Assembly: GCF_001547995.1 (NCBI RefSeq)
Contig: NZ_AP014690.1
Location: 434,001-498,000, forward strand
Direction of reading: 5' to 3'
DNA from: Asaia bogorensis NBRC 16594
GTDB lineage: Bacteria; Pseudomonadota; Alphaproteobacteria; Acetobacterales; Acetobacteraceae
DNA length: 64,000 bases
Position numbers and translations under genes: made by a program. Below the pieces are notes generated by a model that did not search any database, was not told the DNA's origin, and was given only the letters and a program-made list of their open reading frames with translations. This document shows positions 1-64,000 of the stretch, in pieces (the stretch's first letter is position 1; each line of letters opens with the position of its first letter).

Positions 1-1
1 T

Positions 2-163
<162 letters not shown>

Positions 164-174
164 GAGCGGCAAGG

Positions 175-199
175 CATGCCCCGTTTGTCACGGGGCATG
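175..199 (+). terminator. hairpin after lpd, candidate terminator
   Basis: A perfect 9-bp stem (CATGCCCCG / CGGGGCATG) with a 7-nt loop starts 11 nt after the lpd stop. There is no immediate T-tract, although a run of five T lies about 13 nt downstream. It sits between convergent genes, so it could stop transcription from either side. Intrinsic termination is inferred only from position and stem strength. Confidence 0.45.
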
Positions 200-246
200 A
201 TAAGGGCGATTTTTCGTCGATGTCTGATGTCGCGGCCGACCGGGTT

Positions 247-1410
247 TCATTCTGTCTTCGTCGGGGCCATCAGGGAGTTCAGAAGCTTATAGGTCGCTTC
301 GACGCGGGCTTCATTCGGTGTATTTCTGTTGGCCAGCATGACAACACCAATTCTTTGACTCGGGATCATTGCGACATAGCCGCCAAAACCGTCGGTTGAG
401 CCAGTCTTGTTGAAAATGACATTCTGATCGTCAGCCTGATGCGGTTCGATGGCCGTAACCGGATGCGGTTTCATGATGAAATCATAGCCATTGCCGAGCA
501 GCATCGGCTGTAGAGGCGTCGGCCAGGGATAATGCTCCCAGATCATGTCCTGGGTGAAGAATTCTGTCTTGTAGCGCCCTTGCTGCGTCATCTTTACAGC
601 GCGCCGCAAGTCATCCGGGGGATGGCCAAGACCGAGTTCGATATCCAGCATTTCCAGCATGTCGCTGGGTGTCGATTTGACGCCATAAGCCTCAGTTGCC
701 AACACACCGGGGTGCACCCGTTCGGGGGCATCGGTCTTTTTGTCATAGCCGTAGGCGTAGTTTTTCATCTCACTGGCCGGTACCTCGATCCAGCTGTGTC
801 TCAGTCCAAACGCGGGGAAGAGGACTGTCTGAACGGCTCTGGTGTAGGTCATGCTTAGTGACTGGGCTGAGATGTAGCCCAGCAGGCCGATGCTGATATT
901 GGAATAACTCCGCGCGCCGGGTTGCGGCGGATGCCAGGCTTCGAGCCATCGGGTCAGGCCCTTGATACCAGTGACCGTCTCTGGCACCTGCAGGGGAAGG
1001 CCCCCGGAATGGTGGGTCGCCAGATCAAGAAGCGTGAGATCATGACCGATACGGCATTGATCGTTGCACAGATGATGGGCGACCGTATCACTCAGGCGCA
1101 TCTTGCCGTGGTCAACAGCAAGAGCGGCGAGGGTAACGTTGAAAATCTTGCTCATCGAGCCCAGCTCGAACAGCGTATCAGGCGTGACCGGTCGATGATC
1201 TGCCCGCGAGGCGAGCCCCACCGCGTAAAAATGATGAACCCCATTTTGAGTCACGCCAACCACAAGACCCGGCACGTTATAGCGGCTGGCCAGTGGCGCA
1301 AAGGCAGCCTTGATCTTGTTATCAACATCATCAGCCCATGCAGGCGCCGTAAGCGCCAAACCACAAGCGACCGACAGCAACCTCAAGAAAGAGTGCCTGC
1401 GCTGAACCAT
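247..1410 (-). CDS. ampC: class C (AmpC-type) serine beta-lactamase
   Basis: A 387-residue exported serine hydrolase with the three class C signatures: SMSK at residues 85-88 (nucleophile Ser85, Lys88), YSN at 169-171 and KTGSTDGFGGY starting at 335. Flanking text such as FELGSMSK and GGLPLQVPE is AmpC-like rather than generic esterase-like. Residues 1-27 form a signal peptide ending near PAWA-DD, placing it in the periplasm, where it would hydrolyse cephalosporins and penicillins. The ATG at 1410 is preceded by GGGAG at good spacing; an in-frame TTG 36 bases upstream has no ribosome site. No divergent ampR lies next to it, so the usual LysR-controlled induction is not evident. A DD-peptidase or esterase role cannot be excluded. 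Confidence 0.87.
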   Translation of the reverse strand: MVQRRHSFLRLLSVACGLALTAPAWADDVDNKIKAAFAPLASRYNVPGLVVGVTQNGVHHFYAVGLASRADHRPVTPDTLFELGSMSKIFNVTLAALAVDHGKMRLSDTVAHHLCNDQCRIGHDLTLLDLATHHSGGLPLQVPETVTGIKGLTRWLEAWHPPQPGARSYSNISIGLLGYISAQSLSMTYTRAVQTVLFPAFGLRHSWIEVPASEMKNYAYGYDKKTDAPERVHPGVLATEAYGVKSTPSDMLEMLDIELGLGHPPDDLRRAVKMTQQGRYKTEFFTQDMIWEHYPWPTPLQPMLLGNGYDFIMKPHPVTAIEPHQADDQNVIFNKTGSTDGFGGYVAMIPSQRIGVVMLANRNTPNEARVEATYKLLNSLMAPTKTE

Positions 1411-1518
1411 GAGTATCTCCCGTTTTCGGATAGTCTCATGGTGCAAGCTTATGATGGCGGAAAAACGCCTGGTTTGAAGGCGTCGGGGCGGGGCTCATGA
1501 TGCCCCGCCGGAGTAATA

Positions 1519-4407
1519 TCAGCCCAGAGCTTCCTGCACGAGCGCCGCCTGTTCGGCCAGATGCTCGCTTGCAAGACCGGTGGCTGGCGAGGCAGACGCC
1601 TTGCGGCCGACAAAGATCGGGCGCGGACGAGCGTGATTGCACCGTTCGGCCGAGTTCTCGATACGACGATCGACAAAGGCCCAGGCTCCGCCATTCTGCG
1701 ATTCTTCCTGACACCAGATGATCTGCGCATTGGGGTAACGGGCAAGTTGCTGCGACAGCACATCACGGGGGAAGGGATAGAGCTGCTCAAGGCGCAGGAT
1801 CGCCACATTGTCACGGTTGCTGTCACGGCGGGCAGCACGCAGATCATAATAGACCTTGCCCGAGCACAGCACCACGCGGGTGATATCCTGATCGGGCAGC
1901 AGGGCATCGGTCTCGGGCAGGACGGTGCGGAAACGTGTTTCGGGTCCGAAATCGGCCAGTTCCGACACGGCCTCCTTGTGACGCAGCAGCGATTTGGGCG
2001 TCATAATGATCAGCGGCTTGCGACATTCACGCGCAATCTGGCGACGCAGGGCGTGGAAGTAGTTTGCTGGGGTGGTGATATTGCACACGCGCAGATTGTT
2101 CTCGGCGCAAAGCTGCAGATAGCGTTCGAGACGGGCAGAAGAGTGCTCCGGCCCCTGGCCCTCATAACCATGAGGTAGCAGCATCACGAGGCCCGACGTA
2201 CGCAGCCACTTTGTCTCGCCCGATGCGATGAACTGGTCGATGATGACCTGCGCCCCATTGGCGAAATCGCCAAACTGCGCCTCCCACAGTACCAGTGAGT
2301 TGGGTGCGGCCAGCGTGTAGCCATATTCGAAGCCAAGCACACCGAACTCGGACAGCAGCGAGTTATAGACCTCGATGCGGGCCTGACCATCGGCAATGTT
2401 GTTCAGCGGCACATAGTCGCTCTGATTGATCTGGTCGACCAGAACGGCGTGACGCTGGCTGAATGTCCCGCGCTGGCAATCCTCGCCTGACAGGCGCACA
2501 GGATGATGCTGAAGCAGCAGCGAACCGAAGGCGAGGGCTTCACCCAGCGCCCAGTCGATTCCAGCACCCGTCTCAATGGCCTGGCCACGTGCCTGGATGA
2601 CGCGGCGCAGGCGCGGGTGCAGGGCAAAATCTTCCGGGATGCGCGTCAGGGCTGCGCCCACGCGTTGCAGGCCCGAAATGCTGATGCCGGTTACCGGCTG
2701 CTCACGCAGGGGTTCGTCAGACAGGCGCGATGGGTCCTGATTGCACTCCAGCCAGTCTTCGCGGCTGGGTTCGTAGGATTTAGCGGCCTCGAACTGCTCC
2801 TGCAGATGATCCTGGAAATACTGGAACTGGTCATCGGCCGTCTCGGCATCGATCACCTTCTGGCGTGCCAGCTTCTTGGCATAGAGCGCGCGCGTGGTCG
2901 GGCGAGCGGCAATAGCCTTGTACATGGTGGGCTGGGTGAAGGCCGGTTCGTCGGCCTCATTATGTCCATGACGGCGATAGCAGACCAGATCGATCACCAC
3001 ATCTGCCGCGAATTCGCGACGGTAATCGGCTGCAAGGCGCGCGCAATAGGCGGCGGCTTCGGGCTCGTCACCATTCACATGCAGGATCGGCGCATGCACG
3101 GCCTTGGCGATATCGGTGCAGTAAAAGCCCGAATGGGCATGGGCCGAAATGGTCGTGAAACCGATCTGGTTGTTCGTGACCACATGAACCGTGCCACCCG
3201 TGCGATAGCCAATGAGCTGGGACATGGCCATCGTCTCGTAAACGATGCCCTGACCGGCAAAGGCGGCATCGCCGTGGATCAGCAGGCCGAGATGGCGATA
3301 GCGGTTTTCGAGCCCGACACAGCCTTCTGAATCCTGGATGGCGCGTACGCGTCCCACTACGACCGGATCGACCGCCTCAAGATGCGATGGGTTGGGCAGA
3401 AGGGTGACACGCACCTTCTCGTTCGAGACATGCAGCGTGGCGGCGGTGCCCAGATGATATTTCACATCGCCCGAGCCCTGCACATCGGTCGGCTTGAACG
3501 AGGCCCCGGCGAATTCCGAGAATATGGCGGCGAAGGGCTTTTGCACCACATTGGCCATCACGTTCAGACGGCCACGATGCGCCATGCCGACAGACACGCT
3601 GCGTGTGCCCTGCTGCGCGGATTGCTCGATGATGGCATGGAGCACTGGAATGGTGACTTCGCTGCCTTCAAGGCCGAAGCGCTTCGTGCCGGTAAAGCGC
3701 TTCTGGCAGAAGCTTTCGAAGCCTTCGGCCTCGGTCAGCTGATTGAGGATGGTCTTTTTCTCGGCTGCCGAGAACATACGTCGCCAGTCATCGCCCTCAA
3801 GGCGGTGCTGAAGCCACAGACGCTGGGCCGCGTCCTGGATATGCATGTATTCGACACCGATCGGGCCGCAATAGGTCTGGCGCAGCGCGGCAAGAAGCTC
3901 GTTGATGGTGGCGCTGGCGCGTTCGGGCAGAAGCGAACTGACCATCTGCCCCAGATAGATCGGGCGGTCGCGGTCATTGGGACCAAACCCGTATGTCGCA
4001 GGGTCCAACTCGGTGTAGGATTTCGGAACCTGCAGGCCCAGCGGATCGAGACGCGCCTCAAGATGGCCACGCACACGATAGGCCCGGACAAGCTGAATGG
4101 CGCGAACACTGTCATCCACGCTTGAGAGCAGATCGGTGGCCGAAAATTCGCCGGCGGCCCGGGCTGCCGGTCCCGCAGGGCTGCGTGCGTCGAGCAGCGA
4201 TGCCTGCTCACCCCAGGCGGCCCGGTCGGCGGGGTTCAGCTTGGCGGCTTGCTGGGCTGCTTCCTGTTCGGCATCGAGTGCCCTGAACAGATCGGCGAAG
4301 GAGGGGTCCACACTGCGGGGATCGGCAGCCCACTTCGCATGCAGATCCGCCAGATAGACGGTGTTGGCGCCATTCAGCGCCGTTGGTAACGAACCGATCT
4401 CACCCAT
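1519..4407 (-). CDS. sucA: 2-oxoglutarate dehydrogenase E1 component
   Basis: A 962-residue thiamine-diphosphate enzyme that decarboxylates 2-oxoglutarate and passes the succinyl group to the lipoyl arm of SucB, in the cytoplasmic OGDH complex of the TCA cycle. Full family length. The N-terminus has the E1o helix that binds E2 (around residues 10-45). The middle carries HIQDAAQRLWLQ, SVGMAHRGRLNVMANV, YHLGTA and NPSHLEAVDPVV, all diagnostic of E1o rather than pyruvate E1. The C-terminal transketolase-like half includes LLPHGYEGQGPEHSSARLER and WCQEESQNGGAW. The ATG at 4407 is preceded by a purine-rich stretch. No sucB adjoins it; the next downstream gene is the beta-lactamase, and lpd is on the other strand. 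Confidence 0.97.
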   Translation of the reverse strand: MGEIGSLPTALNGANTVYLADLHAKWAADPRSVDPSFADLFRALDAEQEAAQQAAKLNPADRAAWGEQASLLDARSPAGPAARAAGEFSATDLLSSVDDSVRAIQLVRAYRVRGHLEARLDPLGLQVPKSYTELDPATYGFGPNDRDRPIYLGQMVSSLLPERASATINELLAALRQTYCGPIGVEYMHIQDAAQRLWLQHRLEGDDWRRMFSAAEKKTILNQLTEAEGFESFCQKRFTGTKRFGLEGSEVTIPVLHAIIEQSAQQGTRSVSVGMAHRGRLNVMANVVQKPFAAIFSEFAGASFKPTDVQGSGDVKYHLGTAATLHVSNEKVRVTLLPNPSHLEAVDPVVVGRVRAIQDSEGCVGLENRYRHLGLLIHGDAAFAGQGIVYETMAMSQLIGYRTGGTVHVVTNNQIGFTTISAHAHSGFYCTDIAKAVHAPILHVNGDEPEAAAYCARLAADYRREFAADVVIDLVCYRRHGHNEADEPAFTQPTMYKAIAARPTTRALYAKKLARQKVIDAETADDQFQYFQDHLQEQFEAAKSYEPSREDWLECNQDPSRLSDEPLREQPVTGISISGLQRVGAALTRIPEDFALHPRLRRVIQARGQAIETGAGIDWALGEALAFGSLLLQHHPVRLSGEDCQRGTFSQRHAVLVDQINQSDYVPLNNIADGQARIEVYNSLLSEFGVLGFEYGYTLAAPNSLVLWEAQFGDFANGAQVIIDQFIASGETKWLRTSGLVMLLPHGYEGQGPEHSSARLERYLQLCAENNLRVCNITTPANYFHALRRQIARECRKPLIIMTPKSLLRHKEAVSELADFGPETRFRTVLPETDALLPDQDITRVVLCSGKVYYDLRAARRDSNRDNVAILRLEQLYPFPRDVLSQQLARYPNAQIIWCQEESQNGGAWAFVDRRIENSAERCNHARPRPIFVGRKASASPATGLASEHLAEQAALVQEALG

Positions 4408-4679
4408 GCTTGCAGCCCTCCCCGGCTGACTCGTCCGGAACTGGATATCGACTTAAAATGGCACCCTCATGGCGAAAACAACCATGAAACTCTTGCCGAT
4501 CAGCAACAAGCATAAAACTTTTCCGAACGATTTCAGTTCACAATCGCACGTTCTGCAGACGGCATCAGAAAGAGTCGAAACTTTCAATCCTGCCTGCCGT
4601 CTATAGACTCCGCACCAGAGCGTCGTGTGGTCTAACCCATCACATGATATTCCGATATTGCAGTTTGGAGGGGTCTGTC

Positions 4680-4991
4680 ATGCGCTGCATGCCCGCACTC
4701 GCGGTATTCACGATTTCGCTACTGTCACAGGGCGTGTCCTGTGCCTGGGCGACTCCCGAACGCCCGGTCGAGCAGCAGGGGCGTCATCTCGATTTCGATA
4801 GCCGGGCCCCCTTGCGCTGCACGCGCGCGCCCCATCTGGTCAGAACCGCCTACACCCCCGACGAAAAGCCCGTTGAAGGGGCTGTGTCCATGCGTTCTTG
4901 CTTTTCCGATACTGACCGTATCGGGGCAGGATATACACAGTATGTACGCAACAGTGCGGTGCGCCACCTGCATCACCGCATGAAGGGCTAG
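4680..4991 (+). CDS. small secreted protein of unknown function
   Basis: A 103-residue open frame starting at an ATG with a strong GGAGGGG ribosome site six bases upstream; the in-frame start 36 bases earlier lacks one. The first 24 residues look like a signal peptide (MRCMPALAVFTISLLSQGVS, then CAWA), so export is likely. The rest is polar, with two further cysteines (in PLRCTRA and MRSCFSD) that could form a disulfide, and an Arg/His-rich tail. I do not recognise a family. The gene stands alone between sucA and the oxygenase gene. Ribosome site plus signal peptide make it plausible, but it could be spurious. Confidence 0.4.
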   Translation: MRCMPALAVFTISLLSQGVSCAWATPERPVEQQGRHLDFDSRAPLRCTRAPHLVRTAYTPDEKPVEGAVSMRSCFSDTDRIGAGYTQYVRNSAVRHLHHRMKG

Positions 4992-5036
4992 CAAGCCTCT
5001 TGTGCGCCGGGGGGGGCAGGAATAGGCTCGCCCTCC

Positions 5037-5675
5037 ATGTCACAGATCGCTCTTCAGTATGAAGCCCTTGAACGGACCCCGATTAGCGAGGCACCGTTCA
5101 GACATGTGGTTGTCCCGAACTTCGTACGCGAAGAGGACCTCCAGACACTCATCAATCTGATGCCCGAGATGAAGTCCGGCGGGTCCTTCCCCCCGGAGGG
5201 TCTGCGGCTGCACCCGACAGTCAGGGCACTGACGAAGGAACTGCAGGGGCCGCGGCTCAAGAAGATCGTGGCGCAGAAATTCGGCCTCGATATCGAAGAT
5301 GCACCGAGCATGCTCACCCTGCGCGGCCGCACCCGTGAAAAGGACGGGCGTATCCATCGTGATTCAGAAGCCAAGCTCGTTACGATCCTGCTTTACCTGA
5401 ATCCCGAAAGCGCCGCCTGGTCTGCACAGGAAGGCTGCCTGCGCCTGCTGAACGGCCCCGATAATCTTGAGGATTACGAGGTTGAGGTGAAGCCCGCCCA
5501 CGGTACGTTGCTGATTTTCCCGAATGGGCCGAAAACCTGGCACGGTCACAGGCAGTATGTCGGTCCGCGCTACACTATTCAGCTGAATTACATGGCCACA
5601 AATAACAAGGCGCGCTATGAACTGCGCCGTCATCGGCTGTCAGCGCTGTTCAAGCGCCTGTCATTCGCCCGATGA
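5037..5675 (+). CDS. 2OG-Fe(II) oxygenase family protein
   Basis: A 212-residue protein resembling small non-haem iron, 2-oxoglutarate-dependent oxygenases of the prolyl-4-hydroxylase type. A plausible iron facial triad is His-Arg-Asp in GRIHRDSEAK (HxD) plus a distal His in TWHGHRQYV. The Arg in GPRYTIQLNY fits the 2-oxoglutarate carboxylate anchor, and the LLIFPNGPKTWHGH region is the double-stranded beta-helix strand typical of the fold. There is no signal peptide, so it should be cytoplasmic. The ribosome site is weak. The substrate is unknown; homologues often sit near polysaccharide or protein-modification genes, but the neighbours here (asd, a small secreted protein) do not point to one. 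Confidence 0.7.
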   Translation: MSQIALQYEALERTPISEAPFRHVVVPNFVREEDLQTLINLMPEMKSGGSFPPEGLRLHPTVRALTKELQGPRLKKIVAQKFGLDIEDAPSMLTLRGRTREKDGRIHRDSEAKLVTILLYLNPESAAWSAQEGCLRLLNGPDNLEDYEVEVKPAHGTLLIFPNGPKTWHGHRQYVGPRYTIQLNYMATNNKARYELRRHRLSALFKRLSFAR

Positions 5676-5731
5676 AACGGTCATGACGCCCGGCGTGATG
5701 ACGATCGAATTCTGACTGAGGTAATGTGATT

Positions 5732-6757
5732 ATGGGATACCGCGTTGCGGTCGTTGGCGCGACTGGTGCTGTAGGTCGTGAACTCCTGCGCATTCTTGCC
5801 GAGAGAGATTTTCCTGTGTCCGAAGTGGCAGCGCTGGCTTCGGCCCGCTCCACGGGGCAGGACGTCTCGTTTGGCGACAAGAAAATTCTCAAGATCCAGA
5901 ACCTCGAGACGTTCGACTTCACCGGCTGGGATATTGCCCTGTTCTCACCTGGCGCTTCGGTTTCTGCTGTGCATGCGCCGCGTGCGGCAGCGGCCGGGTG
6001 CATCGTGATCGACAACACCTCGCATTTCCGCATGGAGCCGGACGTGCCGTTGGTGGTGCCTGAAGTAAACGCGAATGCGCTGAAGAAGATGAAGCGCAAC
6101 ATCATCGCCAACCCCAACTGCTCGACAGCGCAGATGGTGGTTGCGCTCAAGCCGCTGCATGATCTGTTCACCATCAAGCGTATCGTGGTGTCGACCTATC
6201 AGGCGGTTTCCGGCGCCGGCAAGGATGGCATGGATGAGCTGTTTGCCCAGTGCAAGGGCAGCTTTGTAGGCGATCCGCCGACCATCGCCCAGTTCACCAA
6301 GCAGATTGCGTTCAACGTCATTCCGCATATCGACAGCTTCATGCCCGATGGCTCCACCAAGGAAGAGTGGAAGATGGCGGTCGAGACACGCAAGATTCTC
6401 GATCCCGACATCAAGGTTGCGGCAACCTGTGTGCGTGTGCCCGTCTTTATCGGTCACTCCGAGGCGATCAATATCGAATGTGAGGAACCCGTCGATCTGG
6501 CGCGTGCCCGCGAGGCCCTGCGCGAGGCCGATGGTGTGATTCTGCGCGATGAGCGTGACGATGGCGGCTACGTCACCCCGATCGAGTGCGTGGGCGAGGA
6601 TGCGACCTATGTTTCGCGCCTACGTATCGACGACTCGGTGGAGAACGGTCTGGCGCTGTGGTGTGTCTCGGATAATCTGCGCAAAGGTGCTGCGCTGAAC
6701 GCAGTACAGATCGCTGAAGCCCTGATTGCGCTCGATCTGATCAAGCAGAAGGCCTAA
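5732..6757 (+). CDS. asd: aspartate-semialdehyde dehydrogenase
   Basis: A 341-residue enzyme reducing beta-aspartyl phosphate to L-aspartate semialdehyde with NADPH, the branch point to lysine/diaminopimelate, threonine and methionine. The N-terminus has the Rossmann motif VGATGAVGRE. The nucleophile is the Cys in IIANPNCSTAQM, and the active-site loop AVSGAGKDGMDEL and the His in FIGHSEAINIE match the family. An in-frame GTG at 5726 sits four bases from GAGG; the ATG at 5732 has the same GAGG ten bases away and gives the usual MGYRVAVVGATG start, so I prefer it, though either may be used. Apparently monocistronic. Confidence 0.95.
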   Translation: MGYRVAVVGATGAVGRELLRILAERDFPVSEVAALASARSTGQDVSFGDKKILKIQNLETFDFTGWDIALFSPGASVSAVHAPRAAAAGCIVIDNTSHFRMEPDVPLVVPEVNANALKKMKRNIIANPNCSTAQMVVALKPLHDLFTIKRIVVSTYQAVSGAGKDGMDELFAQCKGSFVGDPPTIAQFTKQIAFNVIPHIDSFMPDGSTKEEWKMAVETRKILDPDIKVAATCVRVPVFIGHSEAINIECEEPVDLARAREALREADGVILRDERDDGGYVTPIECVGEDATYVSRLRIDDSVENGLALWCVSDNLRKGAALNAVQIAEALIALDLIKQKA

Positions 6758-6884
6758 TTACGGGTTCTTATATTACATATTTGTCATTATTGTAATTTTG
6801 GCATTGCGCAGACCCGGCGCAGTGCCAAACTCCTTTCAAGGGCGGATGCAGGGTTGTGCTGCAAGGGTCCGAACGGAGATGACA

Positions 6885-7007
6885 ATGGCTGTTATCGACA
6901 CTCTGGCCGCTGGTCTGTTTGCCCTCGCTGCGCTTGGTCTCCTGCGCATGGCGCCTGTACCCAAAGCCATTCCGGTGCGCGTCAAACGGAAACCGTCAGC
7001 GCGCTGA
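6885..7007 (+). CDS. 40-residue single-pass membrane peptide
   Basis: A short frame of 40 residues: a hydrophobic segment (TLAAGLFALAALGLL) followed by a basic tail ending VKRKPSAR, the pattern of a one-helix inner-membrane protein with its positive end inside. GGAG lies six bases upstream of the ATG at 6885; a second in-frame ATG at 6879 is too close to that site. It lies between asd and hemH with about 40 bases to hemH. No family recognised. The charge pattern and ribosome site support it; the short length leaves doubt. Confidence 0.4.
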   Translation: MAVIDTLAAGLFALAALGLLRMAPVPKAIPVRVKRKPSAR

Positions 7008-7049
7008 GCGGTTTTTGTCTCTCCTGAGTCAGTAAGCCGATAGAGAGAC

Positions 7050-8096
7050 ATGGCCTTCAATAACAAGATCCCCGCGACTGCGACACCGCCGGAAGGCAAG
7101 ACGGGTGTCCTCATTGCCAATCTTGGCACGCCTGAAGGCACCGATTTCTTCTCGGTCCGTCGCTATCTTGGCGAGTTTCTCTCTGACCGTCGCGTGATCG
7201 AGGCACCGCCAGCCATCTGGCAGCCCATTCTGCAAGGCGTTGTTCTCACCACGCGCCCTTCCAAAAGCGGCGAAGCCTATGCCCGTATCTGGAACCGTGA
7301 AGAAGACGCCAGCCCGCTGCGCGTTTACAGCCGTGCCCAGGCGGAGAAGCTGGCCGAGCGCCTTTGCGTCGATGTGCCGGTGGCCTGGGGTATGCGCTAT
7401 GGCAAACCTTCAATTGGTGAGGCTGTCGAGGAGCTGATGGATCAGGGATGTGATCGCATCCTCTATCTCTCGCTCTATCCGCAATACAGCGCCACCACGA
7501 CCGCGACAGCCAATGATCAGCTGTTTCGCACGCTCATGACGCTGCGCCGTCAGCCCGCCATTCAAACCATCCCGGCTTTTCCTGATCATCCTGTCTATAT
7601 CGCCGGGCTCGAAAAGAGCGTGCGTGACCATCTGGCGGGGCTGAGCTGGAAACCGCAACGTATTGTCGCCTCCTTTCACGGCTTGCCAAAGCTCTGCGTG
7701 GATAAGGGGGATTACTACCCCGATGACTGCGTCAGAACGATCCGCGCCCTGCGTGACGCTCTGAATGTGAGCGAAGAGCAGATGCCGATCACTTACCAGT
7801 CGCGTTTTGGGCCGATGGAATGGGTGCAGCCCTATACAGCACCTTTCGTGACGGCGCTGCCAGAACAGGGGATAACCCGTATCGCTGTCATCATGCCCGG
7901 CTTCATCAGCGACTGCATTGAGACGCTGGACGAAATCGGCCACGAATTGCGTGACGAGTTCATTGAGGCGGGAGGTGAGGAACTGACCCTCATTCCATGT
8001 CTGAACGACAGCGATATGGCGATCGATCTGCTCGAAGCACTGATTCGCGAAGCCTGCCCGCCCGCATGGCAGAAATCCGGCCTGACTTCCGCCTGA
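7050..8096 (+). CDS. hemH: ferrochelatase
   Basis: A 348-residue enzyme inserting Fe2+ into protoporphyrin IX, the last step of protohaem synthesis, at the inner face of the cytoplasmic membrane. The family opening GVLIANLGTPEG, the RRYLGEFLSD segment, the catalytic His in VASFHGLPKLC and the acidic metal path in GFISDCIETLDEI are all present. SRFGPMEWVQPYT is the typical substrate-pocket strand. Length is normal. The ATG follows a modest purine stretch (gatagagag). It reads in the same direction as asd and dinB, with gaps of roughly 90 bases on the dinB side, so it may have its own promoter. Confidence 0.95.
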   Translation: MAFNNKIPATATPPEGKTGVLIANLGTPEGTDFFSVRRYLGEFLSDRRVIEAPPAIWQPILQGVVLTTRPSKSGEAYARIWNREEDASPLRVYSRAQAEKLAERLCVDVPVAWGMRYGKPSIGEAVEELMDQGCDRILYLSLYPQYSATTTATANDQLFRTLMTLRRQPAIQTIPAFPDHPVYIAGLEKSVRDHLAGLSWKPQRIVASFHGLPKLCVDKGDYYPDDCVRTIRALRDALNVSEEQMPITYQSRFGPMEWVQPYTAPFVTALPEQGITRIAVIMPGFISDCIETLDEIGHELRDEFIEAGGEELTLIPCLNDSDMAIDLLEALIREACPPAWQKSGLTSA

Positions 8097-8154
8097 TGCG
8101 TTGTGGCTGAACCATCGCCGGTTCTGTCAGCCTGACGCGTGATGATCTTGTTTT

Positions 8155-8164
8155 GTTCTCGAAC
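8155..8164. promoter_or_regulatory. candidate operator upstream of dinB
   Basis: A perfect 10-bp palindrome GTTCTCGAAC ends 19 bases before the dinB ATG. The half-site GTTCTC is shared with a longer palindrome upstream of recA in this window. LexA sites in alphaproteobacteria are built from GTTC half-sites, usually as direct repeats, so LexA binding is a guess from shared half-sites and SOS gene identity. Confidence 0.3.
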
Positions 8165-8183
8165 CTGATGGCATAAGGGCAGC

Positions 8184-9302
8184 ATGTCTGAGCCAACAGG
8201 TCACGGGGCTGTGCGTCGAATCATCCATATCGATATGGATGCCTTTTACGCTTCGGTTGAACAACGCGATGCACCGGAGTTGCGTGGTCGTCCTGTTGCC
8301 GTAGGGCGGGGTGAGGGACGAGGCGTTGTCGCGGCGGCCAGCTATGAGGCCCGCCGGTTTGGTGTCCGTTCGGCCATGCCATCGCGTACGGCGTTGCGGC
8401 AATGTCCGGAACTGGTCTTCGTCCCGCCTCGCTTTGACACGTATCGCGCCGTTTCACGCCAGATCCATGAGATATTCGCGCGCTATACGGCGCTTATACA
8501 GCCTCTCTCACTCGATGAGGCTTATCTCGATGTGACGCAAAGCTACCGCGAGCATGGGTCGGCCACCGATATTGCACGGCGTATCCGGGCAGAAATTGCC
8601 GAGGAAACCGGACTGACGGCTTCGGCCGGGATCTCCTACAACCGGTTTCTGGCGAAGCTCGCGTCGGATCATCGCAAACCCAATGGACAATTCGTCATCA
8701 CGCCCGCCATGGGGCCGGATTTTTCGGCCTCGCTCCGTGTCGAGCAGTTTCACGGCATTGGCCCCGCGACGCGGGCGAAAATGAACCGGCTGGGCATTTT
8801 TACCGGTGCTGACCTGCGTGATATCCCGCGTGACGTGCTGACCCGTCATTTCGGCAAAGCTGCTGCGTTCTATGCGTCCATCGCCTGGGGCATTGACGAT
8901 CGTCCTGTCGTGCCGGACCGGGTGCGCAAGTCGATTGGTACCGAGACGACCTTTGAGGCCGATCTGGCGGATTTTGCCAGCGCCTGCACGGTGCTCGACG
9001 GGCTGTGCGACAAGCTCTGGCGGCATTGTGAGGCGCAGTCACTGCGTGGACGCACTGTGGTTCTGAAGCTCAAATATGCCGATTTCCAGATCACGACACG
9101 CACCCGGTCCAATCCTTCTCCATTCGCAAGCCGGGATGCGGTGCGCGAGCAGGCTGTGACATTGCTAGAAGGGTTCTTTCCTCTTCAGCGTGCCATCAGG
9201 TTGATGGGCGTCACGCTGACCGGGCTCGGTCAGGATGAGGCCGAGGGCACGGCAGAAGAAAAAACCGCACAATTGACACTTTTTGGTGAATCACCCTGCT
9301 GA
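8184..9302 (+). CDS. dinB: DNA polymerase IV (Y-family translesion polymerase)
   Basis: A 372-residue Y-family polymerase that bypasses damaged or distorted template bases in the cytoplasm. The palm has the two acidic metal sites: IIHIDMDAFYASVEQRD (Asp17, Asp19) and SLDEAYLDVT. SAGISYNRFLAKLASDHRKPNG is the conserved fingers/palm strand. The thumb helix-hairpin-helix (FHGIGPATRAKMNRLGI) and the little-finger domain follow. The C-terminus ends QLTLFGESPC, where QLTLF resembles the beta-clamp binding pentapeptide QLxLF. A GTTC-type palindrome just upstream may place it under SOS control. Family length is normal. Confidence 0.95.
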   Translation: MSEPTGHGAVRRIIHIDMDAFYASVEQRDAPELRGRPVAVGRGEGRGVVAAASYEARRFGVRSAMPSRTALRQCPELVFVPPRFDTYRAVSRQIHEIFARYTALIQPLSLDEAYLDVTQSYREHGSATDIARRIRAEIAEETGLTASAGISYNRFLAKLASDHRKPNGQFVITPAMGPDFSASLRVEQFHGIGPATRAKMNRLGIFTGADLRDIPRDVLTRHFGKAAAFYASIAWGIDDRPVVPDRVRKSIGTETTFEADLADFASACTVLDGLCDKLWRHCEAQSLRGRTVVLKLKYADFQITTRTRSNPSPFASRDAVREQAVTLLEGFFPLQRAIRLMGVTLTGLGQDEAEGTAEEKTAQLTLFGESPC

Positions 9303-9362
9303 CTTTTTGCATGATGCAGCGTTCACTGAGTCCAATGCTCTCTTGTGGAAGGATCTGCCGTC

Positions 9363-9443
9363 ATGATTTCAGTTTTTTCCACCTCATCGCTCTGGCTGGG
9401 TGCCGTCGTTTCCGTACTGATCTGCGCACTTGGCGCAGGCTGA
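9363..9443 (+). CDS. possible 26-residue hydrophobic peptide
   Basis: A 26-residue frame (MISVFSTSSLWLGAVVSVLI, then CALGAG) that would form one membrane helix. GGAAGGA lies nine bases before the ATG. It is the only translatable-looking feature in the 245-base gap between dinB and the MFS gene. No family recognised, and a frame this short can occur by chance, so confidence is low. Confidence 0.2.
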   Translation: MISVFSTSSLWLGAVVSVLICALGAG

Positions 9444-9547
9444 ACGCTTAAACCTGACGTAAACTTGACCGGGCGGGGTGACAGCAGGCGCAGGGGCTGG
9501 CAAAGCTGAGCCTCTAGCGACCAGAAAATAGGATTGGGGAAATTGTG

Positions 9548-10747
9548 ATGGGTGCCGGGCAGGCAAAGGCGACACGATCGCCACTTGGCATCATCCTGCC
9601 GGTCGTCTCACTGAACCTCATTATCTATGTCGTCATCGGCCTGCCGATGGCAGTCATTCCGCTCTTCGTGCATAATGTCCTGCACTGCAACACGGTCATC
9701 GCCGGGTTTGCCGTGTCGCTGCAGTATTTCGCCACCTTTGCGTCGCGCGCATCGGCGGGAAAACGTATCGACACCCAGGGGCCAAAGCCGGTTGCGGTGC
9801 TGGGTCTGGCGCTTGGTGTCTTTTCCGGCCTGCTGCTTCTGGTGGCAGGACTTGGCAAATCGGTCATCCCGCTTTCCCTGATCTGCCTTTTCGCCAGTCG
9901 TCTGGCCCTTGGCTGGGCAGAAAGCTGGGCCTCGACAGCCGCAATCGTCTGGAACATACGCCGCGCAGGGGCAGCCAATACGGCTCAGGTCATCTCGTGG
10001 AATGGAATAACCTCCTATGGCGGTATCGCCCTGGGTGCCACGATTGGCGAGCAGCTTTCGCATCTCGGTGGCGGCTGGGGCGGGCTGGTAAGTCTGGGTG
10101 TGCTCTCGACCCTGCTCCCCGCCATCGGCACGGCGCTGGCCAGCACCTATCCCGCGGTTGCTCCCATACGCCATGACGCCCCCGCCATGTCTTTCGCCAA
10201 GGTGTTCCGTCTGGTGCTGCCTCATGGCTGCGCGCTGGCTGCGGGATCCGTCGGATTCGGGGCCATCTCGTCATGCCTTGCACTCTATTTTGCGGCGGAG
10301 CACTGGCCGGATGCAGCGCAGGCCCTGGCTGTATTCGGTATGGTCTTCGTCATCGTACGCTTCGTTTTCGCGCGCCAGATCGGACGTATCGGCGGGACAA
10401 ATGTCGCGCTTATCTCGCTTGGTGTTGAAACACTCGGATTGCTGATTCTGGCCTTTCTTCCCTCTGCTGAAGCGGCCACTCTGGGCGCCGCAGTAACCGG
10501 AGCGGGTTTCTCACTGGTGTTTCCGGCACTGGGCGTTCTGGCTGTTGATCGCGCCGGGGCGGAGAATCGCGGTGCCGCGCTTGGGGCCTTTTCGGTATTT
10601 CTTGATCTCGCCATTGGCGTGTCCGGCCCGTTGCTGGGGCTCGTCATCCATTCTGCGGGTTATATGGCCCTGTTCGTCTTCACAGCTTGCATTACATTCC
10701 TCGGCATCGTGCAGGTGCTGAGATTGCAGCGTGCTGCAAGGCCCTGA
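9548..10747 (+). CDS. MFS transporter, YhhS/YfcJ-like
   Basis: A 399-residue integral inner-membrane protein with about twelve hydrophobic helices, of the major facilitator superfamily. The opening (IILPVVSLNLIIYVVIGLPM), the RLALGWAESW segment and DRAGAENRGAALGAFSVFLD resemble the YhhS/YfcJ (UPF0226) efflux group. Members are treated as putative sugar or drug exporters; the substrate cannot be inferred here. The ATG at 9548 follows ttggggaaattgtg; a GTG directly before it in frame is an alternative. The next gene starts 28 bases downstream in the same direction and could be co-transcribed. Confidence 0.8.
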   Translation: MGAGQAKATRSPLGIILPVVSLNLIIYVVIGLPMAVIPLFVHNVLHCNTVIAGFAVSLQYFATFASRASAGKRIDTQGPKPVAVLGLALGVFSGLLLLVAGLGKSVIPLSLICLFASRLALGWAESWASTAAIVWNIRRAGAANTAQVISWNGITSYGGIALGATIGEQLSHLGGGWGGLVSLGVLSTLLPAIGTALASTYPAVAPIRHDAPAMSFAKVFRLVLPHGCALAAGSVGFGAISSCLALYFAAEHWPDAAQALAVFGMVFVIVRFVFARQIGRIGGTNVALISLGVETLGLLILAFLPSAEAATLGAAVTGAGFSLVFPALGVLAVDRAGAENRGAALGAFSVFLDLAIGVSGPLLGLVIHSAGYMALFVFTACITFLGIVQVLRLQRAARP

Positions 10748-10774
10748 CGTCACAGGTCAAAGGAAAATCCAGAA

Positions 10775-11356
10775 ATGACAATCGCTGCCGCCGCTGTCTT
10801 TTGCGGCTCGCGCCATGGTTCTGTCCCGGCTTTCGGTGAAGCCGCCCGCGCAATGGGAGCCGGTCTGGCGGAGCGTGGCATCCATCTGGTCTATGGTGGC
10901 GGGGCAGTGGGGCTTATGGGTGTGGTGGCCGCAGCCGCGTTGCAGGCTGGAGGCCAGGTAACCGGGATCATCCCCGAATTTCTTCATGGCCGCGAGGTCA
11001 TGAACGAACAGGTGACGGATCTGATCGTTACCGAGTCGATGCATGAGCGCAAGCGGCTGATGTTCGCGCAGGCCGATGCGTTTCTGGTGCTGCCAGGCGG
11101 GCTCGGCACTTTTGACGAACTCATGGAAATCATGACGTGGCGTCAGCTCTCGCTGCATGACAAGCCTATCCTGATCGTCAACGTCGCGAGCTGGGCTGTG
11201 CACGTGATTGCGGCTCTGGAGGCAGCAATTGAGCAGGGCCTGGCAGATGCCTCGGCACGCAGGCTCTATCAGGTTGTGCCCGACGTGGCTCAAGCTCTCG
11301 AAATTCTGGGTAAAACCAGAAAGAGCGAGGAAAACATCGAGACAGGCCGACTTTGA
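10775..11356 (+). CDS. LOG-family nucleoside 5'-monophosphate phosphoribohydrolase
   Basis: A 193-residue protein of the LOG (lonely guy, TIGR00730) family, a Rossmann-like fold often mis-labelled lysine decarboxylase. The two diagnostic motifs are GGGAVGLMG near residue 47 and PGGLGTFDELMEIMTW near residue 108, which form the nucleotide pocket with the catalytic Arg/Glu. Family members cleave cytokinin riboside monophosphates or other nucleoside monophosphates to free base and ribose 5-phosphate; the bacterial physiological substrate is often unclear. AGGAAAATCCAGAA precedes the ATG. It may be read through from the MFS gene 28 bases upstream. Confidence 0.85.
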   Translation: MTIAAAAVFCGSRHGSVPAFGEAARAMGAGLAERGIHLVYGGGAVGLMGVVAAAALQAGGQVTGIIPEFLHGREVMNEQVTDLIVTESMHERKRLMFAQADAFLVLPGGLGTFDELMEIMTWRQLSLHDKPILIVNVASWAVHVIAALEAAIEQGLADASARRLYQVVPDVAQALEILGKTRKSEENIETGRL

Positions 11357-11412
11357 TCGTCTGCCCCCCTTGCAGAGCCGCCCATCTGGCAGTATAGCCC
11401 CATCCATCGGTT

Positions 11413-11489
11413 CGGAGTGTAGCTCAGCCTGGTAGAGCACTGTGTTCGGGACGCAGGGGCCGGAGGTTCGAATCCTCTCACTCCGACCA
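11413..11489 (+). tRNA. tRNA-Pro (anticodon CGG)
   Basis: A 77-nt cloverleaf: acceptor stem CGGAGTG / CACTCCG, D-arm GCTC...GAGC, anticodon stem CTGTG / CGCAG with loop TTCGGGA (anticodon CGG, reading CCG), T-arm GGAGG TTCGAAT CCTCT, discriminator A and an encoded CCA. CCG is a common proline codon in this GC-rich sequence. A 10-bp inverted repeat overlaps its 3' end (see separate entry). Confidence 0.95.
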
Positions 11490-11509
11490 GAATTTCCATA
11501 ATTCTGGTC
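11485..11509 (+). terminator. perfect hairpin overlapping the tRNA-Pro 3' end
   Basis: GACCAGAATT and AATTCTGGTC form a perfect 10-bp stem with a 5-nt loop, beginning inside the tRNA discriminator/CCA region. There is no T-tract. It could end the tRNA transcript or present a processing site; the overlap with mature tRNA bases is unusual for a simple terminator. The rest of the gap to 11713 holds nothing I can name. Confidence 0.35.
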
Positions 11510-11713
11510 ATTCTGGCGGTCTGGTATTGCTGAAAAGGCAGACCATCCGCCCACCGATTATTTCCGATATCATCTGGATCACATCAGAGACTTTGCGTTT
11601 CTTCGTTGGTTATGCTGCACGATTGTCTGCACGAGCCATGAACCTCTCGCCAGACGAGCCCTGACCCGGTATCGGGTTGATCAGGTCCATCATGGCAAAA
11701 GGGGGGAGGGGCA

Positions 11714-12700
11714 TTGCGCAATCGTTTGTGCTTTCTGATGCTCACTCTCATCCTGATCGGCGCTTTTGCTGCCGGAATTCTTATTGGACGCTATCCGCTT
11801 TCACTTCACGCAATCGGGGCCATGATGGCCGGGCATGGTGCTGCCGAAACGCGGGCCGTGCTGCTCTATGCGCGCCTGCCAAGGCTGATCGGGGCCATGG
11901 TGGTCGGGGCGGCGCTCTCAGTGTCAGGAAGCGCGTTTCAGGCGGTTTTCCGTAATCCGCTCGTTTCGCCCGATCTGCTGGGGGTATTGAGTGGCGCGGC
12001 TTTCGGGGCGGCGCTGGCCATCCTGCTGCATGGCAGTAGTGCGGTAGTGGGGTTTGCGGCCTTCGCCGGAGGGTGTTGCGCCGTGGCCTGCGGCTTTGGC
12101 ATCGCGCGGTTGGTGGGGCGCGAGGGTATCTTACCGCTGTTGCTGGGCGGGTTGATCAGCGCTGCCCTGTTCACCTCTTTTCTCTCGTTACTCAAATATG
12201 TGGCTGATCCATTCGATCAGTTGCCAGCCATCATCTACTGGCTGCTCGGGAGCCTGGCCCGGACGCAATGGGCGCAGCTTGCCTGGGTGGCACCCTTCTG
12301 TGTGCTGGGCATGGCGCTGCTGTGGCTGGGTTCGCGGGCGCTGGATGCGCTGGTTCTGAGCGATGACGAAGCCCGGAGCCTTGGCCTGCCGGTTGGGGTC
12401 ATGAGGCTCGTCGTGCTGGCCCTCGCCACGTCGCTCGGCGCTCTGACGGTTTCCATGGCCGGGATTATCGGTTGGGTTGGGCTGATTGTACCCCATATGG
12501 CCAGGCTCATTATCGGGCCGGGACATCGCCTCATGTTGCCTTTCGCGGCGCTGATGGGGGCGGCGGGGCTGATGCTGGCCGATACCGCAGCGCGAAGCCT
12601 GACAGCGTCCGAGATTCCCCTTGGTATGATGACCGAGCTTTTCGGGGCGTTAGGCTTCATCGTGGTGCTGAGGCATCTGCGTCGCGAAGGGCAGTTATAA
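11714..12700 (+). CDS. FecCD-family ABC transporter permease
   Basis: A 328-residue integral inner-membrane permease of the FecCD/BtuC family, which moves iron-siderophores, haem, cobalamin or molybdate. Family motifs are present: LLYARLPRLIGAMVVGAALSVSG near residues 50-75, RNPLVSPDLLGV, and the coupling segment VGLIVPHMARLIIGPGHR near residue 260. The start is a TTG closely preceded by GGGGGGAGGGG, a very strong ribosome site; the next ATG (11738) would lose part of the first helix. Its stop directly abuts the GTG of the ATPase gene, so the three genes form a tight operon. No receptor or regulator gene lies beside it. Confidence 0.88.
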   Translation: MRNRLCFLMLTLILIGAFAAGILIGRYPLSLHAIGAMMAGHGAAETRAVLLYARLPRLIGAMVVGAALSVSGSAFQAVFRNPLVSPDLLGVLSGAAFGAALAILLHGSSAVVGFAAFAGGCCAVACGFGIARLVGREGILPLLLGGLISAALFTSFLSLLKYVADPFDQLPAIIYWLLGSLARTQWAQLAWVAPFCVLGMALLWLGSRALDALVLSDDEARSLGLPVGVMRLVVLALATSLGALTVSMAGIIGWVGLIVPHMARLIIGPGHRLMLPFAALMGAAGLMLADTAARSLTASEIPLGMMTELFGALGFIVVLRHLRREGQL

Positions 12701-13477
12701 GTGACATCCCTTGCGACACAGGCTCTCGGCTTTACCCGGCGAGGGCGTCCCATACTTGATGACGTGACGCTGAATTTCTCGGGCGGGCAACTGGTCAGCC
12801 TGATGGGGGCGAATGGCGCTGGCAAGACGACGCTGCTGCGGCTGATGCTCGGTCTTATCGTGCCCGACCGGGGAGGGGTTCGGGTCAATGATGTGCCCCT
12901 GACCGATCTGTCACGCATGGATCGGGCCCGATTGCTGAGCTACGTGCCGCAAAACAGGGAACATCTGCCGCCCTATGACGTGATGCAGGTGGTGCAGATG
13001 GGCAGGCTGCCGCATGGCGGGCTGACAACGCGCCTGTCGAGGGCTGACCATGACAGTATTGAGCGCGCCATTGCGCAGCTCGGTTTGCACGATCTGGCGC
13101 GACGGCCCTGCACCGCACTATCGGGGGGCGAGTATCAGCGCGTTCTTCTGGCAAGGGCGCTGGCGCAGGAGACACCGGTTATCGTGCTGGATGAACCATT
13201 GGCCGGGCTCGATTACGGCTATCAGCATCGATTGATGGGGCTGCTTTCCACCCTGGCGCAGCAGGGCCGTCTGGTCATCATGACAGTGCATCAGCCTGAG
13301 ATGATCTACCGTCACGCGAGCCATGTCGTCCTGCTTGAGGCTGGGCGCGTGGTGACACAGGGACGACCGCGTGATGTTCTTGAGGCGGAGCGCCTGAGCG
13401 CGTTTTATGAAATTGCCCTTCAACATTACGATCATGGCGCTGAGCGCTTCTTTGCACAAAGGGATAGGGCGGAATGA
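12701..13477 (+). CDS. FecE-type ABC transporter ATPase
   Basis: A 258-residue ATP-binding subunit of the same importer. Walker A is GANGAGKTT (residues 37-44), the signature is LSGGEYQR, Walker B is VIVLDEP followed by LAGLDYG, and the switch His lies in MTVHQPE. The Q-loop is SYVPQNR. The GTG start follows the permease stop without a gap, and the gene overlaps the next one by four bases (ATGA), which implies translational coupling. It acts at the cytoplasmic face of the membrane. Substrate class (iron complex, haem or cobalamin) is inferred from family only. Confidence 0.9.
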   Translation: MTSLATQALGFTRRGRPILDDVTLNFSGGQLVSLMGANGAGKTTLLRLMLGLIVPDRGGVRVNDVPLTDLSRMDRARLLSYVPQNREHLPPYDVMQVVQMGRLPHGGLTTRLSRADHDSIERAIAQLGLHDLARRPCTALSGGEYQRVLLARALAQETPVIVLDEPLAGLDYGYQHRLMGLLSTLAQQGRLVIMTVHQPEMIYRHASHVVLLEAGRVVTQGRPRDVLEAERLSAFYEIALQHYDHGAERFFAQRDRAE

Positions 13478-14469
13478 GAGTCTTCGGCTGGGGCGCTGTA
13501 CTGAGCGGGTTTCTGGCGGTGGCCACGCTTCAGGAGGCATCGGCCCTGCCAGCAACGCCGCCTCCCGCGCGGATTGTGGATGGATGGTACGCCCATAATG
13601 CCACGCTGATCATGCTGGGCGCAGCAGACAGGATTGTCGGTACGGTCGTCTCGCCGTCGCGCTTTGCCTGGATGTATTGCGTCGCCCCATCCCTGCATCA
13701 GGCCCATGTTTTTGGCAGCATGGTGCTCAATGCCGAAACTGTTCTCGCCCTTCACCCCGATCTGGTTTTTGTCACCCGTGATTCCGGTGTGGCAGGTGCC
13801 TTGCAATCTGTCGGGCTGAAAGCAGAGCCTGTCGGCTTTACCGATTTCGCGGGGATGCTGGCGACAATCGATCAGACGGCGGCCCTTTTGGGGACGGATG
13901 AGGCAAGGGCTCAGGCCGCCCGCTATCGCACGGCTTTTGCTGCGCTCGACAGGCCGCCAGCGGAGAAGAAATCAGTGCCGGTGCCGCGTGTGCTGCATAT
14001 CGCCTCGCTCGATCCCCTGACCGTGGATGGTGATGCGAGTATCGTGGATGAGTGGATACGTGATGCCGGTGGCGGCAATGCCGCGATCGGTGTGCATGGC
14101 AACAAGCGCCCGGTTTCGCTGGAGCAGATCCTGGGCTGGCAGCCCGACATCATCATTCTGGGGGCAGATGCAGGCAGCGAGGCCGAAATCGCGTCATCGC
14201 CGCTCTGGGCACAACTTGCTGCCGTGGCGCAGCACCATGTGTTTCGCAATCCGTCAGGGGTGTTCAACTGGGATCGCTACAGCCCCGAATTGCTGTTGCA
14301 ACGCCTGTGGGCGCGTCAGCTGATCGGGAAAGGGACGATTGACCGCGCTGCGATGCTGGCACAGATCCGGGATTTCTACCGCCAGTTCTATCACCACCCC
14401 CTCAGCAACGAGGCGGCAGAACGTATTCTCGATGTGCGGCCCCTCGAGCCCGGTGCATGCCCGGGCTAG
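13474..14469 (+). CDS. ABC transporter substrate-binding protein (FecB/BtuF type)
   Basis: A 331-residue periplasmic protein with an N-terminal signal peptide ending near ASA-LP (residue 24) and the class III, helix-linked binding-protein fold: an N-lobe with VLALHPDLVFVT, a C-lobe with ILGWQPDIIILG, and NWDRYSPELLLQRLWARQLI at the C-terminal helix. It would deliver ligand to the FecCD-like permease. YAHNATLIMLGAADRIVGTV matches iron or molybdate-binding relatives (FecB, CeuE, MolA) without deciding the ligand. It overlaps the ATPase gene by four bases. No lipobox is seen, so it is probably soluble. Confidence 0.82.
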   Translation: MRVFGWGAVLSGFLAVATLQEASALPATPPPARIVDGWYAHNATLIMLGAADRIVGTVVSPSRFAWMYCVAPSLHQAHVFGSMVLNAETVLALHPDLVFVTRDSGVAGALQSVGLKAEPVGFTDFAGMLATIDQTAALLGTDEARAQAARYRTAFAALDRPPAEKKSVPVPRVLHIASLDPLTVDGDASIVDEWIRDAGGGNAAIGVHGNKRPVSLEQILGWQPDIIILGADAGSEAEIASSPLWAQLAAVAQHHVFRNPSGVFNWDRYSPELLLQRLWARQLIGKGTIDRAAMLAQIRDFYRQFYHHPLSNEAAERILDVRPLEPGACPG

Positions 14470-14476
14470 GCGGCCC

Positions 14477-15073
14477 TCAGGCGTGGCCGACGAGATTGGA
14501 GAGGGAGAGAGGATCGATATTGATGGTGGCCAGGGCCTTGCGCCATTTCACCATCTGATCGCTGCCGAAAATCAGATCATCCATGGCTGGGGCGCTCAGC
14601 CATGCATTCTGCTGGATGATTTCATCTTCCAGCTGACCGGGCTCCCACGAGGCATGGCCCAGCGCCAGCAGGGCATGGCGTGGCCCTTCGCCAGCGGCGA
14701 TCTGATGCAGGATATCGAGGCTGGCAGTCAGGCAGTTCTCGTTGTTGATCACGAGACTGTCCTCACGCCGCCAGTCGGCAGAGTGAAGCACGAAGCCACG
14801 GGTCGGTTCCATGGGGCCGCCCATGCACAGATTGATCCTGCGCTTGGGCGGTGAGGGGGTAATGTCGAGCTGCTCGAACAGGGTTTCGAGCGTGGGGTGC
14901 GATGCGCGCTTGTTGATGATCAGCCCCATGGCGCCATCCCGCCGCGAATGGGCGCAGACATAGACCACGCTGCGCGCAAATTCCGACTCTCCAAGCATGG
15001 GGCTCGAAATGAGCAGACGGCCTGCCAGGGTTTCGGATGTGGTCTCGTCGGGCGTTTGAAAATCTGAAGCCAT
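14477..15073 (-). CDS. YqgE/AlgH family protein (UPF0301)
   Basis: A 198-residue cytoplasmic protein of the YqgE/AlgH (DUF179) family. LAGRLLISSPMLGESEFARSVVYV, HSRRDGAMGLIINKR, the glycine-rich MGGPMEPTRGFVLH and LGHASWEPGQLEDEI are family hallmarks. The fold is known, but the biochemical role is unsettled; AlgH was first linked to alginate gene expression in Pseudomonas. I take the ATG at 15073 (MASDFQTPDE) as start; a TTG twelve codons upstream is possible, and neither has a convincing ribosome site. It converges on the binding-protein gene and diverges from the SDR gene. Confidence 0.85.
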   Translation of the reverse strand: MASDFQTPDETTSETLAGRLLISSPMLGESEFARSVVYVCAHSRRDGAMGLIINKRASHPTLETLFEQLDITPSPPKRRINLCMGGPMEPTRGFVLHSADWRREDSLVINNENCLTASLDILHQIAAGEGPRHALLALGHASWEPGQLEDEIIQQNAWLSAPAMDDLIFGSDQMVKWRKALATINIDPLSLSNLVGHA

Positions 15074-15216
15074 GAGGGAAAATGTCGGCCATTGCAGGGG
15101 GTTTTGCAAGGGCGGCGCTCCGTGGCAACGATACAGAGTGTGGCAACCTTGGAGCGGCTGCCCCGTCTGCTATAGCGTGGGCCCCTGTGTGTCCTGAACC
15201 TGAAATGGAGAAAACG

Positions 15217-15969
15217 ATGGCGATTATTCTGGTAACCGGCGCAACAGCCGGGTTTGGTCAGGCTATTGCAAAGCGTCTGGTCAAGGAAGGCCATCGTGTG
15301 ATCGGGACCGGCCGACGGGCGGAACGGCTTGAGGCCATGAAGAAAGAGCTGGGCGAGGCGTTCCTGCCGCAGGTGCTCGATGTGACCGATGCCGAAAAGA
15401 TTCAGGCCCTGCCCGCAAGCCTGCCACCCGCCTGGCGTCAGATCGATGTGGTGATCAATAATGCCGGTCTGGCCCTCGGTGTAGGCAAGGCGCAGGACTC
15501 CGATCTCAAGGATTGGAAAACCATGATTGACACGAATGTGACGGGTGTCGTGGATGTCACTCGCGCGTTTCTTCCACAAATGGTCGAACGCAATCATGGA
15601 TACATCATCACACTTGGCAGTATCGCAGGGACTTACCCCTATGTCGGGGGCAATGTTTACGGAGCCACCAAGGCGTTTGTGGGTCAGTTCATGCGTAATC
15701 TGCGCACTGACCTGCTGGGAACGAAGATCCGTGCAAGCACGATCGAACCGGGACTATGCGGGGGCAGTGAATTCAGCAATGTGCGGCTGCGCGACAATCA
15801 GAAGGCAGCGGATGTCTATAAAGGGACTGACCCGCTGACGCCTGAGGATATCGCAGCAACCGTTTCATGGCTGCTCAGCCTTCCGCCTCATGTCAACATC
15901 AACGCCATCGAGATGATGCCTGTCTGTCAGGCTGCCGGTGGCCTCGCAGTGGATCGAAGCAGTGACTGA
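15217..15969 (+). CDS. YdfG-like short-chain dehydrogenase
   Basis: A 250-residue classical SDR with the NADP(H) motif TGATAGFG near residue 7, TGRRAERLE, the NNAG strand, a Ser in TLGSIAGTYPY and the catalytic YGATK. Sequence such as VNPHVNIN-type PPHVNINAIEMMP at the C-terminus and EPGLCGGSEFSNVR resembles YdfG, the NADP-dependent L-allo-threonine / 3-hydroxy acid dehydrogenase. GGAG lies six bases before the ATG at 15217; ATG 15205 is an alternative. The 3' end overlaps the start of the polyphosphate kinase gene, indicating coupling. The exact substrate is inferred from the closest family. Confidence 0.85.
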   Translation: MAIILVTGATAGFGQAIAKRLVKEGHRVIGTGRRAERLEAMKKELGEAFLPQVLDVTDAEKIQALPASLPPAWRQIDVVINNAGLALGVGKAQDSDLKDWKTMIDTNVTGVVDVTRAFLPQMVERNHGYIITLGSIAGTYPYVGGNVYGATKAFVGQFMRNLRTDLLGTKIRASTIEPGLCGGSEFSNVRLRDNQKAADVYKGTDPLTPEDIAATVSWLLSLPPHVNINAIEMMPVCQAAGGLAVDRSSD

Positions 15970-16864
15970 ACTGACCCTGGGCCTGGCCCGCAAGCTTCCT
16001 GGCAAGTATCTCGTCAGCGACGGGCGCGATTTCGAGCTGAAATCCGTCCGTCCCCAGGATCATGGCGGTTTGCACAAGGGCCATGTCGAGGCGTGGCTGG
16101 ACAAGCGGCGTGCTCATCTCGGAGCGTTACAGGAGAGGCTCGCGGCAGAGCATCGCCATTCCATGCTTCTGGTTCTTCAGGGCATGGATGGTGCGGGCAA
16201 GGACAGCCTCATTCTCAATGTCATGACCGGGATGAACCCGCAGGGTACCAAGGTCGTGTCATTCAAGAAGCCGAGCGATATCGAGCTCTCTCATGACTAT
16301 CTATGGCGCGTTCACATGGCGATACCGAGCCGTGGCCAGGTAGGGGTGTTCAACCGCAGCCATTACGAGGATGTACTCGTTGCCCGAGTTCATGCAGACA
16401 CGCTCGATGCGAGAGGCATGAAGGGTGATCCGACAAAGCGGGAGTTCTGGGACCACCGCCTGCAGGATATCCGCGATTTCGAGGCCTATCTGGGCCGGCA
16501 GGGCATCCATATTCTCAAGGTCATGCTGCACATGTCGCCCGAGTGTCAGCAGGAGCGTTTGCTGCGTCGTCTTCATCGGCCGGACAAGCGCTGGAAGTTC
16601 GATGAGAGCGATCTGGCGGAACGTCAGTTCTGGCCCGCTTACCAGACAGCCTATGAAGAAGCGATCCGGGCGACGGCGACCGAGCACGCGCCCTGGCTTG
16701 TCGTGCCGTCAAACAAGAAATGGTATTCGCGTCTGGTGGTGATGGAAGCTCTGATTGCAAGGCTTGAGAGCCTGAGCCCGGAGCCACCACCGCCCTCGCC
16801 TGAGATTCTCGAAAATCTCGGTCGGCTCGAAGCCAAGATCAAGGCGAGCAAGATACTCGGCTGA
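15938..16864 (+). CDS. PPK2-family polyphosphate kinase
   Basis: A 308-residue single-domain PPK2, which transfers phosphate between polyphosphate and nucleotides (ADP/GDP, or AMP depending on class). Walker A is GMDGAGKDS (residues 82-90), the Walker B-like strand is GVFNRSHYEDVLVARVH, and the lid region RRLHRPDKRWKF follows; NKKWYSRLVVMEALIARL closes the domain. The GTG at 15938 overlaps the SDR gene by 32 bases; a second GTG at 15962 would overlap by 8 and is equally plausible. The tail is proline-rich (EPPPPSPE). Whether it makes or uses polyphosphate cannot be read from the sequence with certainty. Confidence 0.9.
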   Translation: MASQWIEAVTELTLGLARKLPGKYLVSDGRDFELKSVRPQDHGGLHKGHVEAWLDKRRAHLGALQERLAAEHRHSMLLVLQGMDGAGKDSLILNVMTGMNPQGTKVVSFKKPSDIELSHDYLWRVHMAIPSRGQVGVFNRSHYEDVLVARVHADTLDARGMKGDPTKREFWDHRLQDIRDFEAYLGRQGIHILKVMLHMSPECQQERLLRRLHRPDKRWKFDESDLAERQFWPAYQTAYEEAIRATATEHAPWLVVPSNKKWYSRLVVMEALIARLESLSPEPPPPSPEILENLGRLEAKIKASKILG

Positions 16865-16874
16865 TCTTACCCAT

Positions 16875-16909
16875 CCTGCAAGGTCGCCTCCTTTGGCGGC
16901 CCTTGCAGG
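16875..16909. terminator. bidirectional hairpin between convergent genes
   Basis: A perfect 9-bp stem CCTGCAAGG / CCTTGCAGG encloses a second short stem (GCC/GGC). It lies 11 bases after the polyphosphate kinase stop and 19 bases before the end of the convergent DsbA-like gene, so it could serve both. There is no clear T-tract on either strand. Confidence 0.5.
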
Positions 16910-16927
16910 GTGGAAGCGTAAGGGTTG

Positions 16928-17719
16928 TCAGTGCGCCTCCTTACGCGCCGTCCTGATCTGCTCGCGCATCTCCTCAGCCGAGATGGCACCGGGAATGATC
17001 GCACTCGTACCGAAAACGAAGGTCGGTGTGCCATCGAGGCCGATCAGCCTTGCTTCGGCCAGATTCTCGTTGATCTGCGCGGCAACGCTCGAGGCGTGCA
17101 TGTCAGTCACCAGCTTGTCCGCATTGAGCCCATTGGCCGTAGCGAGCTGACGGATACGATCCAGAGTAGGGGGCGTCGTGTCCTGCATAAGGGCGCGTTT
17201 CATCTTTTCGTAGCCGCCCTGCAGCGCGGCGGCGAAAATGGCCTGCGTGTCCAGCACGCTTTTCTCGCTCAGCACCGGTACCAGCTTTTCGACTAGGCGC
17301 AGCTTGCTGTCCGATTTCAGAAGGGCATCGACAACGGGCACCATGCTGCGGCAATAGCCGCAGCGCGGGTCGAGAAACTCCACAATGGTCAGATCGCCCT
17401 GCGGGTTGCCGCGCACCGTGTAGTCGGGCCCCTTTTGCAGACGCTCACGATCGGAGCGAACATGGGTGAGGGCGTCATCTGCTGCTTTCTGCTGGGCGCC
17501 CTGACGCAGGGCTACGATGGCATCGCTCAGAATGCTCGGGTCATTCTTCAGGGCGTCGCGCAGGATCGTCACGATCTCGGCGCGCTGGGCCGGGCTGAAA
17601 GACGATTCCGCAGCGGCAGACGCAGTACTGGGGGCAGCAAGGGCCGGAACGGCGGTCGACACGGTCAGACCAAGGGCGAGAAAAGTGCCGGCAAGCCGGG
17701 CACGGGTCGGGCGGGTCAT
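16928..17719 (-). CDS. DsbA-family thiol:disulfide protein
   Basis: A 263-residue exported thioredoxin-fold protein. Residues 1-29 form a signal peptide (ending PALAA). Residues 40-95 are a helical N-terminal domain with a charged, heptad-like pattern (ILRDALKNDPSILSDAI). The active site is CGYC (Cys120, Cys123) in VEFLDPRCGYC, and the cis-proline loop is GLDGTPTFVFG. This matches the DsbA/ScsC/BcsD group of disulfide oxidases or isomerases; helical N-terminal extensions suggest oligomerisation as in ScsC or Com1. The ATG at 17719 has AGGA upstream; in-frame ATGs further up would place non-signal sequence before the hydrophobic core. It diverges from the GGT-like gene. Confidence 0.85.
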   Translation of the reverse strand: MTRPTRARLAGTFLALGLTVSTAVPALAAPSTASAAAESSFSPAQRAEIVTILRDALKNDPSILSDAIVALRQGAQQKAADDALTHVRSDRERLQKGPDYTVRGNPQGDLTIVEFLDPRCGYCRSMVPVVDALLKSDSKLRLVEKLVPVLSEKSVLDTQAIFAAALQGGYEKMKRALMQDTTPPTLDRIRQLATANGLNADKLVTDMHASSVAAQINENLAEARLIGLDGTPTFVFGTSAIIPGAISAEEMREQIRTARKEAH

Positions 17720-17940
17720 GAGGACGATCCTGCTGGTCGTGAAAGACATGGGCGTGAAGAAAACGCGCTCCTGCATAGGCCAGCAAAAGCGATTTCGCAA
17801 AACCGGAGCCGGGCGCGCGGTTGCCCATCGTCCGGATCACGGTTAGATGCGTTAACGAACCCAATTTCCAGACAGTTGCTTCTTCGGCCCCCGAAGATAC
17901 CATCCCTGTCCGGAACAGTAGAGAAAAGGCTTGCCGGGTC

Positions 17941-19374
17941 ATGGAGACACCGCACGTGGCGCATCGTCAGTCGAATGCCCCCTGTCGCCCCGCAGGGCGC
18001 TTTGCGCTCAAGGCAGGGTTGCGCCCGGCTTGTGCCCTTACGGCAGCCATGCTGCTCGCCGGGTGCAGCGATGTCGCGCATATCGGTCACAGCCTGTTTG
18101 GCAAGACCACCCCCATCGTGACGGGCTATATCGGCACGGTAGTCGCCGATGAGCCACGTGCGGCCCTGATCGGGCGCGATGTGCTGGTGCATGGCGGCAA
18201 CGCAGCCGATGCTGCGGCTGCGGTGGGGATGGCACTGTCGGTCACCCTGCCATCGCGTGCCTCTCTGGGCGGTGGTGGCGCCTGCCTGGCCACACGCGCC
18301 AACGAGGCCCCCCAGGCTTTCGTGTTCCTGCCCGGTTCAGCCAGCGCTTCGGGTGCAGCCACGCGTCAGGCGGCGATACCGATGACGCCGCGTGGGTTGT
18401 TCACCATGCAGCTTCGCTACGGCACCGTCGAATTTGCTGATATTCTTGGTCCGTCCGTTCGCCTTGCCCGCAGCGGCACCACAGTCAGCCGCGTGCTGGC
18501 CAACGATATTGCTGCGGTACAGAACCCCCTCTTCGCCGATGACGCCGCACGTAGCGTTTTCAGCCGTCCCGATGGCGCGCCGCTGCAAAATGGCGATGCG
18601 CTGGTGCAGCCCCAGCTGGCAAGTTTTCTGGAACGCATGACCAATGTTGGTGTGGGCGATCTGTATAACGGGGCGCTTGGCGGGATCTTCGTTGAAGGGG
18701 CCAACAAGGCAGGGGGCGGCCTTTCGACCACAGCGTTGCGTAACGCCATGCCAGCGCAGATCGCGCCGCTTCAGGTCGAGCAGGATGGCTATGTGGCCTC
18801 GTTCCTGCCGCCGCCTGCTGATGGTGGGCTTGGTGCCGCGGCGGCGTTCCACTCCGGCGCTTCCGCGCAGAGCGTGGTGGCAACGTGGCGCAGCGAAGAC
18901 CGTCATGGCCTGAGCAATGACGCCCTCCTAAGCGCTGCGCAGACCCTGGTGAATGGCGGATCCAGCCGCGGTGGCTCCCTGCCGTCGCTTCCGGCCTCGA
19001 CCTCCTTTGTCGTGACAGACAACAAGGGCGGCGCTGTGGCCTGCGCCCTGACCGACAACAATTTGTTCGGCACAGGTCGTATGGCTGAAGGAACGGGCGT
19101 GCTGCTGGCTGCGGCACCGGGGCGCTATCCGGCACCGCTTCTGGCTGCTGCCATCGTGCAGCGTCGTGGCACCCTGACTGGTGCCGCCGCCGCCTCCGGT
19201 CAGAACGATGCAGCCGATGCGCTGGCTCAGGCTGCACGGGCGATCGTCTCTGGCACGACGGTGCCGCATGAAGGGCAGGGGCGCGTCAATGCCTCGGTTT
19301 GCAAGGGCGGCAATTGTCAGGGTGATACCGATCCGCGTGGTGGCGGTCTCTCGGTGGGCAGTGTGAACAACTGA
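17941..19374 (+). CDS. divergent gamma-glutamyltransferase-like lipoprotein
   Basis: A 477-residue protein. The N-terminus is a lipoprotein signal with lipobox LLAGC, so it is membrane-anchored. The body follows the gamma-glutamyltransferase (Ntn hydrolase) order: VVADEPRAALIGRDVLVHGG and AADAAAAVGMALSVTLP resemble the large-subunit opening, SLGGGGACL the oxyanion region, and FVVTDNKGGAVACAL then NLFGTG the start of the small subunit. Where active enzymes have Thr-Thr-His, this one has Ser-Thr-Ser (Thr354 by numbering from this start), and only about 120 residues follow instead of the usual 190. It may be catalytically altered or inactive. Start choice: the ATG at 17941 puts the signal peptide after about 25 polar residues. 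Confidence 0.72.
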   Translation: METPHVAHRQSNAPCRPAGRFALKAGLRPACALTAAMLLAGCSDVAHIGHSLFGKTTPIVTGYIGTVVADEPRAALIGRDVLVHGGNAADAAAAVGMALSVTLPSRASLGGGGACLATRANEAPQAFVFLPGSASASGAATRQAAIPMTPRGLFTMQLRYGTVEFADILGPSVRLARSGTTVSRVLANDIAAVQNPLFADDAARSVFSRPDGAPLQNGDALVQPQLASFLERMTNVGVGDLYNGALGGIFVEGANKAGGGLSTTALRNAMPAQIAPLQVEQDGYVASFLPPPADGGLGAAAAFHSGASAQSVVATWRSEDRHGLSNDALLSAAQTLVNGGSSRGGSLPSLPASTSFVVTDNKGGAVACALTDNNLFGTGRMAEGTGVLLAAAPGRYPAPLLAAAIVQRRGTLTGAAAASGQNDAADALAQAARAIVSGTTVPHEGQGRVNASVCKGGNCQGDTDPRGGGLSVGSVNN

Positions 19375-19448
19375 TCCTGCGTGATCTCTCGCTTTTGGGC
19401 CATCGAGGCCGGATGCGGGAGTATGAATTGTTTGCAGAAACGACACTT

Positions 19449-19477
19449 ATACCCCCTGGAAACAGGGGGTATTTTTT
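19449..19477 (+). terminator. rho-independent terminator of the GGT-like gene
   Basis: ATACCCCCTG / CAGGGGGTAT form a perfect 10-bp stem with a GAAA tetraloop followed directly by six T. It lies 75 bases after the stop codon and insulates recA from upstream transcription. Confidence 0.9.
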
Positions 19478-19517
19478 ATGTCCGTCCCCTTGTGTAAAAG
19501 GGGCGTGATCATGATAT

Positions 19518-19539
19518 GTTCTCAAGAACAAATGTGAAC
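19518..19539. promoter_or_regulatory. candidate SOS operator upstream of recA
   Basis: GTTC-N4-GAAC (within TGTTCTCAAGAACA, six-base arms) is followed six bases later by another GAAC, about 77 bases before the recA start. GTTC/GAAC half-sites are the building blocks of LexA sites, though the classical alphaproteobacterial box is a direct repeat GTTC-N7-GTTC, which is not met exactly. Function is inferred from position. Confidence 0.4.
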
Positions 19540-19615
19540 GATCAACACGAATCGCTCCGCCCCGATTGCCGATTTTCATGAGTTCGGCAACACTGGTGTG
19601 AGCGGAGGACAGGAT

Positions 19616-20656
19616 ATGAGCGTGGACAGGACGAAAGCACTCGAAGGTGCGCTGAGCCAGATCGAACGGGCTTTCGGCAAGGGGTCGATCATGCGCATGG
19701 GGCAGCGCCCCAAGGAGCAGGCCGATGTGATCTCCACCGGCTCGCTGGGCCTCGATATCGGCCTCGGTATCGGCGGTCTGCCGCGCGGCCGTATCATCGA
19801 GATCTACGGCCCTGAAAGCTCCGGCAAGACGACACTGGCGCTTCATGCTATTGCCGAAGCCCAGAAGAAGGGCGGAACCTGCGCCTTTATCGATGCTGAA
19901 CATGCGCTCGATCCGGGTTATGCCCGCAAGCTTGGTGTGGATGTCGACAATCTTCTGCTCAGCCAGCCTGACGCTGGTGAACAGGCTCTGGAAATTGCCG
20001 ATACGCTGGTGCGTTCCGGTGCCGTCGATGTGCTGGTGGTCGACTCCGTGGCGGCACTGGTGCCGCGTGCGGAACTTGAGGGCGATATGGGCGACAGCCA
20101 TGTCGGTCTTCATGCCCGTCTGATGAGCCAGGCCCTGCGCAAGCTGACTGGCACAGTCTCGCGCTCGAACACGATGGTGATTTTCCTCAACCAGATCCGC
20201 ATGAAGATCGGCGTGATGTTCGGCAATCCCGAGACCACGACCGGTGGTAACGCGCTCAAATTCTACGCGTCGGTGCGTCTGGATATCCGCCGTATCGGTT
20301 CGATCAAGGACCGCGACGAGGTGGTGGGCAACCAGACACGCGTGAAGGTGGTCAAGAACAAGATGGCCCCGCCTTTCCGTCAGGTCGAATTCGACATCAT
20401 GTACGGCGAGGGCATCAGCAAGGTCGGCGAACTGATCGATCTGGGCGTCAAGGCCAATATCGTCGAGAAATCGGGTGCCTGGTTCTCGTATGATAGCACC
20501 CGCGTGGGTCAGGGGCGTGAGAATGCCAAGCAGTTCCTGCGCGATCACCCCGAGATGGCAGCCGATATCGAACGTCGTATCCGCGAGCAGGCAGGCGTGG
20601 TGGCTGAGGCCATGATGACCTCGCCGGAAGATCAGGAAGACGAAGCCGAAGCCTGA
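19616..20656 (+). CDS. recA: recombinase RecA
   Basis: A 346-residue recombinase: ATP-dependent strand exchange, and co-protease for LexA in the SOS response. Walker A is GPESSGKTT (residues 65-73), Walker [10 protein letters not shown], with loops L1 ([22 protein letters not shown] region) and L2 ([20 protein letters not shown] region) intact. The acidic C-terminal tail ([11 protein letters not shown]) is typical. GGAGG lies seven bases before the ATG at 19616; in-frame codons upstream are not needed. Terminators flank it on both sides, so it is a single-gene unit, and GTTC-type repeats upstream are candidate LexA sites. Confidence 0.98.
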
Positions 20657-20702
20657 GTCCCGTCATCCCTGTCGCAGGCAGGGTAGCGCGAGACTGAATT
20701 GA

Positions 20703-20740
20703 AAAGACCCGCTGCATCCCCGGCGATGCAGCGGGTCTTT
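20703..20740. terminator. strong hairpin after recA
   Basis: A perfect 16-bp stem (AAAGACCCGCTGCATC and its complement) with a 6-nt loop, 46 bases after the recA stop. The A/T ends (AAA...TTT) let it act on both strands; the alpha-E operon converges from the right. Confidence 0.8.
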
Positions 20741-20821
20741 CTGTGGGTCATTCAGCGCAGACTGCCAGATATCGTACCGGGGGGACTCAACGCCCGCACG
20801 GCAAGCTCTCGCTGCCGGTTT

Positions 20822-21862
20822 TTACGCCTGACCCTGAGACTGGCTGAAGCCTCCGGCATCAAATGACTTGGGGGGCGCCCAATAGGCGGCGGCCAGTTCG
20901 TTCTGGCAGATTTCGATCTGTTCCTGAATCCAGTGCATACATTCATGCAGCCCACGAATGATGATTTCCTCGGCTGTCTGGTCATCCAGCATGGCCCGTA
21001 ATTCGCCAAGGCGCTCCTGCACCGCCGAGCTTTGCTTGCGCAGGTTGTAATGTGTTGCGAGGGCACCCAGGACAGAATCGGCATGACGCAGGTTGAGCGC
21101 GAGCGAGCGCGGAAACCCCTCATTCTTGAGCAGGAAACCGACCACATTGGCAGGCGTAGTCGTCACCGGTTTGAGACGGCGAAAGGCGTGATAGGCCGCA
21201 GCCGAGCGCAGCACGGACGCCCATTGTGTCATATCGATTTCCGACCCCACCTCGGCAGCATCGGGTAGGAGCGTATGATAGCGCGTGTCGATCAGTCGTG
21301 TGATCTGGTCACTGCGCTCCAGATGCCGACCCAGCAGATAGAACAGCCAGGCCTGATCGCGATAGAGCGTCCCTTCCGTCACACCGGCATGAGACTGGCA
21401 CTCCTGCTTGATGCGGTTGCACAGGGCCGAAAGCCCTGTGCGTCGTATGTCGCCGGGCGTGAGGTCCAGCATCCAGCGCGTGAATACATTGAGCTGCATC
21501 CACATTTCGGTCGAGATAAGGGGGCGTGCAGAGCGGGCATTTTCGCGCACGGCGTGGGCCATGGCCCGGATCGAACTCGGGTTGGAGCAATCCGTGATGT
21601 AAAAGCACAGATAATCCTCCTCCCTCGCGGCAGGATAGAGGGCGCGAAACCGCTCTTCATCGCTGTTGATGTGAACGATTGAATCCCATACCGGGCGGCC
21701 ATCGGCACCCCGCACGAAAGCCTCGGTTACTTCGAGCACGCGGGCGAGGTTTTCGATGCGCTCCATATAGCGTGCAAGCCACATCATGTTCTCGGCATAG
21801 CGCGAGAGCAGGGTGTTCAGGTCGGGCTGTATGCCTGAGACATAGGGGTTGAAGCGGCTCAT
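20822..21862 (-). CDS. alpha-E domain protein (DUF403)
   Basis: A 346-residue, mostly helical protein of the alpha-E (DUF403) family. LLSRYAENMMWLARYMERIENLARVLEVTE at the N-terminus (residues about 18-48) and the repeated Arg/Glu-rich helices, including YLLGRHLERSDQITRLIDTRYH, define it. No catalytic motif is known for the family. It almost always sits next to a circularly permuted ATP-grasp ligase, as here: its ATG overlaps the ligase stop by four bases (ATGA). A scaffolding or substrate-binding partner role is a published prediction by association, not a demonstrated function. Cytoplasmic, no signal peptide. Confidence 0.85.
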   Translation of the reverse strand: MSRFNPYVSGIQPDLNTLLSRYAENMMWLARYMERIENLARVLEVTEAFVRGADGRPVWDSIVHINSDEERFRALYPAAREEDYLCFYITDCSNPSSIRAMAHAVRENARSARPLISTEMWMQLNVFTRWMLDLTPGDIRRTGLSALCNRIKQECQSHAGVTEGTLYRDQAWLFYLLGRHLERSDQITRLIDTRYHTLLPDAAEVGSEIDMTQWASVLRSAAAYHAFRRLKPVTTTPANVVGFLLKNEGFPRSLALNLRHADSVLGALATHYNLRKQSSAVQERLGELRAMLDDQTAEEIIIRGLHECMHWIQEQIEICQNELAAAYWAPPKSFDAGGFSQSQGQA

Positions 21863-23325
21863 GCTGACATCACCCAGGTATCCTTCGAGCCACCTCCCTG
21901 CGATGAATTTACCACCAGAGACCCCTTTCGCAACGCGACGCGGGACAGCCCGCCAGGCAGAACCCAGGTAGATTGCCCTGTCACCGCGAAGGGGCGCAGA
22001 TCGACGTGACGCCCTTCCACACCGGCGGGGCAGAGTGTCGGCACGACAGAAAGATCGATGACGGGCTGGCTGATGTAATTGGCCGGATTTTCGATCAGCT
22101 TCTCGCGAAAGGCCTCAAGCTCGCTTTCAGTCGCATGGGGTCCGATGATGAGACCATAGCCTCCGGAATCGCCGACGGGCTTCACCACGAGATTGGCGAG
22201 ATTATCGAGCGTGTGGGCAAGGCCTTCGGGCTCAGCACAGATGTGGGTTTCCACACTGTCGAGAATAGGATCCTCGTCGAGATAGTAGCGAATGATGCGG
22301 GGCATATAGGCATAGATGGCCTTGTCATCGGCCACCCCGGTGCCCAGCGCATTGGCGAGGGTCACATTGCCACGACAATAGGCTTCGACGAGGCCCGGCA
22401 CACCCAGCAGGCTCTCGGGATTGAAAGCTAGTGGATCAAGGAACGCGTCGTCGATACGGCGGTAGATCGAGTGGACAGGGCGCAGCCCGGCAACGGTGCG
22501 CATGAAGACATGATGATCTTCAACCACCAGATCACGCCCCTCGACGAGCGGCACACCCATTTCACGGGCCAGAAACACGTGCTCGAAATAGGCGGAATTA
22601 TACATGCCCGGCGAAAGCAGAACCACTTGCGGGTCCGTCACGCCCTTGGGGGCCACGTCGCATAGGGCGCGATGCAGCCTGACGCCATAATCCTCGACAG
22701 AGCGGAGCTTGATGCCCGAGGCCAGATCAGGCAGCAGGCGCAGCATCATGTGGCGGTTTTCGATGACGTAGGAGACCCCGGAAGGAGTGCGTGCATTGTC
22801 CTCAAGCACGAGGAAGCGCCCCGAGCGGTCGCGTATGAGGTCAGTGCCGTTGATGTGGACATACACACCGCCCGGCACGTCCACCCCGATCATCGCCTCG
22901 CAGTAATTGGCATTCTTAAGCACGAGATCGGCAGGGACGATGCCATCATCCAGAATACGGCGCTCGTGATAGATGTCCCACAGAAAGAGATTGATGGCCT
23001 TGACGCGCTGCTGCACGCCCTTCTCGACAAATGCCCATTCCTCAGCCGTGAGCAGGCGGGGGATCATGTCGAAAGGCAGGATACGATCGATGGCCTCACG
23101 TTCAGTATAGACCGTAAAGGTGATACCCAGACGCCAGAGCAGGTTTTCTGCGTCAGTCGTTCGCTCGCGCAGGTCGGAAAGGGTGAGATGGGCCAGACGT
23201 TCCTGCACCTTCTGCAGGGCTTCGGGCAGTTCACTGCCCCGGTTCATCAGCTCGCAGTAAAAGGCGGGCGTGTCATAGGTCGAAAAAATACCGGCTTCGT
23301 GGATGGGCGAGGCGTCGAGCGCCAT
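21859..23325 (-). CDS. circularly permuted ATP-grasp ligase (CPA type)
   Basis: A 488-residue protein of the circularly permuted ATP-grasp group (older names DUF404/DUF407). Segments typical of the family are NRGSELPEALQ, the long central block with VVLLSPGMYNSAYFEHVFLA, EGRDLVVEDH, and the nucleotide/metal-binding end LANLVVKPVGDSGGYGLIIG. Such enzymes are predicted to form peptide-like amide bonds with ATP. The ATG is preceded by GGTGAG. It is the first gene of a two-gene unit with the alpha-E protein and lies divergently from a transglutaminase-like gene. A near-palindromic operator candidate sits 42 bases upstream. Product unknown. Confidence 0.88.
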   Translation of the reverse strand: MALDASPIHEAGIFSTYDTPAFYCELMNRGSELPEALQKVQERLAHLTLSDLRERTTDAENLLWRLGITFTVYTEREAIDRILPFDMIPRLLTAEEWAFVEKGVQQRVKAINLFLWDIYHERRILDDGIVPADLVLKNANYCEAMIGVDVPGGVYVHINGTDLIRDRSGRFLVLEDNARTPSGVSYVIENRHMMLRLLPDLASGIKLRSVEDYGVRLHRALCDVAPKGVTDPQVVLLSPGMYNSAYFEHVFLAREMGVPLVEGRDLVVEDHHVFMRTVAGLRPVHSIYRRIDDAFLDPLAFNPESLLGVPGLVEAYCRGNVTLANALGTGVADDKAIYAYMPRIIRYYLDEDPILDSVETHICAEPEGLAHTLDNLANLVVKPVGDSGGYGLIIGPHATESELEAFREKLIENPANYISQPVIDLSVVPTLCPAGVEGRHVDLRPFAVTGQSTWVLPGGLSRVALRKGSLVVNSSQGGGSKDTWVMSA

Positions 23326-23366
23326 ATTTTCTCACCTTCTTGTTGGGGAGGGTCTGGTGTATCCTG

Positions 23367-23384
23367 AACCGAAACGTTACGGTT
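23367..23384 (-). promoter_or_regulatory. near-palindromic LacI-type operator candidate
   Basis: AACCGAAACGTTACGGTT matches its own reverse complement at 16 of 18 positions and has the central CG typical of LacI-family sites. It lies just upstream of the ATP-grasp gene. Its core GAAACGTTAC recurs upstream of the aldose epimerase gene at 46463-46472. The remaining gap to 23649 is purine/GC rich and shows no gene. Confidence 0.45.
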
Positions 23385-23649
23385 GTTTATTAAACTACCA
23401 AAATTCGTGACTTGCCAAGCACTAAAAGAAAGGCTGTTCCGGGCGGGTTCGCCGGTTTATTGCTGTCAAACAGAATATCGGCCCAATGGTTGCAAGGCGC
23501 TGCCTGAACCGGCGGCGGGCGGCAGGGGGCAGGCCTCATGGAGGGCGCACGATGGTCCCTGACGGCACCTCATCGGGGCAGGCAGGAGACATGCAGGGAA
23601 AGCGCAGGCAAGGGAGTGTCATGAAACCAGGCCCAGCGGGGCGCGCAGG

Positions 23650-24492
23650 ATGAGCCGGCCAGTGCTGCTCAATCATCGCACGTCCTATCGTTACGACCGG
23701 ATGGTGTCGCTTGGCCCGCAAACGATCCGTTTGCGGCCGCCATCGCGCACGCGCAATGCGATCATGACCTATGCGCTTTCAATAGGGCCGGATCATGCCG
23801 GACTGGACTGGCATCACGACAGACATGGCAACATGGTCTCCGAGGTGCGTTTCTCCGATCGCATGTCGCAATTCGTGGTTGATGTGAGCATGATTGTTGA
23901 TCTCGCCCCCTATGATCCGCTGGGCATGGGCGTGAGATCGTCTGACGGTGAAATGGCGCTCGATCAGGCCTATCGCCGCCCCGTGACGGACGATGCGGTG
24001 CTGGTCCCGTTTCTGTCTGCCGAAGACGCATCGCCGATCGGGAGCCCTCTCGAACGCCTGTCCAGGCTGGCGCGTCGCATCGCGACCAGGCTGCACTACA
24101 TGCGCCGCATGGAGCCAGGTGTCTGGAGCCCTCATGAAACCCTGAAACGCGAGGCCGGGTCTTGTCGTGACAGCGCGTGGCTGCTGATCGCCCTGGCGCG
24201 TCATATGGGTTACGCAGCGCGTTTCGTCTCGGGCTATCTCATCGAGCCTTCTGCCCTTCAGGCTGATCCGGACCGCCTGACCTGTGACCTGCATGCCTGG
24301 GCCGAAATTCTGGTGCCGGAGCATGGCTGGGTGGGGTTTGACACGACATCGGGTCTGATCGCAGCGCAGAACCATATTCCGCTCGCCGCTTCGGACACGC
24401 CTGATGCCGCCGCACCGATCTCAGGGTTGCTGGATCAGTGTCAGGCGGAATTCGATGTGATGATGCAGGCGCATTTTCTGCATCGGGCGTAG
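23650..24492 (+). CDS. transglutaminase-like cysteine protease family protein
   Basis: A 280-residue cytoplasmic protein with the bacterial transglutaminase N-terminal strand domain (LLNHRTSYRYDRMVSLGPQ, then IRLRPPSRTR) followed by a transglutaminase core. The catalytic triad is visible: Cys172 in GSCRDSAWLLIALAR, His215 in DLHAWAEILVP and Asp231 in WVGFDTTSG. The family cleaves or modifies peptide amides and is frequently encoded beside alpha-E and circularly permuted ATP-grasp genes. It is divergent from those genes here and is followed in the same direction by a zinc peptidase gene. Substrate unknown. Confidence 0.87.
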   Translation: MSRPVLLNHRTSYRYDRMVSLGPQTIRLRPPSRTRNAIMTYALSIGPDHAGLDWHHDRHGNMVSEVRFSDRMSQFVVDVSMIVDLAPYDPLGMGVRSSDGEMALDQAYRRPVTDDAVLVPFLSAEDASPIGSPLERLSRLARRIATRLHYMRRMEPGVWSPHETLKREAGSCRDSAWLLIALARHMGYAARFVSGYLIEPSALQADPDRLTCDLHAWAEILVPEHGWVGFDTTSGLIAAQNHIPLAASDTPDAAAPISGLLDQCQAEFDVMMQAHFLHRA

Positions 24493-24568
24493 TATCATGG
24501 CGGACGAGGCGGGAACCAAAGCCGTCACGCGCAGTTCCGGGTCATAACCTCATCGGGATGATCAGATC

Positions 24569-25720
24569 GTGAAGCTTTTTTCGTGCGAATGCTGCGCTCA
24601 GCCGCTCTTTTTTGAAAATACGAGGTGCGAGTCATGCCATCACGAAGTGGGGTATCTGCATAAGCTGGCCGATCTGACAGCGCTCAATCCCGCCGAGGAA
24701 CCCGGAAAATGGTATCCGATGGAGCCGGGTCTTGAGGATCAGGTGCATGTCTATTGCGCCAACCGTCAGTATGACGCCTGCAACTGGCTGCTCGGCCCGC
24801 AGGAAGCGGCTGAAGGCCCGTATTGCTATGCCTGCCAGTTCAATCGCACGATCCCCGATCTGTCGGACCCGCATAATCTGGAGCGCTGGCGCAAGATCGA
24901 GGTCGCCAAGCATCGCCTTTTCCACGCACTGATCCGGCTCGACCTGCCAATGGTCAACCGGCGACAGGACCCTGAAAACGGGCTGGCTTTTGACTTTCTG
25001 GATGATGCGCCCGACGGTTCGGCTCCTGTCATGACCGGTCATGACAACGGCTTGATCACCCTTGCCGTGCGAGAAGCCGATGACGACCAGCGCGAGCGTA
25101 TGCGCGTGGAGATGGGCGAGTATTACCGGACCCTGCTCGGGCATTTCAGGCACGAGATCGGGCATTATTTCTGGAACGTGCTGATACGCGATGGGGGAGG
25201 GCTGGAACGCTGCCGCGCCGTATTCGGCGATGACCGGCAGGATTATCAGGAAGCCCTCAAGGCGCATTACGCCAAGCCGCCTTCAGAAGACTGGCGCGAG
25301 ACGCATGTCAGTGTCTATGCCGCCTCTCACCCCTGGGAGGATTTCGCCGAGACCTGGGCGCATTATCTGCACATTGTCTCGACGCTGGAAACGGCATGGC
25401 TTTATGGCATTGCCATTGCCCCGCAGACACCCGAGGGAGCGCAATATTCAACCCCGGCAGTGAGCGGCAATCCCTACCGCACCCTTGGCTTTGACGAGAT
25501 CATGAATGCATGGCTCCCCCTGAGCATGGCCGTGAACAGCCTCAACCGCTCCATGGGCCTTCAGGATTTCTATCCTTTCGTCCTGACGGGGGCGATAAGG
25601 CAGAAACTGGCTTTCATCCATGATGTCATTCGCGAAACGCAGCAGAGCCGCGACGCGCAGCGACAGGATCAGTCCGAGAGCGCCGCTGTCAAAATGTCAG
25701 AAGGTCACGCAGCGGAGTGA
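24569..25720 (+). CDS. putative zinc-binding metallopeptidase (Peptidase_Mx type)
   Basis: A 383-residue protein with an N-terminal zinc ribbon-like block (C6, C8-C9, C20 and C23 in CECCAQP and RCESC, then CANRQYDACNW and CYACQ) and a gluzincin-like core with HEIGH (His195-His199) in FRHEIGHYFWN, plus a downstream acidic/His helix (PWEDFAETWAHYLH) that would supply the third ligand. This is the architecture of the family annotated as putative zinc-binding peptidase. The start is a GTG with a weak ribosome site. It follows the transglutaminase-like gene by about 75 bases and converges on the MTHFR-like gene with a 32-base 3' overlap. Confidence 0.82.
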   Translation: MKLFSCECCAQPLFFENTRCESCHHEVGYLHKLADLTALNPAEEPGKWYPMEPGLEDQVHVYCANRQYDACNWLLGPQEAAEGPYCYACQFNRTIPDLSDPHNLERWRKIEVAKHRLFHALIRLDLPMVNRRQDPENGLAFDFLDDAPDGSAPVMTGHDNGLITLAVREADDDQRERMRVEMGEYYRTLLGHFRHEIGHYFWNVLIRDGGGLERCRAVFGDDRQDYQEALKAHYAKPPSEDWRETHVSVYAASHPWEDFAETWAHYLHIVSTLETAWLYGIAIAPQTPEGAQYSTPAVSGNPYRTLGFDEIMNAWLPLSMAVNSLNRSMGLQDFYPFVLTGAIRQKLAFIHDVIRETQQSRDAQRQDQSESAAVKMSEGHAAE

Positions 25721-26435
25721 GGTAATCCGCCAGCGGCACGCGCAGCGGCATGAGGTAAGCGCTCTCGCCGCGTGCATGCACCGCTTCGAGGATCGTCCGT
25801 GCGAAAGCGATATTGGCATCGAGCCTGGGTTCGAAATCCGATGGGAAGACCACGTGATTGACGCGCTCCCAATACGCGCGTGACTTGGGGCCGATTACGG
25901 GTGAGAGCCCCCAGAATACCTGATCATTCTCCAGCCAAGAGGCACACAGATCGAACAGCCTGCGGTCAAACAGAGGCTGTGTAAAGAATCCAGCAGCACC
26001 GGCATCGCGTTTTTGCTGGATGGTCTCCAGTTCCTGCCAGGGCGCACGACGATACGGATCGAAGGCCGCATAGACCGTCAGGTGCGGGGCTTCACGCCGA
26101 TACCGTGTGATGATGTCAGCGCTGCTGTTGGGCCAGATGCGATGCGTCGAATCCGGGGGCGGATCGCCCGCAATGACAAGAATTTCGCGCAGTCCTTCCT
26201 GCTCCGCACAGGGCAGGGGCGCATCGGGGTCGATATCAATGGCACGGATGTGCGGGATCGCTGCATAGCCCTGACCCTGCGCCAGCGCAGCACCCTCCCA
26301 TGAGCGCAGGGGCAGGCGCAGAAGGTCGGGCAGGTTGATGGTCGTTACGTCCGGCGCGATCTGCCTTACCGTGGCCAGATCCTCTGTCAGGCTTTGTGTG
26401 TCGCGCGGGATCAGCTCGATGGCGATACGGCTCAT
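25689..26435 (-). CDS. methylenetetrahydrofolate reductase-like protein
   Basis: A 248-residue protein resembling the MTHFR TIM barrel: IAIELIPRD at strand 1, [28 protein letters not shown] and the barrel signature [13 protein letters not shown]. True MetF enzymes run to about 290 residues, so this one is short and lacks some flavin-contact text I would expect. It overlaps the folD stop by four bases (ATGA), so it is coupled to a folate-interconversion enzyme, which supports a role on C1-folate. It may be a divergent reductase or a paralogue; a separate metF could exist elsewhere. Confidence 0.65.
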
Positions 26436-27355
26436 GGAGTCTGTTCGCTCCGACCCGTGCCGTCCTGTCCATTTTCCAGAATCTGGCGCGCTGCCTGCAG
26501 GGTGTTGTGCAGCAGGCAGGCAATGGTCATGGGGCCAACGCCACCGGGCACCGGTGTGATATGGCCAGCTACAGGCGCGGCCTCGTCAAAGGCGACATCA
26601 CCCACCAGGCGCGTCTTGCCGTCCGGCAGGGCGATGCGCGTAATGCCAACGTCGATGACTGTCGCGCCGGGCTTGATCCAGTCGCCACGCACCAGCCCGT
26701 TCTTGCCTGTTGCGACCACAAGGATATCCCCCTCGCGGGCCAGCGCCCTCGCATCCTTTGTGTCGATATGACCGACCGATACCGTGCAGCCTTCCTTGAG
26801 CAGCAGCTGCGCCATGGGTTTACCCACCAGATTGGACGCCCCGATGATGACGGCATGAAGCCCGCGCAGCGCGGGCAGCGTCTCCTTGAGCAGGATGAGG
26901 CAACCCAGAGGCGTGCAGGGCACCAGCCCGTCAATGCCCAGGCTCAGCCTGCCGGCATTGACCTCGCCCAGACCATCCACATCCTTGTGCGGGGCAATGG
27001 CATTAGTCACCAGAATCGGGTCGATCTGCTTCGGCAGGGGAAGCTGGACCAGAATACCATGGATCTGGGGATCGGCGTTGAGGCGGGCAATCAGTTCCAG
27101 CAACTCGTCCTGCGACGTGGTCTCGGGCAGCATGTGCATGAATGAGCGCATACCGGCACGATGGGTCTGGATGGCCTTGTTCCGGACATAGACCTCACTT
27201 GCAGGGTCATCACCGACCAGCACGACAGCCAGACCCGGAATCTTGCCGGTGCGCTCGCGCAGGGTTTCGGCCTCGGCCTTGACGCGATCCGTCAGGCGGC
27301 GTGCGATGGCCTTGCCGTCGATGAGCTTTTCTGAAAGCGCCGGATCGTGTTTCAT
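26432..27355 (-). CDS. folD: bifunctional methylenetetrahydrofolate dehydrogenase/cyclohydrolase
   Basis: A 307-residue FolD, interconverting 5,10-methylene-, methenyl- and 10-formyl-tetrahydrofolate with NADP in the cytoplasm. Family signatures are present: [15 protein letters not shown] with the catalytic Lys, [12 protein letters not shown], the [11 protein letters not shown] motif, [18 protein letters not shown] for NADP, and [11 protein letters not shown] near the C-terminus. The frame stays open far upstream, but homology begins at the ATG at 27355, with a modest AGGA. It heads a two-gene unit with the MTHFR-like gene and diverges from the aldolase gene 78 bases away. Confidence 0.95.
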
Positions 27356-27433
27356 GGCTGCAATTCCTGTAGCAGGGCGATCGGTACGGGCAAGCACCCG
27401 GACGATGGCCTCAGAGACGAGTGAGGAACGGAC

Positions 27434-28480
27434 GTGACCGAGGCAATACGCAAGAACTTCGCAAGTGACAACATCGCGCCAGTCTGCCCCGAGGTGATGA
27501 ATGCTCTCATACGCATCAACAAAGGGGCAGCGCCGTCTTATGGCGAGGATTCCGAAACAGAAAGACTGACAGCGCTCATGCGCGACGCCTTCGATCACCC
27601 GGTCTGGGTGTTTCCTGTGGCCACCGGTACGGCCGCCAACAGTCTTGCGCTGTCCGCATCCACCGCGCCTTTCGGTGCTGTTATCTGCGACCAGAGCGCT
27701 CATATCGCCAATGATGAGGGTGGGGCACCAGAGTTCTTCATGCATGGGGCGAGGCTGATGCCCCTGCCTTCGCCTGACGGGCGCATGGATCCCGCCGCCC
27801 TTGACCGCGCACTCGTCACCAATGGCGAAGGCGGAGTCCATACAAGCCCGATCCAGACACTTTCACTGACACAAAGTACGGAATGGGGCACGGTCTATTC
27901 TCTTGACCATCTTGCAGCCCTGACGTCACGCGCCAGAGAGTCCGGCCTTGCCACGCATCTGGATGGTGCCCGTCTGGGCAATTCCATTGCTGCACTCAAT
28001 TGCACACCTGCCGAGATAACCTGGAAGGCCGGGTTCGACATGGTGAGCTTCGGCGGCACGAAGAATGGCGGCATGGCGTCAGAGGCCGTGCTGATCTTCA
28101 AGGAAGAACTGGCAAGAAACTTTTCCCGGCGTATCAAGCGTGGTGGGCATCTCTGGTCGAAGCAGCGTTATCTGAGCGCACAGCTCGCGGCGCTGGTGGA
28201 AAATGATCTGTGGCTGCGTCATGCCCTGCATGCCAACACCATGGCTCAGCGCCTCGCTCATGGCTTGCGCCGCCATCCTGCGGCGTCTCTGCCCTTCGAG
28301 GTGCAGAGCAATGAGGTGTTTGTCGTGCTGCCTGAACGCAGCGTGGCCGCGCTGGAGGCTCAGGGTTTCGTGTTCTATCGCTGGACAACGCCGCCGGGTA
28401 TCGACGGGGTATTGATACGCCTCGTGACCTGCTGGGCGACCGAAGCGCGGGATGTGGATCACTTTCTCGAGGCGCTCTGA
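27434..28480 (+). CDS. threonine aldolase family protein
   Basis: A 348-residue PLP enzyme of the low-specificity L-threonine / beta-hydroxy amino acid aldolase family. The opening [28 protein letters not shown] for PLP phosphate, [11 protein letters not shown] with the PLP-ring Asp, and the Schiff-base lysine in [10 protein letters not shown] are diagnostic. It splits threonine/allo-threonine to glycine and acetaldehyde, feeding glycine to the C1 folate pool, which fits the divergent folD neighbour. The start is GTG behind GAGGAACGGAC. A strong terminator follows 25 bases after the stop. Confidence 0.9.
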
Positions 28481-28504
28481 TCCGGGTTTATAACCGAGCA
28501 TGAA

Positions 28505-28537
28505 AAAGGGGCGCTCGGCCATGCCGGACGCCCCTTT
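28505..28537. terminator. terminator after the aldolase gene
   Basis: AAAGGGGCG / CGCCCCTTT with an inner CGGC/GCCG stem. It lies between convergent genes (aldolase on plus, porin on minus) and has A/T flanks on both sides, so it can work in both directions. Confidence 0.75.
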
Positions 28538-28561
28538 CTCTGTGCGTTTCGTTATGCGGTG

Positions 28562-29830
28562 TCAGAAACCGATCATCGCATCGCCACCAAAGGTGAACAT
28601 GCCGGTATTGCGACCATCGTTGAACGGTGACGTGCCGTTAAGCGAGCGATCAAAGCGGATCTCGGGGCGCAGGGCAAAGACGCGTATGCCGTGCCCGAGG
28701 TCAGGACGGTAGGTCACGCCGAGTGTCAGGGCACCGTAAGTGGTGGCAGGGGCCGTCTCGGCGGGCGCGTAGCCGCCTAGAAAGGCGTTCATATAGGCCT
28801 GATTGGTCAGGAAGTTGACGACGAACAGACCGCTGTTATCGCGATAGAGTTCACCGCGGTAGTTGAAGGTCAGGCTCGGTGTGATCTTGTAGGCAGCGAA
28901 GGTGACGACGCTCCAGGTTTCGGCACGCAGACCGTCATCGTGCAGGAAGTTGAACTCTCCTGTGAGGCTGAGCTTGTCATTGACCGTGTAGAATGCGGCA
29001 ATGTCGTTCCACCAGCGCTGCGCCGTATTGGCACGGGGGCCAAGTGCCGCAACGGCATTTTCCGGGCCGACACGCGACAATTCGTTGATGTTCAGTTTTC
29101 CATGAGCCAGGCCAATGAGGTTGAAGCCGAAATAGCCGGCGGCTGCATTGTTGTTGTCGTTGCGGCCCCACGTCGTCTGATTACCGGTATCGACCCCGAA
29201 ATTGAAATCAAACATCGGGGTGACATGCCAGTGGAACATGGCGCCGAGATGCTCGAAGGGTACGGAATACTGAGACGTATAGGCCAGAGAATAAAAAGGA
29301 CGCAGTGTCGGATCCAGCACTTCGACGCCCATGGGGGCTGGCAGGATGCCGGCCTGCATGTCGATGCCACCCTTCGACAAGAGCGGGGCGTGCACATCCA
29401 CATGGGCCTGCGCCGGAAGCAGCTGGTAGCGATCGCTTGTCATTTTGTTCGACAGGCCAAGCAGGTGATAGTAGCGCGCATCCGATCCATAGAGCGCTTC
29501 AAGCATGAAGCCGATCTGATATTCGGATTTCGTCGGATCGATTGCCTTGGACAGGGTGAGGCTGATCTGGTTCAGCTGGGCCTGATTGGCATGGTCACCA
29601 AGGAAGTTACCGAAATTGATGCCGTTATCCGGTCGGGCAGGGTTTGCCATGATGCCACCCTCGATCAGACCGGACAGATTGACCCCCTGCAGCCACGGGT
29701 TGGTGGCCGTCTTGAACAGAGGAATATCGGCAAGGGCTGTGCCGGGAAGGGCGGTTAGTGCGCCTGAAATCAGGGCGCCTGCAGAAATGGTTTTACAGAA
29801 ACGGCTCGTTATATCGCGAATCAGGTCCAT
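28562..29830 (-). CDS. outer-membrane beta-barrel porin (BBP2/OmpL-like)
   Basis: A 422-residue exported protein. The signal peptide (about residues 1-35) ends at TALA-DI. The mature part alternates polar and aromatic residues in strands with Asn/Gly-rich turns and ends in a C-terminal phenylalanine (GDAMIGF), the usual outer-membrane barrel signal. Phrases such as GLIEGGIMANP, QAGILPAPMGVEVLDP and YDLTSQYS-like SLAYTSQYSVPFEHLG match the putative porin-2 (OmpL-like) family. It would allow diffusion of small solutes; specificity unknown. A palindrome lies 62 bases upstream of the start. The gene is alone, closed by the shared terminator. Confidence 0.8.
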   Translation of the reverse strand: MDLIRDITSRFCKTISAGALISGALTALPGTALADIPLFKTATNPWLQGVNLSGLIEGGIMANPARPDNGINFGNFLGDHANQAQLNQISLTLSKAIDPTKSEYQIGFMLEALYGSDARYYHLLGLSNKMTSDRYQLLPAQAHVDVHAPLLSKGGIDMQAGILPAPMGVEVLDPTLRPFYSLAYTSQYSVPFEHLGAMFHWHVTPMFDFNFGVDTGNQTTWGRNDNNNAAAGYFGFNLIGLAHGKLNINELSRVGPENAVAALGPRANTAQRWWNDIAAFYTVNDKLSLTGEFNFLHDDGLRAETWSVVTFAAYKITPSLTFNYRGELYRDNSGLFVVNFLTNQAYMNAFLGGYAPAETAPATTYGALTLGVTYRPDLGHGIRVFALRPEIRFDRSLNGTSPFNDGRNTGMFTFGGDAMIGF

Positions 29831-29891
29831 AACCCATCCCTATCAGAAGCCCCTGGGGGCAATTCAATCAGCTAAAAGAATTTATTTTGCT

Positions 29892-29907
29892 TTGATAATT
29901 GTATCAA
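29892..29907 (-). promoter_or_regulatory. palindrome upstream of the porin gene
   Basis: TTGATA-ATTG-TATCAA has perfect six-base arms in an AT-rich stretch 62 bases before the porin start, a place where an operator or promoter element could act. The binding protein is unknown. The rest of 29908-30292 shows no gene; it includes a GATCGATCGATC run near 30054. Confidence 0.3.
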
Positions 29908-30292
29908 GAAGGCAACATAATTAGTTCGACACTGTGCTTTTCAGATGACAGTTCGATAATGGCTCCTCAAAACGGTCTTTTATTTCATGGAGACCGGATT
30001 TGAGGTTGCGGCCCCCCCCATGGTCAGTAACAGCGTTTCACGGCAGGATTGTTGATCGATCGATCGCCAGATCGTGTCATGCGCTCCGACGCTAGCCGTT
30101 ACCCGAGGGCTGATTTTTATCAAATTGTTATCGAAACGACGCCAGGGAGTTCATGTGGCTTTTATGCCCGTGCGCCGGTTCGGTTCCGAACGCTGATCCC
30201 CTTTCCAGGTGATGAGTTGAGGCCCTTTTTGCAAAACCTGGGAGCGACGCGCATGGTGGACGATGCCTGAACGAGCGGATTGGAGGCATGAC

Positions 30293-30955
30293 ATGACCAT
30301 CAGACATATACTCTGCTTTGGCGATTCACTGACCTGGGGCTGGAAGCCTGTGCCGGAGGGAACGCCAACCACGCGATATGAGCGTGATGAGCGCTGGACC
30401 GGTGTCATGGCGAAGGCTCTAGGCGACGGATTTTATGTGATCGAGGAGGGGCTGAGCGCCCGGACCACGACGGCACTCGACGCCAACGACCCGCGTCTGG
30501 ACGGATCGGCCTATCTGCCGGCAGCGTTGGCCAGCCATATGCCGCTCGATCTTGTCATCATCATGCTTGGTACGAACGACGCCAAGAACGCCTACAGGCG
30601 AACTGCCCATGACATCGCGCAGGGTATGGCTAGATTGGTCGGGCAGGTGGCTGCCAGCACGGGTGGCGTTGGCACCGGCTACAAGGCGCCCGCACTGCTT
30701 GTAGTCGCACCGCCCTTGCCGGGCGATATACCGGGCCCCTGGCTCAGGGCGCAGTTCGACGGGGCTGTACCCAAGATCGCGGCGCTCGCTACCCAGTATG
30801 AGGCGCTTGCGGGGGCAAGGGGCGCCGCGTTCCTCGACGCCGCCCAGCATATCACCACCGATGGCAGCGATGGCGTTCACTTTACGCCTGACAATAACCG
30901 CACGCTCGGCGAAGTCCTGGCTGGCAAGGTGAAAGACATGCTGCAAGTCGAATAG
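30293..30955 (+). CDS. SGNH/GDSL esterase-acyltransferase, MsAcT-like
   Basis: A 220-residue cytoplasmic SGNH hydrolase. ILCFGDSLTWGW (Ser12), EEGLSARTT, the block-III Asn in LGTNDAK, and DGVHFT (Asp193, His196) give the complete catalytic set. The order and wording, including SYLP-like GSAYLPAALASHMPLDLVIIM and GGVGTGYKAPALLVVAPP, are very close to the Mycobacterium smegmatis arylesterase/acyltransferase (MsAcT), known for transesterification in water. The ATG at 30293 has GGAGG six bases upstream. Natural substrate unknown. It lies alone, 149 bases before the siderophore receptor gene. Confidence 0.88.
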   Translation: MTIRHILCFGDSLTWGWKPVPEGTPTTRYERDERWTGVMAKALGDGFYVIEEGLSARTTTALDANDPRLDGSAYLPAALASHMPLDLVIIMLGTNDAKNAYRRTAHDIAQGMARLVGQVAASTGGVGTGYKAPALLVVAPPLPGDIPGPWLRAQFDGAVPKIAALATQYEALAGARGAAFLDAAQHITTDGSDGVHFTPDNNRTLGEVLAGKVKDMLQVE

Positions 30956-31045
30956 GCTGCCACCGGCAGACATAGGCTCGATCACGCGAGGGTGATATTT
31001 AAGCCACATAGTAGGTAGGGAAAATTAACTTTCCCCAAACTTTCT

Positions 31046-31062
31046 TTGCGAATGACTCGCAA
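31046..31062 (+). promoter_or_regulatory. Fur-like palindrome before the TonB receptor
   Basis: TTGCGA-ATGAC-TCGCAA is a perfect 17-bp inverted repeat 42 bases before the receptor start. Alternating TGCGAAT...CGCA palindromes of this kind are common iron-control (Fur) sites upstream of siderophore receptors in related alphaproteobacteria, so iron-dependent repression is the likely role (inference). Confidence 0.55.
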
Positions 31063-31103
31063 TATCGCTATCTCTCTGCCGTTTTCTCACGGCAGGATAT
31101 TTT

Positions 31104-33374
31104 ATGCGCGCTGAATTTACCCGCTCGGGTCTGGCAATGTGTGTTTCCCTCATGGCGCTGATGACTGGCAGCGCCCATGCACAGACACAGCAATCCTCCA
31201 GCAAAAGCGGGGCTGGAACAGTCAGGGCGCGTAGTGCCTCGTCCGGGGTGGTTCAGAACGCGGCAGTTTCAGGCCCCGCGGGGTCACATGCGACGTCATC
31301 TGCCCATGCGGCCCCGGCTGCCTCTCACCCGAAGGCTGAGGAGCTTGTGGTGCGTGGTCAGAAAGGCGCAACCATTGCTTCATCAGCGACCAAATCGAGC
31401 ACGCCGCTCATCGAGACGGCGCAATCCGTAACGGTGGTCACCCGCAATGAAATGGACATTCGTGGCGTGCTGACGCTCAATCAGGCCGTCCGCTATGCAG
31501 CAGGCATCACGCCCGATCTGCGTGGTGGTGTCGGTACGCGTTATGACCTGTTCCAGCTGCGTGGTTTCACCATTCCCGAATTTCTCGACGGGCTGCGCTT
31601 GCAGGACAGCCCGACCGGCTATGCGATCGCGCAGATCGACACGTCGCGTCTTGAGCGCCTGGAGATCCTGAAAGGCCCGGCTTCGGCGCTTTACGGCCAG
31701 TCCAGCCCCGGTGGTCTCGTCGCCCTGTCCAGCAAACTGCCGACCGATCGTGCCTCTTACGGTTCGGTCAACGCCACGGGCGGCATGTTCGATCTGTATC
31801 GTGTCGACGCCGATATGGGTGGCTTTGCTACCAAGGATGGATCCATCCGTTACCGCCTGTACGGCACGGTCAATGGTCAGCACACCCAGCTGTCACGCAC
31901 CGGCAGTCGCCGCTTCTCGATCAGCCCTTCGGTCACGTTTGGCGGTAACGGACCGGACACCTTCACCCTGCTTGGCAACTACCAGTACGATCCCGAGGCC
32001 GGCACCTATGGCGGTGTACCGCTTCAAGGCTCGCTCAAGCCTGCGCCTTTTGGCGGCTATCTGCCCCGTAATTTCTATGATGGCGATGCACGCTTCGAGA
32101 AATTCAACCGCAAGCATGGCGGCATTACGTACATCTATAATCACCGATTCAACAGCGACTGGAATTTCTCGACACGCGGTCGCTATGACGACATCAAGAC
32201 GCAATATCGCAGCGTCTATAATGCGGGATACTGGGGCGCCGACGGGATGCTGCCGCGCTATGGGTTCGGCACCACCGAGCACACGCGCAATCTGGCATTT
32301 GACAGCAATGTGCATGGCAAGCTGCGCACGGGGCCGCTCACGCACATGATCATGGCGGGTTTCGACTATCAGCAACAATGGGCCAACGAAACGGCGGGGC
32401 AGAGTGCGGCCCCGGATCTGAATGTCTTCGCCCCGAATTACGATATGGGCATCGACCCGCTCGAAACCTATGCGCGCTACAAGGTGAACTCGCATCAGAT
32501 CGGCGTTTACGGTCAGGATGAGATCCATTGGGGCGGGCTGGTGCTGACAGGCAGCATCCGTAATGACTGGTTCCGCTCACGCCAGATCGAGTATTATTCG
32601 GCGTCGAACTCCAAGCAGAGCCCGAGCCAGATCACATGGCGGGCTGGTGGCCTTTATCACTTCAAGTTCGGCCTTGCGCCCTATATCAGCTACGCCACCT
32701 CGTTCCAGCCCCAGACTGGCGTGGTGCTTGAGACCAGTGGCGCGACGCATCAGGCCGATCCATCCATTGGCAAGCAGCTTGAGGGCGGTCTGAAATATCA
32801 GCTGCCGGGCACGCCCATCCTGCTGACGGCCGCAGGCTTCCATATCGAGCAGACCAATGTGCTCGTTTCCCTGCCGAACTCGATCTATAATACACAGCAG
32901 GGGCTGGTGCATTCAGACGGGTTCGAATTCGAAGCCCATATCGACAACTGGCACAATCTGATGGTCGAAGCTGCTGTCAGCGTGCAGCGCGTACATGATG
33001 ACTCCACCGGCAAGCCGCTTATCCAGTCTGGCCGTGGAAATGCCTCGCTCTTCGGATTTTACACCATTCCCAAGGGCCGCTTCAAATCACTCGGTCTTGG
33101 TGCAGGCATGCGCTATTCCGCCTCGGCCTATGGCGGTGAAGCCAGCTATGGCAGCGTGAAGGTACCGCAATATGCGCTGTTCGATGCCTCCTTGCGTTAC
33201 GATCTGGCGAACGTCTCGAAATCGCTCAAGGGTTGGACAGTCGGTGCCAGCGTACGCAATCTGTTCGACAAGAACTACGTGACCAACTGCCTGGCCTATG
33301 CGTCTTACGGGCAGGAGTTCTGCTATTACGGCGAGCGCCGCAATGCTCAGGGCACGATCGGTTTCGCTTGGTGA
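31104..33374 (+). CDS. TonB-dependent siderophore receptor
   Basis: A 756-residue outer-membrane receptor. Signal peptide at residues 1-27 (ending AHA-Q), then an Ala/Ser-rich spacer to about residue 75, a plug domain from about 90 (STPLIETAQSVTVVTRNEMD, YAAGITPDLRGGVGTRYD) to 220, and a 22-strand barrel ending in FAW. EELVVRGQ near residue 77 is a TonB-box candidate. The plug text LRGFTIPEFLDGLRL and LEILKGPASALYGQSSPGG is of the ferrichrome/hydroxamate receptor class. Uptake needs TonB-ExbBD, not encoded here; the FecCD-type importer at 11.7-14.5 kb could be the inner-membrane partner, but they are 17 kb apart. A Fur-like palindrome precedes it. Confidence 0.93.
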   Translation: MRAEFTRSGLAMCVSLMALMTGSAHAQTQQSSSKSGAGTVRARSASSGVVQNAAVSGPAGSHATSSAHAAPAASHPKAEELVVRGQKGATIASSATKSSTPLIETAQSVTVVTRNEMDIRGVLTLNQAVRYAAGITPDLRGGVGTRYDLFQLRGFTIPEFLDGLRLQDSPTGYAIAQIDTSRLERLEILKGPASALYGQSSPGGLVALSSKLPTDRASYGSVNATGGMFDLYRVDADMGGFATKDGSIRYRLYGTVNGQHTQLSRTGSRRFSISPSVTFGGNGPDTFTLLGNYQYDPEAGTYGGVPLQGSLKPAPFGGYLPRNFYDGDARFEKFNRKHGGITYIYNHRFNSDWNFSTRGRYDDIKTQYRSVYNAGYWGADGMLPRYGFGTTEHTRNLAFDSNVHGKLRTGPLTHMIMAGFDYQQQWANETAGQSAAPDLNVFAPNYDMGIDPLETYARYKVNSHQIGVYGQDEIHWGGLVLTGSIRNDWFRSRQIEYYSASNSKQSPSQITWRAGGLYHFKFGLAPYISYATSFQPQTGVVLETSGATHQADPSIGKQLEGGLKYQLPGTPILLTAAGFHIEQTNVLVSLPNSIYNTQQGLVHSDGFEFEAHIDNWHNLMVEAAVSVQRVHDDSTGKPLIQSGRGNASLFGFYTIPKGRFKSLGLGAGMRYSASAYGGEASYGSVKVPQYALFDASLRYDLANVSKSLKGWTVGASVRNLFDKNYVTNCLAYASYGQEFCYYGERRNAQGTIGFAW

Positions 33375-33384
33375 AAAGCGCAAT

Positions 33385-33452
33385 ACCGGGCCGTTAGACG
33401 GCCCGGTTGTTCACATGAAAAACCCCGGAGCGCTTTTGCGGTCCGGGGTTTT
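33385..33452. terminator. tandem hairpins between receptor and nucleoside hydrolase
   Basis: Two hairpins: ACCGGGCCG / CGGCCCGGT (33385-33407) and AAAACCCCGGA / TCCGGGGTTTT (33419-33452). The second has A and T runs on both sides and would end transcription from both converging genes. Confidence 0.8.
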
Positions 33453-33475
33453 CTGATGGACAGGGTGTCGTCTGT

Positions 33476-34420
33476 TCAGGGCAGACGCGACAGGCGTTCC
33501 GTCAGCACCTGATAAAATCCGTCTGAATCCACATCGCGCATATAGAGCGCATTGGCGGGGCGTCCCGTCACGCTCCAGTAATCGACAACGGTCTGACCGG
33601 ATGAGAGCGCACTTTGTGTCTCGACCTCGACATTGACGAGGCGGCCCTGAAACAGATCGGGGCGCAGCAGCCACATGATCGTGCAGGGGTCATGCAACGG
33701 CGCGCCGGGCCAGCCGTATTTTTCGAGGTCGAAGCGCTCTGAAAAGCCGAGCATACCGCCCACACAGCGCCCGGCCTCGTTGCCGATGGCGCGGATGCGC
33801 CCAAGTCGTGAAGGGGTCGTCAGCACCTGATGAGTGATATCGAGCGGCAGCATGACTACCGGCACACCAGAGCCCAGAACAATGGCTGCGGCTTCCGGGT
33901 CGACATAGGCATTGAATTCGGCATTGGGGGTGATGTTCCCCCCTTCAAAACAGGCGCCCAGCATGGACACAACGCGGTTGATGCGCGGTGCGATATCGGG
34001 AGCCTTCTGCAACGCTGTTGCCAGATTGGTCATCGGGCCCAGTGTCACGATGGTCAGGCTGCCTTCCGGCTCGCGGCGCAGCGTTTCGATCAGGAAATCC
34101 ACCGCATGGGGTGAGTCAGCTTGTTTTGTCGGTGCAGGCAGGTCTGCCCCATCAAGCCCGCTCTCGCCGTGCACATGATCGGCCCGGACGGGAGGGCGCT
34201 TCATGGGCAGGTCGTATCCGCTATGCAGCGGAATATCGGCGCGGCCAGCCAGTTCGAGAATGGCGGCGGCATTGCGTGTGGTGTTGGCAATGCCGCTATT
34301 GCCGCCCACTGTCAGAATCGCCTCGACCGTAATGTCCTCGGGCGAGGCCAGCGCCAGAAGTATGGCAACGGCGTCGTCCTGTCCGGGGTCGGTATCGATG
34401 ATGATCCGTGTGGGCGTCAT
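33476..34420 (-). CDS. inosine-uridine preferring nucleoside hydrolase
   Basis: A 314-residue nucleoside N-ribohydrolase that splits ribonucleosides to base and ribose. The calcium-binding DTDPGQDDAVAILLAL motif is at residues 9-24; VGGNSGIANTTRNA, THVHGESGLDG-like ADHVHGESGLDGADLP and the C-terminal Asp region HDPCTIMWLL (with the catalytic His-Asp) complete the site. Normal family length, no signal peptide, so cytoplasmic. It starts four bases after the DUF3297 gene ends, making a two-gene transcript. Substrate preference (purine or pyrimidine) is not decidable here. Confidence 0.92.
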   Translation of the reverse strand: MTPTRIIIDTDPGQDDAVAILLALASPEDITVEAILTVGGNSGIANTTRNAAAILELAGRADIPLHSGYDLPMKRPPVRADHVHGESGLDGADLPAPTKQADSPHAVDFLIETLRREPEGSLTIVTLGPMTNLATALQKAPDIAPRINRVVSMLGACFEGGNITPNAEFNAYVDPEAAAIVLGSGVPVVMLPLDITHQVLTTPSRLGRIRAIGNEAGRCVGGMLGFSERFDLEKYGWPGAPLHDPCTIMWLLRPDLFQGRLVNVEVETQSALSSGQTVVDYWSVTGRPANALYMRDVDSDGFYQVLTERLSRLP

Positions 34421-34424
34421 GGGT

Positions 34425-34688
34425 TTACTCCTTGCCGGCTTCCTCGGCTTCGGGGCCCTTGATCCAGGCTTCCACCGTGCCGGAAACCTTGATGGTCATC
34501 GGGTTGCCCTTGCGGTCGAGCGTCTTGCCGACAGCCAGACGCACCCAGCCTTCGCTGATGCAGTATTCCTGCACATTGGTACGTTCTTCGCCATTGAAGC
34601 GGATACCGATCCCCTTTTCGAGCAGGGCCTCGTCATAAAACGGGCTGCCCGGTGTGGCGCTCAGACGGTCTGGCATGGTGTCGCTCAT
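34425..34688 (-). CDS. DUF3297 family small protein
   Basis: An 87-residue soluble protein of the DUF3297 family: MPDRLSATPGSPFYDEALLE at the N-terminus, GIRFNGEERTNVQEYCISEG and the SGTVEAWIKGPE tail are characteristic. Function unknown; it is widespread in Proteobacteria as a single small domain. The ATG at 34688 has GGAGG seven bases upstream; an upstream in-frame ATG (34736) lacks one. The four-base gap to the nucleoside hydrolase gene implies an operon, but this is not a partnership known elsewhere. Confidence 0.78.
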   Translation of the reverse strand: MSDTMPDRLSATPGSPFYDEALLEKGIGIRFNGEERTNVQEYCISEGWVRLAVGKTLDRKGNPMTIKVSGTVEAWIKGPEAEEAGKE

Positions 34689-34775
34689 GGGAATTCCTCC
34701 GGTTTGGCGCGTGTTCCAGTTCTTGTCATGGGACATAGCCCGAGTTCCGGCTCGCGCAAAGCGCCGGAACGCAAA

Positions 34776-34807
34776 ACGGGCGCGGGGGTGTGCACCCTCG
34801 CGCCCGT
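34776..34807 (-). terminator. terminator of mmsA
   Basis: A GC-rich stem (ACGGGCGCG and GGGTG pairing with CACCC and CGCGCCCGT, one mismatch) lies 59 bases after the mmsA stop. Read on the minus strand it is followed by TTTTGC. Confidence 0.7.
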
Positions 34808-34865
34808 TTGCGGCTGTTTTAGGGCCTGAGGGGTTGTTGCCTCAGGCTGTTTTCAGGCGTTCGGC

Positions 34866-36362
34866 TCAGCCAAGCGTGGGCATGACGAAATCTGCACCCT
34901 GACGAATGCCTGTCGGCCAGCGCGAGGTGACAGCCTTGTACTTGGTGAAGAAGCGCACACCCTCGGCGCCATGCATGTGGTGATCGCCAAACAGCGAAGC
35001 CTTCCAGCCGCCGAAGGAATGGAACGCCATGGGTACAGGGATGGGTACGTTCACGCCGACCATGCCAGCCTGCACGCGATGGGTGAAGGCACGGGCGCTA
35101 TCGCCATCACGGGTGAAGATGGCGGTGCCATTGCCGAATTCATGGTCGTTGACCAGCTTCAGCGCGGTCTCGAAATCGGGCACGCGCACGACAGCCAGAA
35201 CGGGGCCAAAGATCTCCTCGCGATAGAGGCGCATCTCCGGTGTCACATGATCGAACAGCGACCCGCCAAGGAAGAAGCCTTCCGGGTTCTGCGTCGATTT
35301 GAAATCGCGGCCATCGACCAGCAGCTTGGCACCTTCCTCAGCCCCGAGCGTGACGTAGGAAGCTACCTTGTCGCGATGGACTCTGGTGACCAGCGGGCCC
35401 ATTTCGGTCGCGTCATCCGTGCCATTGCCGATTTTCAGCGCCTTGACCTTGGGGATCAGCTTGTCGACCAGCGCATCGGCCACAGGGCCAACAGCCACGG
35501 CCACGGAAATGGCCATGCAGCGTTCGCCTGCCGAGCCATAGGCCGCGCCCATCAGGGCATCGACGGTCTTGTCGAGGTCGCAATCAGGCATGATGACGGC
35601 ATGGTTCTTGGCACCGCCCAGAGCCTGAACGCGCTTTCCGTGGGCTACACCGGTCTCGTGGATGTAGCGGGCGATGGGGGTGGAGCCCACAAAGCTGATC
35701 GCCTGCACATCCGGGTGCTTGAGCAGGGCATCCACGACGGTCTTGTCACCATGCACCACCTGGAACACGCCATCAGGCAGACCGGCCTCTTTCAGCAGAT
35801 CGGCCAGAACGAGCGACGCGGAAGGGTCGCGCTCGGAAGGTTTGAGAATGAAGCAGTTACCGCAGGCGAGCGCCATCGGTGCCATCCAGAGCGGCACCAT
35901 GACCGGAAAGTTGAAGGGCGTGATTCCTGCCACAACCCCGAGTGGCTGGCGCATCGACCAGGCATCGATGCCGCGTCCCACCTGTTCGGTAAATTCACCC
36001 TTGAGCAGTTCAGGGGCGCCGGTTGCGAATTCCACCACTTCCATGCCGCGCGTCACTTCGCCCAGCGCGTCTGACAGGACCTTGCCATGCTCCGAGGTGA
36101 TGACCGCCGCCAGATCGCGCGCGTGCTTCTCGATCAGATCACGAAAGCGGAACAGCACACGGGCACGGGCCAGAGGGGTGGTTTGTGACCATGCGGGAAA
36201 GGCGGCCCTGGCGGCAGCAACGGCATCATCGACGTCGCGCGTGTCACCCAGAGCGAGCTGCGCCGTCACCTTGCCTGTGGCAGGGTTGAAGACCTCTCCG
36301 CGCTGGGCGCCGTGACCCTCGGTACGGGACCCGTTGATGTAATGCTGAATCAGACTGCTCAT
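34866..36362 (-). CDS. mmsA: methylmalonate-semialdehyde dehydrogenase (CoA-acylating)
   Basis: A 498-residue aldehyde dehydrogenase of the MmsA/IolA class, converting methylmalonate or malonate semialdehyde to propionyl- or acetyl-CoA in valine, thymine or inositol breakdown. The start matches the group ([21 protein letters not shown]). [19 protein letters not shown] for [18 protein letters not shown], the general base region [14 protein letters not shown] and the nucleophile in [12 protein letters not shown] are typical; [11 protein letters not shown] follows. GAGGA lies before the ATG at 36362; the frame continues upstream without a ribosome site. It stands alone, without a valine or inositol operon around it. 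Confidence 0.93.
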
Positions 36363-37050
36363 GAACGTCTTCCTCTTCCTTGCGGCCTTGTGACGCGCCC
36401 TTATGGACCCGCTCCCCTCATCCGCCTTATAGCATCGGCCCAGCCACGCGAATTTCAACTCCCGCGTGAGGCCGCTTTCCTGACCTGTATCGAAATTAAT
36501 ATTCTCTTTTGTCGTTGGAAAAGAAAAATAATTCTATTTCCTGATGATCAGGGTCACGTTCCGGTGAGTGGCAGTCAGAGGCATGGCAGGGGCATTGCGG
36601 CGGTAAGGAGCCCTCTGCCGCTCCGATAGATGGGCTTGCTGCTGTTTCGCCCGTCTCGGCGGTCTGCGGGATGACACTGCGCCGCAATGGTCAGAAAGCG
36701 ACGTGGGCTCGGATCAGCTTGGCGGCTCTCTTTCAGAACATCTGCGGCCGGACCGCGCCCGGGTCGGTCCTGTCAAATCTCCGCCCGTCCACCGGGCATC
36801 TTCTGCCTCTGGTTACATCGAACCAGCAGGAGCGACCATGAAGTCGCCCTGATTCCCCATCATGGGAACGTCCCGGGGAGCCGAACCGGCCTGTGAGCGC
36901 TGCGTTTGCCGTATGCGGTTCCCTGACCCGGCCCCGAATGGCCCCCATCGCATGCGGGGTGTTTTTGGCTCGCTGGGCTGTCGGGGCTTGCCCCCGCGCG
37001 ACACTCCTGAGACTTTCCATCCCTCGTTACCCCTAGATCGAAGAGGTCTG
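36363..37050 (+). other. 688-base gap with mini-ORF and predicted stem-loops
   Basis: No gene is supported in this gap between mmsA and the lipoprotein gene. The left part (36490-36545) is AT-rich and would hold promoters. From about 36740 it is GC-rich with several local inverted repeats, e.g. GGACCG...CGGTCC at 36750-36770. At 36838-36852 an ATG with AGGAG five bases upstream opens a frame of four codons (Met-Lys-Ser-Pro-stop). The plus-strand frame is open from 36862 into the lipoprotein gene, but nothing coding-like precedes the signal peptide. A structured leader is possible; I could not match a known riboswitch. Confidence 0.3.
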
Positions 37051-38202
37051 ATGCGTTCTGTCCTTGCCATGATGGCTGTTTCCGCCCTGACCCTGACCGC
37101 CTGCGCGATGGATGCCGATGAGGATGCCGAATCGCGCTATGCCCCCGTCGCTGCCGGGCAGGCCATCAAGCTCGAACAGAAAAATGCGCCCATTCCCGGC
37201 ACGGCTTATCGCATGGCCTATCGCAGCACCGATGCGCATAACCCGACGCATCTGGTGGCGGTTTCGGCTGAGGTCATGGTCCCGCGCGGCACACCGCCCG
37301 CAGGTGGCTGGCCTGTCGTGGCCTGGGCTCACGGCACAAGCGGGATCGGCCTTACCTGTGCGCCTTCCATCATGGGGATTGGCGGCCCGCAGGCAAGCTT
37401 TTACGGAAGCTGGCTGCGTCGGGGCTATGCCGTTGTCGCTACCGATTATCCGGGTCTGGGCGAGCCAGGGGCAGCGCTTTACCTGAATGCCAAATCAGAA
37501 GGCATGGCTGTGCTGGACTCGGTTCGTGCAGCGCGTCGCCGCTTCTCTGCGCTGAGCGGCCATGTCGTCTTGCTGGGGCATGATCAGGGTGCGCAGGCTG
37601 TGCTTGCAGCCTCGGCGCTGGCAAAATCCTATGCACCGAGCCTGCAGATCAAGGGTACGATCGCGCTTGGCGCACCGTATTTCGATGGCGATTCAGGCCA
37701 TATCCTGACCCAGGCTCATGGGGCCCGTCGCTTTGCCCCGGGCGTGGTTTATGGCCTGCTGCTTGGGGCGTCGCTTGGGGCTGCGGATCCCTCTTTCGAC
37801 CCATCCAGCGCCTTCAAGCCCCGTGCCCTGCCGCTGTACCGCAAGGCCAGCGAACTCTGCCGTGGCGATTTCTTTGGGGCTGTCGAACATGCGGGCCTGA
37901 CGCCTGACAACACTTTCCAGCCAGATGCCGAAAACGCGCTGGCTCCGGCACTGCAATGGGCGCGTTATCCTTCGCTCAAGCTGCCTTCACCCGTCATGCT
38001 CGGGATTGCCACCAGTGACACGCAGGTGCCCCCCGCCCAGCAGGAGAAGCTGAAGCAGGCGCTATGCTCTGCCGGAACGGTTGTGAGTGTGCACCACTAT
38101 CGTGTGGAACATTCACCGCTCCTGAACGCGGCCGAGAGTGAAGCACAGGCTTTCGCCGATCGCAGCCTGCGAGGCGATGCGATTTCATCCGATTGTCAGT
38201 GA
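37051..38202 (+). CDS. alpha/beta-hydrolase lipoprotein (secretory lipase-like)
   Basis: A 383-residue protein with a lipoprotein-type signal peptide (LTLTACAMDAD; Cys near residue 17), so membrane-anchored outside the cytoplasm. The fold matches the LIP/secretory lipase type: PVVAWAHGTSGIG near residue 90 supplies the oxyanion loop, VVATDYPGLGEPG the next strand, and a nucleophile elbow LLGHDQGAQAVL follows. The elbow has Asp (Asp178) where lipases carry Ser. The candidate acid and His are in TSDTQVPPAQQ and VEHSPLLN. AGAGG lies four bases before the ATG. Substrate unknown; the Ser-to-Asp change leaves lipase activity in doubt. Confidence 0.75.
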   Translation: MRSVLAMMAVSALTLTACAMDADEDAESRYAPVAAGQAIKLEQKNAPIPGTAYRMAYRSTDAHNPTHLVAVSAEVMVPRGTPPAGGWPVVAWAHGTSGIGLTCAPSIMGIGGPQASFYGSWLRRGYAVVATDYPGLGEPGAALYLNAKSEGMAVLDSVRAARRRFSALSGHVVLLGHDQGAQAVLAASALAKSYAPSLQIKGTIALGAPYFDGDSGHILTQAHGARRFAPGVVYGLLLGASLGAADPSFDPSSAFKPRALPLYRKASELCRGDFFGAVEHAGLTPDNTFQPDAENALAPALQWARYPSLKLPSPVMLGIATSDTQVPPAQQEKLKQALCSAGTVVSVHHYRVEHSPLLNAAESEAQAFADRSLRGDAISSDCQ

Positions 38203-38348
38203 GACAGGGGTTTCCGAGGCGCCGTCTTGATTTACCCAAAGAGCAGGTATCCATCGGAGTCCGGATTTTATGACAGGTTGTTCGTGTAAAGCTTGCTTTC
38301 CACCCCAAAATGAGGAATATGGAAAGTATGCTTTACATGGAGAAACGT

Positions 38349-38729
38349 ATGTTCAGGCCCAGACAGTACGGGATCGAGCTTGGCGCGGCATTGTTGCTGT
38401 ATCTTTTCCTGCTCCTCACGTCAGGTGCGCTGGAGCATCTGCTTCGCCCCACAGGGACGCTTCTTTTCGCTTTGAGCATGGCGCCCACGCTTGGAGCCGT
38501 GGCCGTGGCATGGGTTATCATGCGAGCACTGCGGCGCATGGATGAACTTCAGCGTCGCGTTCAGTTCGACGCCATAGCGACGGCTTTTCTTGGCACGGCC
38601 CTCATCACCATAGGATGGGGCTTCGCTGAAAACGCTGGTGCCCCTCATATTCGCGCCTTCGCCATCTGGCCGCTTATGGCGCTTCTGTGGCTCGCAGGCA
38701 TGGTCGTTGCTTGCCGGAGATACCGGTGA
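38349..38729 (+). CDS. small four-helix membrane protein paired with XRE regulator
   Basis: A 126-residue inner-membrane protein with four hydrophobic segments (about residues 8-28, 35-57, 77-95 and 103-122), separated by a basic/acidic loop (RALRRMDELQRRVQFDA). I do not know a function. GGAG six bases before the ATG at 38349 decides the start; three in-frame ATGs upstream lack one. Its stop overlaps the GTG of the next gene (GTGA), so the two are translationally coupled. Membrane protein plus very small XRE regulator is a recurrent pair in bacteria of unknown role. Confidence 0.7.
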   Translation: MFRPRQYGIELGAALLLYLFLLLTSGALEHLLRPTGTLLFALSMAPTLGAVAVAWVIMRALRRMDELQRRVQFDAIATAFLGTALITIGWGFAENAGAPHIRAFAIWPLMALLWLAGMVVACRRYR

Positions 38730-38914
38730 AAAACCGCATGCGCGATCTGCGTCTGGCTCAGGGCCTCAGCCAGAATGCGCTGGCCGAGGCGTTGGGCGTC
38801 TCGCGGCAGACCATCAATGCGATTGAGAACGAGCGTTACGACCCGAGCCTGCCTCTGGCGTTCGCCATTGCGAAAATCTTCGATCTGAGCATCGAAGCCA
38901 TTTTTACCCCGTAG
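38726..38914 (+). CDS. 62-residue XRE-family HTH regulator
   Basis: A minimal Cro/CI-type DNA-binding protein consisting only of a helix-turn-helix: MRDLRLAQGLSQNALAEALG, then VSRQTINAIENERYDPSLPL, and FAIAKIFDLSIEAIFTP. The GTG start at 38726 overlaps the upstream membrane-protein gene by four bases with GGAGA five bases before it. This size class is typical of autonomous small regulators that control their own operon. It probably binds DNA as a dimer. Targets are unknown. Confidence 0.85.
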   Translation: MKNRMRDLRLAQGLSQNALAEALGVSRQTINAIENERYDPSLPLAFAIAKIFDLSIEAIFTP

Positions 38915-38926
38915 GCAGAACGGGAT

Positions 38927-38946
38927 GAAAGGGGCGAGCCCCTTTC
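38927..38946. terminator. hairpin between XRE regulator and serB
   Basis: GAAAGGGG / CCCCTTTC (8-bp stem, 4-nt loop), followed by a second GGGGC/GCCCC hairpin near 38955. It sits between convergent genes and has modest A/T flanks. Confidence 0.5.
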
Positions 38947-38975
38947 CGGGGGATGGGGCAGCGCCCCGTGAACCC

Positions 38976-39866
38976 TTACTCCACGAAAACGCTTGCCGGA
39001 TAACCCTGAGCGAACAGATGGGCACGCAGGGTCGAGTGATTGACCTGCATGTCGATCATCTGGCGCACTTTTGGCTTGCCCTTATAGGCAATGCCCAGAC
39101 CGGCGACGGCGAGCATGGGCAGGTCGTTGGTGCCATCGCCTGTCGTCAGGGCTGCCGAAGCCTTCACGCCGCGCTCTTCAAGGAGGCGGCTCAGATGCTC
39201 TTCCTTGCTGTTCGGCCCCAGCACGGGGGCAGCGAGCTTGCCTGTAAACACGTCATCCACGATGTCGAATTCATTGCCGTAATGCTCGTCAAAGCCACAG
39301 GCCTCTGCCACGCGGCTGGTGAAATAGGTGAAGCCACCCGAGACGAGCGCTGTGCGGGCGTTATGGGCGTGCATGGTCTGCACAAGCGTACGGGCACCCG
39401 TATTGAGCCTTGAATTTTGCCAGACTTCTTCGAGGCAGGAGGCGGATTTGCCTTCCAGAAGTGCGACACGTGTCCGCAGGGACTCCTCGAAATCCAGTTT
39501 GCCGTTCATGGTGTCGAGGGTGAGCTGGGCGACGGCGTTACCCACGCCCAGCAGGGCTGCGACCTCATCGAGGGTTTCACCGTCCAGAATGGTGCTGTCC
39601 ATATCAGCTACGAGCACAGCCTTGCGACGGCCGCGTGTCTTGACCAGCAGGGCATCCACCTTATGACGGGCCAGTGTTGCGCGGATGGTCGCGATGGTTG
39701 GTGCGCCCGGTGCCGGGGTAGGGCAGGGGATTTCGACGGCTTCGCCCGGCGAAAGCACGATGGGGTTCTTGCCCTTGACCATGTTCCGCGCAATGTCGAT
39801 GGCATCTTTGGACAGGGTGCCCTGTGCAGGGTCGGCAACGAGAACGAGAACGTAAGGTAAGGTCAT
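38976..39866 (-). CDS. serB: phosphoserine phosphatase
   Basis: A 296-residue HAD phosphatase completing serine synthesis from 3-phosphoserine. Motif I is DMDST (Asp88 nucleophile, Asp90), motif II VSGGFTYF, the Lys of motif III lies in the LGPNSKEEHL region, and motif IV is TTGDGTNDLPML. An 80-residue N-terminal part precedes the HAD domain, as in SerB proteins with a regulatory or structural extension. Cytoplasmic. It diverges from miaA with 41 bases between starts; the ribosome site is poor. Confidence 0.93.
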   Translation of the reverse strand: MTLPYVLVLVADPAQGTLSKDAIDIARNMVKGKNPIVLSPGEAVEIPCPTPAPGAPTIATIRATLARHKVDALLVKTRGRRKAVLVADMDSTILDGETLDEVAALLGVGNAVAQLTLDTMNGKLDFEESLRTRVALLEGKSASCLEEVWQNSRLNTGARTLVQTMHAHNARTALVSGGFTYFTSRVAEACGFDEHYGNEFDIVDDVFTGKLAAPVLGPNSKEEHLSRLLEERGVKASAALTTGDGTNDLPMLAVAGLGIAYKGKPKVRQMIDMQVNHSTLRAHLFAQGYPASVFVE

Positions 39867-39907
39867 CTTGGCCCATCTGGTAGAAACGCTTGGGACAGCA
39901 AGACAGA

Positions 39908-40906
39908 ATGGCTGACGCGTCGATTGCCCTGGCCCCGGTGGCCCTTATTGTGGCGGGACCGACCTGTTCCGGCAAGTCGGCGCTGGCGCTTGGGTTGGCA
40001 GAGCGCTTTGGAGGCACCGTCATCAATGCCGATTCTATGCAGGTCTATACGGATCTGCATGTGCTGACCGCCCGCCCCGATGCACAGGATGAAGCGCGTG
40101 CGCCGCATCGTCTCTACGGCGTACTGGATGCAGCGCGACCGGGCAGTGTGGCGTGGTGGCGCGAGGCCGCACTGGCGGAAATGCAGGCGGCACGGGCGCA
40201 GGACCGGCTGCCAATCTTGTGTGGCGGCACAGGCATGTATCTGCGGGCCTTGCTCGATGGTCTGGTCGAGGTGCCCGAACCCGGCAATGCCGCACGCAAC
40301 TGGGCGCGCTCCCTTGTGGAGCAAGAGGGAAGCGAGGCCGCTCATGCCCTGCTGATGCAGGATGATCCTGATACAGCCCAGACGCTGAGGCCAGGCGATG
40401 GGCAGCGTGTGGCCCGTGCGCTCGAGGTGTTGCGTGGCACAGGGCATGGGCTCTCGTACTGGCGCAATCAGCCCGGCCTGCCGCCAGCCCCGTTTCGCTT
40501 TGTCTCCGTAAGGCTTCATCCGCCCCGTGAGGCGCTGCGTGCGGCGATTGCGGAACGGTTCTCACGCATGATGCAACGGGGGGCGATGGAGGAAGTGCAA
40601 TGCCTTGTGGCACGGGGGCTTTCGCCCGTTTTGCCCGCCATGCGGGCGCATGGTGTGCCGGAGCTGAGCGCCGCTCTTGCCGGAACCCTGGGGCTGGAGG
40701 AAGCGATATCCCGTGCAGTGATCGCCACGGGGCAGTACACGCGACGTCAGGCCACGTGGTTCAATCACCATGCGCTGGGCGCAGAGCAGGATTGCATGAT
40801 TTCCTTGCAAAGATATGACGAGAGTACGCAATTTTCGGAAAGAGAATTCGAAAAAATAGCAACTTTCATACAATCAACCATTGACGAATCCTCAATCCCG
40901 TCATAA
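39908..40906 (+). CDS. miaA: tRNA dimethylallyltransferase
   Basis: A 332-residue enzyme transferring the isopentenyl group from DMAPP to A37 of tRNAs that read UNN codons. P-loop GPTCSGKS (residues 17-24), INADSMQVYTDL, HRLYGVLDA, GGTGMYLRALLDGL and the RQATWFNHH C-terminal motif match MiaA. The frame runs back to a TTG at 39890, but the ATG at 39908 gives a normal N-terminus; neither start has a strong ribosome site. It is divergent from serB and 32 bases upstream of ilvB, so transcription may run on into the ilv operon. Confidence 0.93.
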   Translation: MADASIALAPVALIVAGPTCSGKSALALGLAERFGGTVINADSMQVYTDLHVLTARPDAQDEARAPHRLYGVLDAARPGSVAWWREAALAEMQAARAQDRLPILCGGTGMYLRALLDGLVEVPEPGNAARNWARSLVEQEGSEAAHALLMQDDPDTAQTLRPGDGQRVARALEVLRGTGHGLSYWRNQPGLPPAPFRFVSVRLHPPREALRAAIAERFSRMMQRGAMEEVQCLVARGLSPVLPAMRAHGVPELSAALAGTLGLEEAISRAVIATGQYTRRQATWFNHHALGAEQDCMISLQRYDESTQFSEREFEKIATFIQSTIDESSIPS

Positions 40907-40938
40907 ACCCGCCCGCTCAATGAAAGGGGTGCGCTCGC

Positions 40939-42734
40939 ATGAACGCGTCAACACAGCAGACCGGAAAAACTTCGACAGCGCCGCTCAATGGTGCCGAGGT
41001 GCTCCTGCGCGTGCTTGTGGAGCAGGGCGTCGAGGTCATTTTCGGCTATCCCGGCGGCGCGGTGCTGCCCATCTATGATGCGCTGTTCAAGCAGGATCAT
41101 ATCCGCCACGTTCTGGTGCGCCATGAGCAGGCGGCCGTTCATGCGGCAGAGGCCTATGCGCGCTCGACCGGCAAGGTCGGCGTTGTGCTGGTCACCAGCG
41201 GCCCCGGTGCCACCAATGCCGTGACGGGTCTGGTCGATGCGCTGATGGATTCCATCCCGCTGATCTGCCTATGCGGCCAGGTGCCGACGGCGCTGATCGG
41301 CAATGACGCGTTTCAGGAAGCCGATACGACCGGCATCACGCGTCCGGCCACCAAGCATAATTATCTGGTGCGTCGCGGTCAGGATCTGGCGCCGATCGTG
41401 CGTGAGGCCTTCGAGGTGGCCGCAGGCGGTCGCCCCGGCCCGGTGCTGATTGACCTGCCCAAGGATATCACGGTCGGCAGTGCGCCTCTGCCTGCCCCGG
41501 GCGAGGGCCGTCTGCATCGCCCCTATCGTCCGAATCTCGATGCGGATGGCGAGGCAATCCGCCAGACCATCGCTGCCATGAAGCGCGCCAAGCGCCCGCT
41601 TCTCTATACGGGTGGCGGCGTGATCAATGCGGGCCCCAAGGCGTCGGAAGGTCTGCGCGAGCTTGCCCGTCGCACCAATTTCCCGGTCACGTCCACATTG
41701 ATGGGGCTTGGCGCCTTCCCGACGACCGACCGTCAGTTTCTGGGCATGCTGGGTATGCACGGCAGCTACGAGGCCAATCTGGCCACACATGGCTGCGACC
41801 TGCTGATCGCGCTCGGCTCGCGCTTCGATGACCGTGTGACGGGGCGCGTCGATGCGTTCTCGCCCAATTCGTTCAAGGTCCATGCCGATATCGACCCCTC
41901 GCAGATCAACAAGATCATTCGCGTGGATGTGCCGCTGGTTGGCGATGTCGGTCGCACCATCGAGGCGCTGCTGGCGGCCTGGGATGGCGAAGGGCAGGAT
42001 CTGAGCCCCTGGTGGGCGCAGATCGAGGGCTGGCGCGCGCTGGACTCCTTCGGTTTCGTTCAGGATCAGGCCCCGAGCGCCATCATCCGCCCGCAATATG
42101 CCATTCGCCGCCTTTATGAAGCCACGCAGGCGCTTGGGCGCGATACGTTTGTCAGCACGGAAGTTGGCCAGCACCAGATGTGGGCGGCGCAGCACTTCCA
42201 GTTCGACAAGCCCAATCGCTGGCTGACCTCTGGTGGTCTTGGCACGATGGGTTATGGCTTGCCTGCCGCTGTAGGTGCGCAGGTAGCGCATCCCGATGCA
42301 CTGGTGATCGATATTGCCGGTGAGGCCTCGACGCTCATGAATATTCAGGAGCTCGGCACCATGGCGCAGTATCGCCTGCCGGTGAAGCTGTTCATCCTGA
42401 ACAACCGCTATATGGGCATGGTGCGCCAGTGGCAGGAATTGCTGCATGGCTCGCGCTACTCACAATCCTATAGCGAGGCGCTGCCCGACTTCATCCGTCT
42501 GGCCGAAGCCTTCCACGGCAAGGGGCTGCGCGCCACCTGCGTGGGCGAGCTGGATGGCGTGATTGACGAGATGCTGCGCCATGATGGCCCGGTGGTGGCG
42601 GATATCTGTGTGGCGCAGGACGAAAACTGCTTCCCGATGATTCCGTCGGGCGCCCCGCATAACGAGATGCTGCTTGGCCCCGATCAGGAAGCCAATGCGG
42701 CCCGGATTACTCAAGAAGGCATGATGCTGGTCTG

Positions 42735-42735
<1 letters not shown>
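40939..42735 (+). CDS. ilvB: acetolactate synthase large subunit
   Basis: A 598-residue ThDP/FAD enzyme, the first common step of valine, leucine and isoleucine synthesis. VFGYPGG-like IFGYPGGAVLPIYDAL, the catalytic Glu in HEQAAVHAAEAYARSTG, SGPGATNAVTG, the FAD region HGSYEANLA and the ThDP block GEAS...NNRYMGMVRQWQ are present. The metal motif is GEAS rather than the textbook GDGS; I believe this variant occurs in other alphaproteobacterial enzymes. AAAGGGG lies before the ATG. The stop shares one base with the ilvN start, and the three ilv genes form one transcript. Confidence 0.96.
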
Positions 42736-44281
<1,546 letters not shown>

Positions 44282-44309
44282 GGTCTTCTCCTACCGGGAG
44301 AAAGAACCG

Positions 44310-44336
44310 AAAAAGGGGGCTTCGGCCCCCTTTTTT
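44310..44336 (+). terminator. rho-independent terminator of ilvBNC
   Basis: AAAAGGGGGC / GCCCCCTTTT with a TTCG tetraloop and six T in a row: a textbook intrinsic terminator. Confidence 0.95.
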
Positions 44337-44485
44337 GTGCCAGACTATTCAACCGCCACTCAACTGGCAGGATCTCTCTGTCCGCACTCGATAGGCGTGG
44401 CAGGGTAATGCGGCGCTGAGTGCTCCGCCTGATCCAAGGCCCTGCGTCTGGACAATTGTCAGGGAGCCTCTGGCCTGGACTGCTC

Positions 44486-44932
44486 TTAAAACCGTGCGAT
44501 CAGCGCGACCCCTGCGATCATCAGCGCCGCGCCGGTGATGCGATAGGGGTTGAGGCTGTGCACTTCCATGCGCAGAAGCCCGAAATGATCGATCAGCAGG
44601 CTGGTCACGAGATTGGCGGTGATGGTCAGTCCATTGACCGGTCCGGCGCCTAATTTCTGGATCAGCAGAAGCCCTGCAAACACGGCCACGGCCCCCGTGA
44701 TGCCGCCAAGCGGCGCCCACCAGGGCATGCTGGCCAGATCACCCGCGCTGGGCAGCGGGCGCGGCATGCAGGCAAACAGACTGATTGACAAAAACAGCAC
44801 GAGCAGAAACGAAACCGAGGTCGCAAGCCACGGATTGACGAGGGATTTCGCCAATGCCCCGTTCATGGTAGCGCCCAGCGCCTGAAGCGCCCCGGCAATG
44901 AGGATGAAGGGGAGAGCCCAGACAGCGTTCAT
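44486..44932 (-). CDS. YdcZ/DUF606-type membrane protein (DMT superfamily)
   Basis: A 148-residue inner-membrane protein with about five helices. ILIAGALQALGATMNGALAK, WWAPLGGITGAVAVFAGLLL, the GLTITANLVTSLLIDHFGLL strand and RITGAALMIAGVALIARF are typical of the DUF606/YdcZ family, a half-size drug/metabolite transporter that probably works as a dimer. GAGAGG precedes the ATG. Substrate unknown. About 145 bases between it and the ilv terminator contain nothing I can name. Confidence 0.85.
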   Translation of the reverse strand: MNAVWALPFILIAGALQALGATMNGALAKSLVNPWLATSVSFLLVLFLSISLFACMPRPLPSAGDLASMPWWAPLGGITGAVAVFAGLLLIQKLGAGPVNGLTITANLVTSLLIDHFGLLRMEVHSLNPYRITGAALMIAGVALIARF

Positions 44933-45002
44933 GACAACCTCTCAACTGAGAAGGCGACGCCATCGGGCAAAAGCTCATGCCGTCTGCGTGGCCGGTGGTT
45001 CA

Positions 45003-45026
45003 TAGCGCCTGCCAAAACAGGCGCTA
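45003..45026 (-). terminator. hairpin after the aldose epimerase gene
   Basis: TAGCGCCTG / CAGGCGCTA is a perfect 9-bp stem with a 6-nt loop, 86 bases beyond the epimerase stop and upstream of the YdcZ gene. It has no T-tract, so a terminator role is uncertain; it could equally be a regulatory site. Confidence 0.35.
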
Positions 45027-45111
45027 CGTCCCGGGCTCAACGCGGCATCACAGGATTTGCTTCCTGGTCATTTCCTGAAATCAAGCCGACCTTCGTGCGT
45101 TTCAATGGTGG

Positions 45112-46368
45112 TCACTTCCCATCACTTTCATGCAGGCCGAAGCGGAAGACCGTACGGCTTTGAAAAACCTGCCCCGGGTTCAGGCGTGTCGAGGGGAAAT
45201 TCGGCTGATTGGGACTGTCGGGAAAATGCTGGGTTTCAAAGGTCACAGCGTCGCTCTGGCGAAAGATATGGCCGTTTCCTGAGTCCGAGCCGTCAAGAAA
45301 ATTGGAGGTATAGACCTGCACACCCGGTTCGGTGCTCAGGCACTCCATGCTGCGACCGCTTTTCGGGTCCCAGAGCGTGGCGACGTGTCTGAGGCCGTCT
45401 GGTGATGAAGAGTCATCAACCACCCAGTTATGGTCATAGCCATGTGCCATGAGCAGCTGTGCATTGGCGAGGCGTATGTCGCGCCCGATTGGCTTTGCTG
45501 TGGTGAAATCGAAAGGTGTCCCGACGACGGAAGCAATTTCGCCCGTCGGAATGAGAGTCGAATCTGTCGGGGTATAATGATGCGCTTCGATCTGCAGCAT
45601 CTGGCCGAAAATACCGTCCTGCGATCCTGCCCCGGCGAGGTTGAAGTAGGAGTGATTGGTCAGGTTGAGCACGGTAGGCCTGGATGTGGTCGCTTTGTAT
45701 TCGATACCCAGCGCGCCCTGATCGTCGAGCGTGTAGGTGACCGTCACATTCAGCGCACCGGGATAACCCTGATCACCGTCCGGGCTGATCAGGGAGAGGG
45801 CAACGCCTACCTTATTGCCAGAGCGGGCGATCTCATGGGCTTTCCAGATACGCCGGTCGAAGCCGTCCTTGCCGCCATGCAGTGAGTTCGGGCCGTTATT
45901 GACCGGCACTGCGTAATCATGACCATCGAGTGTAAAGCGACCTTTCGCAATGCGATTGGCATACCGTCCGATTGTCGCGCCGAAGAACACCCCATTGGCC
46001 CGGCTTTTGGCCTCATATTCGGCGAGCGACGCATAGCCGAGCACCACGTTGTCGCGTTTGCCCTGACGATCAGGGGCCATGATGCGCAAAATGACTCCAC
46101 CATAAGTCATGATGGTCACTTCCACGCCGTTAGGGGCGCTCAAGGTATAGGCTTCGACCTTTTGCCCGGCCTGCGTCGTACCAAATGGTGACGCGCTCAT
46201 GGTTGCGGCGTGGGCTGAAGCCAGCGAGAGGGCAGCGGCAAGACTGCCTGAGGCAAGAGCCATGATCGGCCGCGTCGTTCGCCCGGTGCGCGATGTTCCG
46301 GGCGCCTCATCGCGGTTTGAGGTATCGCTCTTGTCGGTCGGCGTCTTGTTTGTCACTGGACTGCACAT
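45112..46368 (-). CDS. galM: exported aldose 1-epimerase (mutarotase)
   Basis: A 418-residue GalM-family mutarotase, interconverting alpha and beta anomers of aldoses. A hydrophobic segment at residues 36-55 (IMALASGSLAAALSLASAHA) follows a long polar n-region, consistent with a periplasmic enzyme. The fold's catalytic residues appear in GATIGRYANRIAKGRF, NSLHGGKDGFDRRIW, NLTNHSYFNLAG (catalytic His) and FETQHFPDSPNQPNFPST near the C-terminus (catalytic Glu). The ATG at 46368 has GAGG eight bases upstream. A LacI-type operator candidate is at 46462. It could serve periplasmic glucose oxidation in this type of organism (inference). Confidence 0.9.
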   Translation of the reverse strand: MCSPVTNKTPTDKSDTSNRDEAPGTSRTGRTTRPIMALASGSLAAALSLASAHAATMSASPFGTTQAGQKVEAYTLSAPNGVEVTIMTYGGVILRIMAPDRQGKRDNVVLGYASLAEYEAKSRANGVFFGATIGRYANRIAKGRFTLDGHDYAVPVNNGPNSLHGGKDGFDRRIWKAHEIARSGNKVGVALSLISPDGDQGYPGALNVTVTYTLDDQGALGIEYKATTSRPTVLNLTNHSYFNLAGAGSQDGIFGQMLQIEAHHYTPTDSTLIPTGEIASVVGTPFDFTTAKPIGRDIRLANAQLLMAHGYDHNWVVDDSSSPDGLRHVATLWDPKSGRSMECLSTEPGVQVYTSNFLDGSDSGNGHIFRQSDAVTFETQHFPDSPNQPNFPSTRLNPGQVFQSRTVFRFGLHESDGK

Positions 46369-46448
46369 GGTGAAACCTCGCTGACGCCACTGCATGGTCC
46401 GGCTGCCCGTTGGCTTGTATCGGGGCTGGGGAGATCTCCGGATACCGA

Positions 46449-46474
46449 GTGTAGCGTCACATGAAACGTTACAT
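46449..46474 (-). promoter_or_regulatory. LacI-type operator candidate upstream of galM
   Basis: TGAAACGTTACA matches its reverse complement at 10 of 12 positions and has a central CG. It lies inside a larger, looser inverted repeat centred on CATG at 46460-46463. The core GAAACGTTAC is identical, in the same orientation relative to the gene, to the site before the ATP-grasp gene. Confidence 0.4.
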
Positions 46475-46599
46475 ACGCAACATATTCCTGTTATGAAGCC
46501 GCGTCCAATACATGTTCCGCTATCGTTTCATATCTGTTTCTACCCTGATATCGCCTTGTTCTTCCCCCACGGGCGCGCAATCCCTCAAGCGGGAAAGCC

Positions 46600-47370
46600 T
46601 CACCAGGGAACATCACGGCCCTTGAAATCGCGATAGATGAGTCCGCTGCCGGCTTGATGGGTAATCAGGACATCCGCCACACCGGGAATGCTCTCCCCAA
46701 TCGAGAAACGTGCATCAGGCCCACCTAGCGACGTACGCACCCAGCCCGGAGCAATGAGCGCGAGGGGGCGTGACTGGCCGATCCGCGCGTCGTAGCAGCG
46801 CATGAACTGGTTCAGTGCCGCCTTGCTGCCCCGATAGAGCTCACGCCGTCCTGCGTTATTATTGCTGACGCTGCCCTGTCCTGAAGACATCACCCCTATC
46901 AGTCCCTGCGGGGTCACGAGAGAATCCAGTGTCTCGATCACGCGCATGGGGGCGAGGGCATTGGTCATCATGACTTGCATGAAATCCGAGCTGCTTACCT
47001 GACCGATGGGCTGATCGGGTTGGGCATTTGTCGTCCCTGCATTGACGAACAGCATGTCGAAGGGGCGCATCCTGAGAGGTGTTGCCAGATGATCCGGGCT
47101 TTCGGACACAGCAGAGGTCAACGGGTCACTCAGACGAGACCGCAGGGCTTCGATCATGGGCGCCTCGGTCATGTCGAGCTTTTCGATATGCAGCCAAGGC
47201 GCGAAGCGTTCGACCAACTGACGAAGGTCAGCGCCCGGATTTCCACGTATTGTCGCGGTAACTTCCCAGCCTCGCGTCAGGAATTCTTCGGCAAGGGCCA
47301 GGCCCAGACCGCGCGAAGCGCCGATCAGAAGCAGATGAGGGGGGCGGGCGGGAGAGTTGAGGTCGCTCAT
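46600..47370 (-). CDS. short-chain dehydrogenase/reductase
   Basis: A 256-residue SDR. The coenzyme motif is IGASRGLGLALAEE (residues 17-30), the NAG strand appears as VNAGTTNAQ, a Ser in GVMSSGQGSVSNN and the catalytic YRGSKAALN (YxxxK) follow, and IAPGWVRTSLGGPDA is the usual loop after strand 6. The extended middle (SDPLTSAVSESPDHLATPLR) is not in the shortest SDRs. Cytoplasmic, substrate unknown. It diverges from the LysR gene 170 bases away, which makes that regulator a candidate controller of this gene. Confidence 0.83.
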   Translation of the reverse strand: MSDLNSPARPPHLLLIGASRGLGLALAEEFLTRGWEVTATIRGNPGADLRQLVERFAPWLHIEKLDMTEAPMIEALRSRLSDPLTSAVSESPDHLATPLRMRPFDMLFVNAGTTNAQPDQPIGQVSSSDFMQVMMTNALAPMRVIETLDSLVTPQGLIGVMSSGQGSVSNNNAGRRELYRGSKAALNQFMRCYDARIGQSRPLALIAPGWVRTSLGGPDARFSIGESIPGVADVLITHQAGSGLIYRDFKGRDVPW

Positions 47371-47540
47371 GCCGGAAATTCCTTGCGCGGTTTCGAGACC
47401 GGCCAGAAATGCGGTGACTCCATCAATTGCGCCAGACGCATCGCATGCAACTTAACAGTGCACCAAACGCCTCTTCAGCAAGGTTGGATATGTTGGATCG
47501 CTGCGAATCCGACATCCGGAAAGACCACCAGGTAATGAAA

Positions 47541-48467
47541 ATGGATCTCAATCTTCTGATTGCGCTTGATGCCCTTCTGTCAGAGCGCAGCGTCGTAAAG
47601 GCGGCAGGGCGCTTGGGCGTCAGCCCTTCAGCAATGAGCCGCACGCTCATGCGGCTGCGCGAGAGTACAGGCGACCCTCTTCTGGTGCGCGGTGGCCGGG
47701 GGCTTGTGCCAACGCCGCACGCGCTTGCACTGGGTGAGTCCGTGCGGGAGGTGGCGATGCAAGCACAGGCCCTTCTCTCGCCTGTGCAGGCGAGTTTTAC
47801 CCCGCGGACGCTGAAGCGGCAGTTCACGCTGCGGACAAATGAAGGCTTCATCGAGGCCTGCGCAACGCGGCTGGTACAGGTGTTCCTCTCAGAGGCACCG
47901 GGGGTGAATCTCGTCTTTCTGCCAAGGCGCAGCAAGGAAGCGACATCCATGCGGGAAGGGACGGTGGATCTGGAGGTTGGCGTCATCGGTCCCGGTGATT
48001 TCGGGCCCGAGATGCGCATGAAGACCCTGTTCCATGACCGGTTTTATGGGGTGGCGGCGCGCACCCACTCTCTTTTCGATGGCCCTGTGACGGCGGGGCG
48101 CTATGCACAATGTCATCATGTTGTGGCCTCGCGCCACGCAAGCGCAGCGGGCCCCGTTGACGGGGCGTTGGCGCAGAAGGGCCTGACCCGCACGGTGAAA
48201 GTGGTGGTGCCAGCCTTTGACGATGCCCTGCGTCTGGCCTCCGCCACCGATCTGGTGGCGCTTGTTCCGGGATCATCCATCCGGGCGGATCGGAGCCTTC
48301 GTGTTTTCGACCTGCCGTTTGAGACGCCTGCCATTACCATTTCTGCACTCTGGCACCCCAGACTTTCTGCCGATCCGGCGCATCGCTGGTTCAGGGAAAG
48401 ACTGATCGCTCTATGCCGGGAACAACTACCCATCATTCCTCAGGGCATGATGCCTGAGGGGGTATGA
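47541..48467 (+). CDS. LysR-type transcriptional regulator
   Basis: A 308-residue LTTR. The N-terminal winged HTH is clear (MDLNLLIALDALLSERSVVK, AAGRLGVSPSAMSRTLMRLR), followed by the linker helix and a periplasmic-binding-protein-like effector domain (GTVDLEVGVIGPGDF, TATDLVALVPGS-like SATDLVALVPGSS). The ATG at 47541 has AGG eight bases upstream; the ATG six bases earlier is too close to it, and longer starts lack homology. It diverges from the SDR gene, the classical LysR arrangement, so that SDR is the likely target. Effector unknown. Confidence 0.9.
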   Translation: MDLNLLIALDALLSERSVVKAAGRLGVSPSAMSRTLMRLRESTGDPLLVRGGRGLVPTPHALALGESVREVAMQAQALLSPVQASFTPRTLKRQFTLRTNEGFIEACATRLVQVFLSEAPGVNLVFLPRRSKEATSMREGTVDLEVGVIGPGDFGPEMRMKTLFHDRFYGVAARTHSLFDGPVTAGRYAQCHHVVASRHASAAGPVDGALAQKGLTRTVKVVVPAFDDALRLASATDLVALVPGSSIRADRSLRVFDLPFETPAITISALWHPRLSADPAHRWFRERLIALCREQLPIIPQGMMPEGV

Positions 48468-48643
48468 GTTTCAGGCCCGACCGGGAGGGCTAAAAGACCG
48501 GATGTGGGGGTATCTCTCGCCGCAATGATGATTGCCGGATGGATGTCGTGAGCCCGACAGGCAGGGCAATCTGTGACATTCGGTGATTTGGGGTTCATCC
48601 GGGGTTGAGCTATAAACCACCGCCTCAAAGGGGGAAAAACGGC

Positions 48644-50734
48644 GTGTTGGCAGAAGACATTACAGACAGCCTGTTGGCGGCACTGGACCGGCCTGACCTG
48701 CAAACCCTGTCCGATCAGGTCGTCTTCAATCTGTCGCCCCGCCTTACACGGCCCTTCATTGTTTCGGATCGGTCAATCACCCTCGGTGCCATTGCCTTCG
48801 GGCATCCGGATATCGCGCCGGTCTTGCTGCGCTACGCGCTTGAACTGGATTTCCTGTGCCGGGGACTACCTGTTGACGATCAGGCTGTCGCCATCGTGGT
48901 CGCTGCGCGCGTGGCCGCCCTGTTTCACCGTCTCGATTGTGTCACGCCCCATCTACCGCTCGAACTGACATGGCTGAGCGACTTTGCTGCCAGCCAGCCG
49001 CCGCCGCCCGAGCGCCTTGCAGCACTCTGGCCTGCCCTCACGCAGTTTCTGCCTGATGTCGCGCCTGAAATCCTGCGCGATGGCTGCGACAGTCATGGTC
49101 TTGTTGCCCGCCTTGCTCCCCTCTGGTCGTGTCTGGCCCCCGCTGAATATCTGATGGCCGATGGCGGCGACGAACGTCTCGTCATCAACCCTGAAACCGG
49201 GTTGAACCGGTACGGATGTTCCCATCGGCCCCGACCCTGGGCGGTGACATTCTCCTCCTCCACCGCGTCATCCCTGTCTGAGCGGGGATATCTGGGGGCC
49301 GAGCGGGCAAGGCGCGCTTTCGTGCTGGATGCGCTGACCGGTGGGGATGGTGCGGCATCCCGCGAGGCGGCGTGCCTGCAGGTGCGTCAGAAGATCGCTG
49401 CGCTATACGGGCTGGGATCACGCGACAATGTCATCCTTGCCGCATCGGGCACGGATTGCGAACTGGCCGTGCTGGCCATGGGGCTGATGCGTGCGCAGGG
49501 GCGTGCCATCGTCAATATCCTGATCGCCCCCGATGAAACGGGTAGTGGTGTTCCGCTGGCGGCGCAGGGACGGCATTTTGCTGCCGGAACCGCCTTAGGC
49601 AGTTCGGCCGACAAGGCCCGTCATCTTGAAGGCTTTCCTGCCGAGACGACCATACGCGGCATTGCCATACGTCTGGCTGATGGCACACCACGAACCTGCA
49701 CCGATCTCAACAAGGAGGTTGAGGCCGGGGTAAGGGAGGAGCTTGAAGCCGGGCACCATGTCATCCTGCATCAGCTCGATATGTCAAAGACCGGGCTGGT
49801 CGGGCCTTGTACCGACATGCTGTGTCGCCTCGCGGCCAGCTACCCCGAGCGGATCACGCTCGTTGTCGATGCCTGTCAGGCCCGGCTGGCACCGCATCGG
49901 ATCACCTCTCTCGTGCGCGCCGGCATGCTTGTCATGACCACGGGCTCCAAATTCCTCACAGGGCCACCTTTCTGCGGCGCGATCCTGCTGCCGGATTCCT
50001 TTACGGCAGCCCTCCCGCATTTCAGCCTGCCGCAGGGCCTTGGCGCCTATTTCCATCAATGTGACTGGCCTCATACGGCGTCGCCCACGCCACTTGGCTG
50101 CGATGGCAATCTTGGCCTCGCCCTGCGCTGGCAGGCTGCCCTGGCCGAGAGCGAGGCTCTTGCCGCTGTACCGGATGAGGAGATTGTCGATACGCTGCGT
50201 CGCTTCGAGCGCCATGCCCATGAGGTAATCGCGGCCCATCCTGCGCTGACCCTGCTCACCATGCCGTCTCTCGACCGGCGTGACGTGCAAGGCGAGGTCC
50301 TGTGGGATACGATCCCGACCGTATTCTCCTTTCTGGTGCACGACCCTGACCATCCGGAGAAACCGCTCGATCTCGAAAGATCGCGCGCGCTGCATCGCTG
50401 GCTGAACGCGGATCTTTCCCCCTGGGTGCCAGGTGAGGACCTTGCGCCGCTCCTGTGTCATCTGGGTCAGCCCGTGCCCGTGCCCCATCCGGCCCTTGGT
50501 GGCGAGAATGCCGGGGCGCTGCGCCTTTGCGCCGGGGCGCGTCTGGTTTCCGGCGAGCCGTCCCATGCCGGTCTGCCCAATGCTGTTCGGCTGGAGCGTG
50601 AATTTGCTGATGTGCGTCGGGCTCTGGCAAAGATTACGGTCATCCTCGATCACTGGACCCGCCTCGCGCCGGTCGATCCGCAGCCGCGCTATGCCCCTTA
50701 TGCCCACCAGCCGAGAAAGCCCCGTGCCTCATGA
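48644..50734 (+). CDS. large PLP-fold (aminotransferase class V-like) protein of unknown function
   Basis: A 696-residue protein. Residues 1-190 match nothing I recognise. From about 200 it has the shape of a fold-type I PLP enzyme: ILAASGTDCELAVLAMGL (phosphate/substrate loop), IAPDETGSGVPLAAQ, LVVDACQARL (Asp that pairs with the PLP nitrogen) and TTGSKFLTGPPFCGAIL (candidate Schiff-base Lys in GSKF). A C-terminal domain follows. I chose the GTG at 48644 because AAAGGGGG lies upstream; a TTG 13 codons earlier is possible. It overlaps the histidine phosphatase gene by four bases. Reaction unknown; a decarboxylase, lyase or aminotransferase would all fit. Confidence 0.65.
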   Translation: MLAEDITDSLLAALDRPDLQTLSDQVVFNLSPRLTRPFIVSDRSITLGAIAFGHPDIAPVLLRYALELDFLCRGLPVDDQAVAIVVAARVAALFHRLDCVTPHLPLELTWLSDFAASQPPPPERLAALWPALTQFLPDVAPEILRDGCDSHGLVARLAPLWSCLAPAEYLMADGGDERLVINPETGLNRYGCSHRPRPWAVTFSSSTASSLSERGYLGAERARRAFVLDALTGGDGAASREAACLQVRQKIAALYGLGSRDNVILAASGTDCELAVLAMGLMRAQGRAIVNILIAPDETGSGVPLAAQGRHFAAGTALGSSADKARHLEGFPAETTIRGIAIRLADGTPRTCTDLNKEVEAGVREELEAGHHVILHQLDMSKTGLVGPCTDMLCRLAASYPERITLVVDACQARLAPHRITSLVRAGMLVMTTGSKFLTGPPFCGAILLPDSFTAALPHFSLPQGLGAYFHQCDWPHTASPTPLGCDGNLGLALRWQAALAESEALAAVPDEEIVDTLRRFERHAHEVIAAHPALTLLTMPSLDRRDVQGEVLWDTIPTVFSFLVHDPDHPEKPLDLERSRALHRWLNADLSPWVPGEDLAPLLCHLGQPVPVPHPALGGENAGALRLCAGARLVSGEPSHAGLPNAVRLEREFADVRRALAKITVILDHWTRLAPVDPQPRYAPYAHQPRKPRAS

Positions 50735-51435
50735 CCCAGACTGACAAGGCCCCTGCTACCGACCCCAAGGCCCATGGTCATTTTCTCGATTCCATGCAGC
50801 TGCCATCGGGCGTCACCCGTTTCTGGCTGATCCGTCATGCCATCGTTGAGGCCTCGGCCCGGATGCGAGTCTACGGCTCGATGGATGTCGAGCTCTGCAC
50901 CGAGCATCTGGCGTTGCAGGTGCCCTATTATACGGCACTCGGGCGTCGTCTTCCTGCAGAGGCCAACTGGGTTGTCTCGCCCCTCAAGCGGGCGCAGGAC
51001 ACGGCACGCGCTATCTTCGAAGCCGGGTATGGCCCCCGAACCATGACCATCGAGCCGCGCTTTACCGAGCAGTCCATGGGGGAGTGGCACAATCTGCCCC
51101 ATCAGGAACTCCCGTTGAAGCTGCGTCAGACCGCCCATAATTTCTGGTCGCTCTCAGCCTCCGAGCAGCCGCCAGGCGGTGAAAGCATGCTGGATGTCTG
51201 CGCCCGCGTTGGCCATTCGCTCGATGAAATGGCTGATCGTCATGCTGGTCAGGATACGGTTGTGGTGAGTCATGGCGGAGCGATCCGTGCTGCCCTGTCC
51301 CACGCGCTCAATGTCCACCCCGATACGGGGCTGCGCTTTTCCATCCAGAACCTTTCGGTATCCATCATCGAGCGGATCAATGGTGTCTGGCGTGTGGTGA
51401 CCGTAAACGAACTGCCCGCTGCTCCCGCGATCTGA
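50731..51435 (+). CDS. histidine phosphatase superfamily protein
   Basis: A 234-residue branch-1 histidine phosphatase (phosphoglycerate mutase-like). The first motif is LIRHAIVE (the usual RHG is RHA, keeping the catalytic His), ERPRFTEQSMGEW-like EPRFTEQSMGEWHN gives the acidic residue, SPLKRAQDTARAI is the second Arg strand, and VVVSHGGAIRAAL holds the second His. The short first half resembles CobC/alpha-ribazole phosphatase and PhoE-type enzymes. It is coupled by a four-base overlap (ATGA) to the PLP-fold gene, so it probably acts on that enzyme's product or substrate (inference). Confidence 0.83.
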   Translation: MTQTDKAPATDPKAHGHFLDSMQLPSGVTRFWLIRHAIVEASARMRVYGSMDVELCTEHLALQVPYYTALGRRLPAEANWVVSPLKRAQDTARAIFEAGYGPRTMTIEPRFTEQSMGEWHNLPHQELPLKLRQTAHNFWSLSASEQPPGGESMLDVCARVGHSLDEMADRHAGQDTVVVSHGGAIRAALSHALNVHPDTGLRFSIQNLSVSIIERINGVWRVVTVNELPAAPAI

Positions 51436-51619
51436 GGGAACCGTCTGATGGCGTATGGCATCGCATCAACGTGCGGGAGACGACTGCCCGCCTGATGCCT
51501 GCACTGTCTCCTGTGTGAGGTGAAGACGGCCTCATGGCTCCCGTTCAGGGAATCATCATGATCTCAGCGTCCTCACGTACCCGCGGTGCGACGGCGGGAT
51601 AGGTGCCGGCCTTTGCCGA

Positions 51620-51913
51620 CTACTCCACGACTGCGCACCACATATTCTCTATCTTGCCACCGAGTTTCCCAATTTCATCGAAGACCTTGAGAACGTGGTC
51701 GGTTTCGAGGTGGTGCTGGAGGCTGACTTCATCCTCCCACTCTTCGTTGATGGCAAATCGCCCCCTGTTTTCACGATCCTCGTAAACGACGAATCTCAGG
51801 CATCCCGCGTCCTGACGCGCCAGAACAGCGATGTCGCGCAGGAGGGTGCGGCAGGAAGAATGGTGGTCGTCAGCGACAATGACAATAGCGCTTACACATG
51901 ACTTGGCTGACAA
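51620..51913 (-). CDS. antibiotic biosynthesis monooxygenase (ABM)-domain protein
   Basis: A 97-residue dimeric alpha/beta-barrel type protein of the ABM/YgiN family, which includes quinol monooxygenases. CLRFVVYEDRENRGRFAINE then EWEDEVSLQHHLETDHVLKV is the family core (the EWxxxxxLxxHxxxxH pattern). The frame runs further upstream, but the TTG at 51913 with GGAGAG five bases before it gives the normal family length. Substrate unknown; YgiN-like proteins act on quinols, small ABM proteins on aromatic intermediates or haem. It stands alone between the phosphatase and LacI genes. Confidence 0.72.
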   Translation of the reverse strand: MSAKSCVSAIVIVADDHHSSCRTLLRDIAVLARQDAGCLRFVVYEDRENRGRFAINEEWEDEVSLQHHLETDHVLKVFDEIGKLGGKIENMWCAVVE

Positions 51914-52162
51914 GAATACTCTCCGCTTGGGGCTGGGTCCGGAATCTGACCTTTTACGCATGGCGCAGCGCAGAGTTGTTAAGCCTGACCTGCTGCCTAA
52001 GGCGCAGAAGGCACATGCGCGGGGTTGCGCCGCACGGGCAGCCGCACGGGCACACGGGTCGTGTGAAAGCATGTTCTTAACCGCGCAACCTGGCACGGAA
52101 ATACAATGATGACAGAAATGTCATTTACAGGATAGCAAGGATTCATCTACGCATAAGAAGAA

Positions 52163-52178
52163 GGTTAAACGTTTAACC
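52163..52178 (+). promoter_or_regulatory. perfect 16-bp operator before the LacI gene
   Basis: GGTTAAACGTTTAACC is a perfect palindrome with a central CG, 12 bases before the lacI-type ATG. LacI-family proteins bind palindromes of this form and usually control their own operon, so it is very likely the operator for the regulator-epimerase-ABC unit (inference). The rest of 51914-52190 carries no gene I can support. Confidence 0.75.
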
Positions 52179-52190
52179 AAGAGTATCGTA

Positions 52191-53219
52191 ATGGTTCGCA
52201 AGGCCGCCAAGGTATCGATCCGGGATGTTGCAGAAGCCGCAGAGGTTTCTGTAGCCACCGTTTCGAATGTGGTGCGCAACCGTAAAAACGTCTCCGATAC
52301 CGTGCGTCGTCGTGTCGAGGCGGCCATTGAGAGCCTCAATTATCTGCCTGACAGGGCAGCCATGCAGCTTCGTGAAGGGCGCACCCGCATCATCGGCGTT
52401 CTTGTGCCGAGCCTTGATAATCCGTTTTTCACGGCCATTATCGCCTGCCTCGAGGACTGCGCAATTCGTGATGGTTACGATATCATCGTTGCCAGCGCTG
52501 GCGAGGATACCGCACTGGCCTCCTCGCGGCTCAAGGCCCTGCTGGCGTGGCGTCCGGCTGGCATGATTGTTTTGCCCAACGACGATCGTTTTGAGGACTC
52601 TTCCCTGCTTGATGCGGCAGGGGTGCCTTATGTCGTGATCGATCGTTTGCCGCCTGCCTGTCGGGCCGATACGGTTGCCGCAGAAAACGAATATGCTGCC
52701 GCCGAAGCTGCTTCTTGTCTTGCCGGGCTGGGTCATCGTCGTATTGCCATTGTGGCTACGACGCTTTCATTGGCCAATATTCGCGAGCGTTGCGCCGGGA
52801 TCCGGACATTCTGTGCCCGTGAAGGCCTGCCCGAGCCGCAGGTTCTCGAAGTTGGCCATCATGTTGAGGACGATATCCCGTCTCTGCGCGCTTTGCTGGT
52901 GGGGGAAAACGCGCCCACGGCGATTATTGCGCTGACCAATTCCATCACTCTGGGGGCGCTGCGGTGCCTGCACCAGAGCGGATATGTCGTGCCCGATGAC
53001 GTGTCGCTTATCGGTTACGATGACTACGCATGGATGCGTGCCATGCTCCCGCCCATCACAGCGATACGCCAACCGGTGGAAGAGCTTGGGGCACAGGGCT
53101 GGACGCGCCTCATGCAACGTATTGCGGGCGAAAGCACTGCCTATCTGCAGGTCCGGGTGTCCTGCACGCTTGCGGTGCGCGGGTCGACCGCACCTCCCAG
53201 AACAGGAAAACGCTCATGA
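52191..53219 (+). CDS. LacI-family transcriptional regulator
   Basis: A 342-residue repressor. The N-terminal HTH is VSIRDVAEAAEVSVATVSNV and the hinge helix is RAAMQLREGRTR; the remainder is the sugar-binding core (IGVLVPSLDNPFFTAI, GMIVLPNDD, ISLIGYDDYAWM-like SLIGYDDYAWMRAMLPPITA). A perfect palindrome 12 bases upstream is its likely site. The stop overlaps the start of the epimerase gene by four bases (ATGA), so regulator and pathway genes share a transcript. The inducer is probably the imported sugar. Confidence 0.93.
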   Translation: MVRKAAKVSIRDVAEAAEVSVATVSNVVRNRKNVSDTVRRRVEAAIESLNYLPDRAAMQLREGRTRIIGVLVPSLDNPFFTAIIACLEDCAIRDGYDIIVASAGEDTALASSRLKALLAWRPAGMIVLPNDDRFEDSSLLDAAGVPYVVIDRLPPACRADTVAAENEYAAAEAASCLAGLGHRRIAIVATTLSLANIRERCAGIRTFCAREGLPEPQVLEVGHHVEDDIPSLRALLVGENAPTAIIALTNSITLGALRCLHQSGYVVPDDVSLIGYDDYAWMRAMLPPITAIRQPVEELGAQGWTRLMQRIAGESTAYLQVRVSCTLAVRGSTAPPRTGKRS

Positions 53220-54097
53220 ACAAGCTTGGACTCCACGCTTTCGTCTGGACTGCTGGCTGGACGCCAGAAGACGCCGCCATGGCGATCCGCTCGACGGCCG
53301 AACTCGGTTTCGATCTGATCGAGGCATCGACCATGGATCTCAAGGCATTCGACGTGCCAGCCACGCTGCGCGAACTCGAAGCCAATCGTCTTGGGATCAC
53401 CATGTCCTTTGGTCTGACTGCAGATATGGATATCTCCTCGGGTGACCCCGAGCGTATCCGTCGCGGGGAGGCGCATCTGCTTGATGCCATGTCTCTCGCG
53501 CGCGATGTCGGCGCAACCCATGTCTGCGGTATTCTTTATTCCGCCTTCCAGAAATACGCGACGCCGGTCACGGCAGATGGCGTGCGCGGCTCCATCGAGG
53601 TGGTGCGTCGCGTCGCCGAGAAGGCGCAGGCCAGTGGTATCACGCTGGGTATGGAAGTGGTCAATCGCTACGAGTCCAACGTACTCAACACGGCTCGTCA
53701 GGCCATTGCCTATGTGAAACGTGTCGAGATGCCCAACGTGAAGCTGCATCTTGATTGCTATCACATGAATATCGAGGAAGCTGATTCAGCCGAGGCTATT
53801 CGTGAAGCAGGCGATCTGTTGGGGTACTTCCATACCGGAGATTCCCATCGTGGTTATCTAGGCTCAGGGTCTGTCGATTTCCCCAGCATTTTCCGCGCGC
53901 TGGAGAGCATTCAGTATAAGGGACCGATTACCTTCGAGTCCTTCTCCTCTGCTGTGGTCGGTCAGCCGCTCGAAGGAATCCTGGGCATCTGGCGCAATCT
54001 CTGGGAGGACAGCCGCGATCTGGCCGCCCATGCCAAGGCCTTCACCGACGTGCAGATGAAATCGGCACGCGAGGCGCTCGGCCGCCAAAAGCGCTGA
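53216..54097 (+). CDS. ketose 3-epimerase (D-tagatose/D-psicose 3-epimerase family)
   Basis: A 293-residue TIM-barrel sugar epimerase. The four metal ligands of the DTE/DPE family can be placed: Glu147 in GMEVVNRYESNVLNTA, Asp180 in HLDCYHMNIEE, His206 in FHTGDSHRGYLG and Glu241 in ITFESFSSAV. The spacing matches the Agrobacterium D-psicose 3-epimerase with a constant offset of five. It would interconvert C3 epimers of ketoses such as fructose/psicose or tagatose/sorbose. It overlaps the LacI gene by four bases and precedes ABC transporter genes. Which ketose is natural cannot be told from sequence. Confidence 0.88.
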   Translation: MNKLGLHAFVWTAGWTPEDAAMAIRSTAELGFDLIEASTMDLKAFDVPATLRELEANRLGITMSFGLTADMDISSGDPERIRRGEAHLLDAMSLARDVGATHVCGILYSAFQKYATPVTADGVRGSIEVVRRVAEKAQASGITLGMEVVNRYESNVLNTARQAIAYVKRVEMPNVKLHLDCYHMNIEEADSAEAIREAGDLLGYFHTGDSHRGYLGSGSVDFPSIFRALESIQYKGPITFESFSSAVVGQPLEGILGIWRNLWEDSRDLAAHAKAFTDVQMKSAREALGRQKR

Positions 54098-54180
54098 ACC
54101 TACGGCCTATTTTCCTGAACCCCATCCCGTCACGAGGGTGTCCTGACGACACCCTGTGATGCTCTGAAAAGGTCGAGATC

Positions 54181-55197
54181 ATGACCCTTTCCCGTCGCGG
54201 TTTCATGGGCGTCGCCGCCAGTCTGACCGCTCTCACGCCTTTTGCCTCTGCGCGTTTCTCCGGTGCACATGCCGAAGGGGCCCAGAAGAAAATCGCCATC
54301 GTCGCCAAGATTGGCGGTATTCCGTGGTTCAATGCCATGGAGCGCGGTATTCAGAGCGCCGGCAAGGAGGCCGGGTGCAATGCCTGGATGATCGGTCCCA
54401 CCCAGGCCGATGCGGCTCAGCAGGTCAGCGCGATCGAGGATCTGATTGCCCGCAAGGTCGATGTGATCGGTGTCGTGCCCAATGATGCCAGTTCACTGGT
54501 GCCCGTGCTGCAACGCGCGCGCGCGGCAGGTATTCATGTCATCAGCCATGAAAGCCCCGGCCAGCAGGGTGCGGAATGGGATCTGGAATTTACCACCCCT
54601 GCGGCAGATGGCGAGCGTCATATGGAGGCGCTGGCCAAGGCCACTGGTGGCAAGGGCGGTTATATCATCATCGTCGGGTCGCTGACTGTTCCCCAGCACA
54701 AGCTGCGTGCCGATGCGGCTATTGCACTACAAAAGGCCAAATATCCCGACATGCATCTGATTGGTGATCGCTTTGGCTGCGGTGAGAGCGTGGATGACAG
54801 TTATCGCACCGTCATGGATCAGTTGCGCGCCCATCCCGACCTGACCGGCGTGCTTGCTTTCGGGTCGCAGGGGCCGATCGGGGCTGCGCGCGCGGTGGAT
54901 GCGCGTGGCAAGATCAGGACTGTCTCGGTGGTGGGACCGTTTTCGCCGGGACAGGGGGCGAAATATGTGCGCTCAGGCGCAATACGGTGTGGCTATATCT
55001 GGAACCCGCTTCTGGCTGGGCAGACCCTCGTGCGTCTGGCCATGATGATGGCCACAGACAAGCCCATCACCAATGGCATGGACCTGACCGATATCGGTGC
55101 CTTGCAGGTTGATCCGGCCCAGCGCAGCATTCTTGCACCTAAGATGCAGATCATTGATCGATCGACCATTGATGCGCTGGTGGCGCTAGGGCTGTGA
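54181..55197 (+). CDS. sugar ABC transporter substrate-binding protein (RbsB/RhaS-like)
   Basis: A 338-residue periplasmic binding protein with a Tat-type signal peptide (SRRGFMGVAAS at residues 4-14, cleaved near residue 34), so it is likely exported folded. The body is the type I sugar-binding fold: PWFNAMERGIQSAGKEAGC, AIEDLIARKVDVIGVVPND, and GVLAFGSQGPIGAARAV near the C-lobe. RhaS, LsrB and erythritol-type proteins are close in design. It would bind the sugar for the ATPase and permeases that follow; the gene overlaps the ATPase by four bases (GTGA). Confidence 0.88.
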   Translation: MTLSRRGFMGVAASLTALTPFASARFSGAHAEGAQKKIAIVAKIGGIPWFNAMERGIQSAGKEAGCNAWMIGPTQADAAQQVSAIEDLIARKVDVIGVVPNDASSLVPVLQRARAAGIHVISHESPGQQGAEWDLEFTTPAADGERHMEALAKATGGKGGYIIIVGSLTVPQHKLRADAAIALQKAKYPDMHLIGDRFGCGESVDDSYRTVMDQLRAHPDLTGVLAFGSQGPIGAARAVDARGKIRTVSVVGPFSPGQGAKYVRSGAIRCGYIWNPLLAGQTLVRLAMMMATDKPITNGMDLTDIGALQVDPAQRSILAPKMQIIDRSTIDALVALGL

Positions 55198-56681
55198 CCG
55201 GCGCGGTCTTTCTGGAACTGCGGAATGTGCACAAGACATTCGGCAGTTTCCAGGCGCTGCGCGGGATCGATTGGGATGTGCGCGAAGGCGAAATCCATTG
55301 TCTTGTGGGCGAAAACGGATGCGGCAAATCCACGCTGATCAAGGCCGTATCAGGCGTCCACGCCCCCGACCCGGGGAGCGAAATCCGCATTGGTGGTCGG
55401 GATGTATTGCCGCTTGATCCGATGCGCGCCCGTGCTCTGGGCATTCAGGTGGTGTTTCAGGATCTCGCCCTTTTCCCCAATCTGAGTGTGGCTGAAAACA
55501 TCGCCTTTGACGCCAACCTTGGGCGCGGCTTCAGTCCGCGTGCCTCAATCCGGCAAAAGGCCAGGGAGATACTGTCCCGTCTGGGGCATGAACTGCCGCT
55601 GGATTGCCCTGTCGATGCGCTCTCGATTGCCGAGCGACAGATCGTGGCCATTGCGCGTGGCCTGGCGGGTGAAGCGCGCCTGATTTTCATGGACGAGCCC
55701 ACGGCGTCGCTCACGCGCGCCGAGGTACGCCGCCTGCTTGATCTGGTGCGTAAGCTCTCATCGGAGGGGATTGCGATCGTCTTCGTGTCGCATCGCCTTG
55801 ATGAGGTCTCCGCCATTGCCGAGCGTATCACGGTGATGCGCGATGGCCGGATGGTGGGTACGTATCCTGCCGCCAGTCTCGACCAGAGAACGCTGATCCA
55901 TCTCATGACCGGGATCGAGATTGCGACCCATCATGTTCCCCGCGATTGCAGCGCTCGTCCGGCCTTGCTCGAAACCTGCCAGCTTACGCGCAAGGGCGAG
56001 TATGAAAACGTCTCGATCACGCTGCATGAGGGCGAGGTTCTGGGCCTGACCGGTCTGCTGGGAGCTGGACGGACCGAATTTGCCCTCTCACTTTTCGGCA
56101 TGACCAGACCGGATTCCGGCAAAATGCTGGTTCATGGCCAGGAATGTCGTTTTCAGACCAATCAGGACGCCCTTGCAGCAGGTCTGGCTTACGTCTCTGA
56201 AGACAGGCTCAATCTCGGGATCAATGCGGAGCAATCCATCGTCGATAATCTCGATGTTGCCGTTCTGCCAAGTCTGGCCAATCGTTTTGGCTATATTTCC
56301 GATCAGGCGCGCGCGCAGCTTGCCCAGGATTGGGTGGCACGGCTCAATATCAAACTGAATTCGGTGCATGATGCCATCAACACGCTTTCAGGTGGTAACC
56401 AGCAACGCGTGATTCTGGCACGCTGGCTTGCATCCCATCCCAGAATTCTCATCCTCGATAGCCCCACAGTGGGGGTGGACATCAAGAACAAGGAGGGGAT
56501 CTACGCTCTGATCCGCGAATTGAGCGCTCAGGGTGTGGGTATTCTCGTGATCTCCGACGAGATGATCGAGCTTTTCGCCACCTGTGACCGCATCCTGCAT
56601 ATGCGCAGTGGCCGTATCGCGGGTGACTACTCCCCCGCACACATTACCGAACAGGCGCTGGAGGCGCGGATCTATGCCTGA
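55194..56681 (+). CDS. sugar ABC transporter ATPase (two fused ATPase domains)
   Basis: A 495-residue CUT2-type importer ATPase with two nucleotide-binding domains. Domain 1 has Walker A GENGCGKST (around residues 40-48), LSIAERQ signature and FMDEPTASL Walker B; domain 2 has LGAGRTE in place of a canonical Walker A and the LSGGNQQRV signature followed by LILDSPTVGVD. This asymmetry (one degenerate site) is normal for RbsA/XylG-type proteins. GTG start, overlapping the binding-protein gene by four bases. It powers the two permeases encoded next. Confidence 0.93.
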   Translation: MTGAVFLELRNVHKTFGSFQALRGIDWDVREGEIHCLVGENGCGKSTLIKAVSGVHAPDPGSEIRIGGRDVLPLDPMRARALGIQVVFQDLALFPNLSVAENIAFDANLGRGFSPRASIRQKAREILSRLGHELPLDCPVDALSIAERQIVAIARGLAGEARLIFMDEPTASLTRAEVRRLLDLVRKLSSEGIAIVFVSHRLDEVSAIAERITVMRDGRMVGTYPAASLDQRTLIHLMTGIEIATHHVPRDCSARPALLETCQLTRKGEYENVSITLHEGEVLGLTGLLGAGRTEFALSLFGMTRPDSGKMLVHGQECRFQTNQDALAAGLAYVSEDRLNLGINAEQSIVDNLDVAVLPSLANRFGYISDQARAQLAQDWVARLNIKLNSVHDAINTLSGGNQQRVILARWLASHPRILILDSPTVGVDIKNKEGIYALIRELSAQGVGILVISDEMIELFATCDRILHMRSGRIAGDYSPAHITEQALEARIYA

Positions 56682-57693
56682 TTTTGCTACGCTGCGCAGC
56701 CGGCCTGAATTCTGGCTGGCTGGTGTGATTGTCATTTTCGGCGCCGCCCTGTCTTTGTTGACGCCAAGTTTTCTCAGCCTGTCGAATGTCGTCGATCTGA
56801 CTGAGAGCTATGCCGTACAGGCCATTATGGCCACCGGGCTTTTCGTCGTGCTTATCGCAGGAGGCATCGATATCTCCTTCGCGGCGACGGCTTCGGTGGC
56901 GCAATATGTCGCGGCTCTACTGGCCACGCGTTATGGGCTCTCGCCCTTTCTCGTTATTCCCGCAGGCCTTGTCGTTGGGACGGGGCTGGGCTTTCTGAAC
57001 GCCGCGCTTATCCATTATGCGCGTGTTAATTCCATCATCATCACCATCGCGACCATGAATGTCTATTTCGCCCTGCTGATGTACGCCACGGGTGGGCATT
57101 CCATCTATAATCTGCCCGATTGGTGGAGCGAGCGCGTGACGTTCCTGCAATTCGAGACATCGGGTGGCGATCTCATACGCATCACTTTGCCCATCGTGGT
57201 GATGATGGTGTCGCTCCTGCTCTGCTGGGTCCTGCTCACCCTGTCCAGAACCGGCAGGCAGCTTTACGCGATGGGCGGCAATGCCGAGGCGGCGCGTCGC
57301 ATCGGCCTCAATATCTCGAAGCTGCAGTTCTTTGCTTATGGCTTTGCCGGTTTCATGGCGGCTCTAGCGGGGCTGGTCCAGGCTAATCGCGTGGGTGAAG
57401 CTGTTCCCAACGCACTTTATGGTACGGAATTATCAGTCCTCTCCGCTGCTGTTCTGGGCGGGGCGTCGCTATTGGGTGGTGTCGGTACCATTGGCGGGAT
57501 CACACTGGGTATCCTGCTGCTCGCCATCATCCAGAACGGGCTCAATCTGCTCGATATCTCTCCCTACTGCTTCGAGATCATCACCGGCGCGATCATTCTC
57601 GCCTCCACGACGCTTACGGCCCTCTCGGTCCAGAGCCGCAAGCGCTCCCGGCTTGTCGAGGAAGCGCCAATGGGGGAGCAAGCCCATGTCTGA
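56674..57693 (+). CDS. sugar ABC transporter permease 1
   Basis: A 339-residue CUT2 (RbsC-like) permease with eight to ten hydrophobic helices. VVLIAGGIDISFAATASVAQ and GGNAEAARRIGLNISKLQFF (cytoplasmic coupling loop) then AVLGGASLLGGVGTIGGITLG are characteristic. The ATG at 56674 overlaps the ATPase end by eight bases; a longer frame exists upstream but lacks homology. A second, different permease gene follows with an eight-base overlap, so the membrane part is a heterodimer. Confidence 0.9.
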   Translation: MPDFATLRSRPEFWLAGVIVIFGAALSLLTPSFLSLSNVVDLTESYAVQAIMATGLFVVLIAGGIDISFAATASVAQYVAALLATRYGLSPFLVIPAGLVVGTGLGFLNAALIHYARVNSIIITIATMNVYFALLMYATGGHSIYNLPDWWSERVTFLQFETSGGDLIRITLPIVVMMVSLLLCWVLLTLSRTGRQLYAMGGNAEAARRIGLNISKLQFFAYGFAGFMAALAGLVQANRVGEAVPNALYGTELSVLSAAVLGGASLLGGVGTIGGITLGILLLAIIQNGLNLLDISPYCFEIITGAIILASTTLTALSVQSRKRSRLVEEAPMGEQAHV

Positions 57694-58723
57694 AAATCTG
57701 CCGGTCACCGGGAATACGACAGGACATTCTGCCTCCATGACTGATCTCGCCACCCCGTTCCGCAGGCTGTTTCCTGCGCCTGTGTCGGGGCAGACTCTGG
57801 CCACGCTGGCGCTCGCCATCGGATTCAGCCTCATCGTACCCGGGTTTTTCAGCCTCGGTTCCATGCGCTCCATGATGTTTCAGCTGCCGCAGCTTGGCCT
57901 TCTGGCCCTGGCCATGGCCATTCCCATGATGTCGGGTGGATTGAATCTGGCGATCATCGCGATTGCCAATGCCTGCGGACTCGCCATGGTGACGGTACTT
58001 GGCCATCTACCCCTGGAGGGACATGGTGCGGGTTACGTGGGATTCTGCATCGTGATCGCTCTCATGGCAGGGGCGGTGCTGGGGACGGCGCTGGGGGGCG
58101 TCACCGGATGGCTGATCGTGCGAACGAAAGTCCATCCTATTCTGGTCACGCTCGGGATCATGTCGATTGTCGAGGGCACGAGCATCTGGCTGACACGCGG
58201 TGAGGTGGTGTCGGGCCTGCCGGCCCTTTATGGCCAGATCGGCAACGCCTCACTGGTCCAGATACCGCTGGCCTTCCTCGCCTTTCTGGCGGTCGCGGGG
58301 GTTGTTCATCTGCTGCTTCAGCATACGGCCTTCGGGATTTCGATCCGCATGATCGGGTCGAATGCGCTGGCCACACGCTATTCGGCAATCGATGTCGATC
58401 GCGTGACAATCAGGATCTACGCGCTTTCAGGCTTCCTGTGCTTCTGCGCTGCCTGCCTGATGCTGGCGCGGTTCAACTCGGCCAGTGCTGCCTATGCCAA
58501 ATCCTATCTGCTTGTCACGGTTCTGGCGGCCGTTCTGGGTGGGGTCGACCCCAATGGCGGTTTCGGGCGGGTGACAGGGCTGGTTCTGGCCATGATCATG
58601 CTTCAGCTGATCGCAACCGGGTTCAATCTGCTCGGCTTCAGCGATTATCTGACACTCGCCATCTGGGGGCTGGTGCTGATCGGGGTGGCCTGTGCCCAGT
58701 CTTCATTCAAAAAGAGGCGTTGA
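57686..58723 (+). CDS. sugar ABC transporter permease 2
   Basis: A 345-residue CUT2 permease, homologous to but distinct from permease 1. AMAIPMMSGGLNLAIIAIAN, the IGSNALATRYSAIDVDRVTI coupling segment and VLAAVLGGVDPNGGFGRVTG are the equivalents. A 25-residue hydrophilic N-terminus precedes the first helix. The ATG at 57686 follows GGGGGAG and overlaps permease 1 by eight bases. It ends the six-gene ketose locus; no terminator hairpin with a T-tract is obvious after it. Confidence 0.9.
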   Translation: MSENLPVTGNTTGHSASMTDLATPFRRLFPAPVSGQTLATLALAIGFSLIVPGFFSLGSMRSMMFQLPQLGLLALAMAIPMMSGGLNLAIIAIANACGLAMVTVLGHLPLEGHGAGYVGFCIVIALMAGAVLGTALGGVTGWLIVRTKVHPILVTLGIMSIVEGTSIWLTRGEVVSGLPALYGQIGNASLVQIPLAFLAFLAVAGVVHLLLQHTAFGISIRMIGSNALATRYSAIDVDRVTIRIYALSGFLCFCAACLMLARFNSASAAYAKSYLLVTVLAAVLGGVDPNGGFGRVTGLVLAMIMLQLIATGFNLLGFSDYLTLAIWGLVLIGVACAQSSFKKRR

Positions 58724-59388
58724 ACGACCATCTGATACGGAAGTTGGGCCTCTTGATCGACAGATCAAATAAGGTGTCATCAAGCGAAGTGGTGTCCTTG
58801 GAGGCGATACGGGGAGCTTGCCGAGCGAGATCATTTTGCTCTGCCGCATTCATAGGATTCATGCTTGCTCAGTGAATAGAGGGTGTGTTGGACCGGCTCG
58901 ACGCTGGGATACGTGGCACTCCTCCCCGAGAAGAATGCAAGTAACTCAGACGAAAGGGGAATATGCTTCGAGCGTAGTGCAACGCGCCTTGGCCGGGGAT
59001 TGTCGAGTGGGAGCGTAATGACCGCTATAGGAGTGTTCATATCGGTAAGCGGCGGCAGGCATATATCCCCGTCTGATGACGATTTCGACTGCCGAAGATG
59101 ACAAATAGCGCATGCCTAAGCCTCGGTTCAGCGTAGCGAGCGGCAGTATCATCAGACGTTAACGAACAAATTTTAGTGAAAATTGCGATGTGGTGAATTT
59201 GTTATGACAATTCATTCATATATTGAGCCAATATTCTGTATGCCTTGAGCTTCAGGGACCAGTGCTGCGCTAGGGTATATGGCATGGTTTTACTGATCCT
59301 ATGAGGCTCGAAATACCATTGGCTTGCGGCGTGGCGGGTTCGTCTTTCAGATTACACCTTCCCCCGGAGCCTAGCTCGAGGATGAGCC
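58724..59388. other. 665-base gene-poor stretch with long inverted repeat
   Basis: No reading frame with a ribosome site or recognisable product is present; short frames on both strands (60-70 codons) match nothing I know. Base composition drops below the neighbours, most clearly after 59158. It contains an interrupted inverted repeat (listed separately). The last 100 bases before 59388 must hold the promoter of the PQQ dehydrogenase gene. It may be the relic of an inserted element. Confidence 0.4.
59070..59158. repeat. interrupted 17-bp inverted repeat (possible MITE or structured RNA)
   Basis: CGTCTGATGA (59070-59079) and ACTGCCG (59088-59094) pair with CGGCAGT (59141-59147) and TCATCAGACG (59149-59158). 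The loop contains a smaller CTCG/CGAG hairpin. The arrangement is a long stem with an 8-nt and a 1-nt bulge in a stretch without genes. Confidence 0.5.
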
Positions 59389-61935
59389 GTGAGTAGCTCC
59401 ATACGTGTTTTGAGTTTTTTTGTAGGCCTTGTCATAGGCCTGCTGGGCGTCGGCCTGACCTTGGGAGGTATAGACCTCGCCTGGCTGGGCGGTAGCTGGG
59501 CGTATATTCTTCTGGGGCTGATGATGGCCTTTGTCGGCTTTGCCGTCATGGCCCGCAAGGCGATCGCCTTGCCAGTCTCCATTCTGCTCAGTCTTGTGGC
59601 CGCCGGTTGGGCGTTCAGTGAAGTGGGTGATGTGTTCTGGCTGGTTGTGCCGCGCGTCGTCGTGTTCATTGCCCTGCCGATTGTCGTCGGTCTGCTGGCC
59701 CCGGGTTTCGGTGCCTCGTCGCGTTCGGGCGAAAAGGGGGCATTGCGTTCAAGCGCTGTGCCGCGCGCCTGGGGTTTCGGCATTGCCTCCCTCTATGCGA
59801 TCATTTTCTGCGGGATCTCGCTGGGCATGTTCCAGCCCCATGCCGAAGTCACAGGCAATGCAGCTGACGCGCCGAAGCCTGACACGGCCCTTGGCCAGCA
59901 GAACGGCAATGACTGGCCAGCCTGGGGGCGTAACCTCACGGGTGACCGCTTTGCACCCTATGTGCAGATCAATGCCGGGAACGTTTCGGACCTGAAGCTC
60001 GCCTGGAGCTTCCATACCGGCGATCTTGCCATCGATGGCGCCGAGTATCAGGTCACCCCGCTCAAGATTGCCGACACGCTTTATCTCTGCACGCCGCTCA
60101 ACAAGGTGATTGCGCTTGATCCGGTCACGGGCAAGGAGAAATGGCGCTTTGACCCGCATATGCAGGTGACGCGCGGCAACAAGGGCTGGAAGCGCTGCCG
60201 TGGCGTAAGCTACGCGGATATGACAACCATGTCGCTGCTTGCACCGGATGCCAAGGCTTTCGGCCCGCAGGACGTAGCCGATACCACTACAGCGCCGTCT
60301 GCTGCCGGGGCCGCTGCCTCCGCAGACATCGCGCCTGCCGCTTCCGTCTTGCCGGCTGCGCCTGCGCCAATCGATGCGTCAGCGCCTTGCGCAAGACGCA
60401 TTGTCAGCACCACCAATGATGCCCGCCTTTTCGAGCTTGATGCCGCTACGGGTGCCCTGTGTCAGGATTTTGGCGACCATGGCATGGTCAACCTGCTCGA
60501 GGGTCTTGGCCCCACGGCACCGGGATCCTATTACCTGACATCTGCGCCGCTGGTGGCAGATGGCGTGATCATGGTGGGTGGCAAGATCAACGACAACATG
60601 ACCGTGGGTGAGCCTTCCGGCGTCATTCGTGGCTACGATGTCCGTACGGGTCGTCTTGTCTGGGCCTGGGATGCCTCGCGCGGAAACCGCGACAGCCGCC
60701 CGCTTCCTGCGGGTCAGATTTATGCGCCTGAGACGCCCAATTTCTGGGGCACGGCGTCTTACGATCCCAAGCTCGGCCTTGCCTTCATTCCGATGGGCAA
60801 TCAGACACCCGATTTCTGGACTGGTAACCGTCATCCCTATTCGGATGAATACAACGATACCATCCTGGCGCTCGATCTGCGCACGGGTCAGGAACACTGG
60901 CATTTCCGTACCGCCAATAACGACATGTTTGATTATGACGTGACGTCGCAGCCGATCCTGTACGATCTGCCCGGGGCGAATGGCGAGACGGTTCCGGTTG
61001 TGGTTGGCCTGACCAAGCGCAGCCAGATTTTCGTGCTCGACCGCCGGACCGGCAAGCCTGTGGTCAAGGTGACAGACCGCAAGGTTGCAACCGATGGTAT
61101 GCCCGGCCAGCGCATCAGCCCGGTCCAGCCCTATTCCGACCTGTCGATCGGTGTTGCGCCGCTCAAGGAAAGCGACATGTGGGGGGCAACGATCTTCGAT
61201 CAGCTCTATTGCCGCATCGCCTTCAAGAAAATGCGCTGGGAGGGTGAATGGACTCCTCTGAGCGACAAGCAGAAAACCCTGATCTGGCCCGGTTATTATG
61301 GTGGGTCCAACTGGGGTGGTGGCGCGCTCGACCCGCAGACCGGCGTGTTGGTGGTGAATGATATTCGCATGGCTATGTGGGGTCAGTTCATCAAGCGCGA
61401 GGAAGCCGCCCATGCGGGTCTCGTTCCCTCCACCGAAGGTGAATATTCGGAGCAGCTGGGCACACCCTGGGGTGTGGAGCGCTCGATGTTCGTTTCGCCC
61501 ATGGGAGCACCCTGCTTCAAACCGCCCTACGGTTCACTGACGGCCATTGACCTCAAAACCCAGAAAACGCTCTGGCAGGTGCCAGTGGGCAGTATTCAGG
61601 ATGCCGCCATTCACGGGGTTTTCGGGCAAAAGGGAATCATTCCGCACATCTATATTCCGGTCGGTATGCCCACCATGGGTGGCCCGCTGCTGACAGGCGG
61701 TGATCTCGCCTTCTTCCATGGCTCGCTCGATAATTACCTGCGCGCCTTTGATCTGAAGAGTGGCAAGGAAGTCTGGCGTCAGCGCCTGCCGGTAGGTGGT
61801 CAGGGTACGCCGATGAGCTATGTCCAGAACGGCAAGCAATATGTTCTGGTTGTAGCGGGCGGGGCGACACGCACAGGCACGAACGCCAATAAGGGCGACT
61901 ATGTTCTGTCCTACGCGTTACCCTCAGCGCCCTGA
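59389..61935 (+). CDS. gcd: membrane-bound PQQ-dependent dehydrogenase (glucose/quinate family)
   Basis: An 848-residue quinoprotein. Five membrane helices (about residues 5-150) anchor it in the inner membrane, with a periplasmic eight-bladed propeller after NDWPAWGRNLTGDRFAPYVQ. WKRCRGVSY, NFWGTASYDPKLGLAFIPMG, the active-site Asp in MFDYDVTSQPILYDL and Lys in GLTKRSQIFVLDRRTG match the E. coli Gcd type; electrons go to ubiquinone. It oxidises D-glucose to gluconolactone, or quinate/shikimate in sister enzymes. It is about 50 residues longer than Gcd because of an Ala/Pro-rich insert near residues 290-335. GTG start behind AGGA. Substrate (glucose versus quinate) is not proven. Confidence 0.88.
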   Translation: MSSSIRVLSFFVGLVIGLLGVGLTLGGIDLAWLGGSWAYILLGLMMAFVGFAVMARKAIALPVSILLSLVAAGWAFSEVGDVFWLVVPRVVVFIALPIVVGLLAPGFGASSRSGEKGALRSSAVPRAWGFGIASLYAIIFCGISLGMFQPHAEVTGNAADAPKPDTALGQQNGNDWPAWGRNLTGDRFAPYVQINAGNVSDLKLAWSFHTGDLAIDGAEYQVTPLKIADTLYLCTPLNKVIALDPVTGKEKWRFDPHMQVTRGNKGWKRCRGVSYADMTTMSLLAPDAKAFGPQDVADTTTAPSAAGAAASADIAPAASVLPAAPAPIDASAPCARRIVSTTNDARLFELDAATGALCQDFGDHGMVNLLEGLGPTAPGSYYLTSAPLVADGVIMVGGKINDNMTVGEPSGVIRGYDVRTGRLVWAWDASRGNRDSRPLPAGQIYAPETPNFWGTASYDPKLGLAFIPMGNQTPDFWTGNRHPYSDEYNDTILALDLRTGQEHWHFRTANNDMFDYDVTSQPILYDLPGANGETVPVVVGLTKRSQIFVLDRRTGKPVVKVTDRKVATDGMPGQRISPVQPYSDLSIGVAPLKESDMWGATIFDQLYCRIAFKKMRWEGEWTPLSDKQKTLIWPGYYGGSNWGGGALDPQTGVLVVNDIRMAMWGQFIKREEAAHAGLVPSTEGEYSEQLGTPWGVERSMFVSPMGAPCFKPPYGSLTAIDLKTQKTLWQVPVGSIQDAAIHGVFGQKGIIPHIYIPVGMPTMGGPLLTGGDLAFFHGSLDNYLRAFDLKSGKEVWRQRLPVGGQGTPMSYVQNGKQYVLVVAGGATRTGTNANKGDYVLSYALPSAP

Positions 61936-62262
61936 GGTACCGGCCTTCTTACCCGGTATCATGATTGCCGGGTAAGGCAGTTTCCGTCCTTCGCAAGCAG
62001 GACGGAACACGGGTCATATGGCAAGGAGCCGTATGATATGAGCGTTACGGTTGCGCCGCGCAGCGACTGAATATTCCGCTCCGCACGTACCCATTGCTTT
62101 GTCTCCGCTCTGACGAGGGCAGGACAGGCCGCCTTCTCTCCACCGGCAAGGTGGTGCCGATGATCACGGGTCGTCGCTTTTTCACCGCCATGCATGCCGC
62201 ACAGCCGATCACTCCTGAGAGCATCATCGCGCCTCAGGCCCGCTTCGTAGGGTTGCAGGCAT
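61936..62262 (+). other. gap with three hairpins and a short open frame
   Basis: Three stems follow the dehydrogenase: TTACCCGG/CCGGGTAA (61949-61975), TTCCGTCCT/AGGACGGAA (61982-62007) and TCATATGGC/GCCGTATGA (62014-62036). The first two probably end the dehydrogenase transcript, though none has a T-tract. A 34-residue frame (62160-62264, MITGRRFFTAMHAAQPITPE...) has AAGGTGG before its ATG, and the same frame stays open about 40 codons further upstream; I cannot assign it and it may be chance. Confidence 0.35.
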
Positions 62263-62290
62263 AAAAAACCCCTGCCGGGTCTGGCAGGGG
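62263..62290 (-). terminator. rho-independent terminator of the glycosyltransferase gene
   Basis: Read on the minus strand: CCCCTGCC, a 6-nt loop, GGCAGGGG, then TTTTTT. It lies 35 bases beyond the glycosyltransferase stop codon. Confidence 0.9.
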
Positions 62291-62324
62291 GGCGTTCTAC
62301 TGCGCGGTCCTATGCAGGGCTTGG

Positions 62325-64000
62325 TCAGGCTGAGCGCTTGAGGAGAGAGTTATACAGAGCGGCCAGCTCTGCGGCCTGATCCTCATAGTTGGGGAGACTC
62401 GCCTTGTTCGGGTTTACATAATGATCGAAGCGCTCCTGCTGGTCGAGAATCGCCTCTACAGCCGCCTGAAGCGGGGCAGGATCGTTGATGATCGGGATCA
62501 GCGAGCCATTCACGCCATCCACGATCTCCTCGGACTGTCCTCCGGGAGCGGTGGAGATCACCCATACGTCACGTGAGAGAGCCTCACGGACTGTCAGGCC
62601 GTAGCTTTCGCGCCATTGCGAAGGGAAAAGAAGCACATCAACCTGATCGTAGAAATCATCAAGACCAGCCTGATTATAGGCAGGAACGGTCTTGATCGTG
62701 CCTTTGACCAGCCATTCCGAGGTGTCGATTGAGGGAAAGCCGAGATTGAGCGTGTTATCGACGAGTACCAGCTCCCAGTCGTCGCGATCGAGCTTCTCGA
62801 ACACCTTGCGTATCAGTTCGAAACCCTTGACGAAGCCGATGCCACCTACAAATCCGAAACGCAACTTCGTGCCGGGCTCTCGCTGCGCCTTGGGGCGGGA
62901 CGGCCAGGTGAATCCGTTTCGATTGATCATGATGCGCTCGGCGGGGACGCCATTGCGCACATAGAGGTTCTTGTGTTCCTCCGACGGGCTCAAGATGGCG
63001 GCAGCGCCGGCGAGAGCCTGACGCATGACTTTGCGGCGCTCGTTCAGGTAATTGGCCCGTGTGGATTCGCCGGGTGCCAAGGGCACGTCGTTTCTCTCCA
63101 GGTGATATTGGCCATCGTCACGTGTGATGAACAGATTATCCGATAGCCACCAGCAATCATGAAGGCTGATCACATAGGGGATACCGCGTTTCTGACAGGC
63201 CCGTGCCATGCCTGTCCCCATTTCCTGAATGGCGTGGAAATGCACGAGATCAACATTCCAGGCGTCAATCCATCGCTCGATCTGTCGTGCCACAGTGACA
63301 TTATCTGATGACCCGTTGCGGCCTGCGACGACTGAAAAAACATCCGTATCCAGAATTCTGTAACGCAGGGCGCCGTCAGGCAGATCCTGGAAGACAGGGC
63401 GCGTGGTCATGACACTGTTTTCAAACCCCGCCTTGGCAAGCGGGCCAAGAAGTGCCTCTACCACGATTGTAGCCCCGCCAAATGAACGCGGTGCCATGAA
63501 GACATTGACCTGAAGAATGCGAGGCGCCTTGTGTCCGAAAGACGGCGGGCGACCGAAAACAGGTTCTGCCTGCTGGGTCAGAATCCGCTCCGGGGCGTAG
63601 AGATTCAGAGCGGTTGCTTTCGCGGTCTCTCCCATACGCTCACGCAGGGCAGGATCATGGGCTAGGGTAAGAAGCGCATCGCGCCATTCCTCCGCACTAC
63701 GCGCAAGCACACCGTTCTCTCCGGTCCTGATAACGCGCTTATAGGTGTCGGTCGGTGAGCAGATGGAGGGCAAGGACAGAATCGCCGCCTCGAGGAACTT
63801 GATATTGCTCTTGCAGTCGTTGAAAAGCGTCTCCTCAAGCGGTGCTATGGCTATGTCGGCCCTGGAAAGGGCTTCGAGATAAGCTGCATAGGACAGTTCA
63901 TTGACCCGTTTCACACGAGAGCCAAACTGGGCAAAACCGGTTGAGATCTTGAGCGGTCCGATCAGCAGAAGCTCAAGACGCGGCTCGGCTTTCATGGCCG
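62325..64000 (-). CDS. glycosyltransferase with two GT-B modules (partial, runs off the window)
   Basis: At least 558 codons are visible and the frame is open at the window edge, so the N-terminus is missing. The first 140 visible residues are the C-terminal half of one GT-B domain (IKFLEAAILSLPSICSPTDT, ENGVLARSAEEWRDAL). After the linker GRPPSFGHKAPRILQVN comes a complete family-4 glycosyltransferase: SFGGATIVVEALLGPLAKAGF, HFHAIQEMGTGMARAC, LRFGFVGGIGFVKGFELI (donor-site strand) and PSQWRESYGLTVREALSRDV (EX7E-like motif). Such tandem enzymes build cell-surface polysaccharides. Cytoplasmic, donor sugar unknown. The ATG at 63995 inside this frame is probably internal. Confidence 0.85.
   Translation of the reverse strand, partial: AMKAEPRLELLLIGPLKISTGFAQFGSRVKRVNELSYAAYLEALSRADIAIAPLEETLFNDCKSNIKFLEAAILSLPSICSPTDTYKRVIRTGENGVLARSAEEWRDALLTLAHDPALRERMGETAKATALNLYAPERILTQQAEPVFGRPPSFGHKAPRILQVNVFMAPRSFGGATIVVEALLGPLAKAGFENSVMTTRPVFQDLPDGALRYRILDTDVFSVVAGRNGSSDNVTVARQIERWIDAWNVDLVHFHAIQEMGTGMARACQKRGIPYVISLHDCWWLSDNLFITRDDGQYHLERNDVPLAPGESTRANYLNERRKVMRQALAGAAAILSPSEEHKNLYVRNGVPAERIMINRNGFTWPSRPKAQREPGTKLRFGFVGGIGFVKGFELIRKVFEKLDRDDWELVLVDNTLNLGFPSIDTSEWLVKGTIKTVPAYNQAGLDDFYDQVDVLLFPSQWRESYGLTVREALSRDVWVISTAPGGQSEEIVDGVNGSLIPIINDPAPLQAAVEAILDQQERFDHYVNPNKASLPNYEDQAAELAALYNSLLKRSA

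Follow-up and report, generated by a model that had tools for sequence, protein, structure and literature searches.

How a bacterium might use a ketose for which an importer and an epimerase are encoded together, with no kinase beside them, is the question raised by a row of six plus-strand genes (52191-58723) in Asaia bogorensis NBRC 16594, an acetic acid bacterium that lives on flowers; positions refer to the window, the whole stretch of 64,000 nucleotides that was analysed. The genes encode, in order, a LacI-family regulator, a ketose 3-epimerase, a sugar-binding protein (SBP), a double-ABC ATPase and two permeases (Table 1). The original prediction had all of them overlapping or nearly abutting; this holds for four junctions, with overlaps of 4 (LacI/epimerase), 4, 8 and 8 bases, but not for the epimerase and SBP genes, which are separated by 83 bases. 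It had also stated that no sugar kinase is encoded, and Pfam searches indeed found none among the six genes. The row is a kinase-less, slightly unusual version of an already known type of sugar-use operon. Scans for promoters and terminators returned 5 and 6 sites, compared with 3.2 +/- 1.6 and 5.8, respectively, in shuffles, and an Rfam search gave no match above the gathering score. In two Asaia relatives with draft genomes, A. platycodi and A. prunellae, some of the operon genes were read in pieces.

Table 1. Positions of the six genes and of the predicted elements around them, in window coordinates.
Feature	Position	Strand	Remarks
Conserved upstream island TGAC-N6-GTCATTT	52110..52128	+	Possible promoter or second regulator site; largely conserved in Asaia upstream alignment
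Palindromic LacI-type putative operator GGTTAAACGTTTAACC	52163..52178	.	Perfect 16-bp palindrome, 12 bases before LacI ATG; 14-bp core
LacI-family regulator	52191..53219	+	342 aa; PF00356 + PF13377 (LacI + Peripla_BP_3)
Ketose 3-epimerase	53216..54097	+	293 aa; PF01261 (AP_endonuc_2, TIM barrel); PDB 8yeb, 5zfs (best), 3vyl
RNA hairpin in the epimerase-SBP gap	54128..54161	+	Predicted fold; gap z-score -4.38 (83 bases)
Periplasmic sugar-binding protein (SBP), twin-arginine signal	54181..55197	+	338 aa; PF13407 (Peripla_BP_4); closest PDB 3d02, 9i1m
Double-domain sugar ABC ATPase	55194..56681	+	495 aa, GTG start; PF00005 (ABC_tran), two stretches
ABC permease 1	56674..57693	+	339 aa; PF02653 (BPD_transp_2)
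ABC permease 2	57686..58723	+	345 aa; PF02653 (BPD_transp_2)

Control of the operon appears to be local. The perfect palindrome that had been proposed ahead of the first gene, GGTTAAACGTTTAACC, is present at that place; it did not occur in 100 shuffles of the window, even with up to 2 mismatches allowed, and its perfect form is a single copy in the 3.2 Mb genome. When up to 3 mismatches were accepted, 3 sites were found in the genome compared with 6 for a backwards control pattern, so that only the perfect site stands out. Its 14-bp core is invariant in all eight aligned Asaia sequences, as opposed to 20 of the 149 other aligned columns, and one copy of the core is found in each of the six searched genomes with an orthologous LacI (76-100% identical). 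It is absent from the two searched relatives without such an ortholog, Asaia G228 (best LacI match, 31% identity) and Swaminathania G008 (no LacI match at E 1e-30). The exact core was not found in two Acetobacteraceae of other genera, the LacI proteins of which are 52-54% identical; related AAACGTTT palindromes lie in their divergent intergenic regions.

The regulator combines an HTH with a periplasmic-binding-like core, and the palindrome near its own gene is even with a central CG; according to one source, the sites of 1251 of 1303 LacI-family transcription factors are even palindromes, 1173 of them with a central CG (PMC4052901). That this LacI pairs with this putative operator we regard as highly probable, and a local autoregulated LacI operon, as had been predicted, is well supported by the conserved footprint and its single-copy site. 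Bound to the palindrome that closely precedes its own start codon, LacI would block transcription until a ketose or its epimer released it, whereupon all six genes would be transcribed. Two observations count against this scheme. More than 75% of LacI-family sites are located 140-30 bp before the start codon (PMC4052901), and the palindrome, spanning -28 to -13, comes nearer to the gene than that. In addition, the Asaia LacI is only a distant relative (23% identity over 171 aa) of the LacI beside a ketose operon of A. larrymoorei. The upstream island is the sole exact match of its pattern in the genome. The region upstream of the Swaminathania epimerase gene weakly resembles the Asaia LacI promoter region (best E 0.002). 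A conserved patch was also seen at the 3' end of the LacI gene.

The enzyme encoded second matches PF01261 with 118.8 bits, as expected of a xylose-isomerase-like TIM barrel, and the solved chains closest to it are D-allulose/ketose 3-epimerases (8yeb/5zfs, E about 4e-83), so that the predicted identity as a ketose 3-epimerase is borne out by homology. E147, D180, H206 and E241, which we take to be the four metal ligands (Glu/Asp/His/Glu), show no variation among the 11 aligned epimerases, and the three solved chains with alignments carry identical residues there, in agreement with the claim that all four ligands are kept. The NCBIfam D-psicose 3-epimerase equivalog NF051856 was not reached (191 vs a cut-off of 300 bits), and the protein is therefore not filed under it.

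The remaining genes have the Pfam content of a CUT2-type sugar ABC importer, namely a binding protein, a fused double ATPase and two BPD_transp_2 permeases, consistent with the uptake set originally proposed. The SBP begins MTLSRRGFMG, in which SRRGFM contains an RRxF twin-arginine motif, and Tat export is predicted. The signal had been called uncommon, and this part of the claim was wrong: the motif was counted in 33 of 47 homologue entries, where L071 and L146, with no start found, count as lacking it, L092 and L098 count as having it although they do not resemble genuine Tat signals, and the pattern did not pick up L045 (RRNS). Being common among homologues, it is not a special feature of this operon. 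A literature search on 9I1M/3D02 together with an allulose- or sugar-binding protein returned nothing relevant. In the gap preceding the SBP gene, the predicted hairpin recurs in all six transporter-bearing Asaia, with 86.9% of cells paired; its covariation was not above that of shuffles (244 of 500 reached it), so the case for it is made by folding energy and recurrence only.

These assignments make it very probable that a free ketose is imported and epimerised at C3. The Tat-exported SBP would capture the sugar in the periplasm, the transporter would probably carry it inward unphosphorylated, and the cytoplasmic metal-dependent epimerase would invert C3 to give a ketose usable by resident kinases. 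The most likely course would run from D-psicose (allulose) to D-fructose and, by means of a fructokinase-like enzyme encoded elsewhere in the genome, to fructose-6-phosphate. Of the general kinase that had been invoked for this last step, the genome offers fructokinase-like candidates: a ROK kinase and a PfkB kinase, both with fructokinase as their best NCBIfam match and both below the curated cut-off (354 of 443 and 149 of 450 bits, respectively), as judged from matched stretches, most of which are not full genes. Taken as a whole, from autoregulation through import and epimerisation to a resident kinase, this account is reasonably probable; D-psicose as the main substrate is the best single guess, held with slightly less than even confidence. 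D-psicose is a commercial rare sugar, and the operon would offer a compact set of sensor, operator, transporter and epimerase that could serve in a biosensor or to take up allulose. Natural bacterial metabolism of D-psicose was described in few papers of the literature searched.

An account compatible with the one above would make the LacI-epimerase pair the core, its substrate being a ketose that is intracellular or has entered by other means, with the ABC transporter an optional add-on exchanged among Asaia lineages; it is a tentative but serious contender. The transporter is dispensable, as A. lannensis and A. astilbis are without it and keep LacI, operator and epimerase. A dN/dS of about 0.02 between the A. 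bogorensis and A. lannensis epimerases points to purifying selection on the enzyme. Of 80 named epimerase loci, 41 also contain the transporter (scored as present where an SBP at least 43% and an ATPase at least 48% identical lay anywhere in the fetched stretch), which favours the import account; the other 39, together with the two transporter-less species, count against it, in that import is then not the only role. When A. bogorensis is compared with A. krungthepensis, synonymous divergence amounts to 0.39-0.50 for the transporter genes but 1.18-1.34 for LacI and two genes upstream of it, although the baseline for the transporter consists of flanking genes only, and the epimerase itself diverges fairly little (0.45-0.66 in the bogorensis/lannensis/krungthepensis pairs). 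Genes on both flanks are common to A. bogorensis, A. lannensis and A. astilbis and were not found in the compared stretches of other Asaia. Against exchange, LacI, epimerase and transporter occur together in two outgroup genera (Acidisoma G217 and G251), and the full set may thus be ancestral. Transporter-plus and transporter-minus Asaia provide a natural comparison by which the purpose of the epimerase could be tested.

The absence of a kinase is lineage-specific. One of three kinase types lies within the fetched stretch in 31 of the 41 transporter-bearing loci; the other ten, kinase-less with respect to these three types, are five Asaia loci and L084, L100, L103 (at a contig end), L119 and L126. 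Homologous transporters adjoin differing exits, none of the kinases of which is in the Asaia operon: an FGGY kinase with a fuculose-aldolase type enzyme; a P-loop kinase, found with a P-loop kinase query in several Burkholderia loci; an allulose-6-phosphate epimerase with kinases, as in Pantoea, where one gene row combines the transporter homologue with D-allulose-6-phosphate 3-epimerase, allose kinase and ribokinase, all three of which exceed their NCBIfam cut-offs; and a pentulose route, the enzymes of which accompany the E. coli homologue and count against the psicose account. A midpoint-rooted tree was made of 32 chosen loci and the window; L119, L126 and the E. coli and Pantoea rows have long branches in it, and its kinase-less labels predate the P-loop kinase query. 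Beyond the Acetobacteraceae, the closest transporter clade has the FGGY kinase and fuculose-aldolase type enzyme, which makes other ketoses possible.

One such alternative, which we consider unlikely, is that the imported sugar arises from the cell's own periplasmic oxidation of polyols, e.g., L-sorbose from sorbitol or L-ribulose from ribitol, and is salvaged and epimerised to L-tagatose or L-xylulose. The pentulose-type exit beside the E. coli homologue would suit it, as would the name of 3vyl, a close solved match of the epimerase, as an L-ribulose 3-epimerase. A. bogorensis carries genes for a membrane-bound sorbitol dehydrogenase and a PQQ glycerol dehydrogenase (PMC4596401), and such oxidation yields L-sorbose and L-ribulose in acetic acid bacteria (PMC9171043). 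The Pantoea module, however, points to the D-series. Moreover, whole-genome searches gave five FGGY (PF00370) and two class II aldolase (PF00596) matches, and a tblastn search of the stretches around these and other kinase matches found only distant similarity to the Rhizobium kinase (30% over 66 aa, E 2e-5) and aldolase (28% over 116 aa, E 5e-5), so that a different route would be required for L-tagatose or L-xylulose. Import of autoinducer-2 by an Lsr-like transporter is very improbable and was set aside, despite plasmid records that label several homologous SBPs as autoinducer-2 binding proteins and despite a weak LsrG match of the upstream ABM-domain gene, on Lsr model scores far below their cut-offs (LsrB 82.6 vs 384, LsrA 398.5 vs 586, LsrG 29.2 vs 135) and on the alignment of HESP, PQH and FGS of the SBP opposite WDSD, TDQ and PDA, presumably the autoinducer-2 contact segments of LsrB, the partner enzyme being, besides, a ketose 3-epimerase.

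Import and C3 epimerisation of a free ketose remain the preferred reading, and a wider picture may be sketched around it, if only speculatively. The SBP motifs GGIPWFN, VVPND, HESP, GSLTVP and FGSQGPIG are invariant over nine SBPs picked from five catabolic contexts, and one ketose transporter may have been plugged into at least five exits across the Proteobacteria; for Asaia and related Acetobacteraceae, this exit would have shrunk to a single epimerase that supplies a general fructokinase. LacI and the epimerase would form the stable core, and the transporter would be an exchangeable add-on recovering ketoses released by the cell's own periplasmic dehydrogenases. A shared transporter with varied exits suggests that one class of ketose is used through several unrelated pathways.

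Among known systems, the psi operon of the Rhizobiales (Agrobacterium, Sinorhizobium) is likewise a sugar operon with a LacI-family autoregulator, PsiR, which is reported to be induced by D-psicose and to have an operator of 20 bp (PMC7445875). The likeness is by description, and psiR is divergent from psiA, whereas the Asaia LacI gene leads its operon. The psicose locus of Klebsiella pneumoniae, also likened by description, likewise pairs a permease with an epimerase, and deletion of the permease impairs growth on psicose; its route is a phosphorylated one, with an annotated ribokinase-type kinase and an allulose-6-phosphate 3-epimerase, unlike the kinase-less Asaia operon (PMC6020474). Loci of Rhizobium, Aureimonas and Mesorhizobium (L078, L131, L137) resemble that of Asaia in their SBP (57-59% identical), epimerase (60-64%) and LacI (35-40%), and L078 has an operator-like palindrome related to that of Asaia, but all three are divergent in layout and include an FGGY_C_2 kinase and a class II (fuculose-type) aldolase. 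In Acidisoma sp. PAMC 29798, no kinase is among the listed genes and the six gene types are those of Asaia; the locus differs in being plasmid-borne, with its LacI-epimerase pair divergent from the transporter genes.

The source genome is a single contig of 3,198,265 bases, and its nearest named relatives in a scan of named genomes are Asaia species. The six-gene, co-directional operon of the original prediction was borne out by gene calls, as was the palindrome upstream of it. The genes had been described as overlapping or nearly abutting; this holds at four junctions, with overlaps of 4-8 bases each, but not between the epimerase and binding-protein genes, which lie 83 bases apart.

Positions of the operon and associated features (G000:C1, source genome contig; all others, window)
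Feature	Position	Strand	Basis or remark
709-aa protein	48605-50734		Unmatched in Pfam and NCBIfam at E 0.001
ABM-domain ORF	51620-52096	-	Weak LsrG similarity
Conserved island TGAC-N6-GTCATTT	52110-52128		Upstream of operator
Palindrome GGTTAAACGTTTAACC	52163-52178		12 bases 5' of LacI ATG
Operon: LacI, 3-epimerase, binding protein, double ABC ATPase, two permeases	52191-58723	+	Gene calls and Pfam
LacI 3' end	53091-53216		Low synonymous divergence
Intercistronic hairpin	54128-54161		Epimerase/binding-protein gap, the operon's sole real gap; folding
Membrane PQQ dehydrogenase	59389-61935		Directly downstream of operon; TIGR03074, over cut-off
FGGY-type kinase adjoining DhnA/LsrF-like aldolase	G000:C1 756827-759030 (L155:8828-11031)		NCBIfam, below cut-offs
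D-tagatose kinase	G000:C1 3005356-3006348 (L065:5357-6349)		NF049991, 454 of 420 bits, over cut-off

In an alignment of approximately 150 bases 5' of LacI from eight Asaia sequences, including the source genome, all 14 columns of the core GTTAAACGTTTAAC were invariant, compared with 20 of the 149 remaining columns. A search of ten genomes for the exact core and for LacI recovered an orthologous LacI (76-100% identical) in six, each with exactly one copy of the core, at the operon locus. Among the ten, zero copies were found in the Asaia genome G228 (best LacI match, 31%), in Swaminathania, which also had no LacI match at E 1e-30, and in two other Acetobacteraceae (G217 and G251), whose LacI is 53-54% identical; these last two carry related AAACGTTT palindromes between LacI and divergent transporter genes, and a similar palindrome occurs at one Rhizobium locus. 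The core read backwards, as a control pattern, gave no match in the ten genomes. According to PMC4052901, sites of LacI-family regulators are usually even palindromes centred on CG, most local regulators are autoregulated, and the majority of sites lie 140-30 bp upstream, farther out than the palindrome here. Given the conservation of the core, its single copy in all six genomes with the orthologous LacI, and these family habits, the self-regulation proposed originally is well supported at the level of sequence, as a one-operon, autoregulated LacI system in which binding to the palindrome and release by an inducer are predicted. The pattern of the conserved island has its sole exact match in the genome there. 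At the 3' end of LacI, synonymous divergence is low (0.09-0.38) in all nine Asaia pairs tested, possibly reflecting an overlapping signal for epimerase translation.

The 83-base gap (fold z-score of -4.38 in A. bogorensis) contains a hairpin, and the corresponding gap of each of the five further Asaia with a transporter folds likewise, six in all; 86.9% of cells pair, versus at most 56.0% when the structure is slid by 1-3 columns, and covariation in the six-Asaia alignment was not above shuffles. Our guess is that it sets the level of binding-protein mRNA.

In A. lannensis and A. astilbis, LacI, the operator and the epimerase occupy the same place and the transporter is absent there; genome searches found no close binding-protein homologue elsewhere in A. 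lannensis (best E 6e-16) or A. astilbis (best E 3e-8; assembly 88% complete). Both species share with A. bogorensis the ABM-domain ORF 5' of LacI and the PQQ dehydrogenase adjoining the locus, neither of which was found in the locus stretches of other Asaia. By gene order, the dehydrogenase is possibly the 'IDH (PQQ1)' inositol dehydrogenase of the genome paper; the first start of the ABM-domain ORF is probably too early. Counterparts of the 709-aa protein, 65-78% identical to it, lie in seven stretches from Asaia and Swaminathania, of which two are partial. For the pair A. bogorensis and A. krungthepensis, synonymous divergence is 0.39-0.50 for the transporter genes and 0.55 for the epimerase, with 1.18 for LacI and 1.32 and 1.34 for two upstream genes. 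A reasonable reading is that the epimerase-transporter block was exchanged between Asaia lineages, a reading limited by a baseline of flanking genes rather than the whole genome and by an epimerase divergence that is low for A. lannensis as well (0.45-0.66). All the gene types of the operon are present in both outgroup genera (G217, G251), so the species without a transporter may have lost an ancestral one.

The nearest solved structures to the epimerase are ketose/D-allulose 3-epimerases, with an L-ribulose 3-epimerase close after. The four positions that we take to be metal ligands are invariant in 11 of 11 aligned epimerases, as anticipated. The protein reaches 191 of the 300 bits required by the NCBIfam D-psicose 3-epimerase equivalog, and hence is classed as a ketose 3-epimerase only. 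It is under strong purifying selection (dN/dS ~0.02 versus A. lannensis), and at a threshold of E 1e-60 homologues occur in 19 of the 299 genomes sampled from the family.

The scan of named genomes confirmed 119 epimerase relatives, the best 80 of which were used as loci; a transporter was present at 41 and none such at 39. An FGGY kinase with a fuculose-aldolase type enzyme accompanied 23 of the 41 transporters, an FGGY kinase without that enzyme one, and a P-loop kinase seven; none of the three was present at ten, five of them Asaia. In a midpoint-rooted tree of binding protein and ATPase (33 rows), Asaia forms one clade (100/100) with the two further Acetobacteraceae that have a homologous LacI, and this clade groups with the 14 FGGY-plus-aldolase rows (100/100). 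No kinase was seen beside the operon in this clade (one locus, L045, judged from ORF starts only), so the absence of a kinase, correctly noted for the six genes, looks like a clade feature. Some operon genes are in pieces in the draft genomes of A. prunellae and A. platycodi, through frameshifts or sequencing errors. A transporter homologue on a Pantoea plasmid (binding protein 54% identical) is accompanied by D-allulose-6-phosphate 3-epimerase, allose kinase and ribokinase genes. Sequences resembling the transporter genes of Pantoea occur in 142 of 5426 E. coli genomes, with query coverage never over 80%; the one E. coli locus read has araD, L-ribulose-5-phosphate 3-epimerase and an FGGY kinase beside the transporter homologue.

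Nine binding proteins, chosen by us to span different catabolic exits, share invariant GGIPWFN, VVPND, HESP, GSLTVP and FGSQGPIG motifs, which suggests, from sequence, a common ligand class despite those exits; we infer that the motifs line the cleft. The nearest solved structures are 3d02 and 9i1m, the ligand of neither being named in the search.

By analogy with the Pantoea module and with published psicose systems of Rhizobiales (PMC7445875) and Klebsiella (PMC6020474), D-psicose is the best single candidate sugar. The epimerase would convert it to D-fructose; fructokinase is the best NCBIfam match of both a ROK kinase (354 of 443 bits) and a PfkB kinase (149 of 450 bits) of the source genome, each below cut-off. 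Fuculose-type aldolases can act on D-psicose 1-phosphate, so the Rhizobium FGGY-plus-aldolase module would also be compatible with D-psicose. The choice is not certain, as L-sorbose, L-ribulose and other ketoses also match the evidence; A. bogorensis carries genes for sorbitol and polyol dehydrogenases, enzymes that could form such ketoses. The D-tagatose kinase has, by eye, an SDR and a sugar MFS protein as neighbours. The FGGY kinase/aldolase locus, with a zinc dehydrogenase and a GntR-type regulator nearby by eye, is likely another sugar or polyol locus.

No description of the operon was found among the titles and abstract beginnings that an open-access library listed for psicose/ketose operons or acetic acid bacteria, and the terms epimerase, psicose, allulose and ABC transporter are absent from the main text of the A. 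bogorensis genome paper (PMC4596401). The core of the original interpretation was largely right, but two of its elements fell away: the twin-arginine signal, held to be uncommon, is a family habit (the motif occurs in 33 of 47 homologue entries of the binding protein), and the implied uniqueness gives way to the view that the operon is a kinase-less version of an already known type of ketose operon.
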